From Halobaculum sp. MBLA0143 (lineage in GTDB: Archaea; Halobacteriota; Halobacteria; Halobacteriales; Haloferacaceae): DNA of 64,000 nucleotides. The translations under genes and the position numbers were made by a program. The DNA lies in contig NZ_JBGKAC010000001.1 of assembly GCF_041361465.1 (NCBI RefSeq), positions 2,170,001-2,234,000 on the forward strand. The letters are read 5' to 3'. The notes beneath the pieces were generated by a model, which was not told where the DNA came from, made no database searches, and saw only the letters and a program-made list of their open reading frames with translations. Below are positions 1-64,000 of this stretch, one piece after another (positions within the stretch are counted from its first letter, which is position 1; each line of letters opens with the position of its first letter).

Positions 1-1
1 C

Positions 2-3000
2 CGTGTCGGTCACGGTCGTCGTCTTCCCCTCGGCGTCCGTGACGGTCGCCGTCACCGTCGCCGGCCCGTCGGCGAGCCCTCCCGTGTCCACCGGAACGGT
101 CGCGGTGTAGTTGCCCGCGCGCCTCTGGAGTCGGACCGTCGACTCGTTGCCGACCGCCGACAGGTCGGCCGTCACCGTGTCGACGCCGCTCGTGGCGTCC
201 GACGCCGTGACGTTCACCCGCACCCGGGAGTCGTTCGTGACGAAGCGTCCGCCGGTGACGGCCCGGACGACCCCGGTCGCGGTCGGCGCTGCGGTGTCCA
301 GGGGCACCGTCGCCGTCGCGGTCTGGGTGTTGTTCGCCCGGTCGCGCACCCGGACCGTCACCGTCCGGGGGCCGCTCCCGCCGGCGGCGTCGCCGTCGGC
401 CGTCACCGTCCGACTGTACACCCCGTCGTCGTCCCCGTCCGTCAGCCCGACCGCGTCGCCCGCGCCCACGGCCGACAGGTCTGCCGTCACGTCGCCCGTG
501 TCGATCCCGGTGCCGTCGTCCGTCGGCGCGACCACGACCGTGAGCTTCTCCCCGTCCGTGAGCCCGCCGTCGCCCTCCTCGGTCGTCAGCGTCGGCGTCG
601 GAACCGTCGGCGCCGTCGTGTCGACCGTCACCGTCGGCGTCCGCCGGGTCGTCTGGTCGACCCAGTCCCGGACCGTCACCGGGAGTTCGACCGTGCCCGT
701 CGCCGCCGTCGCTGCGTCGACGGTCGTCGTGACCGTCACGCTCCCGTCCGTCGGGGTGCGGGTGACCACGCTCCCGCCGACGCGAGTGAGATTCACCCGG
801 ACCGTCTCCACGCCCGCCGTGGCGTCGCTCGCCGTCACCTGGAGCGTCAGCGTCTCGCCGTCCCGGACCCGGTCGTCGTCGCCGTCGCCGTCCGTGACCG
901 ACAGCCCGGAGACAGTCGGTGCCGCCGTGTCCAGCGTGACCGTCGCCGCGGTCGTCGTCGCCAGCCTGGCCTGGTCTTCCCCGGTCACGTCGACCGTCAC
1001 GTCACCGTCCGGGTCCGCGTCGTCCGCGTCCACGCTCCCCTGGCCCGTGTACGTCCCGCCGCCCTGGTGGGTGAGCGTCACCGTCCCGGCGCCGAGCGGG
1101 CCGAGGTCGGCCGTCACGCGCCGGACGTTCGACCCCGTCCCGTCGACGGTCGCCGTCACCGTCACCGTCTCCCCGTCCGTCGCGTTGGCGTCCGTCTCCG
1201 CGCCGGTCGTCACGGTCACGCCCGACACCGTCGGCGGGGTCGTGTCCAGTCGGACGGAGCCGCTCGCGTTCGTGACCGCGTTGCCGGCGCCGTCCGTCGC
1301 CGTCGCCGGCAGCGAGACCACGCCGTCCGACGGCCCGCTCGCGTCCACCGTCACCGTCCGGTCGTACACCCCGTCGTCGTCCCCGTCCGTCAGCCCGACC
1401 GCGTCACCGCCACCGATCCCGGTCAGGTCCGCCGTCACGTCGACGCCGGTCGGTCCCGGGTCGGTCACGGTCGCGCGGACGGTCACGTCCGCTCCGTCGC
1501 GGACCACCCTGTCGCCGTTCGCCTCGTCGACGACTGTCACCGACGACACGGTCGGCGGCGACGCGTCGACGGTGAGCGAGCGCGAGCCGTCCGTCGCGTC
1601 GTTGCCCGCGGTGTCGACCGCCTCCACCTCGACCGGAGTCGTGCCGTCCGTCGGGTCGCCGTCCGACCCGACCGTCACCGTCCGGTCGTACACCCCGTCG
1701 TCGTCCCCGTCGGTCAGTGTCGCGGCCGTCGTCGAGACACCCAACGCCGTCACCGTCGCGTCGGTCAGTCGGACGGTCTCGACGGAGCGGTCGTCCGAGA
1801 CCGTCGCTTCCACCGTCACCGTCTCGCCCGCCCGGACGCGGCCGTCGTCCCCGTCGCCGTCCGCGACCGTCACCGCCGACACCGTCGGCGGCGTCGCGTC
1901 GACGACGACGGCGCCGGTCGTCGCCGTCTCCGTGTTCGTCTCCACGTCTTCGACCGTCACGTCGGCCGTCTGTGCCCCCTCCGTCGCTCCGGGTTGGACC
2001 GTCCGCACGACCGTGTAGTCGCCGTCCGCGTCCGGCGCCCCCAGACTGACCGTTCCGAGCCCGAACGCCGACAGGTCCGCCCGCACCGCGTCGACGCCGC
2101 TCGTGGCGTCGCTGGCGTCCACCGTGACGCGCACGTCGTCGCCCGGCCGGACGACTCCGTCCCCGTCCCGGGGCGTCGGGTCGCCGTCGTCCGCCTCCGC
2201 GAGCGCGACCGCGTCGATCACCGGCGCCGTCGAGTCGAGCTGGAGCGAGTCCTGCGAGGTCGCCGTCCGCGACTGCCCTTCTGCGTCCGTCACGGTCACG
2301 TCGACCGTGTACTCCCCGTCGCCGGCGGCCGCGGACTGTCGGACCGACCGCTCGACAGTGTACTCCCCGCCCGCGAGCGTCGCCGGCACGGCGTCGCCCA
2401 GCCCGAACGCGGAGAGGTTCACCGTCACGCCGCTCACGCCGGTCGCGTCCGCGGCGTCGACGGTGACGTTCACCGTGTCCCCGTCGCCGACCGCGCCGTC
2501 GCCGTTGGTCGCGTCCCGGACGCCGACCTCCGCGACCGTCGGCGGACCGCCGTCGAACACCGGCCCCACTTCCGACGTCGTCCGTCGGTTGGCCGTCGCG
2601 TCCGACGCCGAGACCGACACCGTGTCGGCACCGTCCGTCCCGGTCGCCGCCGAGTCCTGGTAGCCGTAGTCGTCACCCCCCTGCGGCGAGAGAGTGACGG
2701 TCCCGAGCCCGTACGCCGACAGGTCTGCCGTCACCGTCGCGTCGACGACGCCGCTGCGGCCGTCCGTGACGGTCACCGTCACCGTCACCCGCTCGCCGGC
2801 GACCACGCCGCCGTCGGCGTCCTCGTCGGTCACGGACAGCCCCGACAGCGTCGGCGCCGTGTCGTCCACGATCACCGACGCCGACCCGGTCGCCGTCTGG
2901 CCTTCCGCGTCCGTCACGGTCACGCCGACGGTCGCCGTTCCCGAGCCGACGCTCCCGACCGTGACCGTCGTCTCCGGGTCCCCGTCGCTGTCCGTGTCTG

Positions 3001-4717
3001 TCAGCGTCACGTCCGCGCCCCCGCCCAGCGCCGACAGGTCCGCCCGCACGCTGTCGACACCGCTCGTGGCGTCCGTCGCGGCCACCTCCACCGTCACCTC
3101 GTCGCCCGGACTCACGTAGCCGTCCCCCTCCGTGCCGCCGTCCGTCTCCGTCTCGGTCGGCGTCACGCGTTCGACGGTCGGCGCCGTCAGGTCGACGACG
3201 GTCTCGGCTGTCTCTCCGTTCGACACGTCCGGGTCCGGCTCCGTCCGGTCGCGCGCCTCCGTCAGTGTCGCCGTCACGTCACCGTCGCCGGCGAGCGAGA
3301 CGGTCGCCGTGTAGACGTTCCCCGGCGACTCCCCGAACGTCGCGTTGGCGACTGCCGTCGTCGTCCCGTCGCGGTCGACGGTCGCCGCCACCGTCCCCAG
3401 CCGCTCGGACGCCTCCACCTCGACCGTGACCGCCGGACTCCCGGGGGTGGAACTGTTGATCACCTCGAACCGCTCGATCGCCGGCGGGCGGTCGATCCGG
3501 ACGCTCCCGGCCGACTTCGTCTGCTCGTTGTCGAGCCCGTCGCGGAGCGTCACCGGAACCGAGTACGTGCCGTCCGGGTCCGCGTCCGCCGTGTCGACGG
3601 TCACGCTCGTCTCGTAGGTGCCGTCGTCGTCTGCGTCCGTCAGTTCGACCGTCGAGCCGGCGCCGAGCGCCGACAGGTCCGCCTCGACCCGGTCGACGCC
3701 GGTGGTGTCCGACACGCCCGTGGCCGTGACGGTGACCGTGTCGCCGTCTGTCACCGGTCCGCCGCCCGAGACGGACACCGACAGCGACGACACCGACGGC
3801 GCGGTCGTGTCGATCCCGAGACTGCCGGTCCGTGCGGTGTCGGCGTTCGTCGGCGACGCCGTGTCCTCGGCGGTGAGCTGTACGTCGTGCGCCCCCTCCG
3901 TCACACTGCCCGCCGAGCCGACCGTGATCGTCGCGGCGTACGTCCCGCCGCCCTGGTCCGTCAGCGTGACCGTGCCGGCACCGAACGCCTCCGTGTCCAC
4001 CGTGACGTTCGCCACGTCGGTGGTGGCGTCGAACACCCCAGTCGCCTCGACGCGAATCTGGTCGCCCGGCGCGACCGTGCCGTCGACGCCGTCGTTCTCG
4101 ACGTCCGACAGGGTCGCGTTCGCGGCCGTCAGGACCGGTGGCGTCGTGTCGACGACAGTGTCGTCGACGACGTCGGTCGTGTCCGCGCTCCCGCCGCCGC
4201 CCGTCTCGGCCGTCCCGAGGTCCACCGTGTAGTCGCCGTCACCGCCGAAGTTGGTCGCCTGGAACGTCGCCTCGTACGTGTACGGCCCCGTGCCGCTCTC
4301 CGAGAAGTCCGCCTCGTTCAGAACACCCTTGAACCCGCCCTCGTGCTCGATCGACGCCTGAATCTCGCTCAACTGCTGGCTGCTGTCGAACGTCACCCTC
4401 ACCGTGTCGGCCGTCGGGTTCGTCACGGCGTACTCGGAGACCGTCGGGCCGGCCAGGGCGTTCGCGGCCACCGGCGGCGCGCCGTCCCCTCGTTCGTCGC
4501 CGGGCGCCGCTGGTCTTACCCCGTCGCCGGGCGGCACCCCCGTCCCGACCCCGTCGTCGGGCGGCACCCACGTCTCGACCTCGTCGTCGGGCGGCGCTGG
4601 CCCTACCCCGTCGCCGGGCGGCACCCCGACGGACAGCCCCGCCCCTCCGGCGACCACGACGACCGCGAGCAGCACCGCCACGAACGACTGGGCGTCCGTT
4701 CTCCCGAGACTGGTCAT
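2..4717 (-). CDS. Giant Ig-like repeat surface protein (C-terminus beyond window)
   Basis: The minus strand is open from an ATG at 4717 to the left edge, giving at least 1572 codons. The N-terminus has one hydrophobic segment (residues about 12-32), fitting a signal peptide or membrane anchor. A low-complexity stretch of about 10-residue units built on VPPGDG follows (about residues 31-80). After that come about 13 modules of roughly 100-115 residues. Module boundaries carry a D-x-[TS]-[AP]-P-x-[VIL] motif, and inside each module D-A-T-S-G-V-D and A-D-L-S-A-x-G recur, as in bacterial Ig-like or cadherin-like surface proteins. The acidic composition suits an exported halophile adhesin or S-layer-associated protein. 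The C-terminal anchor (for example PGF-CTERM) is not visible, so sorting is unknown. Function in adhesion is inference. Confidence 0.85.
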   Translation of the reverse strand, partial: MTSLGRTDAQSFVAVLLAVVVVAGGAGLSVGVPPGDGVGPAPPDDEVETWVPPDDGVGTGVPPGDGVRPAAPGDERGDGAPPVAANALAGPTVSEYAVTNPTADTVRVTFDSSQQLSEIQASIEHEGGFKGVLNEADFSESGTGPYTYEATFQATNFGGDGDYTVDLGTAETGGGGSADTTDVVDDTVVDTTPPVLTAANATLSDVENDGVDGTVAPGDQIRVEATGVFDATTDVANVTVDTEAFGAGTVTLTDQGGGTYAATITVGSAGSVTEGAHDVQLTAEDTASPTNADTARTGSLGIDTTAPSVSSLSVSVSGGGPVTDGDTVTVTATGVSDTTGVDRVEADLSALGAGSTVELTDADDDGTYETSVTVDTADADPDGTYSVPVTLRDGLDNEQTKSAGSVRIDRPPAIERFEVINSSTPGSPAVTVEVEASERLGTVAATVDRDGTTTAVANATFGESPGNVYTATVSLAGDGDVTATLTEARDRTEPDPDVSNGETAETVVDLTAPTVERVTPTETETDGGTEGDGYVSPGDEVTVEVAATDATSGVDSVRADLSALGGGADVTLTDTDSDGDPETTVTVGSVGSGTATVGVTVTDAEGQTATGSASVIVDDTAPTLSGLSVTDEDADGGVVAGERVTVTVTVTDGRSGVVDATVTADLSAYGLGTVTLSPQGGDDYGYQDSAATGTDGADTVSVSASDATANRRTTSEVGPVFDGGPPTVAEVGVRDATNGDGAVGDGDTVNVTVDAADATGVSGVTVNLSAFGLGDAVPATLAGGEYTVERSVRQSAAAGDGEYTVDVTVTDAEGQSRTATSQDSLQLDSTAPVIDAVALAEADDGDPTPRDGDGVVRPGDDVRVTVDASDATSGVDAVRADLSAFGLGTVSLGAPDADGDYTVVRTVQPGATEGAQTADVTVEDVETNTETATTGAVVVDATPPTVSAVTVADGDGDDGRVRAGETVTVEATVSDDRSVETVRLTDATVTALGVSTTAATLTDGDDDGVYDRTVTVGSDGDPTDGTTPVEVEAVDTAGNDATDGSRSLTVDASPPTVSSVTVVDEANGDRVVRDGADVTVRATVTDPGPTGVDVTADLTGIGGGDAVGLTDGDDDGVYDRTVTVDASGPSDGVVSLPATATDGAGNAVTNASGSVRLDTTPPTVSGVTVTTGAETDANATDGETVTVTATVDGTGSNVRRVTADLGPLGAGTVTLTHQGGGTYTGQGSVDADDADPDGDVTVDVTGEDQARLATTTAATVTLDTAAPTVSGLSVTDGDGDDDRVRDGETLTLQVTASDATAGVETVRVNLTRVGGSVVTRTPTDGSVTVTTTVDAATAATGTVELPVTVRDWVDQTTRRTPTVTVDTTAPTVPTPTLTTEEGDGGLTDGEKLTVVVAPTDDGTGIDTGDVTADLSAVGAGDAVGLTDGDDDGVYSRTVTADGDAAGGSGPRTVTVRVRDRANNTQTATATVPLDTAAPTATGVVRAVTGGRFVTNDSRVRVNVTASDATSGVDTVTADLSAVGNESTVRLQRRAGNYTATVPVDTGGLADGPATVTATVTDAEGKTTTVTDT

Positions 4718-4742
4718 ACTACCACCTACCGTCTCACGAACG

Positions 4743-4751
4743 GATTTAATC
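4743..4751 (-). promoter_or_regulatory. TATA-like box for the Ig-repeat gene
   Basis: On the minus strand GATTAAATC lies about 27-30 bases upstream of the ATG at 4717, the spacing expected for a leaderless haloarchaeal transcript. It stands out as an AT-rich patch in GC-rich DNA. Confidence 0.5.
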
Positions 4752-4837
4752 CCCACGGAGTGAATACGGACGGGGGAAACCGGTCGGCGGGGTGGCGTTG
4801 GGGAAGACATAACCCCGAACCGGACGGAGACGGGAAC

Positions 4838-5701
4838 ATGATCGACGAGACGGTCGCCGAAATCCGCGAGATGCAGACCCACTCCTCGTCGGTGGTCGCG
4901 GTGAAGGCGACACGCGCACTGGAGGAGCTCGTCGACCGCGAGTACGTCACGCTCGAGGAGTTCGACCGGGACCTGGAACACAACGCCGGCGTGCTCCGGC
5001 GGGCCAACCCCTCACACGCCTCGCTCCACCGCGCGATGCGGGACATCGTCGACCGGGTGGCCGGCGAGACGGCGTCCGTCGCGGAGGCGCGCGAGCTGTT
5101 GGCGAGCGTGGTCGACGACGTCGCAGAGCGGATCCAGGCCGGCAAGCGCGAGGCGGCCGCGACCGCCGCCGAGACGTTCGTCGACGGAGAGACCGTGTTC
5201 ACCCACGACTACTCCTCGACCGTGTTGGAGGCGATGGAGACGGCCGTCTCCGAGGGGGTCGACCTCACCGTGTACGTCTCGGAGGCGCGGCCCCGCTACC
5301 TCGGCCGGAAGACCGCCCGCCGGCTCGCCGGGATGGACCCCGTCGACGCCCACCTTCTCGTGGACGCCGCCGCCGGACACGTCCTGGGCGACTGTGACCG
5401 GGTCGTCCTGGGGATGGACTGTATCGTCGGCGACAGCTACTACAACCGCGTCGGCACGTTCCCGGTCGTCGCCGCCGCCGACCGGCTGGGCGTGCCGGTG
5501 GACGTCGTCGGCTCCGGGACGAAGGTGGTCGCGGACGGCTTCCGGTTCGAGAACGAGTTCCGGCCCCCGTCGGAGGTGATGCGCGAGCCCGTCGAGGACA
5601 TCGAGATCGAGAACCCCGCGTACGACGCCACGCCCGTCGATCTCGTCGACCGGGTGGTCACGGACCAGGGCGTCCGGGAGCCGGAGGCGATCCGTGAGTG
5701 A
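4838..5701 (+). CDS. eIF-2B-like / ribose-1,5-bisphosphate isomerase-family protein
   Basis: A 287-residue member of the eIF-2B alpha/beta/delta, MtnA and R15P isomerase superfamily. The C-terminal Rossmann-like half shows GMDCIVGDSYYNRVGTF (about residues 195-211), matching the family's G-x-D-x-I...N-x-x-GT signature, followed by GSGTKVV. The N-terminal half is helical. Sugar-phosphate isomerases of this family use a catalytic Cys in a THC-type motif. Here the matching segment reads VFTHDYSS, so the Cys is absent and a regulatory eIF-2B-like role is at least as likely as isomerase activity. The ATG at 4838 is chosen because a TATA-like ACATAAC sits about 27 bases upstream; the frame stays open far upstream only as antisense of the Ig gene. 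The stop overlaps the start of coaBC by 8 bases, suggesting translational coupling. Confidence 0.8.
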   Translation: MIDETVAEIREMQTHSSSVVAVKATRALEELVDREYVTLEEFDRDLEHNAGVLRRANPSHASLHRAMRDIVDRVAGETASVAEARELLASVVDDVAERIQAGKREAAATAAETFVDGETVFTHDYSSTVLEAMETAVSEGVDLTVYVSEARPRYLGRKTARRLAGMDPVDAHLLVDAAAGHVLGDCDRVVLGMDCIVGDSYYNRVGTFPVVAAADRLGVPVDVVGSGTKVVADGFRFENEFRPPSEVMREPVEDIEIENPAYDATPVDLVDRVVTDQGVREPEAIRE

Positions 5702-6974
5702 GACGGACGACCCCGCTCGGACGGGGGACCTGCTCGACGGCGTGAACGTGGCTTTGGGCGTCACGGGGTCGATCGCCGCGGTCAAGACCGTCGAACTGGC
5801 CCACGAACTCCGGCGACACGGCGCGGCCGTCCGGGCGGTGACGACGGACTCGGCCGAGGGGATACTCCACCCATGGGCGTTGGAGTTCGCCACCGAGCGC
5901 CCGGTCGTCCGGGAGATCACCGGGGCGGTCGAGCACGTCGAACTGTGTGGCCGGGACGGCTGGGCGGACGTGCTCCTGATCGCGCCCGCGACGGCCAACA
6001 CCGTCGGGAAGATCGCGGGGGCCGTCGACGACACCCCGGTGACGACGTGTGCGACGACGGCGCTCGGCGCCGGCGTCGAGACGGTCGTCGTCCCGGCGAT
6101 GCACGAGCCGATGTACGACCACCCGGGCGTGCTCGACGCCCTCGACCGCCTGGAGTCGTGGGGCGTCCGGTTCGTCGACCCCCGGATCGAGGAGGGGAAG
6201 GCGAAGATCGCCGCCGCGTCGGCAGTCGTCACGGAGGTCGCCCGCGCCGCCGGCGACCGTCCGCTCTCCGGCCGCCACGTGGTCGTCACCGCGGGCGCGA
6301 CCAGCGAGGCGGTCGACCCCGTCCGGGTGTTGACGAGCCGGGCCTCGGGCAAGACCGGCCGCGCAGTCGCCCGGGCCTGCCGGGCGGCGGGCGCCGAGGT
6401 GACGCTGGTTCACGACGGCGACGACGTGCCGTGGGCGGACTGCCGGCGCGTGGAGTCGGCCGCCGAGATGCTGGCGGCCGTCCGGGATGCCGTCGGGGGC
6501 GACGCGGGCGACGGCAACGACACAGGCGAGAGCAGTGACGCAGGCGACGGCAACGACACAGGCGAGAGCGAACCGGCCGCAGACGCCCTGGTCTCGGCGG
6601 CAGCGATCTCCGACTACACGGTCGCGGCCGCAGACCAGAAGATCCGTTCCGGTCGGGAGTCGCTCACGCTGGAGTTGGAGCCGACGCCGAAGCTGATCGA
6701 CGAGGTCGCCGCGGACCACCCGGAGCTGACGGTCGTCGGGTTCAAAGCCGAGACGGAAGGCGACGACGACGCGATGGTCGCTCGCGCCCGCGAGACGATG
6801 CGCCGCGCCGGGCTGGCGTTCGTCGTCGCCAACGACGCGAGCGTGATGGGCGACGACGAGACCCGGGCGTTGGTGGTCCGGGAGCCGGGGGCCGCCGAGC
6901 CGGTCGCGGAGTTCACCGGCACGAAGGCGCGGCTGGGGACGCGGGTCGCCGCGGAGTTGGCCCGCGAGCTCTAG
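5694..6974 (+). CDS. coaBC: Bifunctional phosphopantothenoylcysteine decarboxylase / phosphopantothenate-cysteine ligase
   Basis: The 426-residue protein carries both steps converting 4'-phosphopantothenate to 4'-phosphopantetheine for coenzyme A. The N-terminal flavoprotein (CoaC) domain shows LGVTGSIAA (about 21-29), the P-A-T-A-N-T segment and P-A-M-H-E-P-M. The C-terminal CoaB domain begins near VVVTAGAT, with TPKLIDE and GFKAET downstream. It starts with GTG at 5694 inside the upstream gene. An acidic, glycine-rich insert sits between CoaB strands at about residues 268-292. It is an in-frame tandem duplication of a unit reading D-A-G-D-G-N-D-T-G-E-S. The stop overlaps the stop of the next, convergent gene in a shared CTAG. 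Confidence 0.95.
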   Translation: MSETDDPARTGDLLDGVNVALGVTGSIAAVKTVELAHELRRHGAAVRAVTTDSAEGILHPWALEFATERPVVREITGAVEHVELCGRDGWADVLLIAPATANTVGKIAGAVDDTPVTTCATTALGAGVETVVVPAMHEPMYDHPGVLDALDRLESWGVRFVDPRIEEGKAKIAAASAVVTEVARAAGDRPLSGRHVVVTAGATSEAVDPVRVLTSRASGKTGRAVARACRAAGAEVTLVHDGDDVPWADCRRVESAAEMLAAVRDAVGGDAGDGNDTGESSDAGDGNDTGESEPAADALVSAAAISDYTVAAADQKIRSGRESLTLELEPTPKLIDEVAADHPELTVVGFKAETEGDDDAMVARARETMRRAGLAFVVANDASVMGDDETRALVVREPGAAEPVAEFTGTKARLGTRVAAELAREL

Positions 6975-7183
6975 TCGCGGCTGCTCACGCCCAGCAGTCG
7001 GTAGATCCCACACCGCGAGGTGAGACCGTTGGCGAGCAGGCCGACGGACGCGACGCCGAGGTAGGCGGCGTACCGTCCCGGGGCGGCGACGCCGTCGAAC
7101 AGGACGGCCAACGCGGCCAGCCCGGCGACGGCGCCGAGCACGATCCGGAGGCGGCTGTCGAGTGAACTCAGGTTCTTCTGCAC
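6971..7183 (-). CDS. Small YgaP-like two-helix membrane protein (DUF2892 type)
   Basis: A 70-residue protein with two hydrophobic segments (about 12-30 and 36-54). A terminal R-C-G-I-Y follows the second helix, as in DUF2892/YgaP transmembrane-domain proteins, which often fuse to or neighbour rhodanese domains; none is seen here. It converges on coaBC and shares a CTAG in which each strand reads its own TAG stop. Function unknown. Confidence 0.75.
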   Translation of the reverse strand: MQKNLSSLDSRLRIVLGAVAGLAALAVLFDGVAAPGRYAAYLGVASVGLLANGLTSRCGIYRLLGVSSRD

Positions 7184-7240
7184 GAACGGACCGAGGGGCT
7201 GCAGCGACGAGAGTGCTTCGCTCGGGTGGGTGAGAGTAGT

Positions 7241-7460
7241 CAGTCACCGTCTGCGGGCGGCTTCGGTCCGCCGCCGCAGTCAGTCCCCGTCTGCGGACGG
7301 CCTCGCCCCGCCGCCGCAGTCAGTCACCGTCTGCGGACGGCCTCGCCCCGCCGCCGCAGTCAGTCACCGTCTGCGGACGGCCTCGCCCCGCCGCCGCAGT
7401 CAGTCACCGTCTGCGGGCGGCCTCGCCCCGCCGCCGCAGTCAGTCCCCGTCTGCGGGCGG
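7241..7460. repeat. Tandem array of 40-bp units (five full, one partial)
   Basis: Units start at 7241, 7281, 7321, 7361 and 7401, with a partial copy from 7441 that lies inside the end of mnhG. Two units (7321 and 7361) are identical; the others differ at a few positions. Each contains CCGTCTGCGGACGG or a one-base variant, which can fold into a 5-bp stem with a TGCG loop. On the minus strand the array starts at the mnhG stop codon, so each unit is a copy of the gene's last codons, the stop and the following bases. Confidence 0.95.
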
Positions 7461-7826
7461 CTCCGGCTCGCCGTCGCGGTGGCCGGGCCACCGCACGCCG
7501 GCTTCGAACTCGACGCCCATCCGTTGGGCGGCCCGGGAGATCAGGTGCCCGCCGGTCGGCGCCGTGACGAACAGGAACAGGATCGTCACGAGCGCCTTCA
7601 GCCCCTCGCCGGCCGGCCCGAAGTACACCCACGCCGCCAGCGCGATGGAGGCGGCACCCAGCGTCGACGCCTTCGAGGTGGCGTGGAGCCGGTTGTACAC
7701 GTTCGGCAGCCGGAGCAGCCCGACCGTGCCGGAGACGAGGAACAACACCCCGACCGCCAAGAGCACGACGACGAGCAGCGAGCCGACGAGCCCGGGCGGA
7801 CCCGTCGTGACGCTTCCGCCCGCCAT
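7440..7826 (-). CDS. mnhG: Na+/H+ antiporter subunit G
   Basis: A 128-residue protein with three hydrophobic segments and the MnhG/MrpG signature GLLRLPNVYNRLHA-TSKASTLG in its first half. It is the last subunit of a seven-gene Mrp-type antiporter operon exchanging cytoplasmic Na+ for external protons. The start codon overlaps the stop of a possible micro-ORF as TGATG. The acidic C-terminal tail (E-P-E-P-P-A-D-G-D) is the source of the 40-bp array that follows. Confidence 0.93.
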   Translation of the reverse strand: MAGGSVTTGPPGLVGSLLVVVLLAVGVLFLVSGTVGLLRLPNVYNRLHATSKASTLGAASIALAAWVYFGPAGEGLKALVTILFLFVTAPTGGHLISRAAQRMGVEFEAGVRWPGHRDGEPEPPADGD

Positions 7827-7909
7827 CAGTGGTCACCCCCGTCGTCGCGTCCCCGTCCGTGTCGCTCGTCGCCGCCGCGGCCCGTCGTCGTGTCGGTGGT
7901 GTCGTGCAT
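7826..7909 (-). CDS. Possible 27-residue micro-ORF between mnhF and mnhG
   Basis: ATG at 7909 opens a 27-codon frame that ends in TGA overlapping the mnhG start as TGATG. The product is hydrophilic, rich in Asp, Gly, Thr, Arg and His, with no family resemblance. It fills the only sizeable spacer between mnhF and mnhG and would allow reinitiation onto mnhG. It may be a real leader peptide or chance coding in a spacer; no independent support. Confidence 0.35.
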   Translation of the reverse strand: MHDTTDTTTGRGGDERHGRGRDDGGDH

Positions 7910-7917
7910 GGTGGGTG

Positions 7918-8214
7918 TCACTCGATGATGTCCCCGTCCGTGACGTATCGCGCCACGGTGACGGTGCTGATGAAGCCGATGATCGCCAGGACCAGTCCCA
8001 CGTCGAGGAAGTAGCCCCGGCCCGTCGCCATCGCGTACACGACCGCGACGGCGACGACGTTCGTCCCGATCACGTCCAGCCCGACCACACGGTCCGGCGT
8101 CGTCGGGCCGACGATCACCCGGTAGCCCGCCAGGAGCGTCGCCAGCGCCGCGATCGCCAGCGCGACTGTCAGGATCAGCTCCAGCGTCACCGGTCCCGGA
8201 AGCGGGTCAGCCAT
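7918..8214 (-). CDS. mnhF: Na+/H+ antiporter subunit F
   Basis: A protein of 98 residues from the ATG at 8214 (a GTG at 8223 would add three residues). Three hydrophobic segments and the MnhF motif V-G-P-T-T-P-D-R-V-V-G-L-D (about 35-47) are clear. The start overlaps the mnhE stop by 8 bases, so translation is probably coupled. It is a small membrane subunit of the Mrp complex. Confidence 0.93.
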   Translation of the reverse strand: MADPLPGPVTLELILTVALAIAALATLLAGYRVIVGPTTPDRVVGLDVIGTNVVAVAVVYAMATGRGYFLDVGLVLAIIGFISTVTVARYVTDGDIIE

Positions 8215-8821
8215 CCGTCTCACCTCCGTCTCCGGCGGGGTCTGTGTCGCCGCCGGGGTCGCCGACGCGACCGCCGTCCGTCTCCGGCCGCGGATCGGGG
8301 ACGGGGTCGCCCGGCTTCAGCTCCTCGTCGAAGATGGCGAGCGCGTAGTCTTCCCAGGTTCGGATCGGGTCCAGCACGGTCTCGCGGTCGGTGACGACGA
8401 GACTGTGAACGATCAGGGTGTTAGTGGCGGCGTCGTAGTCCATCGTGAGTGTTCCCGGCGTGAGTGTGATGCTGTTTGCGATGGTGGTGACGGCGGCGTC
8501 CGACTGGACGCGCAGGGGGACCTCCACGACCGCGGGGTCGATCGGCAGCGACGGCGACAACACGATCCGGGCCACCGAGAGGTTGGCGATCAACAGCTCC
8601 TTCAGGAACGTGGCGACGTACAGCAGGGCGTACGGCGCCACGCGGAGCGTCCGGCTCGTGACGGTGTCGCCGTAGAACCGTCGGAGTCCGACGGCGACCG
8701 GCAGCCCGACGGCCAGCCCGATCAACCCCTCCTCGGCGACCCGGGTGGCCGTCGGCGGCACGCCGCGGACGAACAGCCACAACACGGCCAGGAACACCGT
8801 GTTGGCGATCAGGCGTCGCAT
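8207..8821 (-). CDS. mnhE: Na+/H+ antiporter subunit E
   Basis: A 204-residue MnhE-type protein. N-terminal hydrophobic helices are followed by the conserved segment around S-I-T-L-T-P-G-T-L-T (about 117-126) and V-H-S-L. A 40-residue acidic, Gly/Pro/Asp-rich tail extends beyond the usual family end, a common halophile feature. Its ATG shares one base with the mnhD stop (TGATG). Confidence 0.94.
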   Translation of the reverse strand: MRRLIANTVFLAVLWLFVRGVPPTATRVAEEGLIGLAVGLPVAVGLRRFYGDTVTSRTLRVAPYALLYVATFLKELLIANLSVARIVLSPSLPIDPAVVEVPLRVQSDAAVTTIANSITLTPGTLTMDYDAATNTLIVHSLVVTDRETVLDPIRTWEDYALAIFDEELKPGDPVPDPRPETDGGRVGDPGGDTDPAGDGGETDG

Positions 8822-10545
8822 CAGTGTTCACCTCCGCCGGCCTCGACCGGCACACGCTCGGCGCCGAGCACGGCGTCGACGTAGCCCGCGGTGTCCGTCG
8901 CGGCGTCGCCGGCGGTCGCGGCCGCGTCGACGACGAACTCCGCGCCGACGCCGAAGCCGACGAGCGCGACCGCCAGCGATACCACCACGGCCACCTCAAC
9001 GACCAACGTCCGACTCCCCGTCGTCGTGTAGCCGCCGTCGGCGGCCGCGCCCGTCGGGTCGGGCCCGCCAGCGCGCCACCGGTCGGGGACGAACGTCTCC
9101 ACCCGCCCGGACGGGTCACCCCAGAAGACGGCGTTCCACGCCCGGGTGACGTACGCGATCGTGAACACGGCCCCGACGAGCGTCGCCGCGAGTCCGAGCC
9201 ACGCGAGGGTCGCGGCGACGCCGCTCCCGGCGGCACCGCCGACGACTGCGACCCGGAACACGAGCAGCTTGCCGAAGAAGCCGACCAACGGTGGGACGCC
9301 GATCAGCGACAGGCCGCCCAGCAGGAACCCCGCCGCGAGCACGGGCGTCCGGCGGGCGAGCCCGCCCAGCTCCGAGAAGTCGGCCGACCCGACGGCGTCC
9401 CGGAGCGTGCCGACCACCAGGAACAGGAGCGCCTTCGCGATCGCGTGGTTGAACGCGTACACGAGCGCGGCGGCGACGCCGAACGCCGCCAGCGTCTCGC
9501 CGGGCGCCGACGCCGGGACGGCCGTCGCCGGCGCGAGCGCGACCACGCCCAACGGGACGATCACGAACCCGATCTGGGCGATCGAGGAGAACGCCAACAG
9601 CTCCGACAGTCGGTCGCGGCCGATCGCCGCGACCCCGCCGTAGACGGTGGAGGCGACGGCCGTGACGAGTAGGATCGGGCCGACGTAGTCCAACGCCGAG
9701 CCGTTGGCGTACTCCGCGGCCGCGAACACGGTGAAGAACAACCGGATCACGGCGTACACGCCCACCTTCTTCACCACGCCGGCGAGCACGGCCGTCACGG
9801 GGTCCGGGGCGGCGTCGTACGCCGCCGGCACCCAGAAGTGGAACGGGACGACCCCGGCCTTCAGCGCGAACACGGACAACAGCAGCGTCGCCAGCCCGAG
9901 CGTCGGCGCGACTGCGACGTCGTACGCCGCCGGGTTGGCGAGCCGTTCGGCCATCGCCGCCATGTTGAGTGTGCCGGTCGTGGCGTACAGCCCGCCGATC
10001 GCGACGAGCATCACCGCGCTGCCCAACAGGTTGAGCACGACGTACGACAGCGCCGCCCGGGTCTCGTCGGGACCGGACCGGAACACGACGAGCACGTAGC
10101 TGGCCATCAGCATCACCTCGAACCAGACGAACAGGTTGAACACGTCGCCGGTGAGGAACGCGCCCGCCACGCCGGCGATCATGAAGTGGTACAGCGGGTG
10201 GAACGAGAGGCGTTGGCCCTCCCGAGAGACGGACACGAGGGCGAACACGAGCGCCGGCAGCGTCACGACGCCCGACAGCGCCAGCATCGACGCCGACAGC
10301 CCGTCGGCGACGAACGTGATCCCGTACGGGGCCGGCCAGTTCGAGAGGTAGTACGGCAACACGCCCGACCCCTGGAGCACGACCCGTTCGAACAACAGCG
10401 CGACGGCGACGGTGTAGCCGACCCCGCCCAGCAGGCTCACCGCACGCTGGAGTCGGAGATCCAGGCGGGCGAGCAACGAGAGGATCGCCGTCGACAGCGC
10501 GATCAACACGGGCGCGACGACGAGCGGGTCGCCGGCGACACTCAT
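8821..10545 (-). CDS. mnhD: Na+/H+ antiporter subunit D
   Basis: A 574-residue polytopic protein homologous to the proton-pumping NuoM/NuoN subunits of complex I. The membrane Glu lies in F-V-W-F-E-V-M-L-M (about 139-147). The Lys/His region reads LKAGVVPFHFWVP then VVKKVGVYAV. About 14 helices are predicted, with an acidic soluble insert near 480-500 and an Asp/Ala-rich C-terminus. The gene follows mnhC after 37 bases, the largest gap among the first six cistrons. Only one D-type subunit is present. Confidence 0.95.
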   Translation of the reverse strand: MSVAGDPLVVAPVLIALSTAILSLLARLDLRLQRAVSLLGGVGYTVAVALLFERVVLQGSGVLPYYLSNWPAPYGITFVADGLSASMLALSGVVTLPALVFALVSVSREGQRLSFHPLYHFMIAGVAGAFLTGDVFNLFVWFEVMLMASYVLVVFRSGPDETRAALSYVVLNLLGSAVMLVAIGGLYATTGTLNMAAMAERLANPAAYDVAVAPTLGLATLLLSVFALKAGVVPFHFWVPAAYDAAPDPVTAVLAGVVKKVGVYAVIRLFFTVFAAAEYANGSALDYVGPILLVTAVASTVYGGVAAIGRDRLSELLAFSSIAQIGFVIVPLGVVALAPATAVPASAPGETLAAFGVAAALVYAFNHAIAKALLFLVVGTLRDAVGSADFSELGGLARRTPVLAAGFLLGGLSLIGVPPLVGFFGKLLVFRVAVVGGAAGSGVAATLAWLGLAATLVGAVFTIAYVTRAWNAVFWGDPSGRVETFVPDRWRAGGPDPTGAAADGGYTTTGSRTLVVEVAVVVSLAVALVGFGVGAEFVVDAAATAGDAATDTAGYVDAVLGAERVPVEAGGGEH

Positions 10546-10582
10546 CGCGGCTCACCCCCGTCGCAGGCGGCTGTGGCGGCTG

Positions 10583-10921
10583 TCACAGCCCCTCACCCCC
10601 GAGTTCGTACACGTCGATGGTGCCGTGTTCCTCGTACACCCGGTAGGTCAACACGAGCGCGAGCGCAGTCGTCCCGAAGCCGATGACGATGGCAGTCAAC
10701 ACGAGCGCCTGGACCAACGGGTCCGTCGGGGCCGCCGCCGTCCGGAAGTCGCCGATGGGGGCCGGGCCGAGGAACCCACCCATCGTGACGAGGTAGACGT
10801 TGGCCGACTGCGAGACGATAGCGACACCCCAGACGACACGCACCACGTCCCGCCGGAGGACGAGGTACGTCCCGAGGGAGAACAACGTCCCGAGCACGGC
10901 CGCGAGCAGCCACTGGGTCAC
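10583..10921 (-). CDS. mnhC: Na+/H+ antiporter subunit C
   Basis: A 112-residue NuoK-like subunit with three hydrophobic helices and the family motif D-P-L-V-Q-A-L-V-L-T-A-I-V-I (about 67-80). Start and stop overlap neighbours by ATGA, so it lies in the tightly packed core of the operon. Confidence 0.95.
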   Translation of the reverse strand: MTQWLLAAVLGTLFSLGTYLVLRRDVVRVVWGVAIVSQSANVYLVTMGGFLGPAPIGDFRTAAAPTDPLVQALVLTAIVIGFGTTALALVLTYRVYEEHGTIDVYELGGEGL

Positions 10922-11457
10922 TCCGAACCCACCTCCGAGACGATGGTGAGGAGTCCACCGACGACGGTGCCGTACACTCCGAGGTCGAACGCGAGAGCGC
11001 TGGCTACCTCTAGTTCACCGTACAACGGGAGTCCGTGGACGAACGCCACACCCTGGGTGAGGAACCCGGAGCCGGCGGCCATCGGGACGATCCCGCTGCC
11101 GGCCGCGACCGCGAGGCCGCCGGCGAACAGCCACCGGTACCACTCCGTCGCGCCGTGGCTGCCGTCGGCGGTCGGCGGCCCGATCAACAACCCCTGGAGG
11201 TAGTCCAGGCCGAACGTGACGTACACCAACACCGCGGCGGTCGCGGTCAACACCGCGCCGATGAAGCCGCCGCCCGGGCGGTTGTGGCCCTGGAACAACA
11301 GCGCCAGCGCCGTCACGACGATGATCGGCACGACCGCCTTGACGACGGTGCGCGCGACGACTGTCGTCTGGTCGTACGGTTGGCCGGGTGGTCGGTCGTC
11401 GGTGCGTCCGTCGCTCGCGGTCCCGCCGTCCGGGACCGGCTGGCTGTCGTCTGTCAC
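10918..11457 (-). CDS. mnhB: Na+/H+ antiporter subunit B
   Basis: A 179-residue protein: about 30 acidic N-terminal residues, then four helices and the MnhB motif G-H-N-R-P-G-G-G-F-I-G (about 57-67). The end E-L-E-V-A-S-A-L-A-F-D-L-G-V-Y is typical of the family. The start overlaps the mnhA stop by four bases. Confidence 0.95.
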   Translation of the reverse strand: MTDDSQPVPDGGTASDGRTDDRPPGQPYDQTTVVARTVVKAVVPIIVVTALALLFQGHNRPGGGFIGAVLTATAAVLVYVTFGLDYLQGLLIGPPTADGSHGATEWYRWLFAGGLAVAAGSGIVPMAAGSGFLTQGVAFVHGLPLYGELEVASALAFDLGVYGTVVGGLLTIVSEVGSE

Positions 11458-13853
11458 TGTGTCTCACCTCGTTCCCGCATCCGGATCAGCGTCAACACCG
11501 CGAGTGCCGCCATCGCCACGACGGCGATCTCGCCCATCGTGTCGGTCGCCCGCAGGTCCACTAAGATCACGTTGACGACGTTCGAGCCGCCGCCGTAGTC
11601 CGTGAAGAACGCACCGTGTTCGCCCGGCGGGAGGTTGGCCCGCGAGACGAGCACCTCCGACAACGGCTCGGCCGGCGACGCGCTCGTCGAGACGACGACC
11701 GTGACGAACACGGTCGCGCCGACGAGCGTCGCCACGGCGCCGTCTCGGATCGCCCGCAGCCGCGACGGTTCGCCGTAGAACGCCGGCAGCCGGTTCAACA
11801 CGAGCAGGAACAGGACGAGCACCAACGTCTCCACGACCAACTGCGTCAGCGCCAGGTCCGGCGCGTCCGCGAGGATGTAGAAGATCGCCACCATGAACCC
11901 CAGGATCGACAGCGTGAGCACGCCGGCGATGTGGGACGGCGCGCCGGTGACGGCGGCCGCGCCGACGACCGCGACCGCCAACACGATCACGAACGCAGGG
12001 GTCAGCCCCGCGGCGGGCGTCAGTGCCGGGATCGACACCGCGGCGACGAGGTACGCCCCCAAGGCGAGCACGGCCGTCGTCGCCACGGTCCAGGCGGCGT
12101 ACGTCCGGACGAGTCCGGTCTGGGCCCACTCGGAGAACCGCCGGCCGGCCGTCGTCAGTCCGTTCACGCCGTTGTCGTACCACCAGTTCGCCCGGGCGGG
12201 GCCGGCCAGCAGCCGGCGGACGCCGCGGTGGAGTCGGTCGTACTGGGGCCACAGCAGTGCGCCGACGCCGATGGTGATCGCCGACATCACGACCGCGGGC
12301 TTCAGCTTCGTCGGGAACTTCACCGAGAAGGAGTGTGCCTCCCCGGCGACGGTGCTGGCGTACACGTCACCGACCAACAACCGGATGGCGCCGTTCGGGT
12401 CGGCGCTGATGGCCGCGACGGCGACCGCGAGCACGGCCGCCGGCGCCAGCATCGCCGCCGGCGGGCGGTGGACGTGTCCCAGCGTCTCCGGGCGGTCGCC
12501 CAGGAACAGGGAGAGGAACTTCACGGAGTAGAGGAAGGTGAACACGCTCCCGAGGACGGCGACGACCGGGAACACCCACGCCGCCCCGCCGGCGGCGTGA
12601 CCCACCTCGTAGGTGGCCTCGAACAGCAGTTCCTTGGAGTAGAAGCCGTTGAACGGCGGCAGCCCGGCCATCGACAGCGAGGCGAGCCCGGCGATCACGG
12701 CCGTCACGGGGAGGTCGTGACGCAGCCCCCGGAGGTGTTCGATCTTTCGGGTGCCGGCCTCGTGGGCGACGATTCCGGCGACGAGGAACAGAGCCGCCTT
12801 GAACGAGGCGTGGTTGAGGACGTGGAACGCCCCCGTCTCGGCACCCAGCCCGTTCGCGGCGCCGAAGCCGGCGGTGATCAGTCCGAGGTGCGAGGCCGTC
12901 GAGTACGCCAACAGTTCCTTGATGTCCGTCGCCGCCACCGCGAGGACGGCCGCGACGGTCATCGTCAGCAGCCCCAGAGAGAGCACGACCACGGACCACT
13001 CCGGGACGAGCGTCTCGGCTTCGGCGGGCAGGAAGAACGGCCGGAACCGGCCCAGGAGGTAGACGCCCGCCTTCACCATCGTCGCGGAGTGGAGGAACGC
13101 CGAGACGGGCGTGGGCGCTTCCATCGCGTTCGGCAGCCAGACGTGGAAGGGCACCTGCGCGGACTTCGTCGCCGCGCCGACCCCGACCAGGAGGAGCGCG
13201 GGGACGAACAGCCCGGCAGTCCGCAGCTGCTCCCCGGTGGAGCCGGCCTGTGCGACCAACGACCCCTCGCCGGCGATCAGGGTCGTCCCGCCGGCCCACG
13301 CCAACACGAGGAAGCCCGCCAGCATGAACAGCCCGCCGGCGACCGTGATCAGCATCGACTTCCGGGCGGCGTACTGGGAGTCGTCGGCCGACGTGTAGTG
13401 GCCGATCAACAGGAACGACGAGAGACTCGTCAGCTCCCAGAACGTGAACAGGGCGAACAGGTCGCCCGCGAGCGCCACGCCCAGCATCGACCCCATGAAC
13501 GCCAGCATCGTGGCGTAGTACTTCGCCTGGCCGGGTTCGCCGTGCATGTAGCCGCCGGAGTAGACGAGCACGAGCACGCCGACACCCGAGGCGAGGAATG
13601 CGATCAGGAGCGCGAGGCCGTCGACGTACAGGGCCAGCGACACTCCGAGCGAGGGGACCCACTCGACGGCGTACCGCGTCCCACCCTGGAGGCCGACGCC
13701 GGCGGCGTACAGCCGCCAGACGAGCCCGAGACAGACCGCCGCCACCCCGGCCGCGTAGTAGGCGGTCTGCTCCCCGAAGACCCGGTAGGCCGCGGGAGCC
13801 AGCGCCGCCCCGAGGAACGGGAGGAAGACGACGGCGAGGACGGTCTCTATCAC
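11454..13853 (-). CDS. mnhA: Na+/H+ antiporter subunit A
   Basis: The large subunit, about 799 residues from GTG at 13853. A TTG at 13892 would add 13 residues that look less membrane-like, so the GTG is preferred. The N-terminal two-thirds is NuoL-like: the membrane Glu in F-T-F-W-E-L-T-S-L (about 135-143) and the T-K-S-A-Q-V-P-F-H-V-W-L-P segment are present. The C-terminal third contains the MnhA-specific extension with the helix bearing A-D-A-P-D-L-A-L-T-Q-L-V-V-E-T and a final E-I-A-V-V-A-M-A-A-L-A-V. It heads the operon A-B-C-D-E-F-G. The complex expels Na+, central to a high-salt cell that keeps cytoplasmic Na+ low. Confidence 0.95.
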   Translation of the reverse strand: MIETVLAVVFLPFLGAALAPAAYRVFGEQTAYYAAGVAAVCLGLVWRLYAAGVGLQGGTRYAVEWVPSLGVSLALYVDGLALLIAFLASGVGVLVLVYSGGYMHGEPGQAKYYATMLAFMGSMLGVALAGDLFALFTFWELTSLSSFLLIGHYTSADDSQYAARKSMLITVAGGLFMLAGFLVLAWAGGTTLIAGEGSLVAQAGSTGEQLRTAGLFVPALLLVGVGAATKSAQVPFHVWLPNAMEAPTPVSAFLHSATMVKAGVYLLGRFRPFFLPAEAETLVPEWSVVVLSLGLLTMTVAAVLAVAATDIKELLAYSTASHLGLITAGFGAANGLGAETGAFHVLNHASFKAALFLVAGIVAHEAGTRKIEHLRGLRHDLPVTAVIAGLASLSMAGLPPFNGFYSKELLFEATYEVGHAAGGAAWVFPVVAVLGSVFTFLYSVKFLSLFLGDRPETLGHVHRPPAAMLAPAAVLAVAVAAISADPNGAIRLLVGDVYASTVAGEAHSFSVKFPTKLKPAVVMSAITIGVGALLWPQYDRLHRGVRRLLAGPARANWWYDNGVNGLTTAGRRFSEWAQTGLVRTYAAWTVATTAVLALGAYLVAAVSIPALTPAAGLTPAFVIVLAVAVVGAAAVTGAPSHIAGVLTLSILGFMVAIFYILADAPDLALTQLVVETLVLVLFLLVLNRLPAFYGEPSRLRAIRDGAVATLVGATVFVTVVVSTSASPAEPLSEVLVSRANLPPGEHGAFFTDYGGGSNVVNVILVDLRATDTMGEIAVVAMAALAVLTLIRMRERGETQ

Positions 13854-13940
13854 ACCACTAACTCGGCCAGACCCGGCCTTGAGTGTTGTCAAAGCTCGTG
13901 GTCCTCGCCGAGCGGACGGAGCGGACGGCTCCGGTCGGTC

Positions 13941-14369
13941 TCAGTCGTCGACGTGGATGGTCGTGACGGGGACGGCGGCGGCTTGACCGACGTGGTCGGC
14001 GACGCTGCCGGTGACGAGTCGGTCGAGCCCCTGGCGGTTGTGGGTGCCCATCACGACGAAGTCACAGTCCTGGTCCCGGACGGTCTCGACGATGGCGTCG
14101 CCCGGGTCGCCGGTTACGGTGACACGCTCCAACGGGACGGCGTCGTCGACGTGGTCGGCGACCGCCTCGAAGACGGCGTCTGCGCCGCGTGGTTCCGTGA
14201 CGGTGCCGGTCTCCCCGGGCGCGGCGGTCCCCCCGTCGTCGTCCGGGTCGACGACGTGGAGCGCCAGAAGCTCGGCGTCGAGTGCGACGGCGAGGCTGCG
14301 GGCGTGGTCGACGACCGGGTCCACGTCGCCGTCGCCGGCGACCGGGAGCAGGATACGCTCGTACTCCAT
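13941..14369 (-). CDS. Universal stress protein (UspA family)
   Basis: A 142-residue single-domain Usp starting at ATG 14369 (M-E-Y-E-R-I-L-L-P-V). The C-terminal nucleotide-binding signature reads V-M-G-T-H-N-R-Q-G-L, then L-V-T-G-S-V-A-D-H-V, matching G-x2-G-x9-G-[ST] of ATP-binding Usps. It lies downstream of and divergent from the amidohydrolase. Target process unknown. Confidence 0.9.
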   Translation of the reverse strand: MEYERILLPVAGDGDVDPVVDHARSLAVALDAELLALHVVDPDDDGGTAAPGETGTVTEPRGADAVFEAVADHVDDAVPLERVTVTGDPGDAIVETVRDQDCDFVVMGTHNRQGLDRLVTGSVADHVGQAAAVPVTTIHVDD

Positions 14370-14468
14370 CGTACCTGCGTGTGGCGACACCACGGAGTTA
14401 ACTCCTCGTGTTTCGCCGCGACGGACGCCACCCGTAGCTTTAGCACCTGGGGTGTAGTAACGCCGAAC

Positions 14469-15653
14469 ATGTCAACGATTGTGATAGAAGGCGGGACGGT
14501 CGCGGACGCAGACGGGACAGTCGTGGCGGACGTGGCGGTCGACACGGAGGCGGGAGAGATTCTCGCAGTCGGTGACGTGTCGGGAGCAGTCGAGGCGGCG
14601 ACGACGGTGACGCGGCTGGACGCGACCGGACAGTTCGTCGCGCCGGGGCTCGTGGACGCTCACGTCCACCTCCAGATGGACGGTCGGCCGGACACCCAGT
14701 CCGGTCGCCACGAGCCGCGGGACAGTTACGCGTACACCGCGGCGTCGAACCTCCGGACGGCCGTCGAGAACGGGGTGACGACCGTCCGAGACCTGGGGGC
14801 GACCGGCGAGGTGGCGATCCAGGCCCGAGAGGCGGTCGCCGACGGCCGGCTCGTCGGGCCGCGGGTGTGCGCCTGTGGCCGGACGGTCGTCGTCACCGGC
14901 GGGCACACCCACTGGAGCGGTCGGGAGGCGGACGGTCCGGCGGAGGTCCGCAAGGCCGCCCGCGAACAGCTGAAACGCGGCGCGGACGTGGTGAAGTGTA
15001 TGGCGACCGGCGGCGTCCTCACCGAGGGCGCCAAGACGGAGGCGACGGAGCTGACGCCCGCGGAGTTGGAAGCGCTCGTCGACGCCGCGTCGGCGAAGGG
15101 GGTGCCGACGGCCGCCCACGCTCACGGGAAGGCGGGGATCGTGAACGCCGCCGAGGCCGGGATCACGAGCGTCGAGCACGGGACGTACATGGACCGGGAG
15201 GCGGCCGCGACGATGGCAGAACACGACACCTACTGGGTGCCGACCGCCTCCGCCCTCCGCGGGATCGTCGACAACGCCGACGCCGAGGGGGGTATCCCGG
15301 CGGATGCGGTCGAGAAGGCGGAACGGGCCGCCGAGGTGTTCGCCACCTCTTTCGAGCACGCCGCCGCCGAAGGGGTCGAGATCGCAATGGGGACGGACGC
15401 CGGCACGCCGTTCAATCACGTCTCGGAGATTCCGACGGAGCTCCAGTACATGGTCGAGTACGGGATGGAGCCGGCAGCGGCGCTGGAGGCCGCAACTGTC
15501 ACCGCTGCCGAACTGTGTGGCGTCGGCGACGTCGGACTGATCGAGGCGGGCTACGCCGCCGACCTGGTCGTCCTCCCGGCGAACCCACGCGAGGACCCGG
15601 CCGCCTACGAGGAACTGTCGGCGGTGATCGCCGACGGACAGCAGGTGGTCTGA
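14469..15653 (+). CDS. Metal-dependent amidohydrolase (imidazolonepropionase / Xaa-Pro dipeptidase-like)
   Basis: A 394-residue TIM-barrel amidohydrolase. Metal ligands are visible: H-V-H in V-D-A-H-V-H-L (about 64-70), a candidate carboxylated Lys in D-V-V-K-C-M-A-T-G-G (about 176-185), His in A-A-H-A-H-G, His in S-V-E-H-G-T-Y-M-D, and Asp in M-G-T-D-A-G-T-P. This set is typical of the COG1228 group that cleaves imidazolones or dipeptides; the substrate cannot be told. The N-terminal 55 residues and the C-terminus form the usual beta sandwich. ATG at 14469 is preceded by a TTTA-containing patch about 30 bases upstream. Confidence 0.88.
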   Translation: MSTIVIEGGTVADADGTVVADVAVDTEAGEILAVGDVSGAVEAATTVTRLDATGQFVAPGLVDAHVHLQMDGRPDTQSGRHEPRDSYAYTAASNLRTAVENGVTTVRDLGATGEVAIQAREAVADGRLVGPRVCACGRTVVVTGGHTHWSGREADGPAEVRKAAREQLKRGADVVKCMATGGVLTEGAKTEATELTPAELEALVDAASAKGVPTAAHAHGKAGIVNAAEAGITSVEHGTYMDREAAATMAEHDTYWVPTASALRGIVDNADAEGGIPADAVEKAERAAEVFATSFEHAAAEGVEIAMGTDAGTPFNHVSEIPTELQYMVEYGMEPAAALEAATVTAAELCGVGDVGLIEAGYAADLVVLPANPREDPAAYEELSAVIADGQQVV

Positions 15654-15689
15654 GTCGGCGGTGGACACACGCCGGCCGCGTGGCCGACC

Positions 15690-15698
15690 ATTCATACC
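15690..15698 (+). promoter_or_regulatory. TATA-like box fixing the carotenoid oxygenase start
   Basis: ATTCATACC lies about 27 bases before the GTG at 15721. It supports that GTG over the in-frame GTG at 15661. Confidence 0.4.
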
Positions 15699-15720
15699 GT
15701 CGCCCGGCGTAGCCGTCTCC

Positions 15721-17187
15721 GTGTCGCACAGACTCGGGTTCGAGACGCAAGACGAGGAGCACACCGGGGAGTCGCTGCCGGTGTCGGGGTCGCTGCCGGA
15801 CTGGCTCGTCGGCCGGCTGATCCGCAACGGTCCCGGGCAGTTCGAGGCCGGCGAGACGGAACTGCGCCACTGGTTCGACCCGCTCGCCATGCTCCGGGCG
15901 TTCCGGATCGACGGGCGGACGGACAGCGTCACCTACACGAACCGGTTCGTCCGCAGCGAAGACTTCGAGTACGCCCGGCAGGAGGGGGGCGTCCGGCGAA
16001 TGCTCCCGGGGACGCCCCCGGACCGACCCGTCTGGACGCGACTACGTCACAGCCTCAGCGGGGCGTTCCAGGACAACCCCTCTATCGGCGTGGCCAACTT
16101 CGGGAACACCGTCACGGCGATCACGGAGTCGCCGGTCGGTGTCCGCGTCGCCGCCGACGGCCTGGAGACGACCGGTCGGCGCGACCTGACGACCGGGCTG
16201 GACGCCGACTTCACGCTGGGTCACCCCCACTACGACCCCGACCGTGAGGTGTTCGTCAACCTCGCGGTGTCGTACGGCCGCGGGGCGACGTACACCCTGT
16301 TCGAGCGCGACCCACAGACGACGGCCGTCGAGCCGATCTGCGAGCTGCCGTTCGACGACGCGCCGTACGCCCACTCGTTCGCGCTCACCGACGAGTTCGC
16401 CGTGCTGGCGGCGATCCCGTACGGGTTGGACACGACGCAGTTGCTGACGGGTGCTCTCTCCGGCGGGACGTTCGTCGACGCCGTCACGTCGTTCGAGGAC
16501 GGAATCGGCGGCGAGACGGAGACGAGAGACGCCCGGTTCGTCGTGGTCGACCGCGAGACCGGCGAGGTCCGGCGGGAGGTGCCGGCGGACCCGTTCTTCG
16601 TCTACCACCACGCGAACGCCTACCGCGACGGCGACGACCTCCTGGTGGACATGGTCGCGTACGACGACGAACGGGCGATGACGCGGCTCACCGTGTCCAA
16701 CCTGGCGAGTGACGACCCGGACGTGCCCGCCGGCGACTTCGTTCGCTACCGGGTGCCGTTGGACGACGGCCGGGCGACCTACGAGACGCTGTACGAGGGC
16801 CAGGTGGAGTTCCCCACGTTCGACTACCCGACGAGGCTCGGGGAGTCGTACCGCTACTGTTACCTCGCGGCCAACGCCGACGGCTCCAGTCTCCCGACGC
16901 GGCTCGTCAAGTACGACTTACGAGAGGGGTCGACGACGACCTGGACACCCGAGGGGGAGGGGTACCCCGGGGAGCCGTTGTTCGAGGCCGCGCCGGGCGC
17001 CGACGGGGAAGACACCGGCGTGATCGTCACGACCGTGCTGGACGCCGACGCCGAGCGGACGGACCTCGTCGTGTTGGACGCCCGGGACATGACGGAGCGT
17101 GCCCGCGCGATGGGAGTCCACCGGCTGCCGTACGGCTTCCACGGCCAGTTCTACCGGGACGGCAACCGCGTCCGGAGTATGGCGTGA
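15721..17187 (+). CDS. Carotenoid oxygenase (RPE65 / CCD family)
   Basis: The 488-residue protein belongs to the non-haem iron dioxygenases that cleave carotenoid double bonds. All four Fe(II)-binding His are visible in order: L-G-H-P-H-Y-D-P, Y-A-H-S-F-A-L-T, V-Y-H-H-A-N-A-Y and the C-terminal Y-G-F-H-G-Q-F. R-N-G-P-G-Q-F near the N-terminus is the family's standard opening. It differs from the membrane Brp/Blh enzymes that make retinal for bacteriorhodopsin, though retinal or apocarotenoid production is a reasonable guess. Substrate not determinable. Confidence 0.93.
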   Translation: MSHRLGFETQDEEHTGESLPVSGSLPDWLVGRLIRNGPGQFEAGETELRHWFDPLAMLRAFRIDGRTDSVTYTNRFVRSEDFEYARQEGGVRRMLPGTPPDRPVWTRLRHSLSGAFQDNPSIGVANFGNTVTAITESPVGVRVAADGLETTGRRDLTTGLDADFTLGHPHYDPDREVFVNLAVSYGRGATYTLFERDPQTTAVEPICELPFDDAPYAHSFALTDEFAVLAAIPYGLDTTQLLTGALSGGTFVDAVTSFEDGIGGETETRDARFVVVDRETGEVRREVPADPFFVYHHANAYRDGDDLLVDMVAYDDERAMTRLTVSNLASDDPDVPAGDFVRYRVPLDDGRATYETLYEGQVEFPTFDYPTRLGESYRYCYLAANADGSSLPTRLVKYDLREGSTTTWTPEGEGYPGEPLFEAAPGADGEDTGVIVTTVLDADAERTDLVVLDARDMTERARAMGVHRLPYGFHGQFYRDGNRVRSMA

Positions 17188-17228
17188 GTCGTCCGAAGCG
17201 GTAAGCCGTTCCGGGCCCCACCCAGAGC

Positions 17229-18632
17229 GTGAGACGGAGACGGTTCCTGCGAGGGGTCGGCGTCACCGCGGTCGCCGCAGCCGCCGGCTGTGGCGCCGCC
17301 GACGAGTCACAGACCCGGACGGTCAACCCCGCGCTGGCCGGCACGCCGACCCAGTCGTCGACCCCGACGGCGACGGCCACGGCGTGGGCCGCGCCCGCCA
17401 GCGCCGTCGTCCCGGCGGTCCTGCTCGGGGGGCACGTGGTCGTCTCCCGTGGCCCGCCCGAGGCCCCTCGGGTCGTCGGCTTGGACCCGGCAGACGGGAG
17501 CGTCGACTGGCGCCGGGAGTACGACGCCCCCGTCCGGGCGGACACGGACGGGCGACTGCTCGGCTTGTCGAGCGAGATCGCCGCCGACGAGCCGTTCGGC
17601 ACGCTCGTCGACCCCGAGACCGGGCGACGGCTGTGGCGGACGGACGCCGTCTTGGGGGTGGAGGCGACGACGGCGACGCGGGCGGTCGTCGAACTGTGGC
17701 GGACGGACGGCCGCGGGCCGGACCGTAACGCCGTCTTGGAGGCGGACGGGCTCGGCGACTGGGGGCCCGTCTGGCGCGTTCGAGGCGACCCACGGCTGTT
17801 CGACGGCGACCGGCTGTACCTCACCCGGATGGACGGCCGGGTGGCGACCGTCGAGGCGCGAACCACCGACGGGACGGTCGTCTGGCGGCGGGGCTGGGAG
17901 ACGACTGCCGGGGTCGCCTGGCTGGGGCACCACGACGGCCACTGTGTCGTCGCCGTCGGCGACACGGTCAGGGCGCTGTCGCTCTCCGACGGCGAGACTC
18001 GCGCTCGGGCGAGCAACCGGTTCGGGCTGGACGCCGCCGTCGTCGCCGGGGAGGAACGGCTCTACCTCGGGGCGGGCGTCCCCGGCGGCGACGGCGGCGG
18101 ACTGCTCGTGCTCGACACGGCAGGCGGACGGTTCGACTGGCAGCCGCTGGAGGCGGCCGCACGCCCGGTCGCCGTCCGCGACGGGCCGGTCGTCCAGTTC
18201 GTCGACGAACGCGGGCGGTGGGTGGCGTCGTACGACCGGTCGCTGTCCCGGCGGTGGCGCCGCGGCGGCACGGCGGTCGCCGAAGACGACCTCGGGCTCT
18301 ACCTCGCCGCCGGCCGTCGGCTGGCCGCCGTCGACGACGGCGGCGAGGTGCGGTGGCGCGTCACCCCGGAGGTGGGGAGCGGGTCGGCACCGCTCGACGG
18401 GCTCCGCGAACGGGAGGCGACACGGGTCCGGCTCGGGCCGGCGCTCGTCGTCGCCGGCAGTCGGGGGATGGTCTCGTACGACCCCCGCGACGGGACGGAG
18501 CGCGTCCGGGCCGAGGGGCTCGGGCCGGTGCGGCGCGTGCTCCCGCGGCAGTGGCTGGACCGCCCGACGCCGCCGTCTGGCGACCGAGTCGTGCTCGTCA
18601 CCGGCGGCGCGGTTCACGCCGTCCCGGTGTGA
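17229..18632 (+). CDS. Tat lipoprotein with PQQ-like beta-propeller repeats
   Basis: A 467-residue secreted protein. The N-terminus R-R-R-R-F-L-R-G-V-G with a hydrophobic run and lipobox A-A-A-G-C-G (Cys about 21) is a twin-arginine lipoprotein signal. A Thr/Ser/Pro spacer follows, then repeated blades with G-x-V-D-W-R-R and G-R-R-L-W-R-T patterns typical of PQQ-like/YVTN-type WD propellers. No catalytic residues recognised; probably a cell-surface scaffold or assembly factor. Start is GTG at 17229. Confidence 0.8.
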   Translation: MRRRRFLRGVGVTAVAAAAGCGAADESQTRTVNPALAGTPTQSSTPTATATAWAAPASAVVPAVLLGGHVVVSRGPPEAPRVVGLDPADGSVDWRREYDAPVRADTDGRLLGLSSEIAADEPFGTLVDPETGRRLWRTDAVLGVEATTATRAVVELWRTDGRGPDRNAVLEADGLGDWGPVWRVRGDPRLFDGDRLYLTRMDGRVATVEARTTDGTVVWRRGWETTAGVAWLGHHDGHCVVAVGDTVRALSLSDGETRARASNRFGLDAAVVAGEERLYLGAGVPGGDGGGLLVLDTAGGRFDWQPLEAAARPVAVRDGPVVQFVDERGRWVASYDRSLSRRWRRGGTAVAEDDLGLYLAAGRRLAAVDDGGEVRWRVTPEVGSGSAPLDGLREREATRVRLGPALVVAGSRGMVSYDPRDGTERVRAEGLGPVRRVLPRQWLDRPTPPSGDRVVLVTGGAVHAVPV

Positions 18633-18651
18633 GGGCGACGACGACGGCGAC

Positions 18652-19371
18652 TCACCCGAACGGTTCGGCGACCACCGTCGTCGTCTCCCCACCCGGGCCA
18701 GTCACCCGAACGGTCGCCGTCGGCGGCGGTGTCCCCTCGTCTGGGAGTCTGACGAGCAGGAGTCGCGTGGGCGCCGCCTGTGTCGGCCCCGGGTCGACCT
18801 CGTGGACTGCCAGCCGCGGCTCGGTCGTGCCCACCGCCTCCACGGACTGGAGTCGGAGTCTGGACGCCCCGGAGGTGGCCCGCCGCTGAACGACGACGAC
18901 ACTCGCCGTCGAGAACTCCGTCGCCGCGGTGAACCGGTACCCCGACAGGGAGACGTCCGTCGCCGACTCGACGGCCGCGTGGAACTGCTCTGCGTCAGTC
19001 GACGACGCCAGCAACGCGGCCGCCGTGTCACTGTCGCCGAGCGGTCGTGCAGCGGTCCGGCCGACGACACCGTCGGGGGCGAACGGCCACGCCGCCGCGT
19101 AGTTCGTGTGGTTCAGGTCGTTGGCTGTGTCAGTCGGCTTGTCGGTATTCGTCCGAGTGGGAGTTGTCTCGTCGCTCCCGTCCGTCAGAGTCCTCGTTCC
19201 TTTACCATCCGTCGCTGTCTGGGTGTTGTCTCCTTCGGTCGTCTCCGTCTCGGCGCTCGGGCTGTCGGCACCACACCCACTCAAGCCGATCGTCATCCCC
19301 GCGAGGAGCGCCGAGACGCGGCGTCGTGTAATCTTGTCAGCGTTTGTTAAACTACCGACACCCAAATTCAT
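18652..19371 (-). CDS. Tat lipoprotein of unknown function
   Basis: A 239-residue protein from ATG 19371. I-T-R-R-R-V-S-A-L-L with a lipobox G-L-S-G-C-G (Cys about 33) is a Tat lipoprotein signal. A 50-residue Thr/Asp/Glu-rich tether follows, then a 140-residue compact domain with W-P-F-A-P-D-G-V-V and an alternating beta pattern that I do not recognise. It converges on the propeller lipoprotein. Its 5' end lies in the AT-rich patch shared with the subtilase. Confidence 0.7.
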   Translation of the reverse strand: MNLGVGSLTNADKITRRRVSALLAGMTIGLSGCGADSPSAETETTEGDNTQTATDGKGTRTLTDGSDETTPTRTNTDKPTDTANDLNHTNYAAAWPFAPDGVVGRTAARPLGDSDTAAALLASSTDAEQFHAAVESATDVSLSGYRFTAATEFSTASVVVVQRRATSGASRLRLQSVEAVGTTEPRLAVHEVDPGPTQAAPTRLLLVRLPDEGTPPPTATVRVTGPGGETTTVVAEPFG

Positions 19372-19388
19372 GCGTAACAAGTATTCAC

Positions 19389-19413
19389 TTTTTACGCGTG
19401 AATTTTTTAATTC
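19389..19413 (-). promoter_or_regulatory. AT-rich promoter region of the Tat lipoprotein
   Basis: On the minus strand CGTAAAAAG lies about 20-27 bases upstream of the ATG at 19371 and can serve as the TATA element. Just upstream is the 14-base inverted repeat GAATTTTTTAATTC (19400-19413), a possible operator. Confidence 0.4.
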
Positions 19414-19457
19414 TCAGAACTTTGGTGATCAATCCATCGATACTGCTATCGCCGTTG

Positions 19458-20984
19458 TTACACCAGATTTGGTACGTTCAACACATCGCCTTGTTGTGAG
19501 GATTCGCTAGGACAGACCGTGTAGTTGGACATCTCGTGGTACTTACGAACGTGATCGTAGTACGAGATTGGACCATTCGCGGACGCATGGATCGCGGTCC
19601 CAGCACCGACGATTGGCGATGCATATGAGGTCCCAGCGATGGTCACACTCGCGTCAGTATCGTACTCGTATGCCGAGTAGACGTTCGGTTGGAACCCGTA
19701 GTCTCCCCAGTCGGTGTGACACCACTTACAGTAGGCAGTGTCGTAGTTGTCCGCGTAGTAGTCGATAGACCCATAGTTCGAGTTCTGATCGTAACTGTAC
19801 CCACCCGAACAAGAGCCGAAGTAGCCACCGACGCCGATGGCGTGATACGAGGTCGCTGGATGACACACCTCGCTGGACTCATCATCGTTCCCCGTTGCGA
19901 CGGTCATCGCGTACCCCGCGCTTGTGTACGAGTCAAGTTCTTCACACAGTGTACTCGTACAGTACGGCTCGTTAGCTGCGGTCTCCAGTGCTGTCACACT
20001 GGCCGGGATGTCGTTTTTTACAGCGTACTCGATTGCGTTGCGCCACTCACTGGCCTTGATGTCTTCCGACGTGTCGTACACACGGAGCGGAACGTGGTGA
20101 CTCGAACTCGTCGTCTTCCCGTCAAGCATGAACGCTGTTGCGTCCATCACGTTCGTTCCGTGGGTAGCGTCGGAGGACTTCCACGACCCTGCACCCGTGA
20201 AGTCCTTTGCAAGCCCGGTGTCGATGCCTTGTGACTCCGCCCAGTTCTTGCTCCATTCGGTCGCATGTCCGCCATCACCGTATGCGTACCCTAAGTTGAA
20301 GCAGCCAATTTTTAGACTGGAGTCAAGGCTGTGTGATACTCCATCGAAGTCGCTGTGGGAGCTGCTACGTAGGTCATCGGCTGACGGAGGTGTCGCGGTG
20401 GTTGAGAGCTGTGAGTTGGTTTCTCGCAAGCGCACTTCGGGATCGTGCCCGATCTCCAGTACGAACCCGAGGTCAGCGATCTCTGCAACATCATCAACCT
20501 GTACACTTGAGAGACCCACCTTCGTTGAGGCGACTTCAGGGACGTACCGGACTGTCCCGTAGCTTCTGAGTTGTTCTACTTCGCCAGGAGCCGGCTGCCA
20601 TCCGTGGAGGGTTCTCCCGAACGAACCGTTAGACGTGTACCTTGCTCTGCGGCCGGTTGTTGTGACCGTGATGTCTACTCTCTCTTGGTTACTCTTTTCG
20701 AGCTGTTCTCGAAGGTGAGGCGTTAAGAGGGCCGACCGCTTACCGCTCCGTTCGTACTGACGGACCAGCCTTCGGGCTGCCGATAGGTCGGCTATGTGGC
20801 GGAAGTACGCGGGGTCACGGAACGAATCACCGTCTGTGCCATGCTGCGAGTAGGTGTTCGGGAGTTGCTTGTCGGTTGGTTGACCTTGTGCGACTCTTGA
20901 TCCGAGGACTCCGACAGCACCGAGGGCACCAGCGGACTTGAGTACGCCTCTTCTCCGATAGTTTAGCTTGTCTTCGTTGGACAT
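19458..20984 (-). CDS. Tat-exported subtilase (S8) homologue with altered catalytic Asp site
   Basis: The 508-residue protein starts with a Tat signal (N-Y-R-R-R-G-V-L-K-S-A-G-A-L-G, cleavage near A-Q-G-Q). A propeptide-like region to about residue 225 follows, with E-I-G-H-D-P-E-V near its end. In the protease fold I see the His motif D-A-T-H-G-T-N-V-M-D, the oxyanion region V-A-T-G-N-D and the Ser motif G-T-S-Y-A-S-P. The place of the catalytic Asp (usually V-I-D-x-G) reads G-C-F-N-L-G-Y-A, with Asn instead. Eight or more Cys occur in the catalytic part, unusual for a haloarchaeal protein and suggesting disulfides. Base composition is clearly lower in GC than both flanks, a sign of transfer. 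It may be a pseudoprotease, or another residue may serve. Confidence 0.82.
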   Translation of the reverse strand: MSNEDKLNYRRRGVLKSAGALGAVGVLGSRVAQGQPTDKQLPNTYSQHGTDGDSFRDPAYFRHIADLSAARRLVRQYERSGKRSALLTPHLREQLEKSNQERVDITVTTTGRRARYTSNGSFGRTLHGWQPAPGEVEQLRSYGTVRYVPEVASTKVGLSSVQVDDVAEIADLGFVLEIGHDPEVRLRETNSQLSTTATPPSADDLRSSSHSDFDGVSHSLDSSLKIGCFNLGYAYGDGGHATEWSKNWAESQGIDTGLAKDFTGAGSWKSSDATHGTNVMDATAFMLDGKTTSSSHHVPLRVYDTSEDIKASEWRNAIEYAVKNDIPASVTALETAANEPYCTSTLCEELDSYTSAGYAMTVATGNDDESSEVCHPATSYHAIGVGGYFGSCSGGYSYDQNSNYGSIDYYADNYDTAYCKWCHTDWGDYGFQPNVYSAYEYDTDASVTIAGTSYASPIVGAGTAIHASANGPISYYDHVRKYHEMSNYTVCPSESSQQGDVLNVPNLV

Positions 20985-21005
20985 ACGTAATGATACGAGT
21001 GGAAA

Positions 21006-21016
21006 TTGTATATATC
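21006..21016 (-). promoter_or_regulatory. TATA box of the subtilase gene
   Basis: GATATATACAA on the minus strand is centred about 27 bases upstream of the ATG at 20984, a strong leaderless-type promoter. Confidence 0.65.
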
Positions 21017-21232
21017 TTGTGATTCCCCTAAGTTCTAGAAAACTTTTGGCAGGCGGAATTGCTTGTGAGAGTATATGAATGGCTTCGGTAAGACGAAGAT
21101 TTCAAAACGATACCGAGACACTGCTCTCCTGACGCCGGACCGACGACGTTCCGACAGATTCCTACTCCCCCCCGGCGAACCGCCGGTCGTGACCGGAGCG
21201 ACGACCGCCGGGCGACGACGGGGTGAGCCGGC

Positions 21233-22261
21233 GTGTACGTGAGCCACTACTTCGAGTGGGAGTCGGCGATCACGGGCGGCCACTACCAGACCGTCCAGAA
21301 CCAACGCCGGATCTTGGACGACCACGGCGTCGCCTACACGACGGAGCCGGACCCCTCGGCGGACCTGCTCCACCTCAACAACATGGGGCCACGCTCCGTC
21401 GTCGCCGCGGTCCGGGCGCGGCGGCGCGGGACGCCCGTGCTCGTCCACACCCACCAGACGGCCGAGGACTTCGAGGAGAGCTTCGCGTTCTCGAACGTCC
21501 TGGCGAAGCCGCTGCGGCCGTACCTGGAGTTCGCATACGGGCTCGGGGACCACCTGGTCTGCCCGTCGACGTACACGAGCGACGTGATCGCGGGGTACAC
21601 GGACACTCCGCGGACGGTGATCTCCAACGGCTTCGACGCCGACCGACTGGCCGGTCACGACGACCCCGACCTCCGACGGGAGTACCTGGACCGGTACGAT
21701 CTAGAGCCGCCCGTCGTGTTCAACTTCGGCCACGTGATCGAGCGCAAGGGGCTGTCGGCGTTCGTGGAGACCGCCAGACGGATGCCCGAGGTGGACTTCG
21801 CGTGGTTCGGCTACCTCAACCCCACCGGCGGCCGCCTGGACGCCGTGCTCAAGAGCTCCACCGTCCGCCGGACCGTCCGCGAGAGCCCCGACAACTGCAC
21901 GTTCACGGGCTACGTCGAGGACCCACGAGGCGCGTTCGCCGCCGGCGACGTGTTCTTCTTCCCGACGAAGAACGAGAACGAGGGGATGGTGTTGTTGGAG
22001 GCGATGTCGTGTGGCCACCCGCCCGTCGTCCGGGACATCCCCACCTTCGAGTGGCTCACCGGCGGGGAGGACTGCCTGAAGGCCGACGGGGTCCCCGGGT
22101 TCGTCGACGCCCTCTCGACGTTGTTGGACGACCCCGAGCGCCGCGACCGTCTCGGCGACCACGCCGCCGAGTTGACCACCGACTACGGCCTGGACGCCGT
22201 CGGCGAGGAACTGTTGGACCTGTACGCGGATCTCGTCGGCGAGGACCCACGCGGGAGCTGA
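21233..22261 (+). CDS. Glycosyltransferase, GT4-like
   Basis: A 342-residue GT-B fold protein. The C-terminal half shows F-N-F-G-H-V-I-E-R-K-G (about 163-173) and the nucleotide-sugar-binding E-x7-E motif in E-N-E-G-M-V-L-L-E-A-M, characteristic of family GT4. The GTG at 21233 opens directly on M-Y-V-S-H-Y-F-E-W with the expected G-G-H motif soon after. It stands alone, so the glycan product (surface polysaccharide, N-glycan or glycolipid) is unknown. Confidence 0.88.
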   Translation: MYVSHYFEWESAITGGHYQTVQNQRRILDDHGVAYTTEPDPSADLLHLNNMGPRSVVAAVRARRRGTPVLVHTHQTAEDFEESFAFSNVLAKPLRPYLEFAYGLGDHLVCPSTYTSDVIAGYTDTPRTVISNGFDADRLAGHDDPDLRREYLDRYDLEPPVVFNFGHVIERKGLSAFVETARRMPEVDFAWFGYLNPTGGRLDAVLKSSTVRRTVRESPDNCTFTGYVEDPRGAFAAGDVFFFPTKNENEGMVLLEAMSCGHPPVVRDIPTFEWLTGGEDCLKADGVPGFVDALSTLLDDPERRDRLGDHAAELTTDYGLDAVGEELLDLYADLVGEDPRGS

Positions 22262-22276
22262 GTCGAGGCGTGGCCC

Positions 22277-22630
22277 TCACTCCGGCGTCTCGTGGAGGAA
22301 CGTCTGGAACTCCGCCGTCCGGCCGTCCGGGTCGTCTGCGAAGAACTGGTAGATCTCGTACGGCTCGTTGAGGTGTGGTTCCTCGCGGGCGGCGTCGCCG
22401 ACGCGGTCGTGGAACTCGTCGACGCCCGCGCGGTCGTCCGTGACGAACGTCAGGATCCCCTCCGTCTCCGTCTCGCCGTCGTCGGCGTCACAGAAGCCGA
22501 ACCGGAACCCCTCGTACGTCAGAATCGTGCAGCCCGGCTGTTCCAGCCAGACGCTCGCCCCGACCGTCTCTGTGTACCACTGTACGACCCGTTCGCGGTC
22601 TGCCGTCCGGAAGAAGACGAGTCCACTCAC
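22277..22630 (-). CDS. VOC-superfamily (glyoxalase/bleomycin resistance-like) protein
   Basis: 117 residues from GTG at 22630 (M-S-G-L-V-F-F-R-T-A-D). Beta-alpha-beta-beta-beta architecture with V-V-Q-W-Y-T-E-T-V-G-A (about 14-24) and the closing F-F-A-D-D-P-D-G-R-T-A-E-F-Q-T-F typical of vicinal-oxygen-chelate proteins. Metal-binding Glu is plausible in A-E-F. Substrate unknown. Confidence 0.8.
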   Translation of the reverse strand: MSGLVFFRTADRERVVQWYTETVGASVWLEQPGCTILTYEGFRFGFCDADDGETETEGILTFVTDDRAGVDEFHDRVGDAAREEPHLNEPYEIYQFFADDPDGRTAEFQTFLHETPE

Positions 22631-22699
22631 GTCACCGGCGTCGCTGCCCGGGGACAAAAGCGTGGGCGGTGTCGCTTCCGGTCTACCGGAAGGGCTCGG

Positions 22700-22942
22700 T
22701 CACTCCCCCTCGCTCGGCCGTTCCTCGGGCGGCACGACCCCCGCGACGAGCACGACGAACCCCACGACCCCGGCGACGCCGAACGCCGGCAGCGCCGCCA
22801 GCTCCAGCTCCTGTGACAGCCCCGTCGCCGCGACCGCGACCCTGACGGCCAGGTAGCCTGCGACCGCGAACAGGATCGTGAACCCCCCGACCAGGACTCG
22901 TCGCGGCTCCAGGCGTGCGCCACTCGTGTCGTCGCTGCTCAC
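22700..22942 (-). CDS. Small two-helix membrane protein
   Basis: 80 residues from GTG at 22942 (M-S-S-D-D-T-S). Two hydrophobic helices (about 14-33 and 44-65) and charged termini. No family recognised. It diverges from the ATPase gene, whose ATG is 108 bases away. Confidence 0.6.
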   Translation of the reverse strand: MSSDDTSGARLEPRRVLVGGFTILFAVAGYLAVRVAVAATGLSQELELAALPAFGVAGVVGFVVLVAGVVPPEERPSEGE

Positions 22943-23050
22943 GTTCCCTCGGGCGGTTGGCTCGGTCTTAGTCCCTCCGGACTCGTCGGCCGGCGAGGCG
23001 GCCCGGACCCGGAGTTTATCCGCGATGCCGCGCAACTTCTGGGCGAGTCG

Positions 23051-24328
23051 ATGGCCCACGTCGAACGTGTCTCCGTGGAGGGGTTCAAGAAGATCGAGGA
23101 GCTGACGGTAGAGCCCGGGCAGTTCACCGTCGTCACCGGGCGGAACAACTCCGGGAAGACCTCGTTGCTGGAGGCGATTCGGCTGGGGTGTGAGCCAGGA
23201 AGTGTAGACCAATTTACCCATTCAGACCTGGTGCACTCTAATGGCACTCCTGGTAGAGGAGTCGAGAAAGTATTCAATAGACAACGGAGCGAATCTGTCG
23301 TTGAGGTGAAAGTTGGCGATCAAGAAGGGCTGACGAGGCTGCGTCCGGCTCCAGTCGCACAGGCGAGGGCAGCGGTCGCGCAGGCGGCAGCGAACCTACT
23401 CGAGTCGAGTGCTGGGGGGTTCGAGGATCTGATAAGAACCCTATCGGACCACCGTGAGTTTGAGCCGATCAGGGAAGAGCCGGAGGAGGGTATTCCTAAT
23501 CTGATTGCAGACCACATACCCACAGACAGTCAGTGGGTTCGTCACGGAGTCTCTGTTCTGGAAGTCGACGGTGAGTCTTATCCGATTGTCGAGGATCCGG
23601 GGACAGTGGAGAAGGCTGCCGGAACATTTATACACAGTTTGAATGCAGAGACTGGGATCGATCTGGCAGAGAAGTTCGACGTTCGGCTATCTGACGAGCC
23701 GGAAGGAGAGGGTATCACAACGATAGTCCCACGCGGACTGGTGCGGCGGCCGTCTCTCCCGACTGAAGTGAGTCCAGACCCTCGCACTTCCACGAACTTC
23801 GTCACCCACGGGACCACAATCAAGCCTGACAAAGAAGAACCGATCAAGACCGACAACGTCGGCGACTTCCTCCGCGAGAAGGAGATCGTGGACGATCTCA
23901 AGACGTTCACGCTCGACGACCTGATCTTCGACCCCGAAGACGGCGAGAAGTACTCCGTCCCGTTCGAGCAGATGGGCGAAGGGTTCCGAGCTATCGTCGC
24001 GCTGCTGTGGGAACTGCTCGACGACGACCTCCCCGAAGTCCTCTTCCTCGAAGAGCCGACCACGCACATGCACCCGGGCTACGTGCGCGAGGTGGTGTAC
24101 TTCTTGATCGGGCTGGCGATGGAGGAGGATATTCAGTTGTTCGTCACGACACACAGTAACGACTTCCTGAACGACCTGTTCAACGAGAATCTGCGTGACG
24201 ACGAAGTCGCGTTCCTCGAAGAGGAGTTCAAGCTGTTCCAGATGCAGGACGGCGCCGCGAAGACGCTGGAGTACCGCGAGGCGGAGCGGTCGCTGACCGA
24301 GTTGTACAACGATCTGCGGGGACTATGA
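23051..24328 (+). CDS. OLD/ABC-like AAA ATPase of a two-gene ATPase-TOPRIM module
   Basis: A 425-residue SMC/ABC-type ATPase. Walker A is G-R-N-N-S-G-K-T-S (about 30-38); the conserved Q-M-G-E-G-F-R takes the signature position (about 302-308). Walker B reads E-V-L-F-L-E-E-P-T-T-H-M-H-P (about 328-341) and the H-loop is T-T-H-S-N-D-F. The arrangement matches AAA_15/AAA_21 ATPases in OLD-family and PARIS-like defence systems. There is no C-terminal TOPRIM; that activity appears to sit in the next gene, which overlaps by four bases (ATGA). The middle, about 23205-23780, has lower GC and different codon use from both ends. Confidence 0.82.
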   Translation: MAHVERVSVEGFKKIEELTVEPGQFTVVTGRNNSGKTSLLEAIRLGCEPGSVDQFTHSDLVHSNGTPGRGVEKVFNRQRSESVVEVKVGDQEGLTRLRPAPVAQARAAVAQAAANLLESSAGGFEDLIRTLSDHREFEPIREEPEEGIPNLIADHIPTDSQWVRHGVSVLEVDGESYPIVEDPGTVEKAAGTFIHSLNAETGIDLAEKFDVRLSDEPEGEGITTIVPRGLVRRPSLPTEVSPDPRTSTNFVTHGTTIKPDKEEPIKTDNVGDFLREKEIVDDLKTFTLDDLIFDPEDGEKYSVPFEQMGEGFRAIVALLWELLDDDLPEVLFLEEPTTHMHPGYVREVVYFLIGLAMEEDIQLFVTTHSNDFLNDLFNENLRDDEVAFLEEEFKLFQMQDGAAKTLEYREAERSLTELYNDLRGL

Positions 24329-24969
24329 CCCAGGAACGAGATCGCGTCGTTCTCTGCGAGGGGAAGCGCGACGTGCGGCTCGTCGAACAGTTCTACGAAC
24401 TGGAGTACGCCGGCGTCGAGGTGGATCGGTTTCTCGCCGAAGACGTGGACCACCAGCGCGTCCGGAACTTCGAGCGACGGAAGCTACAGAACTTCACCGA
24501 GCGTCGCAACCCGTACGACGTTCTGGTGAAGTCGGAGAACGGGGTGGAGAATCTCGAGTTCCAGTTCGCGGGGCTGTGCAACGTTCTGTTGAAGCAACCA
24601 GACTACGAGGTGTGTCTGCTCACGGATCTCGACAAGAAAAACTACGATCACCTGACACACGGCTCGGACATCCGGAAGTACCGAGAACTGCTCAAGCAGT
24701 TGGACGAGCGGATCCAATCGGTCCACGAGGGCCGAGCGTACGAGATCGAGTGGTCAGATCCACACGCGAAGACGAGCGTCCAGGTCGCCGGAGAGGCGAC
24801 GCTCCACAGCAAACAGGGACCCGTCGGGAGCTTCGACGTGCTGGCGTTCCGATCAGATCTCGAAGAGGCGAGCGACATCCGCGACGGCGATAGAGACGAG
24901 ACGGAAGGTGACAAACTGCGTTCGTTTCTGGCGAGTGCGGACTCCAGAGCGATGACGCGCGTCCTCTGA
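24325..24969 (+). CDS. TOPRIM-like partner protein of the ATPase
   Basis: 214 residues. The N-terminus V-V-L-C-E-G-K-R-D has the Glu-Gly-x-x-Asp arrangement of TOPRIM motif 1. L-L-T-D-L-D-K-K-N (about 96-104) supplies the D-x-D motif. Together these are the metal-binding residues of OLD-type nucleases, primases and the AriB component of PARIS. The coupling to the ATPase gene and the separation of functions into two proteins recall PARIS or a split OLD nuclease. The C-terminal 110 residues are not recognised. Nuclease activity is inferred. Confidence 0.65.
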   Translation: MTQERDRVVLCEGKRDVRLVEQFYELEYAGVEVDRFLAEDVDHQRVRNFERRKLQNFTERRNPYDVLVKSENGVENLEFQFAGLCNVLLKQPDYEVCLLTDLDKKNYDHLTHGSDIRKYRELLKQLDERIQSVHEGRAYEIEWSDPHAKTSVQVAGEATLHSKQGPVGSFDVLAFRSDLEEASDIRDGDRDETEGDKLRSFLASADSRAMTRVL

Positions 24970-25590
24970 CTACTCGTCCGCGGGCGTCACACCCTCCTCT
25001 TCACCTTCCGCCAGATCGCGTCGCATCGCCATCTCGAACCACGGGCAGAGTCGAAGCTGCCGGTAGAACTCGGGGTTGTCGTGGAGGTGTTCGTAGTTGG
25101 CCCACAGCAGTCCGGCGATCTCCTCGTCGTCCGGGTCGAGCGAGATGTCCGACAGCGTCACCTTCAGGACGGCACACACCTCCCACTCCAGGCCGGCGTT
25201 CTCGTAGTAACGCTTGTACTCGAAGCGGTCGGTGACGCGGAGGTCGTCGTACTGGTCGGGGGTGATGCCCAGTTCCTCCTCCAGTCGCTGTCGGGTGGCG
25301 GCCTCCTGGCTCTGCCCCTCGACGGGGTGGGAGGCAACGGTGCCGTCCCAGCAGGTGTCCCAGAGGCGCTTGTCGTGGGCGCGTTGGGCCAGCAGGATAC
25401 GGCCCTCCTCGTCGAAGACGAGACAGGTGAACGCACGGTGACGGATGCCGTCGCCGGTGTGGGCGTCGAGCCGGTTGACCGTCCCCTGGGGCTCGTCGTC
25501 GCCGTCGACGGCGATCACGTCCTGGAGTGCGTTCTCGTGGGCCGGTTCCTCGGCGGACTCCGCCGCCGACTGGGCGTCGTCTGCGCTCAT
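24970..25590 (-). CDS. idi: Isopentenyl-diphosphate delta-isomerase, type 1
   Basis: A 206-residue Nudix-fold enzyme interconverting IPP and DMAPP for archaeal lipid and carotenoid synthesis. H-R-A-F-T-C-L-V-F-D opens the domain. The active-site Cys is in D-T-C-W-D-G-T-V-A-S-H-P (about 78-89), the Nudix-like Glu cluster is L-E-E-E-L-G, and the second catalytic Glu lies in L-E-W-E-V-C. The first 25 residues are an acidic extension. Its stop directly abuts the TOPRIM gene's stop on the other strand. Confidence 0.93.
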   Translation of the reverse strand: MSADDAQSAAESAEEPAHENALQDVIAVDGDDEPQGTVNRLDAHTGDGIRHRAFTCLVFDEEGRILLAQRAHDKRLWDTCWDGTVASHPVEGQSQEAATRQRLEEELGITPDQYDDLRVTDRFEYKRYYENAGLEWEVCAVLKVTLSDISLDPDDEEIAGLLWANYEHLHDNPEFYRQLRLCPWFEMAMRRDLAEGEEEGVTPADE

Positions 25591-25668
25591 ACGCCGACAG
25601 ACGGCGAGGGGTATGAAGGCAGTTCCGATACGGCGTTGTAGCTGGTGTTCGACGGCGCAGGCGTAGTG

Positions 25669-25917
25669 TCACGCCTCGTCGGCAGTCAGTCGGTGCTCGA
25701 CGCCGAGGTACCCGAGCGCGACGACCGTGGCGACGGCCCACCCGCTCAGCAGCGTGGCCAGTTGGGTCGCGGGACCGGCTGTGTCGAACGACACTCCGAC
25801 GGTATGAGGGGCAACGAGGCTCACACCCGGTATGCACACACCGAGCGCGACGATGTACACTGCGAGGAACACGACCGGGTGTGACAGTGAACGGGTGCCC
25901 CGGCCGGGTTCTGACAT
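25669..25917 (-). CDS. Small two-helix membrane protein
   Basis: 82 residues from ATG at 25917 (M-S-E-P-G-R-G-T). Two hydrophobic stretches (about 16-37 and 50-68). Family not recognised; it lies in the gap between idi and the Lrp regulator. Confidence 0.6.
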   Translation of the reverse strand: MSEPGRGTRSLSHPVVFLAVYIVALGVCIPGVSLVAPHTVGVSFDTAGPATQLATLLSGWAVATVVALGYLGVEHRLTADEA

Positions 25918-26031
25918 CCGTCCACCGAACTCCCCACGAGATACTTCAGTTTTGCTCGTCCGATCCGGGGGTCTCTGGCCCGGAGACGCAGTAGGGCGTT
26001 CGGACACTCCCCGACGCTCGGAAGTCGTCTC

Positions 26032-26445
26032 TCACCCCAGCCGTTCGTCCAAGATCAGTCGCGTCTTCGTCCCCTCCACATCGTCCACCTCCCGGGCGCG
26101 GGAGATGAGTTCGTTCACCGCCGCAGTGTCGACACAGTCGACGACCAGGACGATGTCCTCCTCGCCGGAGACCTGCCAGACGAAGTCCACCTCGGACCAC
26201 TCCGCGAGGCGGTCCGACACCTCGCTGGTGTCGACGTTCATGTCGACGCTGATCTCCACCATCGCCTTCACGTTGCCCGTCCGAGTGGTGACGGTGAACC
26301 GTTCGATGATCCCCTCCTCTGTCATCCGGTCGACGCGATTTCGAACTGTCCCCTCGCTCGTGCCGACCGCCTCGGCAATCTCCGTGTACGGCGTCCGTGA
26401 GTCGCGTCGTAGCCGATTGAGGATCTCCCTGTCGAGGTCGTCCAT
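26032..26445 (-). CDS. Lrp/AsnC-family transcriptional regulator
   Basis: 137 residues from ATG 26445. The N-terminal wHTH reads M-D-D-L-D-R-E-I-L-N-R-L with T-S-E-G-T-V-R-N-R-V as recognition helix. The C-terminal RAM domain ends with V-E-G-T-K-T-R-L-I-L, typical of effector-binding Lrp proteins. It is divergent from carA with 96 bases between start codons, so control of carA and of itself is likely. The effector (perhaps an amino acid) is not known. Confidence 0.92.
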   Translation of the reverse strand: MDDLDREILNRLRRDSRTPYTEIAEAVGTSEGTVRNRVDRMTEEGIIERFTVTTRTGNVKAMVEISVDMNVDTSEVSDRLAEWSEVDFVWQVSGEEDIVLVVDCVDTAAVNELISRAREVDDVEGTKTRLILDERLG

Positions 26446-26476
26446 ACGACCCAGTCGACCGCCACCCACAAACGAA

Positions 26477-26491
26477 TTACGAATTTCGTAA
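26477..26491. promoter_or_regulatory. Perfect palindrome between lrp and carA (operator)
   Basis: TTACGAATTTCGTAA is a perfect 7-1-7 inverted repeat. It lies 50 bases before carA, just upstream of a TATA-like TTATGC at about 26511-26516, and 32-46 bases before the lrp start, where the lrp TATA element should be. Position and symmetry fit an Lrp dimer site regulating both genes. Confidence 0.6.
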
Positions 26492-26541
26492 CTCGCTTCG
26501 AACGACACAGTTATGCCCCGCCGGTTCGTCCGTTTCTCGTA

Positions 26542-27603
26542 ATGACGAACGCCTACGTAGCGCTGGCGGACGGACGCGTGTTCGAGGCACGCTGTCGTGC
26601 GCCGGGGCGTGCGCGCGGAGAACTGGTGTTCACCACGGCGTACACGGGCTACGAGGAGTCGCTGACGGACCCCTCCTACGAGGAACAGGTGTTGACGTTC
26701 TCGTACCCGTTGGTCGGCAACTACGGCGTCCGGCCCGAGCGGTTCGAGTCCGAGCGAGTCCACCCGAACGCGGCCGTCGCCCGGGAGTTCACGGACGACG
26801 TGGCAGAGTGGCTCGCCGAGGCGGACGTGCCGGCGGTCGACCACCTCGACACCCGAGAGATCGTCACGAGCGTCCGCGAGGAGGGGGCGATGGCCTGCGG
26901 AATCGCGGCCGGACCCGAGGCGACGCCCGCGGACGCCCGGGCGGAGTTGGACGACGCCGTGCCGATGTCGGACCACACGGAGATCGGCGCCCAGGTGTCG
27001 ACGCCGGAGGCGTACACGGTCGCCGGCGGGGACGAGGCCGACGTGGCGCTCGTCGACTGCGGTGCCAAAGGCTCCATCGTCTCCTCGCTCACGGAGCGCG
27101 GGGCGACCGTCCACGTCCTCCCGCACGACACGACGCCCGCGGAGCTGACCGACTACGACCCGGACGTGTTGTTCCTCTCGAACGGGCCGGGCGACCCGGC
27201 GACGTACGGGGCCGCCGAGACGCTCGTCTCGGAGTTCCTCGGCGAGCTCCCGGTCGCCGGAATCTGTCTGGGCCAACAGATCGTCGCCCGCGCCGTCGGC
27301 GGGGAGACGGAGAAGATGGCGTTCGGCCACCGCGGCGTCAACCAGCCCGTCCGCGACCTGGAGTCGGATCGGGTCGTCATGACGACCCAGAACCACGGCT
27401 ACTCCGTCGCCGACCCCGGTCCGTTGGAGGTGACGCAGGTGAACGTCAACGACGGCACCGCCGAGGGGTTGGACCACGAGGAGTGGAACGTCCTGACGCG
27501 TCAGTACCACCCGGAGGCGAATCCCGGCCCGCACGACTCGCTCGGCTTCTTCGACGACGTGCTCGCGGCCGTCGAGGCCTCCCCGCGGGTCGCTGCGGAC
27601 TGA
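26542..27603 (+). CDS. carA: Carbamoyl-phosphate synthase small (glutaminase) subunit
   Basis: 353 residues. The N-terminal CPSase small-chain domain (Y-T-G-Y-E-E-S-L-T-D-P-S-Y, about 35-47) precedes a class I glutamine amidotransferase domain with catalytic Cys in G-I-C-L-G-Q-Q-I (about 245-252). His-Glu lie in R-Q-Y-H-P-E-A-N-P-G-P. It supplies ammonia from glutamine for carbamoyl phosphate in pyrimidine and arginine synthesis. The large subunit carB is not in the window. Confidence 0.96.
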   Translation: MTNAYVALADGRVFEARCRAPGRARGELVFTTAYTGYEESLTDPSYEEQVLTFSYPLVGNYGVRPERFESERVHPNAAVAREFTDDVAEWLAEADVPAVDHLDTREIVTSVREEGAMACGIAAGPEATPADARAELDDAVPMSDHTEIGAQVSTPEAYTVAGGDEADVALVDCGAKGSIVSSLTERGATVHVLPHDTTPAELTDYDPDVLFLSNGPGDPATYGAAETLVSEFLGELPVAGICLGQQIVARAVGGETEKMAFGHRGVNQPVRDLESDRVVMTTQNHGYSVADPGPLEVTQVNVNDGTAEGLDHEEWNVLTRQYHPEANPGPHDSLGFFDDVLAAVEASPRVAAD

Positions 27604-27648
27604 CCACGAACGACACCGTTGAAGTAGCCGGGTCGCAGACGGCCTCGT

Positions 27649-27810
27649 ATGGCCGACCACCACGACCACGACCACTACCGTGAGTTCGACGACGAGCGTG
27701 TGACCAGCCCGATGCAGTCGTTCGGCGGGCGCGAGGTGGCCGTCGGCACCCTCGTCGCCGCCGTCGGCTTCTTCGTCCTGTTCGGCGTCCCGACGCTGTT
27801 GGGCGTCTGA
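27649..27810 (+). CDS. Small His-rich single-helix membrane protein
   Basis: 53 codons from ATG 27649. An N-terminal A-D-H-H-D-H-D-H-Y run of His/Asp is followed by S-F-G-G-R-E-V and one hydrophobic helix to the C-terminus. Such short proteins are common and conserved in haloarchaea; the His/Asp cluster might bind a metal. It lies 45 bases after carA and its last 136 bases are antisense to the end of the convergent lipoprotein gene. Confidence 0.7.
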   Translation: MADHHDHDHYREFDDERVTSPMQSFGGREVAVGTLVAAVGFFVLFGVPTLLGV

Positions 27811-29201
27811 CCGACGACGACACCGTCTTCGCCGACCGTCACCGTCGCGTTCGCGACGAACCCGGGGTCGCCGGCGACGAGTGCCGTCGTCCGGTCGTCC
27901 AGCCGGCGGAGTCTGTACGTCCGGCCGTCACTCCGCCAGCCGGTCGTCTGGCCGTTCGGGCCCGTGACGGCGGAGCGGTTCTGTGTCGCGTTCAGGTAAC
28001 GGCCGAACGCCGCCGTGAACTCCCGGGCGTCGCCGACGGTGTCCCAGCGGTGTGTCCAGACGTAACCCGCAGCGTCGGTCGTCTCACTCTCCGTTCCGTC
28101 GACGAACACGAGTCGTTCGTCCGTCCCCCAGCCGGCGGCCGCTCGGGCGGCGACGGACGGCTCCAGTCGGGTCGCCAGCGTCTCCCGGACGAACAGTTCG
28201 CCGAACGTCGTCCGGCGGCGGGGGCGTGTCTCGTACGTCTCCGTCTCGGCTGTCACCGGGAGCGTCGCCTGCGGGCCGGCGTCGCGGCCGTGGAGCAGTT
28301 GTTCCGTCGTCTCCGGCGGCGACTCGTACACCCGCTCCAGCCCCGCCGGCGAGTCCAGCCGGTCGCGGACGTGACGAGCGCCGTAGTAGTAGATCCCGTA
28401 GCTGATCCGGCCGACGGTCGTCCGGTCGGCGAGGAGCCGCCGCAGGTCGTCGATCCGAGTGGTCGTCGCGTTCTGGTAGCGCCGTTGGTAGACACTCTCC
28501 GTGTAGACTGCGGTCCCCTCCAGCAGCGCCGTGACGACGTAGCTCTCGTCGACGGTCACTCGCCCGCCGGCGACGGCGCGCCGGAGCGTGACCGGACGAC
28601 GGTTACTGAACTGGAGGACGTGAACCGCCTCTTGTGCGAGCGTCGCCTCCAAGAGCGCCGGTCGCGCCGTCAGATTGCGGTTGACGACGATCCGGTCCGG
28701 GTTCGCCACGAAGGCGGGGTACGCCTGGGTCCCGTTCGGGCGGGCGATGCCGAGCACGTCGAAGAACGGGGGGTACCGCCCTGGCCCGACCTGCGTGCCG
28801 GCGTCACGCCGGATCTCGACCGTCGACGGCGGCTCGGCGTCGGGTCGGTCGGCGAGCAGTGCCGTCCGGGCGAACACGAGCGAGACGTTCGTCGGGAGCG
28901 CCGCCGGCGTGTCGACGTCGTACGTCGCCGCGAGCGCACGCGGTGACCGTGGTGGGGTGGGTGTCGCCGTCCGGGTGGTGTCGTCTCCTGCGGGCGCGTC
29001 CGCCGCGGAACTGTCGGTTCGGCCGGCAGTCGTCGCCGGCGTGTCGCCGCCGGCAGTCGTCGCCGGCGTCTTCGCGTCCCCGGCGGCAGTCGTCGCGGGA
29101 GTCCCGGTCTCGGTAGCCGACGGCTGTCGTGTCGCGGGTGCGTCACAGCCGGCGAGGACGAGACAACAGACGACGAGGAGGATGCGGAGACGAGCGCGCA
29201 C
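27675..29201 (-). CDS. Surface lipoprotein resembling Hvo_1808-type proteins
   Basis: About 508 residues from GTG 29201. A Sec-type lipobox V-L-A-G-C-D (Cys about 19) is followed by a 65-residue linker of repeated T-P-A-T-T-A-G-G-D units. The large domain includes T-L-A-Q-E-A-V-H-V-L-Q-F (about 192-203), which resembles a degenerate zinc-peptidase helix (Q-E-x-V-H rather than H-E-x-x-H). I associate this architecture with the haloarchaeal Hvo_1808 surface family, whose function is unknown. The last 45 residues look unstructured and are encoded opposite the small His-rich gene. Confidence 0.7.
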   Translation of the reverse strand: MRARLRILLVVCCLVLAGCDAPATRQPSATETGTPATTAAGDAKTPATTAGGDTPATTAGRTDSSAADAPAGDDTTRTATPTPPRSPRALAATYDVDTPAALPTNVSLVFARTALLADRPDAEPPSTVEIRRDAGTQVGPGRYPPFFDVLGIARPNGTQAYPAFVANPDRIVVNRNLTARPALLEATLAQEAVHVLQFSNRRPVTLRRAVAGGRVTVDESYVVTALLEGTAVYTESVYQRRYQNATTTRIDDLRRLLADRTTVGRISYGIYYYGARHVRDRLDSPAGLERVYESPPETTEQLLHGRDAGPQATLPVTAETETYETRPRRRTTFGELFVRETLATRLEPSVAARAAAGWGTDERLVFVDGTESETTDAAGYVWTHRWDTVGDAREFTAAFGRYLNATQNRSAVTGPNGQTTGWRSDGRTYRLRRLDDRTTALVAGDPGFVANATVTVGEDGVVVGQTPNSVGTPNRTKKPTAATRVPTATSRPPNDCIGLVTRSSSNSR

Positions 29202-29250
29202 GGCGGATGCGTCTACGCGGGGCGAAATAACTCCTGTGCCGGCCGCTGGC

Positions 29251-31425
29251 TCACGACAGCGCCGCGCCGACGGTGTCACGGAGCTCGGCGACGGTCGCGG
29301 CGTCGAGTTCGACCGTCTCGCCGCCGACGGTCAGGCTCACGACGCCGGTGTCGTCGGCCGTCCCGAGTTCGGCGACGGGCACGTCGTCCGGGAGCGTCGC
29401 GCGGACGGCCGCGGGGTCGGTCGTCTCGACGACGGCCCGGCCGGGTTGTTCGTGGAACAGGGCGGGGACGTCCGGGAGGCTCGCAGACAGGCCGGCGTCG
29501 GCGGTCGCCGTCTCGGCCAGCGTGACTGCGAGCCCGCCGTGGCTCGCGTCGTGGGCGGCGGTGACGGACGGGTGGGCGACGGCGTCGCGGACGGCCGCCA
29601 GCGTCCGGGCTGGGTCGGCCGGGAGCGACGGGAACCGGTCACTGCCGCCGATCTGGGCGAGGTACTCCGAGCCGCCGAGTCGGGCGTCGGCGTCGCCCGC
29701 GAGCACGCGGTCGCCGACGACGAGCAGTGTCCCGTCGCCGGTGAGTGTCGTCGGCGGGGCGTCCGTGTCCGGCCGGGTGCCGAGCACGGCCAGCGTCGGC
29801 GTCGGCGGGATCGGTCCGCTCTCGGAGTCGTTGTACAGCGAGACGTTGCCGCCGACGACCGGGAGGTCCAGGTCGCCACAGCCGTCCGCGAGCCCGTCCA
29901 CGACCGCCCGGAAGCGACCGTACGTCTCCGGGTCCTCCGGGTTGCCGCCGTTGAGACAGTCGACGGCCGCCAACGGCTCCGCGCCGACGGTCGCGAGGTT
30001 GGCGGCGTTCTCCAGCGCGACCGCCCGAGCCCCCTCGTACGGGGCGGCGTCCGTCCACCGCGGCTCCGCACCCGCCGACAGCGCCAGCCCGGAGTCGGCC
30101 GCGCGGAGCGCGAGCACCGCCGCGTCCCCGCCGGGCCCGGTCGCCGTTCGGGCACCCACCTCGTGGTCGTACTGGCGGTACACCCACTCCTTCGACGCCG
30201 TGTTCGGCGCCGACACCACCGTCTCGACGGCCTCCCGGAGCGGGGGTGTCGACGGGCGGTCGCGGGCGGGCCGTTCCGGCTCGACGTGGTCGAGATCGTT
30301 CGCCGGGGCGCCGTCGCCGAGGAACTCGGCGTCGGCGTCGACCACGGTCTCGCCGTCGGCGACACAGACGAACCGGTCTCCGGTCACCTCGCCGACGACG
30401 GAACAACCGAGGTCGAACCGGTCGGCGATCTCGCGGACACGGTCCACGTCCTCGGGCGCCACCTCGTAACACATCCGTTCCTGGCTCTCCGACAGCAACA
30501 CCTCCACCGGGGTCATCCCCGTCTCGCGGCGGTGGACGGCGTCTAAGTCGATCCGAGCGCCCAGTCCGCCCTTGGCGACCATCTCCGAGGCGGCACCGCC
30601 CAGCCCGGCGGCACCGAGGTCGCGGGCGGCGACCGGGAGCCCGGCGTCGATCAGCGCCTCGTTGCACTCGATCAGCCGTTTCTCGGCGTACGGGTCGCCC
30701 ACCTGGACCGCCGGGCGGTCTTCCGTCTCGGCGTCTTCGTCCAGGTCCTCGGAGGCGAACGCCGCGCCGCCGAGCCCGTCCCGGCCGGTGGCGTTGCCCA
30801 CGAGCACGAGCTTGTCGCCCGGCGTCTCTGCGTCGGCGGTGACGAGCCTGTCGGCGTCCGTCAGCCCCACGCAGGCGACGTTGACGAGCGGGTTCCCCTC
30901 GTAGTCCGGGTGGAACGCGACGCTGCCGCCGACCGTCGGCACGCCGATGGAGTTGCCGTAGTGAGAGATCCCCTCCACGACCCCCTCGAACAGGTACCGG
31001 GAGTGCTCGCGGTCGAAGTCGCCGAAGTACAGCGAGTCCAACAACGCGATCGGGTACGCCCCCATCGAGAGGGTGTCGCGGACGATTCCGCCGACGCCCG
31101 TCGCCGCACCGTCGAACGGGTCGACGTAGGAGGGGTGGTTGTGGCTCTCGACCCCGAAGGTGAGGTACGGCTCTGGGTCCGTTTCGGCTCCCGACTCACC
31201 CTCGCCGGCCGCGTCGCCGACGGGAACGGCCACGACGGCCGCGTCGTCGCCCGGACCGACGACGACCTGCTCGCCGTCGGAGTCGAAGGCGGTCAGGAGC
31301 CGGCGCGAGGACCGGTACGCGCAGTGTTCACTCCAGAGGTTCTCGAAGAGGGCCCGCTCGGCACGGGTCGGCTCTCGCCCGAGCTCCGACTCGATCAGGT
31401 CGCGGTCCGCGTCGTCGAGCGGCAT
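29251..31425 (-). CDS. purL: Phosphoribosylformylglycinamidine synthase, large (PurL) subunit
   Basis: A 724-residue small-type PurL that converts FGAR to FGAM in purine synthesis with PurQ and PurS (not in the window). [11 protein letters not shown] (about 30-40) and [11 protein letters not shown] (about 89-99) are the family signatures. G-A-x-P-I-A-L-L-D-S and the glycine-rich C-terminal loop around [10 protein letters not shown] are present. The length matches archaeal and Gram-positive PurL. Confidence 0.96.
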
Positions 31426-31455
31426 TCGCGTTCGTGTTCACTGCTCCGTGTCATA

Positions 31456-31471
31456 TGCGTTTCCATACGCA
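31456..31471. promoter_or_regulatory. Inverted repeat at the purL promoter
   Basis: TGCGT-N6-ACGCA lies directly upstream of the purL TATA-like CATATGA (about 31451-31457 on the minus strand, some 27 bases before the ATG). It is a plausible regulator site. The same half-sites and spacing recur at 53950-53965. Confidence 0.4.
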
Positions 31472-31511
31472 CGTTCGTGTAGCGTGGAGCGCGTGACGGG
31501 GGTGTGGCGCG

Positions 31512-32846
31512 CTACCGGGGCGGCCGGAGTGCGAGCGCCCCGACCCCGGCGAGAATCGCCAGCGCGCCGCCGACCGCGAACGCGACGGACCACGAGGCGG
31601 CGCCGACGACCCAACCGACGACCGCGCCGCCGAACACCCCGCCCCACATCTTCCCGGAGTACAGCAGCGCGTAGTTGGCCGAGGAGTGCTCGCGGCCGTA
31701 GTAGTCGCCGACGACCGAGGGGAACAGGGTGTACTGTGGCGACCAGAAGAAGGTAGCCACGATCACGGCGGCGACGAACGCGAGCGGCCGGCCGGCGCGA
31801 GCGAACAACACCGTCCCGAGGACACCGACGCCACACAGCAGGAACGACGCCGCCATCGCCCGTTCGCGGTCGACCCGGTCCGAGAGGTCGCCGACGACGA
31901 GCCGGCCGACCCCGCCCGCGACCGGGAGCACCGTCGCCGACGCCGTCGCGGTGACGGCGTTCAGCTCCAGCGCGTCCGCGAACGCGACGATCTGTGCCGT
32001 CAACATCAGCCCCGCCGCCGACACCCCGATGAACATCCCGTACATCAGCCAGAACTGCCAGGTGCCCAGCATCTCCCGCCACTCGTACTGGCGGGTGTCC
32101 CCGTTCGTCGCCGGGTCGCCGGCACTCTCGTCTCTGCTCCCGTCGCTCTCGCTGCCCTCGCCGTTCCTACCGCTCTCGCCGTTCCCGTCGCCGTCGCCGT
32201 TCTCCACGTCGACGCCGTCGAGCCAGCCGTTCGGCGGGTCGCGGAGCACGACCGCGCCGACCAGAATGCCCAGCCCGATCACGAGGCCGAGGTTCTGGAG
32301 CACGCCCGGGTACCCCCCGACGGTGGCGTTCGCCCGGACGTACGGCACGACCAGCGCCGACCCGCCCGCGAACGCCATCGTCCCGATCCCGGTCGTCAGC
32401 CCCCGGCGATCCGGGAACCACTTCAGCGCCGTGTTCACCGCGACGGTGTAGACGATCCCCACCCCGACGGCGCCCAGCGAGTACAACAGGTACACCTGCC
32501 ACACCTCCGTCGCCACGGACAAGCCGAGGTAGCCGCCGCCGGCGAGCACACCCGCCACGAGCGTGAGCCGCCGCGGACCGTGTCTGTCGCGGTACCACCC
32601 GACCGGAAACTGCGAGCCGGACTGGAAGATCACGAACAACGTGAACACCAGTCCGATCGCCTCCGGCGACACGTTCAGCGCCGACTCCAGCGGCGACTGG
32701 ATCGACGACCAGACGTACTGGTACGGGCTCACGAGCCCCATCATCGCCGCCGCGGCCGCGACCTGCCACCAGCGCGAGAAGCCGAGTTCCTCCTTCGCTC
32801 GGGCGGCAATGCGTCCGTCTTGGCCCGACGAGGCCGTCTCGCTCAT
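31512..32846 (-). CDS. MFS transporter, oxalate/formate antiporter (OFA) type
   Basis: 444 residues from ATG 32846, twelve hydrophobic helices in two halves. G-W-Y-R-D-R-H-G-P-R-R is the loop 2-3 MFS signature and G-D-L-S-D-R-V-D-R-E-R its counterpart in the second half. The helix sequence S-P-Y-Q-Y-V-W-S near the start is typical of the OFA group. The central cytoplasmic loop is a 40-residue low-complexity Asn/Gly/Asp/Ser/Glu insert. Substrate is probably a carboxylate but unknown. Confidence 0.87.
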   Translation of the reverse strand: MSETASSGQDGRIAARAKEELGFSRWWQVAAAAAMMGLVSPYQYVWSSIQSPLESALNVSPEAIGLVFTLFVIFQSGSQFPVGWYRDRHGPRRLTLVAGVLAGGGYLGLSVATEVWQVYLLYSLGAVGVGIVYTVAVNTALKWFPDRRGLTTGIGTMAFAGGSALVVPYVRANATVGGYPGVLQNLGLVIGLGILVGAVVLRDPPNGWLDGVDVENGDGDGNGESGRNGEGSESDGSRDESAGDPATNGDTRQYEWREMLGTWQFWLMYGMFIGVSAAGLMLTAQIVAFADALELNAVTATASATVLPVAGGVGRLVVGDLSDRVDRERAMAASFLLCGVGVLGTVLFARAGRPLAFVAAVIVATFFWSPQYTLFPSVVGDYYGREHSSANYALLYSGKMWGGVFGGAVVGWVVGAASWSVAFAVGGALAILAGVGALALRPPR

Positions 32847-32963
32847 GTGCCGTGGTGTCTCGTGACCGGTATCAGAATTGCGTTCGCGGAGGCTACCGAA
32901 CTCCGTGTCCACTTTCACGACGGTGGCCCTAGTTACTTCTGTCCACGTCATCTACCGTAGCGT

Positions 32964-33113
32964 ATGTCGCACGAGAAAGAGTCGAAACACACGTTAGCGG
33001 GCATCGGAACTGGATCCACTCTCGGCGCGATGGTAGGGGGTCCAGCAGGAGCACTCGCAGGTGCAGTCCTCGGAGGGGCACTCGGGTACAACAAGGACAC
33101 CGAAGAGGAGTAA
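32964..33113 (+). CDS. Small glycine-zipper protein
   Basis: 49 codons from ATG 32964. Charged ends flank a segment with repeated small residues (G-x-G-x-x-L-G-A, G-G-P-A-G-A-L-A-G-A-V-L-G-G-A-L-G) typical of glycine-zipper membrane-inserting proteins. GC is lower than in neighbouring long genes. Role unknown. Confidence 0.6.
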   Translation: MSHEKESKHTLAGIGTGSTLGAMVGGPAGALAGAVLGGALGYNKDTEEE

Positions 33114-33178
33114 GTGAGAGACGCCTGGTGAAATACTCAGAGGCTCTACCAACACGCAGGCTGTTCGGTGCAAACCAT

Positions 33179-33262
33179 CGGTGGGACTGGGATTCGAACC
33201 CAGGAGGCCTGACGGCCACCTGCTCTCAAGGCAGGCGCAATAGTCCACTCTGCCATCCCACC
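33179..33262 (-). tRNA. tRNA-Ser (anticodon UGA)
   Basis: 84 bases. The acceptor stem GGTGGGA pairs with TCCCACC, with a G discriminator. The anticodon loop is CTTGAGA between CCTGC and GCAGG. A long variable arm (class II, as in Ser) is followed by T arm CTGGG-TTCGAAT-CCCAG. CCA is not encoded. It reads UCA codons. Confidence 0.95.
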
Positions 33263-33268
33263 GCGTCT
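33246..33268. repeat. Direct repeat copy 1 (tRNA-Ser 5' end plus 6 bases)
   Basis: The first 17 bases of the tRNA and 6 bases upstream of it, 23 bp in all, match 33812-33834 with one mismatch in the same orientation. This looks like one end of an integrated element. Confidence 0.6.
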
Positions 33269-33413
33269 GGACTGATGGTCGTCTGTGATTTCAACCTACC
33301 GTTCGCGGCTCGGGAACAGACGAGATGGCGCTGGGGAATGTGCCGCAGGCGGTCGAGGTTTTTGAGGTGAGAGGACACGGGTTCGCTCGGAGACAGCAGA
33401 CCCCCGCACACAG

Positions 33414-33421
33414 TTTATGTA
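33414..33421 (+). promoter_or_regulatory. TATA box for the 90-residue protein gene
   Basis: TTTATGTA centred about 26 bases upstream of the ATG at 33443, in the position for a leaderless transcript. It supports that ORF being real. Confidence 0.5.
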
Positions 33422-33442
33422 GCGCGGAACGCAAAGGACCAA

Positions 33443-33715
33443 ATGGAGATGCCAGAGTTTGTCGAATACAGCATTCGACACCTTCCGGACAGTGACAGTC
33501 ACGACAGTGTCGGTTTGCTCGTCGGATGCTCCGGAGACCGAGACGAACTCAAGCGAGACGTTTGCTCTCTCGACACCGAACGTGTCGATGAAGTGGGACG
33601 GAAGACACTGCTTGTGGAACTCCCGGCGTCCGAGGCTGGGGAGATTTGGGAACTCGACAGCATCGAATCGATCGAACCGAACGACACTGGTGTCGAGACA
33701 CAGGGAAGCTCGTAG
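33443..33715 (+). CDS. 90-residue protein with possible I9/subtilase-propeptide-like fold
   Basis: The pattern is beta-alpha-beta-beta-alpha-beta: V-E-Y-S-I-R-H-L-P, G-L-L-V-G-C, then K-T-L-L-V-E-L-P-A-S-E-A-G-E-I-W-E-L and I-E-S-I-E-P-N-D. The closing part resembles the L-P-x2-A-V-x-x-L-x5-V-x-Y-V-E-P-D end of inhibitor I9/subtilisin propeptides. There is no protease attached. Resemblance is by eye only. It lies between the two tRNA-derived repeats and has lower GC than the flanks, so it may be cargo of a small integrated element. Confidence 0.5.
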   Translation: MEMPEFVEYSIRHLPDSDSHDSVGLLVGCSGDRDELKRDVCSLDTERVDEVGRKTLLVELPASEAGEIWELDSIESIEPNDTGVETQGSS

Positions 33716-33811
33716 TTCTCGACCATCTCTCCCCCGGACAACTGGAAAAATCGGGTTTATTACTCGTTTCTTAATTCGGTACCCTACCACCGATGTAATC
33801 ACGGGCAGCCG

Positions 33812-33834
33812 CACTCTGCCATCTCACCGCGTCT
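33812..33834. repeat. Direct repeat copy 2 (tRNA-Ser 5'-end duplicate)
   Basis: Matches 22 of 23 bases of 33246-33268. No other part of a tRNA can be traced here, so it is a short duplication rather than a decayed second tRNA gene. With copy 1 it brackets about 540 bp. Confidence 0.6.
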
Positions 33835-33879
33835 CTGACCCCGTCCAGACCGCCGTCGGAAACTGTCGTTCCTCTCGGC

Positions 33880-34242
33880 TCACTCGCGTGTGATTCCGTC
33901 CCAGCCGTGGGTGTCGTAGTACCGACGGAGGGCGTCGGCGAGGGCCGTGACCGCGCGTTCGCGGGTCGTCTCCCCGTCGGTCGCGGTCGTCTCTGGTACC
34001 GCCCGCACGACCGCCGCCGGCGGAACTCGGTCCCGACGGTACGGCGCGGCGTTCGTCAGCGTGGTCTCGACCACGCCGTCGCCGTCGGCGACCGTCGTCT
34101 CGACCGCACAGACGACACACGCGACGTGTCGCGGCGGCGAGCCGTCGCGGCACCGGTTCGCCTCGGCGACGTGCGCGAGGAATCTGTCGGAGCTGTCGAC
34201 CGGTGGCTCTTCACCGAGTGGGTACGGAGGTGGCTCGCTCAC
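33880..34242 (-). CDS. Hypothetical 120-residue acidic protein
   Basis: From GTG 34242: M-S-E-P-P-P-Y-P-L-G-E-E-P-P. It contains H-V-A-C-V-V-C-A-V-E-T-T (about 50-61) with a C-x-x-C pair and several Asp/Glu-rich strands. The sequence ends Y-Y-D-T-H-G-W-D-G-I-T-R-E. No family recognised. It follows the HsdR-N-like gene by 53 bases on the same strand. Confidence 0.55.
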   Translation of the reverse strand: MSEPPPYPLGEEPPVDSSDRFLAHVAEANRCRDGSPPRHVACVVCAVETTVADGDGVVETTLTNAAPYRRDRVPPAAVVRAVPETTATDGETTRERAVTALADALRRYYDTHGWDGITRE

Positions 34243-34295
34243 GGCTCGACAGCTGTGACTATCTGTGGTAATTGTTGGGCCGGTGTCCAGGCAGT

Positions 34296-35405
34296 TCACC
34301 ACTCCCCGCCGAAGGAGACTTGCAGACCGACCTCGTCGGCGAGCAGTTCGAGCTTCCGGCGCTTGTCCGCGACACTCAACGAGGTGTACAGGAACGTCCC
34401 GTCGAGGAGTTCGTAGAACGCCCGCATCCGTCGCCCGTCGGGGTGGTCGGCGGTGTCGTTGAGCAGACAGTTCTTCTGCGCCCGTGGCGTGGAGTACGGG
34501 AGTTCGACCCGGTCGGTCAGATCGTGTGCCGCGATCAGGTGGTCGACGGCGGTCCCCAGCGCCTGCCTCTGTTCCGCGGGTGGAGACTCGCCCGGGGCTG
34601 GGAGACGCCAGCCGTCGTCGAAACCGACGGCGTACCCCTCCGACACGTCCTCGACGCGCCAAACGTCGCCGTCGACGGACGCGCCGCGGGTCGGTGCCGT
34701 CGTGCCGCCGTCCGTCGGCGTGTACGACTCGGCGACGAACTGACGACGATCCTCCAACACGGCCGCGAGGTCGCGGACGAACTCGCGCGCCTGCTCGCTC
34801 GTGTCGACGCCCACGTCGCCGACCTCCGACTCGACCGTCTCCGCGACCGCCTCCGCGACGGCCGTCTCCTCGCTGCGGAGGTGTTCGATCGCCTCACTCG
34901 TCCGCCTGATCTCCTCTGCGATCTCCCTGGCGCGCCCGGACTGGATCGACTCCTTCGTCAGCAGTTCCAACACGTCCGGGTCGTCCCCGAGGTCGGCGAG
35001 GTCGAACTCCACGACGGACACCTCACCACTCTCGTCGGCGTTCTTCGACAACACCTCGAACTGACGACCGTTCGTCAACACGCCCCACTCGACGCCCAGT
35101 TCCTGCCGCATGTAGCTCCGTAGTTGCTCGACGTTGTCGTCGGTCAACCCCGACCGAGCCGCCTTCGCCTCGACGAACACGGCAGGTGAGTCGCCGACCG
35201 TCAGCGCGTAGTCGACGTGTGTCGTCCGGGTGGCGAACCGGACGGTGTACTCCAGTTCGACCTCGGTCGACCGGAGGTCCCACCCCAGCAGTTCGAGAAA
35301 CGGGTTGACGAGCCGAACCTTCGTCGTCTCCTCGTCCATCTGGGGGGAGGCGTCGATCAGCCCCTGGCTCTGATCGACGTACTCCGCGACCGCGTCCTCG
35401 TCCAT
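34296..35405 (-). CDS. Stand-alone HsdR_N-type (type I restriction R N-terminal) nuclease-like protein
   Basis: 369 residues. The first 150 residues form a PD-(D/E)xK-like fold: K-V-R-L-V-N-P-F-L-E-L-L-G-W, V-D-Y-A-L-T-V-G-D-S-P-A-V-F-V-E-A-K-A (Asp about 65, Glu-x-Lys about 78-80) and G-V-L-T-N-G. This matches the HsdR N-terminal nuclease domain, but no helicase follows. A coiled-coil-like acidic stretch (about 160-215) and a C-terminal domain with Q-K-N-C-L-L-N and F-Y-E-L-L-D-G-T (a restriction-enzyme DNA-interaction feature in related proteins) complete it. It is divergent from the type IIG enzyme. Confidence 0.8.
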   Translation of the reverse strand: MDEDAVAEYVDQSQGLIDASPQMDEETTKVRLVNPFLELLGWDLRSTEVELEYTVRFATRTTHVDYALTVGDSPAVFVEAKAARSGLTDDNVEQLRSYMRQELGVEWGVLTNGRQFEVLSKNADESGEVSVVEFDLADLGDDPDVLELLTKESIQSGRAREIAEEIRRTSEAIEHLRSEETAVAEAVAETVESEVGDVGVDTSEQAREFVRDLAAVLEDRRQFVAESYTPTDGGTTAPTRGASVDGDVWRVEDVSEGYAVGFDDGWRLPAPGESPPAEQRQALGTAVDHLIAAHDLTDRVELPYSTPRAQKNCLLNDTADHPDGRRMRAFYELLDGTFLYTSLSVADKRRKLELLADEVGLQVSFGGEW

Positions 35406-35430
35406 TTTGAGTACAGTTCGAAAGCGTTCA

Positions 35431-35440
35431 GTATAATACT
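35431..35440 (-). promoter_or_regulatory. TATA box of the HsdR_N-type gene
   Basis: AGTATTATAC on the minus strand about 28 bases upstream of the ATG at 35405. Confidence 0.5.
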
Positions 35441-35568
35441 GCGGTTACGACGGTGTCGTGTGGTCTGCCTGTTTGCCGAGTTTCTGACTACCATAGAGAA
35501 GAGAAACCAACACGGCACTGCGGACTGTTTCTACGTAGGGTTGCGCCAGCGGCAGAGGGTGAACAGCG

Positions 35569-35577
35569 TTTTATATC
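35569..35577 (+). promoter_or_regulatory. TATA box of the type IIG enzyme
   Basis: TTTTATATC centred about 26 bases before ATG 35599. It favours that start over the out-of-frame ATG at 35586. Confidence 0.6.
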
Positions 35578-35598
35578 TCACCAGTATGAACTACACCA

Positions 35599-38500
35599 AT
35601 GGCCGACGGCGACGCCCTCCACGGCGCACTCCAGACGATCGGAACGCAGACGGATTCGGACATGAGCGAGCGTGACGTGGAGAGTCTCTTCCTCGAACAC
35701 GAGTTCTACGACGCGCTCGGCTACGAGGGGACTGGCGTCGACCTCCAGAGCGAATTCAGCCTCCCGGACAACCGACGGCCGGACTACATCACACGAGACA
35801 CGAACAGGGCGGTCACCGCAGTCTACGAGTTCAAGACCACTGGGGCCGACCTGCTCGAACACGAGTCACAGCTGTTCGACTACATGGACGAGCTCCGTTC
35901 GAAGTACGGAGTGTTGACCAACGGGGAGACCCTTCGGCTGTACCGACGCGGGGAGACGACTGCGATCAGTGTCGTGGCGTTGGAGTCGGCAACCGCGAGC
36001 GAGGCACGCGACCTGGCGAGCGCCCTGGAGAAACGGGAGTTCGACCTCACGGACCCCGACGACGTGAACCAGTTGCTCGACAGTTCCGACCCGATTCCGC
36101 TCGACAGGAACGCCGACCTCGGGAAGGACCACTTCTTCGACACGTTCCAGCTCGACGACCGGAGTCCGTTCGCCGATCTCGTCACCGGGCTGATGGATCT
36201 GTTGCACGAACTCAGAGACGAGCGGGACAGGAAGTTCGTGGAGGGTGCGTACGACTTCTGGGAGGCGACGTACGCCGACATCCCGGACGAAGATGACATC
36301 CCGACCGCGTGGGAGCCGTTCGTCGACGGTGACGACTCGCTCCGTGACTTCATGTTCTGTCTGGAGAGCGGCCACGCACTGCTCTCGCGGCTCCTGTTGG
36401 CGAAGGCGACGGAGGATCACGACTTCTTCGCCGGCACCGGCTACGACGGGATGCAGGGGTACTTCCGCGGGCTACAGGGGTTCAGCGACAGCATCAACCT
36501 CGATGCGTTCCCGGTCGCGGCCAACAACCTCATCGACGACATGCAAGAGCAGTTGGTCGAGGGGTTGTTCCAGGACGACATCTTCGTCTGGTGGACCGAC
36601 GGATACAGGGAGCAACTGGATCGCGGTCACGGGAGCGGCGTGAATCAGTTCGAGGACGTGGCTCGCGGGAGCGGGTCGGTCGAGCGGATCAGTGAGGCGA
36701 CCCGAGACCGGTTCAGCCGTGCGGTCGCGGAGGTGTTCTTCAACGTCCTCCGGTTCGACTTCGAGGACGTCGAAGGCGACCTCCTGGGTGATCTGTATCA
36801 GCAGTACTTCGACCCGGAGACGCGGAAGGCGCTCGGGGAGTTCTACACGCCACAGCCGGTGATCGACTACATCATGGACGGCGTCGGCTACGACCGTGGG
36901 GTGTCGGGCGAGCGGCTGATCGACCCGGCGTGTGGCTCCGGGACGTTCCTCGTCGAGGCGATCGAGCGGTATCTCGACGACATCGAGCGGTACGAGGACG
37001 ACCCGAACTGGGAGGAACACCTGCGTGATCTCTGTACGCGGCCGCGGGTGGTCGGGCTGGACATCCACCCGTTCGCGGTGTTGATGGCACAGATTCGGTT
37101 CGTCGTCGCAATCCTCCCGGCGTACCAGAAGGCCAAGACACAGAACCCCGACTTCACACTCCGTCGACTGCCGATCTACCGGACGGACACACTTCGCAAC
37201 GAGAGAAAATTGACGGGCGTCGACCTCGGTGACGACGGCTCACAGCAGTTGACCCTCGACGCAGTAACCGAGGACGAACAAGACGTGTTGATCCCCGTTC
37301 CGTTGCCTGTAGAGGTGGACGAAGGCAACGGACAGGAGACCGATGACGGATTCCTCGTTCGACGGGTCCGGATGCCGTTGTTCGAGACGATCCAACTGGG
37401 GACGGGTGTCGACAACTTCGGGGAGTACTTCGCGGCCCTCCAAGGCGTTCTCGACAACGTCAAGGATCACATGCAGTACGCCGAGGAGGTGGGTGACGAC
37501 TTCGACTGGGAGTACCAGAGTGGGCTCGCTGAGAGTATCGGAACGTACACTTCCCGAGACTACGACGGTGTCGAGGAGTTCTTCGCGCCGTACGTCGACG
37601 ACATGCTGGAGAACGTCCAGTACCTCAAGGAGGAACACAACGACGGGCGGCTGTTCAAGATGTTCGAGGACACCGTCCTCGCGTTGGTCGTCAAGAACTA
37701 CATGGAGTACGACTACGTCGTCGGGAATCCGCCGTACGTTCGCGTCCAGAACCTCCCGGACGATCAGAAGACGATGCTAGAGGAACTGTACACCTCGACG
37801 ACGGGCAACTACGACATCTACTGTCCGTTCTACGAGCGGGGGCTCGACTGGCTCTCGGAGGACACCGGAAAGCTCGGCTACATCACGCCGAACCAGTTCG
37901 CGGTCACGGACTACGGCGAGGGACTGCGAGAGGTCCTGCTCCGTGACTCTCGGATCGAAGAGGTGTACGACTTCCGCGACTCCGGCGTGTTCGAGGACGC
38001 GACCAACTATCCGGCAATCGTGATCGCCGAAGACGAACCGGACGCGGACGTTCGGGAGAGCAACGACATCCGGTGTGTCCGGGTGAAGGCGGACACGGAC
38101 GACGACGACGAAGGGCGGGAACTGGACGAGGCGATCATCGACGGCGTGCGAGACCACCGCGACGAGCCGGGCTATAGTGACGACCTGATCGACGTGTTCG
38201 ACTTCCCGCAGAGGAAGCTGTCTCCAGAGCGGTACTGGGCGTTCATGCCGCCCGAGGAGTTGCAGGTGTTCGAGAAGTTGGAAGAGAACAGCACCGACGA
38301 GTTCGAGGACATTACTGACGCCATCTTCGCCGGGACACAGACGAGTGCCAACAAGGTGTACTTGGTGAAGCCAGTCAACGCGGATCGAATTCTCCCCAGC
38401 AGTACGGGAGGCACTGTCAAAGTCGTTCCAACCGGGGAGTCCCGTGAGTACGAAATCGAGACGGACCTCCTCTGTCCGTGGCTGAACGGTGACGATGTCG

Positions 38501-39516
38501 GGCGCTGGAGAGGTGAGTGGTCGGGACTGCACGTAATCCTGCCCCACTACGTCGAGCACGAAGACGGAGAGCCGACGACGAAGTCGTACGACAGAGAGTA
38601 CCTTCGTGAGAACCTTCCGCTGACTTGGGAGTACTTCGAGGCTCACAGAGAAGCCCTGGAAGGGAGAGAGAGTGGCCGAATGGAGGGTGAAGACGACTGG
38701 TACTCGTTCATCTACCCGAAGAGTCACCCTAGATTCGAGAAGCCGAAGATGATAGGCGCACACATCTCACAGAGCGCCCGGTTCATGCTCGACAGCGAAG
38801 GTGTCTGGTACTTCAAGACGGCGTACGGAATCGAATTAGACGAGCCGTACCGTCACCTCACAGAAGAGATAGCCTGCCAACTCAACTCGAAGGCGCTCGA
38901 CTTCTACTTCAAGCACATCACGACAGTCAAGATGGGCGGCTACTACGAGTACCGCTCACAGTACGTCGAGAAGCTACCCTGTGTCACCTCCGACGACGGA
39001 GGGGAGTTCGAGACGATGGAAGAGTCCGCCAACGAGATCGTCGACACAGTCGACCTCGACAGCAAGACCAAACGGTTCCCGGAGGCGTACCTCGGCGACT
39101 ACGACGGCGAACTCCAGTACATCGACTACGAGTGGCAAACTGGCCGACGCCCGGTAGACGCCAGCGTGCAAGGAGAAGTGGACGGTGACTTCACCGTCCA
39201 AGCGGGGCGCACGGACACGATCCGGGACCCGGCGATGTACTCCGACGAGCGCGAGGCCCGGAAGCGCCGTGCGGAGTACGTCCACGCGGCCGTCGACGGC
39301 CGCAACGTCAAGAGCGGCGAGGAGACCTCAATCCCGATCCCGCGCAGCGACGCCGGCGTGGAGGAACTGCTCGCGCGACTGGAGGCAGACCGCGAGCGTG
39401 TCGCCGAGACCGACATCGACGCGCTGGAGGCCGAGATCGACGACGCCGTCTACGACCTGTTCGGCCTCACGCCGGACGAGCGCGAGGTGGTCGAGGAGTA
39501 TCTGGAGGTGTTCTGA
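35599..39516 (+). CDS. Type IIG restriction-modification enzyme (Eco57I-like, N6-adenine methylase fusion)
   Basis: A 1305-residue single-chain enzyme. The N-terminal nuclease domain has a PD-(D/E)xK pattern: R-R-P-D-Y-I (about 58-63) and Y-E-F-K-T-T (about 75-80), then Y-G-V-L-T-N-G. A helical linker leads to F-Y-T-P-Q-P-V-I-D-Y-I. Methylase motif I is D-P-A-C-G-S-G-T-F-L (about 443-452) and motif IV is N-P-P-Y-V-R-V (about 708-714). The last 400 residues hold a TaqI-like target-recognition region and a C-terminal helical part with an acidic coiled coil. It would methylate adenine and cut nearby; cleavage and site are untested. No separate specificity subunit is present. Confidence 0.93.
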   Translation: MADGDALHGALQTIGTQTDSDMSERDVESLFLEHEFYDALGYEGTGVDLQSEFSLPDNRRPDYITRDTNRAVTAVYEFKTTGADLLEHESQLFDYMDELRSKYGVLTNGETLRLYRRGETTAISVVALESATASEARDLASALEKREFDLTDPDDVNQLLDSSDPIPLDRNADLGKDHFFDTFQLDDRSPFADLVTGLMDLLHELRDERDRKFVEGAYDFWEATYADIPDEDDIPTAWEPFVDGDDSLRDFMFCLESGHALLSRLLLAKATEDHDFFAGTGYDGMQGYFRGLQGFSDSINLDAFPVAANNLIDDMQEQLVEGLFQDDIFVWWTDGYREQLDRGHGSGVNQFEDVARGSGSVERISEATRDRFSRAVAEVFFNVLRFDFEDVEGDLLGDLYQQYFDPETRKALGEFYTPQPVIDYIMDGVGYDRGVSGERLIDPACGSGTFLVEAIERYLDDIERYEDDPNWEEHLRDLCTRPRVVGLDIHPFAVLMAQIRFVVAILPAYQKAKTQNPDFTLRRLPIYRTDTLRNERKLTGVDLGDDGSQQLTLDAVTEDEQDVLIPVPLPVEVDEGNGQETDDGFLVRRVRMPLFETIQLGTGVDNFGEYFAALQGVLDNVKDHMQYAEEVGDDFDWEYQSGLAESIGTYTSRDYDGVEEFFAPYVDDMLENVQYLKEEHNDGRLFKMFEDTVLALVVKNYMEYDYVVGNPPYVRVQNLPDDQKTMLEELYTSTTGNYDIYCPFYERGLDWLSEDTGKLGYITPNQFAVTDYGEGLREVLLRDSRIEEVYDFRDSGVFEDATNYPAIVIAEDEPDADVRESNDIRCVRVKADTDDDDEGRELDEAIIDGVRDHRDEPGYSDDLIDVFDFPQRKLSPERYWAFMPPEELQVFEKLEENSTDEFEDITDAIFAGTQTSANKVYLVKPVNADRILPSSTGGTVKVVPTGESREYEIETDLLCPWLNGDDVGRWRGEWSGLHVILPHYVEHEDGEPTTKSYDREYLRENLPLTWEYFEAHREALEGRESGRMEGEDDWYSFIYPKSHPRFEKPKMIGAHISQSARFMLDSEGVWYFKTAYGIELDEPYRHLTEEIACQLNSKALDFYFKHITTVKMGGYYEYRSQYVEKLPCVTSDDGGEFETMEESANEIVDTVDLDSKTKRFPEAYLGDYDGELQYIDYEWQTGRRPVDASVQGEVDGDFTVQAGRTDTIRDPAMYSDEREARKRRAEYVHAAVDGRNVKSGEETSIPIPRSDAGVEELLARLEADRERVAETDIDALEAEIDDAVYDLFGLTPDEREVVEEYLEVF

Positions 39517-39571
39517 CCGCCACAGCCTACCGAATCACACCCTTCTCACCCACCCTCAGTTTGTCACCGAA

Positions 39572-39580
39572 CCTATAATT
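39572..39580 (+). promoter_or_regulatory. TATA-like box before the structured RNA region
   Basis: CCTATAATT predicts transcription from about 39602-39606, so the RNA would begin just ahead of the fold described next. Confidence 0.5.
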
Positions 39581-39601
39581 CCAACCGCAGAGCAAGCGTT
39601 A

Positions 39602-39707
39602 AGTGCCCCTAGGCGCGATGGGAAACTACGACGCTGCGGGCGCGTCACTCGAAAGAGTGGCAGGGTGTTGGAGCACCCTACCCGCTGCGTCGTGGGCCAT
39701 CCACGAC
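39602..39707 (+). ncRNA. Candidate structured leader RNA (three-way junction with competing hairpin)
   Basis: The outer stem pairs 39626-39640 with 39681-39695: 13 Watson-Crick pairs, one G-U and one mismatch. It encloses two perfect hairpins: CACTC-GAAA-GAGTG (39646-39659, GNRA tetraloop) and AGGGTG-TTGGAG-CACCCT (39662-39679). A fourth hairpin, GTCGTGG-GCCAT-CCACGAC (39689-39707), shares its 5' arm with the 3' arm of the outer stem, so the two cannot form together. It ends one base before an in-frame ATG at 39708. The layout fits a riboswitch-like or translational switch. It matches no family I can name. It is not supported by expression data. Confidence 0.5.
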
Positions 39708-40106
39708 ATGTGTTCGAACACTTCGCCGTCTGAAAAGCATGACGGCACGGTGGACGTATCGGAGCTGTGCGACCAGTACGAGCAGCACGTCGAGACCGTC
39801 GAGCAGCTACCGCTGCCGGCACACCGGATCGACTCGCTCGTCGCGGAGACGGAGACGGTTCGGGAGACCCTGGCGACGGACGGGGCGGTGCCGGCGAGGA
39901 CGCTCCAGACGCTCCTCTGTGTGATCGCGGAGGCAATCGGCGACGTGGAGCACGCCCGGACGGTGTCGCCGACGGCCGCGCGGGACGCGGACCGACGCGA
40001 CAGCGACCCGCGACCCGAACTGACGCCCGACGAGCAGGCGACGTGTCTCGACGCGCTGTCGCAGTTGCAGTTCGCGGTCGTCGAGACGCCGGTCGGGAGC
40101 GACTGA
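39708..40106 (+). CDS. Hypothetical acidic protein downstream of the structured RNA
   Basis: 132 residues from ATG 39708, or 118 from GTG 39750 (M-D-V-S-E-L-C-D-Q-Y). The product is mostly helical, with E-L-C-D-Q-Y-E-Q-H-V-E-T-V, L-L-C-V-I-A-E-A-I-G-D-V-E-H-A, and a C-terminal L-D-A-L-S-Q-L-Q-F-A-V-V-E-T-P-V. I recognise no family. The ATG is favoured by its position right after the hairpin, but codon use is better from the GTG. A perfect palindrome, GTGTTCGAACAC (39710-39721), overlaps the start. The 3' end is duplicated at 40865-40911. Confidence 0.6.
   Translation: MCSNTSPSEKHDGTVDVSELCDQYEQHVETVEQLPLPAHRIDSLVAETETVRETLATDGAVPARTLQTLLCVIAEAIGDVEHARTVSPTAARDADRRDSDPRPELTPDEQATCLDALSQLQFAVVETPVGSD
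40047..40093. repeat. Direct repeat copy 1 (3' end of the 39708 gene)
   Basis: These 47 bases match 40865-40911 at 43 positions, in the same orientation and reading frame. Copies are 818 bp apart and flank vapBC. Confidence 0.8.
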
Positions 40107-40168
40107 TCGGCGCGGTCACGCCGCCGTCCGTCGGCGTGTCCGACTCGGCGGCGATCTCTTTGCCCGAG

Positions 40169-40558
40169 TCAGTAGGTCTCGATCTCGACACCGAGCCGTT
40201 CGAAGTCGTCGACGTTCCGTGTGAGTACGGGTTCGTCGACGACCTCGGCGGTGGCGGCGATGATGACGTCACCGTCGCCGACCGGTGTGCCGTCGTTCTG
40301 TAGTTCGCCGGCGAGTCGCCCTGCCTTCCGCATCACGGCCGTGTCGGCGGGGTAGACCGGCTTCGACGCGAGCACGTCTTCGACCGTCTTCCGTTCGGCC
40401 GCCGAGTCGGTCGCGCGAGCGACCCCGTAGTACAGTTCGAACAGCGTCATCGCCGACAGGCGCTGTTGGACGAGATTCGCTTCGAGTTCGCGTGCCTTCT
40501 CCACGGCGTCGGCGTCACCGTTCATCAGATCGACGAGATAGGCGGTGTCGAGGAGCAT
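40169..40558 (-). CDS. vapC: VapC-type PIN-domain toxin
   Basis: A 129-residue PIN domain. Acidic residues: Asp4 in M-L-L-D-T-A-Y-L-V-D-L, Glu in L-F-E-L-Y-Y-G-V (about 41), Asp in V-G-D-G-D-V-I-I-A-A (about 94-96) and Asp in V-L-T-R-N-V-D-D-F (about 116). This is the metal-binding quartet of VapC RNases. It follows vapB by one base and is co-transcribed with it. Target RNA unknown. Confidence 0.93.
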   Translation of the reverse strand: MLLDTAYLVDLMNGDADAVEKARELEANLVQQRLSAMTLFELYYGVARATDSAAERKTVEDVLASKPVYPADTAVMRKAGRLAGELQNDGTPVGDGDVIIAATAEVVDEPVLTRNVDDFERLGVEIETY

Positions 40559-40559
40559 G

Positions 40560-40790
40560 CTACCGCAGTTTGTCGGCCGTCGATTCGAGTTCGGCCGCCC
40601 GGCGCTCGCGTCGCTCCGAGATTGCGTCCCGAAGCGCGTCTGCTTCCTCGTCGCTCAACACCCCGGCGAGATCCAACAGCGACCGCTCCCCGGCGAGACG
40701 GAGCACGACATCCGAGAACGTCTCGTCGTCTGCCTTGTGTGCGTCGAGCCGTTCGTAGGCTTCCTCCGAGAGTCGGATGCTCTTCGACAT
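40560..40790 (-). CDS. vapB: VapB-type antitoxin
   Basis: 76 residues from ATG 40790 (an ATG at 40796 would add two). The N-terminus K-S-I-R-L-S-E-E-A-Y-E-R-L is a ribbon-helix-helix-type DNA-binding pattern of archaeal VapB. S-D-V-V-L-R-L belongs to the same domain, and the C-terminal helix S-E-R-R-E-R-R-A-A-E-L would wrap the toxin. The 40790 start is favoured because a TATA-like AGATATG sits about 28-31 bases upstream. Confidence 0.88.
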   Translation of the reverse strand: MSKSIRLSEEAYERLDAHKADDETFSDVVLRLAGERSLLDLAGVLSDEEADALRDAISERRERRAAELESTADKLR

Positions 40791-40791
40791 G

Positions 40792-40809
40792 TGCATACAG
40801 TTGTATGCA
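40792..40809. promoter_or_regulatory. Perfect palindrome at the vapB start (autoregulatory operator)
   Basis: TGCATACAGTTGTATGCA is an 8-2-8 perfect inverted repeat immediately upstream of the vapB ATG at 40790 and downstream of its TATA element. That is where a VapBC complex would bind to repress its own operon. Confidence 0.65.
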
Positions 40810-40837
40810 GCGCCTCATATCTGTTTTCCTCGGTCCA

Positions 40838-40917
40838 ATGCCGTCGGCCGTTCGTGTCACAGACCTCGACGCCCTCTCGCAGTTGCGGTTCGCGGTCGTC
40901 AAGACGCCGGTGGCGAT
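40838..40917 (+). pseudogene. Remnant of the 39708-type gene (3'-end fragment)
   Basis: The frame from ATG 40838 reads V-T-D-L-D-A-L-S-Q-L-R-F-A-V-V-K-T-P-V and matches the end of the protein encoded at 39708-40106. It then diverges at the point where that gene ends and has no stop at the equivalent place. Only about 20 residues are recognisable, so this is a fragment, not a gene. Confidence 0.55.
40865..40911. repeat. Direct repeat copy 2 (fragment beyond vapB)
   Basis: Second copy of the 47-base sequence at 40047-40093, with four mismatches. It lies on the other side of the vapBC pair. Confidence 0.8.
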
Positions 40918-40976
40918 CCGCGAGCGACGCTCAATCCGCCAGTACTCTGAAGTCCACGGAACTCGGAGTTTATCGT

Positions 40977-41768
40977 GTGACGGGAGAGGACGCGGGGGAC
41001 GCCGACCCACAGAACGACGCCGATCCGCGAGGCGGCAACGACCCGAGAAACGGCGCCGACACCCAGAGCGACACCGACGAGCGCCCGCCGACGGCAGACG
41101 GCGGCGTCGACGCGCGGCTCGCCGGGCTCGACGCGGCGCGGCTCGACCCGGCGGCGATGGCGTCGCAGTCGTCCGGGCTCGACGGGCTGTCGACGCTGTT
41201 GGACCGGCCGTCGCTGGCCCGGGTGTACGTGTACGTCTGTTACTGGGAGCCGACGACCGTGCCGGAGACCGTCGACGCGCTCGACCTCTCGGAGTCGACC
41301 GCGTACGAGTACGTCGACCGGCTCGTCGACCACGGGCTGGTGACGCGCGCCGACGCCGGCCGGCCGCGGACGCTGCGCGCCGACCCCGTCGCGGTCGTCG
41401 ACCCGGTCGGCCCGGTGGTCGTCACCCCGACGGTGTTGCACGCCGTCGCGCTGGCCGCGACCGACGAGGGGCTCGCTCGGTTCCACGACCGCCACGGCCT
41501 CGGGACGCTCGTCGCCACGCTCCGCGGTGCGGGGCTCCACTACGCCGGCGAGACGACCCGACGGAGCGTCGCCGCGGACGTGGGCGTTCGCCCGACGGAG
41601 GCGATGCTCGTGATCGAGGCGCTGGCGCCCGTCCTCGCGGTGGGCCGCGAGCGTGACCCCTACTTCGAGGCGTTGTTCCCCGACGTTGCGACGGCGATGG
41701 AGCTGCCGGATCTGACCGACCGCGCGACCGTTCCGGCGACGGACGGGCCGGTGGACGACGGAGCGTGA
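40977..41768 (+). CDS. HTH regulator paired with a PIN protein (possible antitoxin)
   Basis: 263 residues from GTG 40977. The first 60 are low-complexity and acidic (D-A-D-P-Q-N-D-A-D-P-R). An ATG at 41158 gives a 203-residue core with no such tail and could be the true start, since the TTTATC just before 40977 is too close to serve a leaderless GTG. The core has A-R-V-Y-V-Y-V-C-Y-W and a winged HTH, V-P-E-T-V-D-A-L-D-L-S-E-S-T-A-Y-E-Y-V-D-R-L. The C-terminal domain includes Y-A-G-E-T-T-R-R-S-V and Y-F-E-A-L-F-P-D-V. It precedes a PIN gene by four bases, suggesting a toxin-antitoxin-like pair with the HTH protein as regulator. Confidence 0.72.
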   Translation: MTGEDAGDADPQNDADPRGGNDPRNGADTQSDTDERPPTADGGVDARLAGLDAARLDPAAMASQSSGLDGLSTLLDRPSLARVYVYVCYWEPTTVPETVDALDLSESTAYEYVDRLVDHGLVTRADAGRPRTLRADPVAVVDPVGPVVVTPTVLHAVALAATDEGLARFHDRHGLGTLVATLRGAGLHYAGETTRRSVAADVGVRPTEAMLVIEALAPVLAVGRERDPYFEALFPDVATAMELPDLTDRATVPATDGPVDDGA

Positions 41769-41772
41769 GTCG

Positions 41773-42300
41773 ATGTCGGGGTCCGACACGCTCCCGACCG
41801 GGGCGACTGTTCTCGTAGACACGAACGTCTTCTTCGCAATCGGTGGTCCGTCGAACGAGAAGTACCGACGGTTCCGGGACGCGATACGGGCGGCCGAGGC
41901 GTCGTGTCGCCTCCCGCAGCGTGTCGTCGAAGAACTCGGCGGCCCGGAGACGGATCGAATCGAGACCGCGCTGTCGACCGGCTGGGTCGAGATCGCCGAG
42001 CCGCCCGACCGGACGGACAGTGACGTGGTCACGGCCACGGACGTGGCTCGCCGGACAATCGCAAACGAGACCGACCGCCCGGAACACGACATCGAGAAGG
42101 CAGACGCCGCGCTCGCTGGGCTCGCCGTCCAGTTCGCACAGCGTCGGACCGCGCCGGTCGTCGTCGTGACAAACGACATCCCGGCCCGCGCCGGCGTCGA
42201 ACACGGGGTGACGGCGAGCGGCTACGACGAGACCGTCGACGTGTGTGGCGTTGACGCCGTGATCGGCGACGACACAGACGATCCGGTTCCGATACTCTGA
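41773..42300 (+). CDS. PIN-domain protein (possible toxin)
   Basis: 175 residues. V-L-V-D-T-N-V-F-F-A-I-G (Asp about 16) starts a PIN fold. R-V-V-E-E-L-G-G (about 50-57) gives the second acidic site, and the third region reads E-K-A-D-A-A-L-A-G-L-A, then V-V-V-T-N-D-I-P-A. It is longer than VapC and belongs to the broad archaeal PIN group coupled to an upstream HTH gene. Substrate unknown; probably an RNase. Confidence 0.82.
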   Translation: MSGSDTLPTGATVLVDTNVFFAIGGPSNEKYRRFRDAIRAAEASCRLPQRVVEELGGPETDRIETALSTGWVEIAEPPDRTDSDVVTATDVARRTIANETDRPEHDIEKADAALAGLAVQFAQRRTAPVVVVTNDIPARAGVEHGVTASGYDETVDVCGVDAVIGDDTDDPVPIL

Positions 42301-42311
42301 TCGGTCGGCAC

Positions 42312-42719
42312 TCACCACAGCCCGGCGACGGACCCCTCGTGTCGGAGGGCGTACTCGACGCCGGCGACGGCGAGGTACACCGCCACACACATCGGCCAGA
42401 AGAAGAGCAGGAGTCCGAACGCGGGCGTCTCCGGCGGATTCCGTTCGAAGAGCGTCGGCACGAGCAGGACGCCGGCGACGACGAGCGGGCTCACCGTGCC
42501 GTAGCGAACGTACAGCGCGACCGGGACGCCGGCGACGGCCATCGACCCGACGAGCACGAACCCCTGTCGCAGCAGGGTCGCGGCCGGCTCCTCGCCGAAG
42601 GCGGCGAGACTGAATCCGCGCCGGAGGTAGACGGCCAACACCGGCAGCCCGGCGAGGAGGCCCGCGACGACACCTCGGGGGAGGCCGAACTGAACGGACG
42701 GGAGAGACACACGTGCCAT
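42312..42719 (-). CDS. Four-helix membrane protein, function unknown
   Basis: 135 residues with about four hydrophobic segments and short loops (R-R-G-F-S-L-A-A-F-G-E-E). It converges on the PIN gene with an 11-base gap. Family not recognised. Confidence 0.65.
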   Translation of the reverse strand: MARVSLPSVQFGLPRGVVAGLLAGLPVLAVYLRRGFSLAAFGEEPAATLLRQGFVLVGSMAVAGVPVALYVRYGTVSPLVVAGVLLVPTLFERNPPETPAFGLLLFFWPMCVAVYLAVAGVEYALRHEGSVAGLW

Positions 42720-42779
42720 CGGGCGGGGAGGGCGGTTGTGGTTGTCGGCTCCGACGCGACACTCACCGCTCGGTCGGGG

Positions 42780-43796
42780 TCACTCGTCGAAGAACGTCCA
42801 CCAGCCGCTGTGTGACGAGAAGTCGCTGGTGGTGTTACCGACGTAGGTGTACTCGGCGTCGACATCGTGACCGCTCTCCCAGAAGTCGTCGACCTCGTCG
42901 CGCGACCGGTCGAGCTGCCAGTCGACGTCGAGCTCCACCATGGGGAGCTTCGAGAGGAACCGCTCGGGGTTGCCGTGGAGACACGGGTCGTAGTGGGCCT
43001 GCCCGATCGCGCTGACGCCGTAGTACGGAACGTCGTACAGCCGGACGTGGTACTGCTCCGTGGGACACCAGCCGGCGGACTGCATCACGTGGGCCGTCGT
43101 CGAACTGGTCCCCCCGTCCGGGAGGTTCACGTACAGGTCCTTCACCAGGAAGTCGGGGTAGATCCACTCGTTGCCCCACTCCGGGCCGTTCGTCCCGCTC
43201 TCCATCGCGGATTCGACCGCCGAGGCGTCGGTGGCGTCCCAGGCGACGTTCATCGGCGAGGTGCGGTCCTGGAGCCCGCCGCCGTCTGCGCCCGACTGCG
43301 TCGCGTAGCTGTACAACGGGACGTTGCCGTCCATCTCCGGGACGTACAACGGGTGCGTCTCCTGGTCGTCGACCTGTCGCTTCCAGACCGTCCGTTCGGA
43401 GGTGCGTTGTTCGCGCGGTGTCCCGACGACGCGCTGGGTCCGGAAGCTGTACTCCGACCGACCGTCCTCGCGGAGCGTCTCCGGCACCTCGTCGGCCGGG
43501 AGCGTCGTCGGATCGTACTCGAACGTTCGGGTGCCGTAGCGCTCGTTCAGCGCGTCGCTGTAGAACGTCGGCTGCACACGGAACCGACTCCCGTCGACTC
43601 GGGTCAGTGTCACGACCAGTCGGCCGTCGGCCGCGACCGGCAGCCCCCTGTCGTTGTCGGCGTCGGCTGCCCCGGCCGGTGTCGTGGTGTCGTCACCGCC
43701 ACGAGCGGTTCCGAGCCCGGCGACACCGACGGTCCCGACTGCCGCGCCGATCGACTGCAGTACGCCACGCCTCCCGAGGCCGCGTTCCTCACTCAC
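42780..43796 (-). CDS. Tat-exported protein of unknown function
   Basis: 338 residues from GTG 43796. The signal is G-L-G-R-R-G-V-L-Q-S-I-G with a hydrophobic run and A-R-G. The mature part is rich in Trp and Tyr: G-W-C-P-T-E-Q-Y-H-V-R-L-Y-D-V-P-Y-Y-G (about 256-274) and S-H-S-G-W-W-T-F-F at the C-terminus. I do not recognise the family. It has a few Cys and His that could bind metal, but no enzyme motif is clear. Confidence 0.65.
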   Translation of the reverse strand: MSEERGLGRRGVLQSIGAAVGTVGVAGLGTARGGDDTTTPAGAADADNDRGLPVAADGRLVVTLTRVDGSRFRVQPTFYSDALNERYGTRTFEYDPTTLPADEVPETLREDGRSEYSFRTQRVVGTPREQRTSERTVWKRQVDDQETHPLYVPEMDGNVPLYSYATQSGADGGGLQDRTSPMNVAWDATDASAVESAMESGTNGPEWGNEWIYPDFLVKDLYVNLPDGGTSSTTAHVMQSAGWCPTEQYHVRLYDVPYYGVSAIGQAHYDPCLHGNPERFLSKLPMVELDVDWQLDRSRDEVDDFWESGHDVDAEYTYVGNTTSDFSSHSGWWTFFDE

Positions 43797-44040
43797 ACCG
43801 GATGGGTTCTCGTGTCTGCACTTGTATTTTCCTCTGACGAGTGCACACGCCACGGAGGCGTCGTTCGGCCGTGACACACCACCTCGTCTCGGCAGGAACT
43901 GTGCGCTCCGTCGGCCCGGCAGCCGCGACCGTGTCGGGTGTCTCGAGACGACGAGTAGAACGCGAGTCGAGATCGGATATCTGAGCTAGAGTCGAAGAGT
44001 GGATACAACCCACAGATACTTCAACTTCGAGTAGGGAGAT

Positions 44041-44184
44041 ATGCGTATGGCACATAAGAACACGTCACCCGAACCGGAAGGATCGGCAGCGCCGGAGCCA
44101 CCGACGCTCTCGGGGTGGTTCGCGAGCCACTTCGGTGGCTGGGCGCGCGACTACGTCGAGATGCGAGCAGCACGGTACGATTGA
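44041..44184 (+). CDS. Small 47-residue protein
   Basis: ATG at 44041 (or 44047) opens a short frame with a Pro/Glu-rich N-terminus and an aromatic C-terminal part, L-S-G-W-F-A-S-H-F-G-G-W-A-R-D-Y-V-E-M. GGGAG lies just upstream as a possible Shine-Dalgarno. A strong hairpin follows 14 bases after the stop. Moderately convincing as a real small gene; function unknown. Confidence 0.5.
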   Translation: MRMAHKNTSPEPEGSAAPEPPTLSGWFASHFGGWARDYVEMRAARYD

Positions 44185-44197
44185 CTCGTACCGGGGT

Positions 44198-44215
44198 CGG
44201 GTCGTGTTCGACCCG
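44198..44215. terminator. Hairpin between convergent genes
   Basis: CGGGTCG-TGTT-CGACCCG is a perfect 7-bp stem between the stops of the small 44041 gene and the TauE gene. It may end or protect transcripts. No T-run follows on either strand. Confidence 0.35.
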
Positions 44216-44226
44216 GTGATCGGGAG

Positions 44227-45291
44227 TCAGACGCCGGCCGCCATCCCGAACAACGCGACCGAGATTACTGCGAACAGTCCGCCGACACCGACGGTGATCG
44301 TGTCGGTGTCCAGCGCGTTCGAGACGTACGGAGCGACCTGTCCGCCGGTGACCGTCGCCGGCACGGTGAACACGACCATGTTCCACGGTGTCGACGCCAG
44401 GCTCAGCGAGTGACCACCGGGGACGAGCCCGCCGCCGAACACGTGGACCAACGACGCGAGGACGGCCGTCGAGGCGACGACGATGTGGTTCGTCCCGATA
44501 GCGACCCGAACGGGCACTTTCGTGCCGAGCATCGAGACGATCCCGAGTTCGCCGATTCCGAAGCCGGCCAGCCCCTGGAACGTCCCGCCGATGCTGTAGT
44601 TGAGGAACCGTCGGAGGTACCCCCCGCGGGTGTAAGTGTAGTCGCTCCCGTCACGGTCGACTCGGGTGACGGTCCCCTCGGCGTCCGTCTCGACACCCGC
44701 CGGTCCGAGCTTGCCGGGGTCGTCCGGCAGGCCGGCGTGGCCACCGTCCGTCGCGGCGGCGTCGTCGTCGTCGTGAGTCTCCCCGTGGCCGAGGTCGGTC
44801 CGGAACAACAACACCGAGGCGGCCAACAGCGCTGCTCCGAGGAGCCCGTGGAACAACGGCTCCGGGATGACGAACGACAACAACGCACCGCCGACGACGA
44901 ACGGGACTCCGCCGGCGACGAGCGACAACGCCAGCCGACGGTCGACGAGTCCGTACTGGACGAACGCCACCGCGGAGCTCGACAGCCCGAACGCCTCGCT
45001 GATCAGTCCGACCTTCACCAACGTCTCCGGAGTCAACGGCTCCGAGAACAACGGGAACACGAAGATAAGGAACGGGACGAACAACGCCGACCCACTGATC
45101 CCGACCGTGTTGACGATCGTCGCGCCCAGCAGGAAACACGGGAACAGCCACCAGAACTCCAGCCAGTAGCTCACCCCAGATCCGCTCGTCGGTGCGAACC
45201 CCAGCACACCGGCGATGAACACGATGGGGGCGACGAACACCAGTAGATGTTGGTGGCGGAGGAACGTCCGCTGCACCTGTTCGACGTTCAC
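44227..45291 (-). CDS. TauE/SafE-family sulfite/anion exporter
   Basis: 354 residues, about eight to nine helices in two inverted halves. Half 1 shows G-I-S-G-S-A-L-F-V-P-F and half 2 shows G-F-G-I-G-E-L-G-I with P-V-R-V-A-I-G-T-N-H, the signature of TauE/SafE proteins. The halves are joined by a hydrophilic loop with a run of His/Asp. Substrate (sulfite, sulfoacetate or another organosulfur anion) is not determinable. Confidence 0.88.
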   Translation of the reverse strand: MNVEQVQRTFLRHQHLLVFVAPIVFIAGVLGFAPTSGSGVSYWLEFWWLFPCFLLGATIVNTVGISGSALFVPFLIFVFPLFSEPLTPETLVKVGLISEAFGLSSSAVAFVQYGLVDRRLALSLVAGGVPFVVGGALLSFVIPEPLFHGLLGAALLAASVLLFRTDLGHGETHDDDDAAATDGGHAGLPDDPGKLGPAGVETDAEGTVTRVDRDGSDYTYTRGGYLRRFLNYSIGGTFQGLAGFGIGELGIVSMLGTKVPVRVAIGTNHIVVASTAVLASLVHVFGGGLVPGGHSLSLASTPWNMVVFTVPATVTGGQVAPYVSNALDTDTITVGVGGLFAVISVALFGMAAGV

Positions 45292-45551
45292 GCCTGCTCA
45301 CCCGACAGCCGTGTCTCTGTGGCCAGCCGCGTCGCGTGCCGTCTCGTGACGACCGCCAGCATTCAGTGGACACCCCCTCTCGCCGACCGCAACCAGTTCG
45401 GTGTCGTGTGTGGGTAGTGACTGCTCTCTCGGGATGTACGGAGAATCACGATAACGCGTCCTTACGGTTCCCCATTGAAAAGCATTGATACCGGTGACCG
45501 ACCGCCGTCCGTCCCGAACGGTTCTTGAGCCTCCCCGGAGTACGGGGCGAC

Positions 45552-46106
45552 ATGTCAGAGCCGCGGATCGTGGTGATCGACAACCACGGCCAGTTCACAC
45601 ACTTGGAGAAGCGCGCGCTCCGGGACGCGGGCGTGGACACGGAGATCGTCGACAACGAGACGGCACCCGCGGAGGTGGACGCCGACGGCGTCGTCCTCTC
45701 CGGTGGGCCGTCGATGGACCGCACCGGCCGCGCCGCGGAGTACCTGGACGCGGACGTCCCGGTGTTGGGGATCTGTCTCGGGATGCAGCTGATGGCCACC
45801 GAGCTCGGCGGTCGGGTGGCGAGCGGCGACTACGGCGGCTACGCCGACGTGACCGTCGAGGTGACCGACGGCGACGACCCACTGATCGGGTCGTTGGCGC
45901 CGGAGACCCGCACCTGGGCGTCACACGCCGACGAAGTGACGGAGCTGCCGGCCGGGTTCACCCGGACGGCCACGAGCGAGGTGTGTGGCGTGGAGGCGAT
46001 GAGCGACCCGGGGCGTGACCTCTACGGCGTCCAGTGGCACCCGGAGGTGGCCCACACGGAGCAGGGGGAGGCCGTCTTCGAGAACTTCCTCGACATCTGT
46101 CGGTAG
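45552..46106 (+). CDS. guaAA: GMP synthase, glutamine amidotransferase subunit
   Basis: 184 residues from ATG 45552. A class I amidotransferase with nucleophile Cys in G-I-C-L-G-M-Q-L (about 76-83), oxyanion S-G-G-P-S, and His-Glu in V-Q-W-H-P-E-V. Archaea split GMP synthase into this glutaminase and a separate ATP-pyrophosphatase subunit (not in the window). It provides ammonia for XMP to GMP. Confidence 0.93.
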   Translation: MSEPRIVVIDNHGQFTHLEKRALRDAGVDTEIVDNETAPAEVDADGVVLSGGPSMDRTGRAAEYLDADVPVLGICLGMQLMATELGGRVASGDYGGYADVTVEVTDGDDPLIGSLAPETRTWASHADEVTELPAGFTRTATSEVCGVEAMSDPGRDLYGVQWHPEVAHTEQGEAVFENFLDICR

Positions 46107-46325
46107 CTACTGGGGCCGGAGGTCCCCGAGCACTCCGAGGATCAGCCACAGCAACACGCCCCCGACGAGCGCTCCGGCGACGACCGCTCCGACGAGCTGG
46201 ACCGGAGTCGCGCCCGCCCGGACGGCGACCAGCCCGCCGGAGCCCGCAACCAGGGCGACGAACCCGACCTTCATCCGCGTGCGTGCGGCGTCCCGTTCGG
46301 CGGGCGTGGTAGAGGGACCGACCAT
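46107..46325 (-). CDS. Small two-helix membrane protein
   Basis: 72 residues: a charged N-terminus (T-P-A-E-R-D-A-A-R-T-R-M-K), then two Gly/Ala/Val helices. It starts immediately after the stop of the SnoaL-like gene, so the two form an operon. Its stop abuts the guaAA stop. Confidence 0.65.
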   Translation of the reverse strand: MVGPSTTPAERDAARTRMKVGFVALVAGSGGLVAVRAGATPVQLVGAVVAGALVGGVLLWLILGVLGDLRPQ

Positions 46326-46733
46326 CTACTCCTCCGTCGGCCCGGCGACGGAGACGTGCATCCCGGCGAACTTCCAGACGGCCGCTTCCCCAGCTTCCGT
46401 GTCCCCCGCCTCTGTCCGGGTGAGCGTGCCACTCCAGCGCGTGTCGTACGCGTGAGTCTCGAAGTCGTCCGTGTCGTACCACTCCAGGCGAACGTCGTCG
46501 GAGAAGGCGGCGTGGTCGTCCCGCGTGACGGTCTGGAGCGCCCGGCTGTCGACGGTCCAGTCCCGGGTGCGGGCGGTCTGTGACTCCAGCCCGTCCGCGA
46601 CCGCGGCGTACCCGTCCAGCCGTTCGCCGACGCCGAACTTCACCACGTCCGGCGACTCCAAGAAGAAGGTGGTCAGCGACTCCCCTGTCCGCAGCGCCTC
46701 GTAGTACGCCCTGACGGTCGACTCCGGTGTCAT
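46326..46733 (-). CDS. SnoaL/NTF2-like domain protein
   Basis: 135 residues from ATG 46733. M-T-P-E-S-T-V-R-A-Y-Y-E-A-L-R-T-G-E opens an NTF2-like cone fold. D-V-V-K-F-G-V-G-E-R-L-D-G-Y-A-A-V and a final W-K-F-A-G-M-H-V-S resemble SnoaL-like/AtzH-type domains. Ligand or reaction unknown. Confidence 0.75.
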   Translation of the reverse strand: MTPESTVRAYYEALRTGESLTTFFLESPDVVKFGVGERLDGYAAVADGLESQTARTRDWTVDSRALQTVTRDDHAAFSDDVRLEWYDTDDFETHAYDTRWSGTLTRTEAGDTEAGEAAVWKFAGMHVSVAGPTEE

Positions 46734-46854
46734 ACCCACCCGTTGTCACCCGGGTCACGTAATCCATGCCCTTTCGTCGTCCCGAGGCGACACAGTCACC
46801 CTGCTCGTCGCGCCGGGGCGAAAGCCGAAAGCCTCCGGCCCGTCTCGTTCGGGT

Positions 46855-47337
46855 GTGAGCTACACCGTCACCTACTACTGTCCCCGATGTGGGACGCTCG
46901 CCGGTCTCGAACGCGAAGGCTACCTCGACGACAAGTCCGTCACGCCGTACCCGTTGGAAGGGTGGTCGTACGTCGCCCCCGACGAGCCGTTCGGCGACGC
47001 CGACGGGGTCCGGTTCGTCTGTGGCGCAGACACGACGGTCTCGTGGCAGACACCGCCGACGGCCGACGACCCGGACGCGACACCGGCCGGGGCCAGCGGA
47101 GCGACACCTGACGACACGGGCGGAGACGGCCCCGGCGACGAGGGCGACGACGGCGAACCGTCGGAGCTCGGCTGCGGCGAGCCGTTCTACCTCTCGTTCG
47201 TCCGGTTCGAGGAGGGGGAGGAGGTGGACCCGCGGGGACCGAACGAACAGGTCGAGCTGGCGGAGGGGAGCGGCCCGACCGGACCGGGCGGCCCGGACGG
47301 GCCGACGGGACCGGACGGCGGCGGGTTCTGGGGGTGA
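46855..47337 (+). CDS. Zinc-ribbon protein with collagen-like tail
   Basis: 160 residues from GTG 46855. Y-Y-C-P-R-C-G-T (about 8-15) gives one Cys pair. A second Cys at about 56 and G-C-G-E-P-F-Y-L-S-F-V (about 106) could complete a zinc site. An acidic Gly/Asp linker separates them, and the end is Gly-x-y-like (G-P-T-G-P-G-G-P-D-G-P-T-G-P). Haloarchaeal-type protein of unknown role. Confidence 0.7.
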   Translation: MSYTVTYYCPRCGTLAGLEREGYLDDKSVTPYPLEGWSYVAPDEPFGDADGVRFVCGADTTVSWQTPPTADDPDATPAGASGATPDDTGGDGPGDEGDDGEPSELGCGEPFYLSFVRFEEGEEVDPRGPNEQVELAEGSGPTGPGGPDGPTGPDGGGFWG

Positions 47338-47474
47338 ACTCGTCGGAGGAGACGGACCGCGGGGTGTCGGTGACATCGACGATCTGCGAGGTGTCGTCGA
47401 CGCCGACGAGCCGCCGCGCGTCGCCGACCGAGAGGGCCCGTGACGGTGTATCGAGAGGTTCGCCCGACGGTGGA

Positions 47475-47480
47475 GTTATG
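47475..47480 (+). promoter_or_regulatory. TATA-like element of the GNAT gene
   Basis: GTTATG about 27 bases upstream of the GTG at 47506. It favours that start over the in-frame GTG at 47440. Confidence 0.35.
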
Positions 47481-47505
47481 TTCGTCACGCGCGAACGGGG
47501 CGGCA

Positions 47506-48006
47506 GTGAGCGTCGAACTGGAGAAGCGGACGGACACACCCGGGGAGGCGACCCACGAGGAGGCGGCGTGGGCGCTCAAGGAACGTATCCGCCGCGAAGA
47601 TGGGGTGCTCAAGCAGCGTCGCGGGTTCTTCTCCGACGCCTACCGACGGTCGACGACACACCTGTTGTTCGAGCGTGGCCGAGACGACCGGTCCGACGAG
47701 CCCGGGGCGCTCGTCGGCTTCGTCTCCGCCCGGCGTGACGGCTACGTCCTGTTCCTGGCCGTCAGCCCGGACGCCCGGGGTCGTGGCTACGGCCGTCGGC
47801 TGGTCGGCGAGGTGGCCGAACAACACCGCACGGTGACGTGTCACGCCCGCGCGACGAACGGGGCCGCACTCGACTTCTACGAGGCCATCGGCTTCGACGT
47901 CGAGCGCCGGATCACGGGCTACTACGAGGACGGCGGCGACGCCCTCTACCTCAAGCTCGGGGAACAAGAGAGTCTGACCGAGCGGCTCTCGAACCTCCTC
48001 CGGTGA
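47506..48006 (+). CDS. GNAT-family N-acetyltransferase
   Basis: 166 residues from GTG 47506. The acetyl-CoA-binding motif A reads F-L-A-V-S-P-D-A-R-G-R-G-Y-G-R-R-L-V (about 82-99), and motif B reads N-G-A-A-L-D-F-Y-E-A-I-G-F (about 119-131). An N-terminal charged region precedes. RimI-like in outline; acceptor unknown. Confidence 0.87.
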   Translation: MSVELEKRTDTPGEATHEEAAWALKERIRREDGVLKQRRGFFSDAYRRSTTHLLFERGRDDRSDEPGALVGFVSARRDGYVLFLAVSPDARGRGYGRRLVGEVAEQHRTVTCHARATNGAALDFYEAIGFDVERRITGYYEDGGDALYLKLGEQESLTERLSNLLR

Positions 48007-48386
48007 CGGCCCCGTGACGGCAGGTGTTTGTGTGTCGGGACCACAGTAGGGGTGCGCGCCTTCAGTCCCCGTCCGAGCCGACCCACACGGGTGCGATGAC
48101 GGAACGGCGAACCCGGGCGCGCGACACCGGCTCTCGTCGGCCGTGACGGCGAGCGCCCGGCACGAGGGTTAGCCGGCCGACCAGGGCACGCCGCCGGGAG
48201 TGACGCCGGTCGTTAGTGTTCCGGGCGATACCACTCCTTCGAGCTACTGCTGTGTGACAGAGACGACCCCGTCGGCTCGTCCCGGGTTCGAACGGGCCGA
48301 CACGCCGAACGACGCCACCTCGTTCCGGATTCACCGTTCGTCTCCCTCCCGGCTCACTCGGGTGGCTCGTCGGGCGCGACGGCGTC
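48007..48386. other. 380-bp intergenic stretch without a supported gene
   Basis: No convincing coding frame on either strand; the open minus-strand frame at 48062-48334 has Arg-rich, non-haloarchaeal composition. One GGTTCGAAC at about 48290 resembles a tRNA T loop, but no acceptor or anticodon stem can be built around it. I see no other structure. Confidence 0.5.
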
Positions 48387-48698
48387 TCACGCGGTCGCGT
48401 CGGTCCCGCCGTCCGCGTCGTCGAGCCGCAGAGTCGCCGCGTGGAGATCCGCGGCCGCCGCGACCCGTTCCTCGTCGGCGACGGTCCAGTGATCGTCCGT
48501 CCGTCTGACGAGCCCCCGGTCGGTCGGTTCGTCGAGCGCCGTCACGACCGTCTCGTGGTCGACGCCGAGTTCGCCCGCGACCTCCGCCGGGGTGTACGCC
48601 AGGTCGGCGTGCGACGCGAGAGACGCGACGATCCGGCGTGGTGGCTCCGGACGCGGCGGCTCCGCGCCGTTCTCGAGTCCGTCGATACTGATCGGCAC
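48387..48698 (-). CDS. Winged-helix protein
   Basis: 103 residues from GTG 48698. I-V-A-S-L-A-S-H-A-D-L-A-Y-T-P-A-E-V-A-G-E-L with G-V-D-H-E-T-V-V-T-A-L is a wHTH, and R-R-T-D-D-H-W-T-V forms the wing. It resembles the short HTH proteins paired with small acidic partners in haloarchaea. It is divergent from the next gene, 60 bases away, whose promoter it may control. Confidence 0.7.
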   Translation of the reverse strand: MPISIDGLENGAEPPRPEPPRRIVASLASHADLAYTPAEVAGELGVDHETVVTALDEPTDRGLVRRTDDHWTVADEERVAAAADLHAATLRLDDADGGTDATA

Positions 48699-48758
48699 GT
48701 CTGCCGTCCCCGTCCCGACCGCAGTCGACGCTGTCGGCGGCCCACAGCACTCAAGCCC

Positions 48759-49112
48759 GTGACCACGTTACGCGGCCGTGTGACCGTAGACGAACTCGAC
48801 GCGGACATCGACGACGCCGCCGCGGCGCTGGGCGAGGAGACGACCGTCGAACTGGATCGAGAGACCCGGTCGGAGCTGGCGACGCTCGCGGCCGTCACGG
48901 ACGCCGACGCGGACGAACTGCTCCGGCGGGCCGTCCACACGTTGTTCCGGCAGTCCGTCGACACGGGCGACCTGGACTTCCAGCTGCGCCGCGCGTACGA
49001 CCTCACGTACGACGAGTACCTCGCCGGCGTCACCTACGACGAGATGACGAACGACCCCGGTGGACAGCCGCCGGCCGACGACCGCGAGAACGGGAGACCG
49101 TACCGTCAGTAA
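48759..49112 (+). CDS. Hypothetical acidic helical protein
   Basis: 117 residues from GTG 48759 (or 110 from GTG 48780, M-T-V-D-E-L-D-A-D). V-E-L-D-R-E-T-R-S-E-L-A-T-L, then D-A-D-E-L-L-R-R-A-V-H-T-L-F, hints at a ribbon-helix-helix-like or antitoxin-like N-terminus. R-R-A-Y-D-L-T-Y-D-E-Y-L-A-G-V-T-Y-D-E-M follows. Not recognised further. Divergent partner of the winged-helix gene. Confidence 0.55.
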   Translation: MTTLRGRVTVDELDADIDDAAAALGEETTVELDRETRSELATLAAVTDADADELLRRAVHTLFRQSVDTGDLDFQLRRAYDLTYDEYLAGVTYDEMTNDPGGQPPADDRENGRPYRQ

Positions 49113-49310
49113 ACCGACCTCTCTCCCCCTCGGGTGAGGCGCTGCGCGCGCTCGCCGCTCGGGGCAAAGGTGTCGACCGAAGAGGCGCTCGCTCGGGCTT
49201 TCGACCCTCGCTCGCGTCCGAATCGGAGTGCCGCACCGCGACCGCACCTCCGAGTCGGTTCGAGATACCGAAGTAAAGTGCCGAACTGCGTGCCGCAGCG
49301 TCCTCCCGAC

Positions 49311-49859
49311 TCAGTTCATCGTACGCTCGGTGACGAGCGTGTCGTCCTCGAGGTAGTGCTCGAGGTGGTGGGCGTGTTCCTCGACGGTCAGGAGCTGCTG
49401 GCGCAGCAGTTCCGCCGTCGCGTGGTCGCCGAGCCCCCGCGCGAGCTCGACGTGGTCGCGCATCTGCTCGATGACGTCACCGTACATCTCCATGTCGTTG
49501 CGCAGCGACGTGCGGATGTCGTACACGTCGTCACCCTCCGGCTCGACGGGCGCGCGCTCCTCCAGCTGTGCACCGCGGGCCAGCGGCACGCCACCCAGCG
49601 ACTGGGCGCGCTCTGCCAGCTCGTCTGCGGCCTCCTCTGCGTCCTCGGCCGCCTCGCCGAGGTACTCGTGGATGTCGTTGAACTCCGCGCCCTCGACGTT
49701 CCAGTGGTGCTTCTTCAGCTGGAAGTAGAGGACGTACGTCGCGGCGAGGTCGCTGTTGAGCGCCTCGACGAGCTGTTCGGTCTTCTCCTGATCGAGGCGG
49801 AGCGCCTCGCTGGCTTCGACGGTGTCGGCGGCGTCACGAACGGACTTCTGTGTGCTCAT
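49311..49859 (-). CDS. dpsA: DNA protection during starvation protein (Dps, DpsA-type)
   Basis: 182 residues from ATG 49859. A four-helix ferritin-like subunit; the dodecamer stores iron and guards DNA. Ferroxidase-site residues lie in Q-L-K-K-H-H-W-N-V-E-G (about 57-67), then the E-Y-L-G-E-A-A-E-D-A-E-E-A-A-D-E-L-A-E-R helix. V-E-E-H-A-H-H-L-E-H-Y is near the C-terminus. A TATA-like ACTAAGG about 30 bases upstream is weak. Confidence 0.95.
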   Translation of the reverse strand: MSTQKSVRDAADTVEASEALRLDQEKTEQLVEALNSDLAATYVLYFQLKKHHWNVEGAEFNDIHEYLGEAAEDAEEAADELAERAQSLGGVPLARGAQLEERAPVEPEGDDVYDIRTSLRNDMEMYGDVIEQMRDHVELARGLGDHATAELLRQQLLTVEEHAHHLEHYLEDDTLVTERTMN

Positions 49860-50083
49860 CTCGTATACCCTTACGAGCGCCACGGCCTTAGTTCCGGTGG
49901 TGGTCCCCGCCTTCTTGTAGTTTTCGGGTCTGCTAGCACTCTACATACGTTCGAGGGCGAGTGTGTGTGACGGGGACACGCAGGGGGAGTTCGGGCGACA
50001 GGGCCGGGTTCAAGTGTCCGCAGACCGTGGCGAACACTGATGCACCGAACGGGGAGCCGTCAGTTTACCGGGAGTGATCTGGC

Positions 50084-53000
50084 GTGACGAAGGAGTACAT
50101 CGAGGTGCGCGGAGCGGAGGAACACAACCTGAAGGATCTCGACGTAGAGATTCCACGCGAGGAGTTCACCGTCGTCACCGGGCTGTCGGGGTCGGGGAAG
50201 TCGTCGCTGGCGTTCGAGACCATCTACGCCGAAGGCCAACGCCGGTACATCGAGTCGCTGTCGGCGTACGCCCGGAACTTCCTGGGCCAGATGGACAAGC
50301 CGCAGGTGGAGAGCGTCGAGGGGCTGTCGCCGGCGATCTCTATCGACCAGAAGAACGCCGCCAACAACCCCCGGTCGACCGTCGGGACCGTCACGGAGCT
50401 CCACGACTACCTCCGACTGCTGTACGCTCGGGTCGGGACACCCCACTGTCCGGAGTGTGGCCGGGAGGTCGGCGAACAGAGCGCCCAGCAGATGGTCCGC
50501 CGGCTGTTGGAACTGCCCGAGGGGACGCGAGCGAAGCTGGCCGCGCCGGTCGTCCGGGACCAGAAGGGCGCCTTCGAGGACCTGTTCGAGGAGCTCGCGG
50601 GCGAGGGGTACACCCGCGTCGAGGTGGACGGAGAACCGTTCGACCTCTCCGTCGAGACGCCGGAGTTGGACGAGAACTACGACCACACGGTCGACGTGGT
50701 GGTCGACCGCGTGAAGCTGCGCCCCGCGGACCGCTCGCGGATCACCGACTCCGTCGAGACGGCCCTGGAGGAGGCCGACGGCACGCTGAAGGTGATCCTC
50801 CCCGACCCACCGGCGGCCGTCCGCGACGGCGAGGTGGACATCGGCACACAGTCCCGGTCGACGGGCGACCTCGCGGGCGACGACGACGAGCGTCTGCTCG
50901 CGGAGTTCTCGGAGGAGCTGGCGTGTACGGTCTGCGGAATCGACTTCTCGCCTATCGAGACCCGGTCCTTCTCGTTCAACTCGCCGTACGGCGCCTGCCC
51001 GGAGTGTGAGGGGATCGGCTCCACCAAGGAGGTGGACCCGGATCTGGTCGTGGAAGACCCGTCGAAGCCGCTCCGGGAGGTGTTCGAGCCGTGGAGCTAC
51101 GATCGGACGTACTACCGCACGCGGATCGACAACGTCGCCGACTACTTCGGCGTCGACGTCGACACGCCGTTCGCGGACCTCTCCGAGCACGTCCGCCAGC
51201 AGTTCCTCTGGGGCACGGACGAACAGGTGACGTTCACGCGCCAGACGAAAGACGGCGTCCGCCGGAAGACCAAGCGGTTCGAGGGCGTCATCCCGAACCT
51301 GGAGCGACGCCACGTGGAGACGGACTCCGACCGTACCCGCGACCACATCGAGGAGTTCATGGCCGTCACGACCTGCCCGGAGTGTGACGGCACCCGACTC
51401 AAGCCGCAGTCCCGGTCGGTCCTCGTCGACGACACGTCGATCACGGAGGTGAACCGGCTGTCCATCGGGGACGCGCTCGCCCACTTCGAGGGGATGGAAG
51501 CGGAGCTGACGGAGCGGGAACGCACCATCGCCGAGGAGATTCTCAAGGAGATCCGCGCCCGCCTCGGGTTCATGGAGGAGGTGGGGCTGGAGTACCTCAC
51601 CCTCGACCGCGAGGCCGCGACCCTCTCTGGCGGCGAGAGCCAACGCATCCGGCTGGCCACGCAGGTCGGCTCCGGGCTCGTCGGGGTGTTGTACGTCTTA
51701 GACGAGCCGTCTATCGGACTCCACCAGCGCGACAACGACCGGCTGCTAGACACGCTAGAGGGGCTGCGCGACCTGGGCAACACCCTCCTCGTGGTCGAAC
51801 ACGACGAAGAGACGATGCGCCGCGCGGACAACATCGTCGACATGGGCCCGGGCCCGGGCAAACAGGGCGGCGAGGTGGTCGTTCAGGGCGAGTTCGACGA
51901 CGTTGTCGCCGCAGACGAGTCGATCACCGGCGACTTCCTGGCCGGCCGCGAGCAGATTCCCGTTCCCGAGGAACGCCGCGAGGCCGACGGCGAACTCGTG
52001 ATCCGTGGCGCCCGCCAACACAACCTCCGGGATCTGGACGTGCCGGTCCCGTTGGGGCAGTTCACCGCGATCACCGGCGTCTCCGGCTCCGGGAAGTCCA
52101 CGCTGATGCACGACGTGTTGTACAAGGGGCTCGCCCGGGAGATGAACGACAACACGGAGGTGGACCCGGGGGACCACGACCGGATCGAGGGGACCGAGGC
52201 GGTCGAGAACGTCCGGCTGATCGACCAGTCACCCATCGGTCGGACCCCGCGGTCCAACCCCGCGACGTACACCGGCGTGTTCGACCACATCCGGGAGCTG
52301 TTCGCGGAGACGGAGCTGTCGAAGCAACGCGGCTACGAGAAGGGTCGGTTCTCGTTCAACGTGAAGGGCGGCCGCTGTGAGGAGTGTGGCGGCCAGGGCA
52401 CCGTCAAGATCGAGATGAACTTCCTGTCGGACGTGTACGTCCCCTGCGAGGAGTGTGACGGCGCCCGCTACAACGACGAGACGCTGGACGTGACGTACAA
52501 AGGCGAGACGATCTCGGACGTGCTCGACATGTCCGTCGCCGAAGCCAGCGACTTCTTCGACAGCCACTCGGCGCTCTCGCGCCGACTCGAACTGTTGGAG
52601 GACGTCGGCTTGGGTTACATGCAGCTGGGTCAGCCGTCGACGACGCTGTCGGGGGGGGAGGCCCAGCGCGTCAAGCTCGCCGAGGAACTGGGGAAGCGCG
52701 ACTCCGGCGAGACGCTGTACCTCCTAGACGAGCCGACCACCGGGCTCCACAAGGCCGACGAACGGAAGCTGATCGAGGTGCTCCACCGGCTGACGGACAA
52801 GGGCAACACCGTCGTCGTGATCGAGCACGAACTGGACCTGGTGAAGAACGCCGACAACGTGGTCGACCTCGGGCCGGAGGGCGGCGAGGACGGCGGCGCG
52901 CTCGTCGCGACTGGGACGCCCGAGGCGGTCGCCCGCGACGACGACTCACACACCGGGCGCTACCTCCGGGACCTGTTGCCGGACGTGGACGTGGAGGGGC

Positions 53001-53086
53001 CGCGAGCCGATCGACGGCAGCCCGCGAAAGGCGACGAGACCGACGACGAAGAGGAAGCCGAGGCACCGGCGGCGTCGGACGACTGA
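50084..53086 (+). CDS. uvrA: Excinuclease ABC subunit A
   Basis: A 1000-residue UvrA, the damage-sensing ATPase of nucleotide excision repair. Two ABC modules: Walker [10 protein letters not shown] (about 32-40) and G-V-S-G-S-G-K-S-T (about 665-673). Signatures are L-S-G-G-E-S-Q-R and L-S-G-G-E-A-Q-R. The N-terminal UvrB-binding Zn site starts at C-P-E-C-G. The C-terminal zinc finger is C-E-E-C-G-G-Q-G-T...C-E-E-C-D-G. The C-terminal 30 residues are an acidic Glu/Asp/Ala tail. Start is GTG 50084. uvrB and uvrC are not in the window. Confidence 0.97.
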
Positions 53087-53093
53087 TGGGGAG

Positions 53094-53657
53094 TTAGTCG
53101 TCTGCCGCTTCGATCAGCCGCTCGCCACGACGGATCAGGCTCGCGCTCAGTCGTTCCCCCACCTCGTCCATCGCGTACAGTCTGTCGACGGCAGTCTCGG
53201 TGTCGATCGAACCGAGTTCGACCGCTCGGACGAGAATACCGATCGGGCCAGTGACGGGAATGGACAGCGCCTGACACGTCTCGCGGAGCGGCTTGTCGTC
53301 GCTTGCGACTACGACCTCCTGGCGGGCAGACAGCGCGTGTGCGAGGAGTGCAGTGTCACCTTCGACTCGAACATCGTTCTCATCAGCCGTTTCGGGCAAG
53401 CGGGCGGTGTGCTCGGCTCCCAAGTGGTTCGCTGCGTCGCGGAGTTCCGTGAGTGGTGGAAGGTCGGCGATATTGATCCACCCGTTGGTGACAGCTGTCG
53501 AGAGTCGGGAGACACCTGGATCGTCGCGCACCTCGCGGTCGACGGCCTCCGGAACGATCACACGACCGTCGATCACACGCAACAACGATAGTTCGCCAAC
53601 TTCGGACAGGCGGACGACGACACTAGCGTCCGTCAGAATCGTCCGTTGGTCGGTCAT
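53094..53657 (-). CDS. PIN-domain toxin-like protein (DUF3368-like)
   Basis: 187 residues. T-I-L-T-D-A-S-V-V-V-R-L (Asp about 9) opens the PIN fold. V-P-E-A-V-D-R-E-V (about 35-43), E-G-D-T-A-L-L-A-H-A-L and V-V-A-S-D-D-K-P-L-R-E-T-C give the further acidic residues. The end I-P-V-T-G-P-I-G-I-L-V-R-A-V-E-L-G is typical of DUF3368 PIN proteins. It overlaps the upstream antitoxin gene by four bases. Confidence 0.85.
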   Translation of the reverse strand: MTDQRTILTDASVVVRLSEVGELSLLRVIDGRVIVPEAVDREVRDDPGVSRLSTAVTNGWINIADLPPLTELRDAANHLGAEHTARLPETADENDVRVEGDTALLAHALSARQEVVVASDDKPLRETCQALSIPVTGPIGILVRAVELGSIDTETAVDRLYAMDEVGERLSASLIRRGERLIEAADD

Positions 53658-53950
53658 CTGAGCGCGTCGACATCGTCCGCCAACTCGGAGACATCGTAGT
53701 TCAACAGGACACCCCGCTCGTTCGCCTCGCGCATCATCTCGGCAATCGAGAGGTTGGCGATGTCGGCCGCACCGCGAATGCCGACCTCACCGTCTCTGTA
53801 CTGCTCGATCGCAGCACGGACGAGTTCCTCACGAGCTCCGCGCTGGACGGCCGCTCGAATCGCCTCACTCCGGCTTCCGCCACGTTCCTCTGCGAGTCTG
53901 TCGAGGAGATCTATCTCCTCATCGTCCATCCGAGCCGTGACGTTCTCCAT
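53654..53950 (-). CDS. RHH/UPF0175-like antitoxin
   Basis: 98 residues. M-E-N-V-T-A-R-M-D-D-E-E-I-D-L-L-D-R-L-A with S-R-S-E-A-I-R-A-A-V is a ribbon-helix-helix DNA-binding domain. The second half, G-E-V-G-I-R-G-A-A-D-I-A-N-L-S-I-A-E-M-M, is an UPF0175-type wrap. ATGA overlap with the PIN gene marks a toxin-antitoxin operon. Confidence 0.85.
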   Translation of the reverse strand: MENVTARMDDEEIDLLDRLAEERGGSRSEAIRAAVQRGAREELVRAAIEQYRDGEVGIRGAADIANLSIAEMMREANERGVLLNYDVSELADDVDALR

Positions 53951-53965
53951 GCGTAATGCAACGCA
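53950..53965. promoter_or_regulatory. Inverted repeat upstream of the antitoxin
   Basis: TGCGT-N6-ACGCA begins at the antitoxin start codon. On the minus strand CATTACG also occurs twice with 20-bp spacing across 53947-53977. Either arrangement suits an RHH repressor dimer-of-dimers controlling its own operon. Confidence 0.5.
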
Positions 53966-54010
53966 ATCAGACGTAATGAGATTTGGGGAATAAACAATCC
54001 GATTGCTGAC

Positions 54011-55273
54011 TCACCGTCGCCACAGCCACGCCACACCCTCGACGAGCAGCCAGACGGCGACGACCGGGACGGTCACGAGCAACGTCGCGGCGTCGGCGGT
54101 CGTCGTCCACGTCGGTAGGACGAACAGGAGTCCGTGGAGGACCAACGGCGGTGCCGCGCGGGCGACGCGGTACGCCGGGGCGAGCCCCGTCGCCTCCGGG
54201 GTGCGGGAGGTCAGACCGGCGCGGTCGGCGGTCGGGCCGCGGCTCTCGTCGCCGGTGCCCAGCAGTTCCACGTCGTAGACGCCGTCCGGGAACGGCGCGC
54301 TGGCGGCGACAGAACCGTTCCGGCCGACGACGAGCACCCGCGAGCCGTGGGAGTCGGCGACGAGTGTCCGCCCGGACGGGAGTCGGTCGGCGTCACGCGG
54401 CCACTGGAGTCTGCGGTCGGCCCACCGCCACGTCCGGGTCCAGTTGCCGTCCGTGCGGCGGTACTCCACGAGCCGGTTGTTCTCGCTGTCGGCGATCAGC
54501 ACCGCCGGCCCACCCCGCGACCGCGGGATGTAGTCCGGGTTGTGCGGCTCGTACAGCCGGTCGTGGGCGCCGTCTGCACCGAGCGTCCAGTTGGCCTGGA
54601 CCCCCTCGCCCGGCTCCAAGAACACGACCTGGTCGTGGTTGCGGAGGTTGACCATCACGCGGCCGTCCGGGAGCAGCTCCACGTCGTTGAGGTGGGTCCA
54701 GTCTGCGGGGTAGCGCCCGCCGCTGTCGGGCGAGAACGCCGACGACACGCGCCACTCCCAGAGCACCTCGCCCGTAGTCGTGTTCACCGTGTACACTCGG
54801 TCGGGGTGGCTGATGTCCGCGATCAGGAGGACGCTGTCGTTCACCCGGTCGACGTCGTGGATCTGTTTCGACCCCCGAACGTCGGCGACGGTCGTGTACA
54901 GCCGGGTCACCTCGCCGGTCGTCAGGTTCAGGCGTTCGACCACGTTCAGGAGGCAGCCGTCGCAGTCGGCGGCGTCCTGATCGCTGGCGACGTACTCCAC
55001 CGTCCGATCGCCGACCGGACTCGGGTCTACGTCGTGGTAGATGTCCCACGTCTGGTTGCGGTACTGGAGGTTGCCGTCCGGACCGTAGGCGACGATCTGG
55101 CCGGGGCCGGTGCCGTCGACAGTCGCCACGAGCGTGTCGTCGGTCGTCGCCGGTGCGCCGACGGCCGGGTCGCCGGCGAGTGCGGACTGCCCGAGAGCGA
55201 CGACTGCCAGGAGGGCGGCGGCGAGCGCGAGCAGTCGGAGGAGCGTCAGCGGTCGAACTGCGAGACGGGACAC
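54011..55273 (-). CDS. Arylsulfotransferase (ASST)-like membrane-anchored propeller
   Basis: 420 residues from GTG 55273. An N-terminal helix (about 8-30) exposes the propeller outside. H-D-V-D-R-V-N-D-S-V-L-L-I-A-D, W-T-H-L-N-D-V-E-L-L-P-D-G-R-V-M-V and V-L-I-A-D-S-E-N-N-R-L-V-E-Y are blade motifs of the ASST/aryl-sulfate sulfotransferase group. C-D-G-C near residue 105 suggests a disulfide. One or two hydrophobic helices close the protein. Sulfotransferase activity is not certain. Confidence 0.8.
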   Translation of the reverse strand: MSRLAVRPLTLLRLLALAAALLAVVALGQSALAGDPAVGAPATTDDTLVATVDGTGPGQIVAYGPDGNLQYRNQTWDIYHDVDPSPVGDRTVEYVASDQDAADCDGCLLNVVERLNLTTGEVTRLYTTVADVRGSKQIHDVDRVNDSVLLIADISHPDRVYTVNTTTGEVLWEWRVSSAFSPDSGGRYPADWTHLNDVELLPDGRVMVNLRNHDQVVFLEPGEGVQANWTLGADGAHDRLYEPHNPDYIPRSRGGPAVLIADSENNRLVEYRRTDGNWTRTWRWADRRLQWPRDADRLPSGRTLVADSHGSRVLVVGRNGSVAASAPFPDGVYDVELLGTGDESRGPTADRAGLTSRTPEATGLAPAYRVARAAPPLVLHGLLFVLPTWTTTADAATLLVTVPVVAVWLLVEGVAWLWRR

Positions 55274-55312
55274 GCCGGTGTTGGCGTCGGCTCGGTTGAA
55301 AAGTCCTGGCGT

Positions 55313-55888
55313 CTACCGCCCGACGGCCGCGCCGTCGCCGCGTCCACGGACGAGGTGGATCACAGTCGCCAGTCCGGTCGGGCCGAGACCCAACAGCAGC
55401 GCGGCCGCGAGACTGCCGGCGACGCGGAGTTGCCCGTACAGTATGCCGTCCCACACGGGGCCGCCGGCGACGGCGAACGCCGCCGCGCCGACGACTGCCG
55501 TCGGCGGCCACCCGGCCAACACCCGCCCGAACGGGAGTCGCCGGGTCGCGCCGACGGCCAACGGGAACACCCAGACGCTCAGTCCGGCCGCGAGCGCGAC
55601 GGCGCCGAACGCCGGCGCGTCGCCGGGGTCTACGGCGACGGCGGCCGCGACCGCGACGGTCACGGCCGCAGCGACGGCCAACCCGACCGCGACAGTCAGG
55701 AAGCGATCCGCGTCGACGCCGCGCCAGACGCCGACGATCGCCGCCGGGACGGCGAGCACGGCCGCGAGCCCGGCGGCGACCGGCAGCGCCGGCGCGACCG
55801 TGTTGCCGTCGACGCGCGCGACTGCGGGTAGGAGGGCTGTGACGACGGCGAGCGAGCCGACTGCGAGCGCAGAGCGGTCCAGACTCAC
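55313..55888 (-). CDS. Membrane protein of unknown function
   Basis: 191 residues from GTG 55888 (M-S-L-D-R-S-A-L-A-V). Five to six Ala/Val/Gly helices with few charged residues, ending V-I-H-L-V-R-G-R-G-D-G. Not recognised. It is 39 bases upstream of the ASST-like gene on the same strand, so possibly co-transcribed. Confidence 0.6.
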   Translation of the reverse strand: MSLDRSALAVGSLAVVTALLPAVARVDGNTVAPALPVAAGLAAVLAVPAAIVGVWRGVDADRFLTVAVGLAVAAAVTVAVAAAVAVDPGDAPAFGAVALAAGLSVWVFPLAVGATRRLPFGRVLAGWPPTAVVGAAAFAVAGGPVWDGILYGQLRVAGSLAAALLLGLGPTGLATVIHLVRGRGDGAAVGR

Positions 55889-56031
55889 GGGTGGGGCGAG
55901 GGTCGGGCGGGACAAGAAACTACTCGCCGTCCACCGGCCGACCGCCGTCGAGCCGTCGCCGACGCCCGATTCTCGTCTGCTCGTCACGGACGGCCGGAAC
56001 GTTCCTGTCCGCGGCGCGTCGAGACGGGAGG

Positions 56032-57102
56032 GTGACCGAACTCCACGCACTCCTGGGCGACTGTCACAGACGAGTCGACACTGCGACCGGCACTGTGGTC
56101 GAGAGCGACACGCTCGACGGCCGGCGGCTGGAGTGTGTCGCCGCGGACGGCGCCGGGCGCGTGTTCGTCGGGACGTTCGACGCCGGGCTCTGGCGGTCGA
56201 CGGACGGCGGCGAGACGTTCGAGCAGGTCTCCCTCGACGAGACGTTCGAACGGGCGTCACTCGACGAGACGTTCGAACGGGCGTCACTCGACGAGACGAC
56301 GTCGCCGGGCGAGACGGCGTCACCGCCGGCGGTGACGGCGGTCGCCGTCGCCGCCGACGACCCGGCAGAAGTGTGGGTCGGGACGGAGCCGTCCGGGGTG
56401 TACCGGTCGACGGACGGCGGCGAGACGTTCGCGCGACGGCCGGGGCTGACCGACCTGGACTCCGCCGACGAGTGGTCGTTCCCGCCGCGGCCGGACACCC
56501 ACCACGTCCGGTGGCTCGCGCCGGACCCGAGCGACCCCGACCGGTGGTACGTCGCCGTCGAGGCCGGCGCGCTCGTCCGGACGCCCGACCGCGGGATGAC
56601 CTGGCGCGACCGCGTCGCCGACGGCCCGCGCGACACGCACACGATTGCGACCCACCCGGACCGGCCGGAGACGGCGTGGGTCGCCGCCGGCGACGGCTTC
56701 GCCGTGACCACGGACGGCGGCGAGACGTGGTCGTTCCCGACCGCGGGGCTGGAACGGACGTACTGCTGGAGCCTGGCGGTCGACCCCGACGACCCCGACC
56801 GACTCCTGGTGTCGGCCGCGCGCTCCGCCCGGGAGGCCCACACCGCCGCCCGGGCGGAGACGTACGTCTACCGACGCGCCGGCGACGACTGGGAGCGACT
56901 GGACGGACGCGGGCTGCCGCTGGGCGAGGGGGTGACGCGACCGGTGTTGTGTCGCGGTGGCGACGCGGGAGAGTGTTTCGCACTGTCGAACCGCGGGCTG
57001 TTCCGGACGACCGACTGGGGTGACTCTTGGGAGGCGGTGGGAGTCGAGTGGCCCGAGCGGGTCGAGACGGGGACGGCGCGGGGACTGACGGTGGTGGAGT
57101 AG
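56032..57102 (+). CDS. BNR/Asp-box repeat beta-propeller protein
   Basis: 356 residues from GTG 56032. S-T-D-G-G-E-T-F and T-T-D-G-G-E-T-W repeats, plus T-P-D-R-G-M-T-W and T-T-D-W-G-D-S-W, are Asp-box turns of a sialidase/VPS10-type propeller. No signal peptide is visible, so it is probably cytoplasmic. A nine-residue unit (L-D-E-T-F-E-R-A-S) is tandemly duplicated near residue 70. No sialidase Arg triad identified, so enzymatic activity is doubtful. Confidence 0.78.
   Translation: MTELHALLGDCHRRVDTATGTVVESDTLDGRRLECVAADGAGRVFVGTFDAGLWRSTDGGETFEQVSLDETFERASLDETFERASLDETTSPGETASPPAVTAVAVAADDPAEVWVGTEPSGVYRSTDGGETFARRPGLTDLDSADEWSFPPRPDTHHVRWLAPDPSDPDRWYVAVEAGALVRTPDRGMTWRDRVADGPRDTHTIATHPDRPETAWVAAGDGFAVTTDGGETWSFPTAGLERTYCWSLAVDPDDPDRLLVSAARSAREAHTAARAETYVYRRAGDDWERLDGRGLPLGEGVTRPVLCRGGDAGECFALSNRGLFRTTDWGDSWEAVGVEWPERVETGTARGLTVVE
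56233..56298. repeat. 27-bp tandem repeat inside the BNR gene
   Basis: Two perfect 27-bp copies (56233-56259 and 56260-56286) and a partial third. The unit length keeps the frame and encodes nine residues in a loop between blades. Confidence 0.92.
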
Positions 57103-57190
57103 GTTAACCGTAATTTTACTCGTAGTATCGAATGTTGGAGTATCGCAGTTCGGACAGGTACAAGAGCAAGGGGGCGTTGTGTCGACTTAG

Positions 57191-57568
57191 ATGTCCGAGT
57201 CGGAAGAGCAGACCGTTACTCGGGGCCACGAGAGTGCCGACTCGGACACGGTGCGTGGCGAGAACTCGGTAGATAGCGAGGGGTCGCTTCGGTTTGAGCA
57301 GTGGGAACAGTGGTGCGACTCCTATAGGTCCGACTTCGATGGATCGTACACTGAGCGGCTACGAGGGCTGACGAAGTACGCCGTGACGTGGGGCCTCCTG
57401 TTGGGTTCAACCGGATCCGCCCTCGGCCTCACTATCCACCTATTGCTCGCGGTGCTTCCGGTGAGCTTGTTTGGCTCGTTTCTCGGTAACGTCGGAGCGG
57501 TTGTCTCCATCGCACTCGCACCCTGGGGCGCCGCCGTCGGAGGGAAGATCAACGAACTGTTCGGTTAG
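57191..57568 (+). CDS. Membrane protein with acidic N-terminus, unknown
   Basis: 125 residues: about 60 polar residues (E-E-Q-T-V-T-R-G-H-E-S-A), then two hydrophobic helices and G-K-I-N-E-L-F-G at the end. GC is lower than in neighbours. It converges with the next gene, the stops overlapping as TTAG. Not recognised. Confidence 0.55.
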   Translation: MSESEEQTVTRGHESADSDTVRGENSVDSEGSLRFEQWEQWCDSYRSDFDGSYTERLRGLTKYAVTWGLLLGSTGSALGLTIHLLLAVLPVSLFGSFLGNVGAVVSIALAPWGAAVGGKINELFG

Positions 57569-58185
57569 CGCGACGACGACCGGCCGAACAGGCTGTCGCG
57601 GTTGACGAATACGGTCGGCCAGCGCCGCCAAGTCGCAACCCGTTCCGATCCACGACGGACGTTCGGGTCCTTATCCCCGTCATCCGATCGGAGAACGTTC
57701 CGGACGGCGAGTCGGGCGAGCAACAGCGACGCGAGAGTGTAGACAGCCACTCCAGTGACACTGAGTGGCACCGGTGCCGGGAGCGCATCCAGCGTCGTGA
57801 GTTCCTCCCACCACGGGTAGAACAGTCCCATGAAGACGACCGCGTCCGTGGAGAGTCCGAGTAAGTTTCCGACAGCCGGCAGGGCAACCGCGGCGAACGC
57901 GACGATCCCGGAGTAGATGGTCACCGCCAGCAAGCCCCTCCCGAGCATCTGGAGACCGCTTGACTCTGCCGTCTCACCGTCGGACTGCCGGAGCTGCCAG
58001 GCGAGTACGAACCCGTAGCCGACGACAACAGCGACCGCGACCCTGGCTGCCGGGTCGCCACGGCCGAGCGCCCACTGCAACCCCGGCATCGACATCATCC
58101 CGACCAGAACTGTCGACAGCGTCGCCGCGAAGACGACGCCGACGACGAACCGGACAGGGTCACGGGGTATTTGATCGGTGGTCAT
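57565..58185 (-). CDS. Multi-helix membrane protein, unknown
   Basis: 206 residues with about five hydrophobic segments and a basic tail (R-R-W-P-T-V-F-V-N-R). F-Y-P-W-W-E-E-L-T-T-L (about 122-132) is a distinctive polar segment at the membrane surface. GC is lower than flanking genes. Its TATA box is strong. No family recognised. Confidence 0.6.
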   Translation of the reverse strand: MTTDQIPRDPVRFVVGVVFAATLSTVLVGMMSMPGLQWALGRGDPAARVAVAVVVGYGFVLAWQLRQSDGETAESSGLQMLGRGLLAVTIYSGIVAFAAVALPAVGNLLGLSTDAVVFMGLFYPWWEELTTLDALPAPVPLSVTGVAVYTLASLLLARLAVRNVLRSDDGDKDPNVRRGSERVATWRRWPTVFVNRDSLFGRSSSR

Positions 58186-58191
58186 CAGTTG

Positions 58192-58266
58192 CTAGTTCGC
58201 TCACTCGACATATACATCTTATGCGTGAGACAACGAGCGAGTTCGCAGTGTTCGAGTGAGTGCTAG
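58192..58266. promoter_or_regulatory. Promoter with flanking inverted repeat upstream of the 57565-58185 gene
   Basis: TGTATATGT on the minus strand (58208-58216) is about 27 bases upstream of the ATG at 58185. An imperfect inverted repeat (CTAGTTCGCTCACTCGA at 58192-58208 and TCGAGTGAGTGCTAG at 58252-58266) brackets the box, with one arm between TATA and start. Possible operator pair or hairpin. Confidence 0.45.
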
Positions 58267-58400
58267 TCGGTAGTCGCGTTCACCGCTGCGTTCGACATTC
58301 GACTCTAGCTGGACACCACAGAGACAGGCGTTGCAACGATTGACCACGACCCCGTCACAGTTCCACGAGACATATGTGGACCGGGCCGCAACAGCGGTTC

Positions 58401-59483
58401 ATGTACGACTTCCTCGTCGTCGGTGTCGGTCCCGCCGGCGCGCGCTTCGCCCGGCGCGCCGCCGACGTGGGCTACGACGTGCTCGCCCTGGAGAAGGGCG
58501 AGGTGGGTGACCCGCTGGCGTGTTCCGGCCACGTGTCGACGGACCTGTGGGAGTACGTCCCGGAGTCGGCCCGCGAGCGACTGTTCCAGAACCGGATCTA
58601 CGGCGCCGACTTCCACGTCGGCGGCCCGGGGACGGACGCCCACCGCTTCTACAAGCGCGAGGCGGTGTCGAACGTGATCGACCGCGTGGAGTTAGACCGG
58701 ACGCTGGCGGACGCCGCCCGGGCGGCCGGCGCAGACGTGCGCGAGGGCCACACCGTCACGGCGGTCAGGGAGCACAGCGACCGCGTGACGGCGGCGGTGT
58801 CGACACCGGACGGGCAGACGGCGTTCGAGGCCAAGCTGCTGGCGGGCGCGGACGGCCCGGTGTCGCGGGTCCGGACGGAGGTGGGGCTGCCGGAGCCGGA
58901 CGAACGACTCCACGGCGTGTTGGCGTTCGACGACGCGCCGGACGACGGCGACCACGTCGACGTCCACCTCACGGCGCCACGGTTCTTCGCCTGGCGTATC
59001 CCTCGCGGGGACGCCGGGGTGGAGTACGGGCTGGCTGCGCCGCCGGGCGACTCCGTCTCGGAGATGTTCGACCGGCTCACGGCCGCCTACGACGTCGAGA
59101 CGGACCGGTTCTGTTCCGGCGCCATCCCCATCGGGCCGCCGGCGTCGACGACGAACGAACGGGTGTTCCTGTTGGGGGACGCCGCCGGCCAGACGAAGCC
59201 GTTCACCGGCGGCGGCATCCTCTACGGGATGCGGGCCGCCGACGTGGCCGCGGACGTGATCGACCCGACCGACCCCGGGACGCTGTCGGCCTACGAGACG
59301 GGCTGGCGGTCGGAGCTGGCCAACGAGATCAGACTCGGCCGGTGGGTCCGGCGGGCGTACTCGCTGCCAGAGCCGCTCCAGCGGCTGGGACTCCGGCTGT
59401 TGTCCGGGGAGATCGGCGTCCACATGGACGAACCCAGCTCCTTCTTCTCGCGGGAGAACCTGGCGAAGCTGGTGGGCCGGTAG
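58401..59483 (+). CDS. Geranylgeranyl reductase family FAD protein (lipid saturation)
   Basis: 360 residues from ATG 58401. The FAD-binding GxGxxG motif is F-L-V-V-G-V-G-P-A-G-A-R-F-A-R (about 4-18). E-K-G-E-V-G-D-P-L-A-C-S-G-H-V-S-T fits the archaeal lipid-reductase active-site loop, and G-D-A-A-G-Q-T-K-P-F-T-G-G-G-I is the second FAD motif. It probably saturates the geranylgeranyl chains of archaeol lipids. The ATG at 58374 is less likely, since CATATG at that point is the TATA element 28 bases ahead of 58401. Confidence 0.9.
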   Translation: MYDFLVVGVGPAGARFARRAADVGYDVLALEKGEVGDPLACSGHVSTDLWEYVPESARERLFQNRIYGADFHVGGPGTDAHRFYKREAVSNVIDRVELDRTLADAARAAGADVREGHTVTAVREHSDRVTAAVSTPDGQTAFEAKLLAGADGPVSRVRTEVGLPEPDERLHGVLAFDDAPDDGDHVDVHLTAPRFFAWRIPRGDAGVEYGLAAPPGDSVSEMFDRLTAAYDVETDRFCSGAIPIGPPASTTNERVFLLGDAAGQTKPFTGGGILYGMRAADVAADVIDPTDPGTLSAYETGWRSELANEIRLGRWVRRAYSLPEPLQRLGLRLLSGEIGVHMDEPSSFFSRENLAKLVGR

Positions 59484-59485
59484 GA

Positions 59486-59583
59486 GACTCAGTCGCCAGT
59501 CGCCGGTCGGCCGTGGCAGTCGGTCATCAGACTCAGTCGCCAGTCGCCGGTCGGCCGTGGCAGTCGGTCGTCAGACTCAGTCG
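59486..59583. repeat. 44-bp tandem repeat (two copies and a partial third)
   Basis: Copies at 59486-59529 and 59530-59573 differ at one base; a partial third starts at 59574. The partial copy contains the stop codon of the minus-strand YgfZ/GcvT gene, so the array is anchored at that stop. Confidence 0.9.
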
Positions 59584-60701
59584 TCGGTCGCGGGGTACGA
59601 CGGCAGGCGCGCGGAGCGTTCCGGCGTGTCGACGAGCGGGAGCGAGGTGAGCCGGGCGGGGGTCTCCGTGCCGTCGACGCGGACGGTCACGTCGCCGTCG
59701 GCGTCGAAGTCGACGTACGCCAACGCGACCGCGGCGTCGAGCGTCGGCGAGTGGAGTGCACGCGTCACCTCGCCGACGGCGCTGTCACCCTGGAAGACGG
59801 CCGCGTCCGCCTGGAGGCCGTCCGTCTCGTCGTCCGCGACCGCGACATCCGTCTCGAAGCGTAGGCCGGCGAGTCGCCGGCTGGGTCGGCCACGGTTCTC
59901 CACCTTCGACACCACCTCCTGGCCGACGTAACACCCCTTCTCGAAGTCGAGCCCGTTGCGGACGCCGGCGACGTTCGGGAGGTTACCCTCCAGTTCGAAC
60001 TCGAACAGGGGGGTGCCGGCCTCGGCGGTCAGGATCTCCCAGGTGCGGTAGCCGAACGGGGCGGCGCTGATGCCCCGCGTGAGCAACGTGTCGAACACCC
60101 GCTTGGCGTCGTCGTCGGCACAGATCACCTCGTACCCCTCCTCGCCGGTCGGGGCGTCCGACGCGATCACGGAGACGCCACAGTCGGCCATCGACCCGCG
60201 GACGAACGACAGCCGGGGCTCGGGCGCGGGCGCACCGCCGAGGACAGACGCGATCTTCTCCGTCGCGTTCGGGCCGTGGACGCCGAACACGGCGAGGTCG
60301 TCCGTCACGTTCTCGATCTCCACGTCCTGGATGAACACTTTCCCGGACCAGTCTTCGACGAGCGGGGTCGTCCGTGCCGGCGGCACGAACAGGAGGAGTC
60401 GTTCGCCGGCGTTGTAGACGTACAGCTCCGTCTCGATCCCGCCCTGCGGGTCGAGGAGGAGTGCGTACACCCCCTCCCCGTCGGAGCGGGGAACCTCGTT
60501 GGAGACGGCGTCGTCGACGAACTCGACCCGGTCGTCACCGGTGACGCGGACGACGCCGTAGCTGGTCTCACAGGCACCGACACCGTTGCGGACGGCGCGG
60601 GCGGCGCTGGCCGGGCGGCCGTAGTGGGCGACGCGACGGCGGCCGTCGCGGCGTTCGAACGTCGCGCCGTACGTCTCGTGGGTCTCGCCGACGGAGGTCA
60701 C
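59577..60701 (-). CDS. ygfZ: YgfZ/GcvT-type folate-binding protein
   Basis: 374 residues from GTG 60701. The motif K-G-C-Y-V-G-Q-E (about 257-264) marks COG0354/YgfZ proteins, which use tetrahydrofolate in Fe-S cluster protein maintenance, rather than true glycine-cleavage T proteins. G-V-H-G-P-N-A and G-Y-R-T-W-E-I-L match the folate-binding fold. A glycine-cleavage operon is not seen nearby, consistent with the YgfZ role, but the aminomethyltransferase possibility remains. Confidence 0.85.
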   Translation of the reverse strand: MTSVGETHETYGATFERRDGRRRVAHYGRPASAARAVRNGVGACETSYGVVRVTGDDRVEFVDDAVSNEVPRSDGEGVYALLLDPQGGIETELYVYNAGERLLLFVPPARTTPLVEDWSGKVFIQDVEIENVTDDLAVFGVHGPNATEKIASVLGGAPAPEPRLSFVRGSMADCGVSVIASDAPTGEEGYEVICADDDAKRVFDTLLTRGISAAPFGYRTWEILTAEAGTPLFEFELEGNLPNVAGVRNGLDFEKGCYVGQEVVSKVENRGRPSRRLAGLRFETDVAVADDETDGLQADAAVFQGDSAVGEVTRALHSPTLDAAVALAYVDFDADGDVTVRVDGTETPARLTSLPLVDTPERSARLPSYPATDD

Positions 60702-60752
60702 GGCCGGCGATACGCGGTCGAGCGGCAAAACCCCCCCGAGTCGGAGACCGGG

Positions 60753-61049
60753 TCAGCCGAGCAGTCCGCGCAGCCACTCCACGATTCCGGGCTCCTCGTC
60801 GTCCGTCTCCCCGGGGTCCGGGACGACGCTGTCGTCCGGGTACAGCCAGACGGTGTTGTCGTCGGCTTCGACGCGAATCAGGCCGTCCGACTTCAGCGCC
60901 GTCAGGGCGGTCTCGATCCGATCGATGTCGGCGTCGACGTGCGACCGCAGTTCGAGGACGGTCATCCCGTCCTCGGCGCGGCCGACAAGCGCGTCCAGGA
61001 CGGCTACCTCCACTGTGTCCCGGTCGCGGAACTCGGCCCGAGCTGGCAT
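60753..61049 (-). CDS. Small winged-helix protein
   Basis: 98 residues from ATG 61049. T-V-E-V-A-V-L-D-A-L-V-G-R then M-T-V-L-E-L-R-S-H-V-D-A-D-I-D-R-I-E-T-A-L, ending L-K-S-D-G-L-I-R-V, is a wHTH. V-W-L-Y-P-D-D forms the wing, and the end is E-W-L-R-G-L-L-G. Probable regulator or nucleic-acid-binding protein of a haloarchaeal DUF family. Confidence 0.75.
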   Translation of the reverse strand: MPARAEFRDRDTVEVAVLDALVGRAEDGMTVLELRSHVDADIDRIETALTALKSDGLIRVEADDNTVWLYPDDSVVPDPGETDDEEPGIVEWLRGLLG

Positions 61050-61091
61050 ACGAGACAAGAGGGGCGGCGGAGGCTTACGCTTTGCGAGCGG

Positions 61092-61751
61092 TCACTCGGA
61101 CGGCGACCGGCGCCGGGCGAGCGTGTCGAACCCCGGGCGCCACCACAACAACACGACCGACAGGAGGAACACGACCGTCGAGGGGCCGTAGCCGATCCCG
61201 GTCGCGGCGGCGGCGACGGCGCTACCGCCGCCGACGGTCGACGCGATCGCGCCGGCGAGGATCGGGAACGAACAGGAGACACAGGAGAACAGTCCGAGCA
61301 GCCCCGCGAGCCCCGAGGCCGACGCCTCCGCCAGACTGCCGTACAGGAGGTAGACGAGCGCCCCGTACCCCAGGACCTTCGCGGGCAACAACGCGACCGC
61401 GACCTCGGGGCCGCCGTAGACGGCGGCGGGCCCCCAGCCCGGGGGGAGGAGCGCCAGCCGCCAGCCGCCGGTCGTGGCCGGCGACGACGGCCCGACGACC
61501 CCCCCGAAGACGGCCAACAGGGCGGCGTAGCCGGCGGCGACGGCGGTCGCGGCGAAGCCGGCGCCGGCCGGCGGGTCGTACCAGAGAAACACGACCAAGG
61601 CGACGTCGACCCAGACGAGCCCGTAGAAGGTGAACGCGGGCGACGAGAGTGTCGCGTCCGTGAACGCGAAGTACGCGACCACGGCCGCCAGCTGGACGTT
61701 GAGCAGGCCGGCGCCGGCGAGGAGTCGCCGGGGGCTGGGGAGGGTAGCCAT
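61092..61751 (-). CDS. Membrane protein with CxxC, next to ctaB
   Basis: 219 residues, six or so helices. L-F-S-C-V-S-C-S-F-P-I-L-A-G (about 158-171) puts a C-x-x-C motif in or at a membrane helix, suggesting redox or copper binding. It starts directly after the ctaB stop and is co-transcribed, so a role in cytochrome oxidase maturation is plausible but unproven. Confidence 0.7.
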   Translation of the reverse strand: MATLPSPRRLLAGAGLLNVQLAAVVAYFAFTDATLSSPAFTFYGLVWVDVALVVFLWYDPPAGAGFAATAVAAGYAALLAVFGGVVGPSSPATTGGWRLALLPPGWGPAAVYGGPEVAVALLPAKVLGYGALVYLLYGSLAEASASGLAGLLGLFSCVSCSFPILAGAIASTVGGGSAVAAAATGIGYGPSTVVFLLSVVLLWWRPGFDTLARRRSPSE

Positions 61752-63182
61752 CTACACCACCAGCGCGTCGACGACAGCCGCCAGCAGGAGTGTGCCGAGG
61801 TAGGCGTTGGAGGCGTGGAACGCCCGGAACGCCGCCGACTCGTCGCGCTCGTAGTGGAGCCGGACGACGGCCCAGAGGAACACCGCACCGAGCGACACGC
61901 CGACGACGGCGTACAGCGTGTCGAGCCGGGTGAGCCCGACGAGCGCGGCCGCGACGGACAGCGTCGCCCCGAGGTACCAGAGGATGTGCCGGCGGGTGGT
62001 CGTCTCGCCGCGGACGACCGGCATCATCGGGAAGCCCGCCCGCTCGTAGTCGTCCTCGTACGCGAGTGCGAGGTTGTAGAAGTGGGCGGGCGTCCACAGG
62101 AATATCAGTGCCGCGACGGCGAGCCCGCCGAGCCCGACCGTGCCGGTGACGGCGGCCCAGCCGATCAGCGCCGGCAGCGCGCCGGCGGCGCCGCCGACGA
62201 CCGTGTTCTGGACGGTGTTGGGCTTCAGGATGAGCGTGTAGACGACGGAGTAGAACAGGATGGCGACGAGCCCGAGCACGGCCGCCAGGAGGTTGACGGT
62301 GGCGAACAGTCCGAGCGACAGGGCCGACAGGACCACACCGAACGCGACGGCGTTGGGGACGGAGACGAGATCGACCGCCAGCGGGCGGTCGTTCGTCCGT
62401 TGCATCCGGCGGTCGATGTCGCGCTCTAGGACGTGATTGAACGTGCCGGACGCGCCGATGGAGAGGGCGCCGCCGGCGAGCGTGACGGCGACCGTGCGGG
62501 CCGACAGCGACGGCCCGGCCGCCAGCGCCATCGCGGCGGCGGCGACGAGACACAACAGCCACATCAGCCGGGGCTTCGTGAGCCGGTAGTAGGCGGTCGC
62601 GGTCAGCCGGGCACGCCGGAGCGGACGGTCGGTCCACGCCGGCACGTCCGGCCGGGTCGGCTCGGACAACGGCGGTGCGTCTGCCTCCTCCGGGCCGGAG
62701 GGTGGGTCGGTCGGCGTGTCGGTCGGGTCGCCGGTGCGGCGCTCTAGCTCCCAGGCGAGCGCCGCCAGCAGCCCGCCGAAGATAGCGAGCCCGACGAGGA
62801 GGTGGAGTGTCCGAACTGTCAACGACAGGCCGGCGACGGCCGCCAGCACCGTGTCGCCGCCGGCAGTGGCGACGAACGCGCCGAGACCGGCCTGGAGCGG
62901 GAACAGGAGCGTCGCGGCCGCGAGTGCGGCGGCGACACGACGGCTCGGGCGCACACGGACGGCGACGGCGGCCGTGACGAGCACGAACAGGCCGACGACG
63001 GCGGCGACCGCCCGGTGACCGAGCGCGACGAGCGCCGGGCCGGTGGTTGCGAGCCCGCCGTCACACAACGGCCAGCCGACACAGGCGTCGGCGGCACCGG
63101 TGACGGCGGTGGTCGCTCCGACGACGAGCAGGAGGTAGACGCCCATCGCGGTGGACGCCAAGAGAGCCGGAAAACGGTCCAT
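61752..63182 (-). CDS. ctaB: Haem O synthase (CtaB) fused to a CtaA-like N-terminal half
   Basis: 476 residues. The first 160 residues hold four helices with C-V-G-W-P-L-C-D-G (about 34-42) and G-H-R (about 55-57), resembling half of haem A synthase COX15/CtaA. A Pro/Asp-rich linker (about 165-200) leads to the UbiA-type prenyltransferase: N-H-V-L-E-R-D-I-D-R-R-M-Q-R-T-N-D-R-P (about 248-266) and Y-E-D-D-Y-E-R-A-G. It farnesylates haem B. A TATA-like TGATATG lies about 30 bases upstream. It diverges from coxB, consistent with a terminal oxidase cluster. Confidence 0.92.
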   Translation of the reverse strand: MDRFPALLASTAMGVYLLLVVGATTAVTGAADACVGWPLCDGGLATTGPALVALGHRAVAAVVGLFVLVTAAVAVRVRPSRRVAAALAAATLLFPLQAGLGAFVATAGGDTVLAAVAGLSLTVRTLHLLVGLAIFGGLLAALAWELERRTGDPTDTPTDPPSGPEEADAPPLSEPTRPDVPAWTDRPLRRARLTATAYYRLTKPRLMWLLCLVAAAAMALAAGPSLSARTVAVTLAGGALSIGASGTFNHVLERDIDRRMQRTNDRPLAVDLVSVPNAVAFGVVLSALSLGLFATVNLLAAVLGLVAILFYSVVYTLILKPNTVQNTVVGGAAGALPALIGWAAVTGTVGLGGLAVAALIFLWTPAHFYNLALAYEDDYERAGFPMMPVVRGETTTRRHILWYLGATLSVAAALVGLTRLDTLYAVVGVSLGAVFLWAVVRLHYERDESAAFRAFHASNAYLGTLLLAAVVDALVV

Positions 63183-63364
63183 CGTTGGTCGTCTGCGCTA
63201 CCAACTGGCCACATATCAACCCCCCGCTTCGGACCCCGACCGTGGGAGCCGTCGGCGCGACGACGCGGCCGTACGAGGGGTGTGCCGGCGTGGTGACGGC
63301 GCCGTCACCGTGATCGTGGTAGCTCGGTGACAGCCCGGGACGGGAGCGGGGTGGACAACAGTAG

Positions 63365-63372
63365 GTATTTAC
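63365..63372 (+). promoter_or_regulatory. TATA box of coxB
   Basis: TATTTACG centred about 28 bases upstream of the ATG at 63397. Confidence 0.55.
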
Positions 63373-63396
63373 GTACCCTACGCCAAGCGCGGCGTA

Positions 63397-64000
63397 ATGA
63401 CGGAGACGCGACTCGGGAGCCTCGCCCGAGGACTACTGGTCGGGGCGCTCGCGACGGTGCTGTTCGCGGTGCCGGCGGCGGCACAGACCTCCACGACACA
63501 GCAGTTGATCGACGGGCTCAACGCCCGGCTGCTGTGGGTGGCGATCCCGATCACGATCCTCGTCGAGGCGATCCTGATCTACACCGTGTTGAAGTTCCGG
63601 AACGCCGACGAGGCCAAGGAGACGAAGGAGAATCGTCGCCTGGAGATCACCTGGACGGTGGCGACGGCCGTGATCCTCCTGTTCGTCGGTGTCGCCTCCT
63701 ACGGCGTCCTGGCCAACGAGGACGTGACCTACACCCAGCCGGAGCCCGGCGAGGACGGCGTCCACGTCGAGACGGTCGCCTACCAGTGGAACTGGAAGAT
63801 GAACTACCCGAGCGAGAACATCTCGCGGCTGACCGCCCGTGACGTGAACTTGGACGTCGTGGAGGAGAACGACGTATCCGGGCCCATAATCGTGGCACAG
63901 AAGGGTGAACCCCTGTACATCACCACCACCTCGGAGGACGTGATCCACGCCGTCCACGTCCCGAAGATGGGGCTCAAGCAGGACGCGATCCCGGGCCAGA
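63397..64000 (+). CDS. coxB: Cytochrome c oxidase subunit II (C-terminus beyond window)
   Basis: 201 codons are visible. A signal-like N-terminus (ends A-A-A-Q-T) precedes two transmembrane helices (about 44-66 and 85-107). The periplasmic-type domain begins with A-Y-Q-W-N-W-K-M-N-Y-P (about 128-138), the aromatic electron-entry region. H-A-V-H-V-P-K-M-G-L-K-Q-D follows, holding the first CuA ligand region. The C-x3-C CuA motif would lie beyond the right edge, so copper binding cannot be confirmed here. Confidence 0.93.
   Translation, partial: MTETRLGSLARGLLVGALATVLFAVPAAAQTSTTQQLIDGLNARLLWVAIPITILVEAILIYTVLKFRNADEAKETKENRRLEITWTVATAVILLFVGVASYGVLANEDVTYTQPEPGEDGVHVETVAYQWNWKMNYPSENISRLTARDVNLDVVEENDVSGPIIVAQKGEPLYITTTSEDVIHAVHVPKMGLKQDAIPGQ

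Follow-up and report, generated by a model that had tools for sequence, protein, structure and literature searches.

P0001, the 508-residue product of a gene in a 64,000-nucleotide stretch of the Halobaculum sp. MBLA0143 genome (the window), is by fold and by sequence a divergent subtilase whose predicted place in peptidase family S8 is firm once its relatives are considered; its standing as an active peptidase is putative. An Asn occupies the position of the catalytic Asp. Sequence comparisons indicate that loss of this Asp is clade-wide and not a one-off mutation, and that Ser and His are retained. Our leading, tentative reading is that P0001 may be a Ser-His subtilase whose activity is slow or conditional, perhaps with the assistance of an anion, and that would function at the cell surface with a lipoprotein. 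It should be noted that the alternative of a pseudoprotease stands close to it.

Assignment of P0001 to family S8

The open reading frame of P0001 begins with ATG, contains no stops, and has a GC content of 0.563, as compared with 0.683 for the remainder of a 16-kb stretch (overall GC of the DNA, 0.687), in agreement with the first-pass annotation of the window, in which the gene was described as less GC-rich than its surroundings. The protein is acidic, with 64 Asp and Glu versus 40 Lys and Arg residues. This acidity, the overall GC, and distant DNA matches to haloarchaeal plasmids, obtained alongside some bacterial matches, suggest a haloarchaeal host. The same annotation called it Cys-rich, which does not hold for its composition, as 8 Cys in 508 residues (1.6%) is below the content of two canonical subtilases from the same genome (1.9–2.0%), but has substance in that Cys342, Cys347, Cys419, and Cys422 are invariant in all nine members of the family. 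Mapped features are collected in Table 1.

Table 1. Features of the P0001 gene and its partner gene, in window coordinates
Feature	Position	Strand	Basis
Asp-less subtilase gene, P0001, 508 aa	19458..20984	(-)	ORF; matches to S8 profile and subtilisin folds
Tat signal region, residues 1-35, RRRGVLK motif	20880..20984	(-)	Pfam TAT_signal E 0.0061, below cut-off; sequence
Probable propeptide, residues 60-185	20430..20807	(-)	Model secondary structure; no Pfam I9 match
Glu177 codon	20454..20456	(-)	Acid in 6/6 Asp-less, 0/3 Asp-bearing
Subtilase catalytic domain, residues 223-508	19461..20318	(-)	VIA-align Z 22.8-23.8 to subtilisins, model 203/216-508
Asn230 codon (AAC), catalytic Asp32 position	20295..20297	(-)	Alignments
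Asp255 codon, GID motif, family-specific insert	20220..20222	(-)	Invariant 9/9
His275 codon, catalytic His64 position	20160..20162	(-)	Alignments
Asn366 codon, oxyanion Asn155 position	19887..19889	(-)	Alignments
Ser453 codon, catalytic Ser221 position	19626..19628	(-)	Alignments
Cys347-Cys342 pair, CxxxxC	19944..19961	(-)	Invariant 9/9
Cys422-Cys419 pair, CxxC	19719..19730	(-)	Invariant 9/9
Tat-type lipoprotein gene, lipobox LSGC, conserved partner	18652..19371	(-)	Gene order, 86 bases past subtilase stop

By itself, P0001 was unmatched by Pfam S8 at E ≤ 1, and a sequence search of solved structures with P0001 alone gave no S8 match, so that automatic annotation could easily overlook it. PF00082 matches the other eight members of the family at E ≤ 0.1 (best 3.7e-19), and a profile of all nine finds, at the same threshold, 87 PDB sequences, with subtilisins at the top (3.2e-11). 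A structural model calculated from 54 rows (P0001, a single relative, and 52 viral-contig S8 proteins) has a mean pLDDT of 62.1, with ten-residue blocks of 75–88 near the four motifs; an earlier model from a two-row alignment had a pLDDT of 29.2. The catalytic part of the model matches subtilisins in Foldseek (E 3.5e-10) and in VIA-align (best Z 23.8, 231 residues, 3.0 Å). The nearest folds include the anion-triggered subtilisins 3bgo, 3f49, and 6ube, as is expected for any subtilisin; because the VIA-align rows are tied within Z 1, their place near the top means no more than “subtilisin.” The first strand of the modeled catalytic domain ends at residue 230, and residues 102–178, the predicted propeptide, have the strand-helix-strand-strand-helix-strand order that is expected for a subtilase propeptide; Pfam I9, which represents the propeptide, is not matched in P0001. 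Most members of the family, Asp-bearing ones included, depart from the Ser-Leu-Gly-Gly sequence of the S1 wall, the strand being A-L-E-T in P0001, S-V-E-T in three members with Gly at the Asp site, and S-F-G-A, the closest to canonical, in the member from genome G391.

Loss of the catalytic aspartate within a clade

In P0001 the V-I-D-x-G motif is replaced by C-F-N-L-G, and Asn230 falls in the column of the catalytic Asp in alignments with the eight homologues and with the 52 S8 proteins. All 52 have Asp at position 230 and His, Asn, and Ser at positions 275, 366, and 453, but these controls were fetched partly by patterns for the His and Asp motifs, so that the counts are biased upwards and fix the register only. 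The corresponding motifs of P0001 are D-A-T-H-G-T at His275, A-T-G-N at Asn366, and G-T-S-Y-A-S-P at Ser453; the catalytic His and Ser and the oxyanion Asn of S8 are thus present and its catalytic Asp is not. The initial description of an Asn at the Asp position with intact His, Ser, and oxyanion motifs is borne out, and it also withstood the alignment that had been set as its possible refutation, namely one placing the Asp at a different, conserved position. Among eight other PF00082 matches in the same genome, the seven that were read all have a canonical D-[TS]-G motif (the eighth is locus L050), giving at least seven canonical Asp-bearing subtilases in the genome that encodes P0001.

A search of genomes from the genus level up through family and order to class gave eight relatives, in G173, G391, G399, G443, G444, G446, G448, and G285, the last being the one relative (from Euryarchaeota archaeon Ods02) in a scan of named genomes; weaker matches were canonical subtilases (e.g. 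L009, L011, and L020) or fragments (L004 and L018). At the Asp site, P0001 has Asn, the G173 protein (locus L002) Val, those of G399, G443 (L014), G444, and G391 (L006) Gly, and those of G446, G448, and G285 Asp, L016 being an Asp-bearing member. Conservation of the Asn among close homologues, which had been raised as a check, was not observed; among the nine members it is found in P0001 only. An unrooted tree separates the six Asp-less proteins from the rest with support of 99/99. With rooting on four canonical subtilases from the same genome, support is 82/82 for the six and 97/96 for the five without the G391 member. L002 is the sister of P0001. As far as the sequences tell, this fits a single loss of Asp in the clade, but two losses are possible because the AAC codon of P0001 lies a single change away from Asp codons and two changes away from Gly codons.

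P0001 is 33–52% identical to the Asp-less relatives, and the six Asp-less members are under purifying selection. For the P0001 and L014 genes (52% identity), pN is 0.347 and pS is 0.715, with dS near saturation, and in other Asp-less pairs, for which dS is at or close to saturation, pN is also lower than pS. The 70 invariant positions in 429 ungapped columns of the six include His275 and Ser453, and the oxyanion Asn366 is kept in five, being replaced by Thr in L002. In the four nearest Asp-less relatives, identity is 46–51% in the propeptide versus 44–58% in the catalytic part.

The family is small, rare, patchy, low in GC, and probably haloarchaeal. The GC content of the gene is below that of its surroundings in all nine loci, by 0.05–0.15 in eight and by 0.01 in G399, which, along with the patchiness of the family, suggests that it has spread horizontally. 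An origin from plasmids or viruses was considered and set aside, as protein searches gave no supporting relatives: no member of the subtilase family was found in a plasmid collection with P0001 and L014 as queries, in phages with L014, or in viral contigs, and L016 as query produced one weak Deinococcus S8 match in the plasmid collection. A literature search found no natural subtilase clade that lacks only the Asp; with subscription journals mostly uncovered, this is weak evidence of absence.

Several loci contain partial or interrupted genes. In the G391 member, an in-frame TAG is present in the N-terminal part (L006:1645-1647), with the frame otherwise open; this member may be broken, and the assembly is 74% complete. 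A stretch of G171 (L035:7100-8430) is syntenic with G443 (L029:7100-9930) at 78–82% DNA identity, and in it ~40 bases stand in place of about 1.6 kb that includes almost the whole subtilase gene, leaving 37 C-terminal codons beside an intact lipoprotein gene. A solitary 126-residue C-terminal piece of the subtilase family is located beside other genes for exported proteins in G428 (L036:7393-7770).

The putative lipoprotein partner and other gene pairs

The gene that follows that of P0001 encodes a Tat-type lipoprotein with T-R-R-R and L-S-G-C sequences. A lipoprotein of the same family is encoded directly downstream and on the same strand in seven of the nine loci (the window, G173, G443, G444, G391, G446, and G448), the assignment being based on an hhalign probability of 94.7 for G448 and on similarity to G448 for G446. 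The subtilase and lipoprotein genes overlap by four bases in G444. A lipoprotein is also encoded downstream in G285 (L003), which is not counted among the seven, and none is present within the 16-kb stretch of G399. These downstream lipoproteins are one new family, for which Pfam at E ≤ 10 gave only three weak, unrelated matches, in searches where HMMER filters hide weak matches. Co-occurrence was rejected as proof of partnership because the lipoprotein domain is widespread (146 of 392 genomes at E ≤ 0.001, the strongest matches being the source sequences of the model itself); the partnership therefore rests on gene order. The lipoprotein is doubled in some genomes, as tandem genes in G173 (L027:8749-10279) and G391 (L033:8147-9649) and as two domains in one protein in G448 (L032:8382-9509).

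Other pairs were seen in the loci examined. The canonical, Asp-intact subtilases at L009:619-2987, L020:742-3215, and L011:482-2871(-) each precede a gene for a further Tat-type protein, 257–287 residues long and with common motifs (such as DHEP), which constitutes a second subtilase-partner gene pair. In the window, a lower-GC pair of genes (0.58 and 0.60) at 23051-24966 (+) consists of an AAA ATPase (AAA_21, E 2.5e-25; best PADLOC match AriA PDLC02980, E 3.5e-25) and, with no gap after it, a gene for a 214-residue protein with no Pfam or PADLOC match; it is possibly an anti-phage or abortive-infection pair.

Mechanistic alternatives and relationship to known systems

The mechanism that we tentatively prefer builds on what the sequences show, namely a sub-clade that dropped the catalytic Asp and retained the Ser-His pair and the oxyanion Asn. 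The Ser-His enzyme may still run slow or conditional acyl chemistry, perhaps acting first on the propeptide of the same protein or on a single tethered target, and water or an anion of the brine would occupy the place vacated by the Asp, with chloride or the scarcer nitrite or formate as candidates. Tat export and the pairing with a Tat-type lipoprotein would hold the subtilase at the outer face of the membrane. The Ser-His reading is favored by the invariance of His275 and Ser453 in a group that retains so few invariant columns, by the oxyanion Asn in five of the six together with the low pN relative to pS for P0001 and L014, by a propeptide whose conservation is similar to that of the catalytic domain, by the fact that known pseudoproteases of this fold lose Ser or His instead, and by the Gly at the Asp site in four of the six, as in engineered D32G. 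It is weakened by L002, which looks dead with Val at the Asp site and Thr at the oxyanion position, by loss of the S1 wall sequence even in Asp-bearing members, and by the possibility that His and Ser are kept for structure. The anion component is additionally weakened because the chloride level of the host is inferred and because Asn, unlike Gly, gives little room for an anion, so that anion use by P0001 itself is less clear than for the Gly members.

Exported haloarchaeal proteins, probably including those of this family, encounter chloride at molar concentrations, which greatly exceed the 10 mM used with subtilisin D32G. At 10 mM, chloride and formate are reported to be weak activators of this variant (PMC7935941); the same source describes activation of D32G by nitrite or azide and a structure of a D32A variant, 3BGO, in which azide sits in place of Asp32. 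That a brine ion, most simply chloride, stands in for the catalytic Asp in this natural and probably haloarchaeal clade is, in our estimate, unlikely. If it were true, the clade would be a natural counterpart of the engineered anion-triggered subtilisins, comprising proteases that stay inactive within the cell or while they fold and that respond to the external salt or anion composition by becoming active, at or near the lipoprotein partner; with anions as the trigger, these would be natural salt-switched proteases, which so far have been made by engineering only. The Ser-His-Asp triad is a textbook unit, and a natural lineage that has dropped only the Asp and diverged to 33–52% identity asks whether an ion can replace this residue and also whether a Ser-His pair can persist in a subtilase for non-proteolytic reasons, with the three Asp-bearing relatives as ready-made controls.

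The alternative of a pseudoprotease, in which the subtilase fold has a binding or regulatory role toward the lipoprotein or a canonical subtilase of the same cell, with the propeptide perhaps still bound in the cleft and with His and Ser in structural roles, is a serious one, although we would not call it probable. Absence of the Asp in six of nine members with three different replacements, the additional absence of the oxyanion Asn in L002, the noncanonical S1 wall, and the presence of at least seven canonical Asp-bearing subtilases in the same genome are all consistent with it, as are the precedents of CspC, CspA, and PIMMS2. In these precedents, however, Ser or His is lost first: CspC is reported to have G485, T170, and D105 at the Ser, His, and Asp sites and a propeptide that stays uncleaved (PMC6636752), and PIMMS2 of Plasmodium berghei is described as being without the HGT and GTS motifs (PMC5520436). 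Both His and Ser are kept in all six Asp-less proteins across 33–52% identity to P0001.

Use of another acid, suggested in the first-pass annotation, is improbable. Asp255, Asp281, or propeptide Glu177 might orient His275, and Asp255 is invariant in the nine members, but Asp255 and Asp281 (eight of nine) are kept in Asp-bearing members also and so do not track the loss of Asp. When columns of the nine-member alignment were examined one by one for positions at which at least 5 of the 6 Asp-less and no more than 1 of the 3 Asp-bearing members have an acid, none was found in the catalytic domain (223–508), where a compensating acid thus appears to be absent as far as the alignment goes. The positions that do track the loss, Glu177 (6/6 versus 0/3), Asp204 (6/6 versus 1/3), and Glu78 (5/6 versus 1/3), are in the propeptide region or just past it, Glu177 falling close to where the final predicted propeptide strand ends. 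Glu334, in the vicinity of the S1 wall, was considered and discarded: it is Glu in four of the six, Val in L002, and gapped in L006, and is aligned to Asp in the three Asp-bearing members in a region where the alignment is unsure.

Decay of the gene, with the whole family disappearing and the loss of Asp as an early step, has still less to recommend it. The rare and patchy family, the 37-codon remnant in G171, and the N-terminal in-frame stop of the G391 member are in its favor, but eight of nine open reading frames are full length without stops, pN is well under pS between distant Asp-less members, and the four Cys, His, and Ser are invariant. Activation by deamidation of Asn230 to Asp after export, another early suggestion, is chemically possible but can be given almost no weight, as the residue after Asn230 is Leu, which is not a context for fast deamidation, and the five other Asp-less relatives have Gly (four) or Val (one) at the site, neither of which is able to deamidate, so that it is not the mechanism of the family.

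In comparison with S8 proteins such as subtilisin BPN', Carlsberg, and the halolysins, P0001 has the same fold, motif order, HGT and GTS motifs, and oxyanion Asn and, in the model, an N-terminal propeptide with the expected strand-helix order. It differs in having Asn in place of the catalytic Asp, and its family differs in four invariant Cys, an insert with an invariant G-x-D between the Asp and His positions, HGTxVxD instead of HGTHVAG, and an S1 wall that is not SLGG. In dentilisin of Treponema denticola (PrtP-PrcA-PrcB), a subtilase gene likewise shares an operon with one for a lipoprotein, a parallel for which no homology is claimed; PrcB is reported to bind PrtP, which requires it for expression, and the PrtP S447A mutant is inactive on SAAPFNA (PMC8167434), so that activity there depends on the catalytic Ser. 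CspC and CspA of Clostridioides difficile resemble P0001 in combining a subtilase fold with an incomplete triad, but CspC has lost His and Ser and keeps Asp, the reverse of the P0001 clade. In the engineered anion-triggered subtilisins (D32A, D32G: SBT189, 3BGO, RASProtease(N)), only the triad Asp is missing and His and Ser are kept, as in P0001, and four of the Asp-less relatives have the same Gly as the D32G forms; P0001, in contrast, is a natural, secreted protein and has Asn where the engineered enzymes have Gly or Ala.

Follow-up and report, generated by a model that had tools for sequence, protein, structure and literature searches.

Covariation across homologs shows a conserved structured leader with two mutually exclusive pairings at the start codon, followed here from a 64,000-nucleotide stretch of the Halobaculum sp. 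MBLA0143 genome (the window) into other Halobacteriales and into haloviruses. The reading that we favor, with reasonable though not high confidence, is that it represents a new family of cis-acting leaders shared by Halobacteria and their viruses, in which competition between an outer stem (P1) and a segment directly before the start codon (anti-P1) would determine whether the start site is open or closed.

Structure of the leader in the window

RNA folding gave a three-way junction of helices P1, P2, and P3 at positions 39626 to 39695 with a minimum free energy (MFE) of -47.3 kcal/mol (Table 1). None of 200 dinucleotide shuffles folded as low (mean, -30.5; standard deviation, 3.4; z, -5). P1 pairs 39626-39640 with 39681-39695 over 15 positions, including one U-U mismatch and one G-U pair. 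Its last nucleotides (39689-39695), a segment conserved across copies, are common to P1 and to a competing 7-bp hairpin, in which they pair with 39701-39707. A first-pass annotation of this DNA had described the outer stem, both inner hairpins, the GAAA loop, and the mutually exclusive 7-bp hairpin, and folding recovered all of them at the same positions. It had placed the competing hairpin one base short of the ATG; in fact, zero bases intervene, and 39707 abuts the ATG at 39708.

Table 1. Features of the leader locus and its surroundings (positions in the window)
Feature	Position	Strand	Basis or remark
Type IIG restriction-modification/PglX-like gene, directly upstream, outside the RNA	35599..39516	+	Eco57I (Pfam); PADLOC MTase_II, REase_MTase_IIG, PglX
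Conserved TATA core TTAAGT, predicted leader promoter	39599..39604	+	Core spacing in 96 aligned copies
P1 5' arm	39626..39640	+	Fold; outer part 39626-39634, mismatch 39635, inner part 39636-39640
P2 hairpin, 7 bp, GAAA loop	39644..39661	+	Fold
P3 hairpin, 7 bp	39662..39679	+	Fold
P1 3' arm	39681..39695	+	Fold
Anti-P1 segment CCACGAC	39701..39707	+	Complementary to 39689-39695; flush with ATG at 39708
Short ORF, 132 aa, predicted helical bundle	39708..40106	+	Homologs; AlphaFold2 pLDDT 87.6
P4 hairpin inside the ORF, codons 7-13	39726..39745	+	Modeled pairs 92% formed; 2/7 with double changes
VapC-like PIN and VapB-like genes, downstream, convergent	40169..40796	-	Pfam PIN, VAPB_antitox

Copies and covariation across the Halobacteriales

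A blastn search with 181 bases returned 8 places in the same genome and matched two congeners at 8 to 13 places each, with no match in the other relatives searched. The copies within the genus have in common the junction, the pre-ATG segment, the start, and P4, and their proteins diverge downstream. A covariance model built from 29 of these own-genus and congener copies (R1) found 16 copies in a fourth species, ahead of a different protein, and one copy in each of two genomes of another genus, ahead of a CxxC protein; R1 matches on the reverse strand were rejected as a palindromic shadow of the stems. The second model (R2) came from a structural alignment of 33 copies that held no viral sequence. 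Changes on both sides occur at 14 of 31 pairs of that alignment, which was matched by 0 of 500 shuffles, and R2 had matches in 14 genomes of the order, from 9 genera. The most divergent copies fell out of register in P1 and P2 when aligned with MAFFT, and those alignments were left out of the models.

For the third model (R3), 20 diverse copies from 16 genomes and the virus HJTV-4 were aligned; it comprises three helices with 24 pairs. Both sides change at 22 of the 24 pairs, counts that lean toward the R2 structure to which the alignment was fitted. These double changes take in all 12 modeled pairs of P1, all 6 of P2, and 4 of the 6 in P3, where the remaining 2 are invariant. Paired cells make up 95.3% of the R3 alignment, compared with 72.7% after shuffling (0 of 500 as high) and 35 to 47% when slid. 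The first-pass annotation had made its reading depend on covariation of the stems among homologs; they do covary, including ahead of unrelated genes.

At E <= 0.01, R3 has matches in 298 of 392 Halobacteriales genomes and 81 of 95 genera, a count that includes chance matches. The best match reaches E <= 1e-6 in about 240 genomes (counted from the table of matches), nearly all of which gave no training sequence. Outside the order, about 240 genomes of the phylum yielded a sole match, at E 0.007, as a partial control with unmatched GC content. A strict test, which called for at least 5 Watson-Crick pairs ending no more than 2 nt from an ATG that opens an ORF of at least 35 codons, was passed by 15 of 20 newly found strong copies and by 10 of 30 weak matches (E 6e-8 to 0.009); strong R3 matches are thus mostly real and weak ones mixed. 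With fuller scoring at E <= 0.001, the copy number is 10 in this genome, 13 in a congener, and 51 in the genome G461.

About ten copies lie within 12.5 kb of one 63-kb contig of G461 (L165; G461:C5:1000-13500). Decayed copies are found in the genome G003 (L059 and L076), with the start codon changed from ATG to ACG or with a degraded junction, and L061 holds at 2971-3041 a second, truncated copy without the junction that retains the pre-start segment and P4. No DNA homologs were found in plasmids, and a search of genome contigs with the pattern CACGAC-ATGTGTTCGAAC returned only the same MAG (JAHENP01), one Halorubrum MAG, and unrelated bacteria.

Mutually exclusive pairings of P1 and the pre-start segment

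Within the 10 nt before the ATG, 69 of 74 copies carry a stretch of at least 5 nt with Watson-Crick complementarity to the upstream arm, which shuffled arms give in 19%. The anti-P1 helix is mostly flush with the ATG across the 74 copies, and the sequence of the segment differs between gene families. The genus itself has the combination GUCGUG..CACGAC-AUG, and in other groups P1 and the pre-ATG segment have changed jointly, to GGGUGU..ACACCC-AUG and GGUUCU..AGAACC-AUG. Some copies have an anti-P1 helix of 4 bp only (e.g., L051, L055, L070, L073, and L118) or of 5 bp with bulges. Forcing the anti-P1 helix costs a median of 4.2 kcal/mol above the MFE (range, 0 to 12.9), and because this state lies above the MFE, P1 is the predicted ground state; P2 and P3 remain intact in the forced structures predicted for this genus.

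Two mutually exclusive helices, one of which touches the start codon, are the mark of a translational switch leader. That this is the layout of a start-codon switch had been suggested from the window alone; comparison now strongly supports it, since there is covariation both within the stems and, in unrelated genes, between the pre-ATG segment and the P1 3' arm. From this we infer an effect on translation, with the leader probably working as a switch of translation start.

Promoter and predicted transcript start

Across 96 aligned copies, those of viruses among them, motif counts are dominated by a TTAA/TTTA core clustered at -28/-29 from the first P1 pair, and 88 of the 96 have a TATA-like core within -36 to -20. 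The TATA-like CCTATAATT at 39571, earlier put forward as the promoter, is not this box; the conserved one stands 28 to 29 nt before P1. Given that spacing, the transcript is predicted to begin at P1, probably near 39625, so that P1 would form the 5' end of the mRNA and the element would probably be the entire 5' UTR.

Leader copies in haloviruses

Relatives of a SWIM protein that follows some leaders led to viral contigs. At six viral loci (HJTV-4, the IMG/VR contig L199, Humcor1, L197, Deep Lake Halorubrum virus, and BJ1), the best unfiltered R2 match was in each case a leader directly upstream of an early gene. R2 gave E 4e-6 in the 23 kb of HJTV-4 and 3.5e-4 in L199, where the SWIM gene stands directly behind the leader. 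The R3 values were 3e-12 for L199, 3e-8 for the Deep Lake viruses, 5e-8 for Humcor1, and 4e-7 for BJ1, HJTV-4 having belonged to the R3 training set. An exact pattern based on P3 had no match in viral contigs. HJTV-4, Humcor1, and the Deep Lake virus DL1 have their annotated start at the ATG with which the element ends. ORF7 of BJ1 is annotated from a valine (GTG) start that falls inside the RNA (L193; BJ1 virus 3547-3600); the conserved ATG lies 51 nt downstream, at about 3598. The leaders of BJ1 and HJTV-4 each stand between the operon behind them and a divergent upstream regulator gene, annotated as a possible winged-helix repressor in BJ1 and as similar to a MarR regulator in HJTV-4. The viruses phiH1 and phiCh1 were rejected as members, with R3 values of only 0.07 and 0.02 and no P1 in phiH1.

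A P1 predicted at the 5' end of the transcript and an anti-P1 hairpin that ends 0 to 2 nt from the AUG would also suit a leader of processing and stability. P1 would then block 5' exonucleases, cleavage at the AUG-flush hairpin would produce a leaderless mRNA, and the exchange would control decay or maturation, not ribosome access. Leaderless mRNAs are common in haloarchaea. The leader of the halovirus phiH T1 transcript is cleaved after pairing with an antisense RNA (PMC4284463). T1, with its antisense T(ant), resembles the present family in heading a halovirus early lytic transcript beside a divergent immunity gene, with a leader of 151 nt from annotated start to ATG. It differs in that its best R3 match is 14.1 bits, most P1 pairs are broken, and the combination of P1, P2, P3, and anti-P1 is absent. 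This one precedent for cleavage does not itself form the family P1, and we regard the processing alternative as unlikely.

Comparison with known RNAs

Searched against Rfam 15 at the gathering threshold, the whole window gave one tRNA only, and five leader loci searched at E <= 5 gave no riboswitch match. The first-pass annotation had been unable to match the RNA to a known riboswitch, and no Rfam 15 family matched it here either. The loose likeness to c-di-GMP-I riboswitches that it had noted did not hold up, as RF01051 was matched neither in the window at the gathering threshold nor in the five loci at the relaxed E value. That class shares with the window copy a three-way junction and a GAAA loop, but the loop is not kept in other leader copies and cmscan gave no match.

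The leader resembles translational riboswitches more generally in being a single cis element of the predicted 5' UTR with a P1-closed junction whose P1 3' arm also pairs at the start codon; it differs from them in its very diverse genes, in its archaeal and viral distribution, and in that no conserved aptamer core was found. A new class of small-molecule riboswitch, in which the P2/P3 junction serves as the aptamer and P1/anti-P1 as the expression platform, would account for this layout and for a regulon that joins unrelated genes across many genomes. However, junction lengths and loop sequences vary strongly, the alignments of diverse copies, judged by eye, contain no strictly conserved unpaired junction bases, and the controlled genes have no common pathway; together with the lack of an Rfam riboswitch match, this makes such a riboswitch improbable in our judgment.

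The leader represents a new RNA family and, as a kind, is a switch-like cis leader. No description of it was found in the open full-text literature, a coverage that leaves out most subscription journals. Known classes of cis-regulatory RNA are very few in archaea.

Proposed mechanism

In the translational switch that we favor, P1 in the first state would close the three-way junction and leave the pre-AUG segment single stranded, so that a ribosome could load. In the second, the pre-AUG segment would invade the P1 3' arm and form a hairpin of 5 to 9 bp ending 0 to 2 nt from the AUG, which should hinder initiation. P2 and P3 would be folded in both states, at least in this genus. P1 would accordingly be the ON state, and its exchange with anti-P1 would gate ribosome access. 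P1 is the more stable helix in almost all copies, with a margin of up to ~13 kcal/mol, so that switching is unlikely to be spontaneous unless a factor or cotranscriptional kinetics assists. We propose that many genes share a trans-acting factor that may shift the P1/anti-P1 balance. Such a factor is more likely to be a protein or an RNase than a metabolite because conserved unpaired bases are lacking.

The ORF behind the leader

The product of the 132-aa ORF belongs to a paralogous family in the genus. It has no Pfam match, and a fold search of the PDB returned nothing below E 0.001, with weak matches to small helical bundles. AlphaFold2 modeled the helical body confidently and the N-terminal residues with low confidence. 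Among 34 paralogs of the genus, the same residue at codons 2-4, 7, 9, 11, 12, and 14 is nearly always written with the same codon, and several of the codons near the start (GAT, CAA, and TCT/TCA) are rare in the rest of these ORFs. This pattern would fit selection on the RNA around the start. P4 is conserved mainly in this genus. A palindrome around codons 2-4 (TGTTCGAACA; 39710-39719) is conserved as GTTCGAAC in most paralogs of the genus. Beyond the ORF, 40865-40916 is an 88% repeat of 40047-40098, from its C-terminal part, and is the remnant of a second, decayed paralog.

Downstream genes and their neighborhoods

The proteins encoded downstream of the leaders are diverse and include helical paralogs without a Pfam match, SWIM zinc fingers (Pfam), CxxC zinc fingers, acidic helical proteins, and the products of viral early genes. 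Conflict genes adjoin many of the copies inspected, namely, type IIG/DrmMI-like genes (the window and L083), GmrSD (L094), a PLD-helicase (L095), and HsdM (L168), and the copy at L069 adjoins a CRISPR-like array with a Cas2-like ORF, as judged by eye. No conflict-gene neighbor was seen at others, e.g., L156, L164, and L167. The genome G001 has 9 of its 16 eCIS_core genes within about 1.2 kb of a leader copy; at its loci L086-L092, L068, and L174, eCIS_core genes adjoin leader copies, some with possible immunity arrays of ankyrin or tandem paralogs. The Halobaculum genome has no eCIS_core gene. In another haloarchaeon, secreted toxins are among the eCIS_core (DUF4157) proteins (PMC11566945). 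The conflict-gene neighborhood is an association in some lineages, arising partly through duplication of whole modules.

Dispersal in many copies next to defense and toxin genes, often near contig ends in MAGs, could also point to a DNA element that travels together with its passenger gene, either a mobile repeat or a cruciform bearing protein-binding repeats. The ends of IS200/IS605 elements and omega RNA are likewise dispersed, multicopy hairpins adjoining an ORF, but the leader differs from them in being held in register with the start codon and the promoter, and no transposase or TnpB was recognized in the leader contexts inspected. A binding site would keep its sequence and not covary, whereas the stems here covary across different genes and viruses, and we give a DNA element very little credence.

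Implications

The great majority of sampled haloarchaeal genera have this RNA, with as many as 51 copies in a genome, and sequenced haloviruses carry it too. It makes testable the question of how haloarchaea control translation start on mRNAs with a leader, as well as that of a posttranscriptional step in the early regions of haloviruses, and it gives a handle on uncharacterized families of small proteins adjoining defense and eCIS_core genes. More tentatively, and as a possibility that we rate below even chances, haloarchaea may have spread a virus-borne regulatory RNA over numerous accessory genes beside defense and toxin systems, such that one leader class and one shared factor would set a conflict regulon at translation start or mRNA maturation. 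If true, such a regulon, with up to 51 leader copies in a genome, would be a previously undescribed type of archaeal posttranscriptional regulon.
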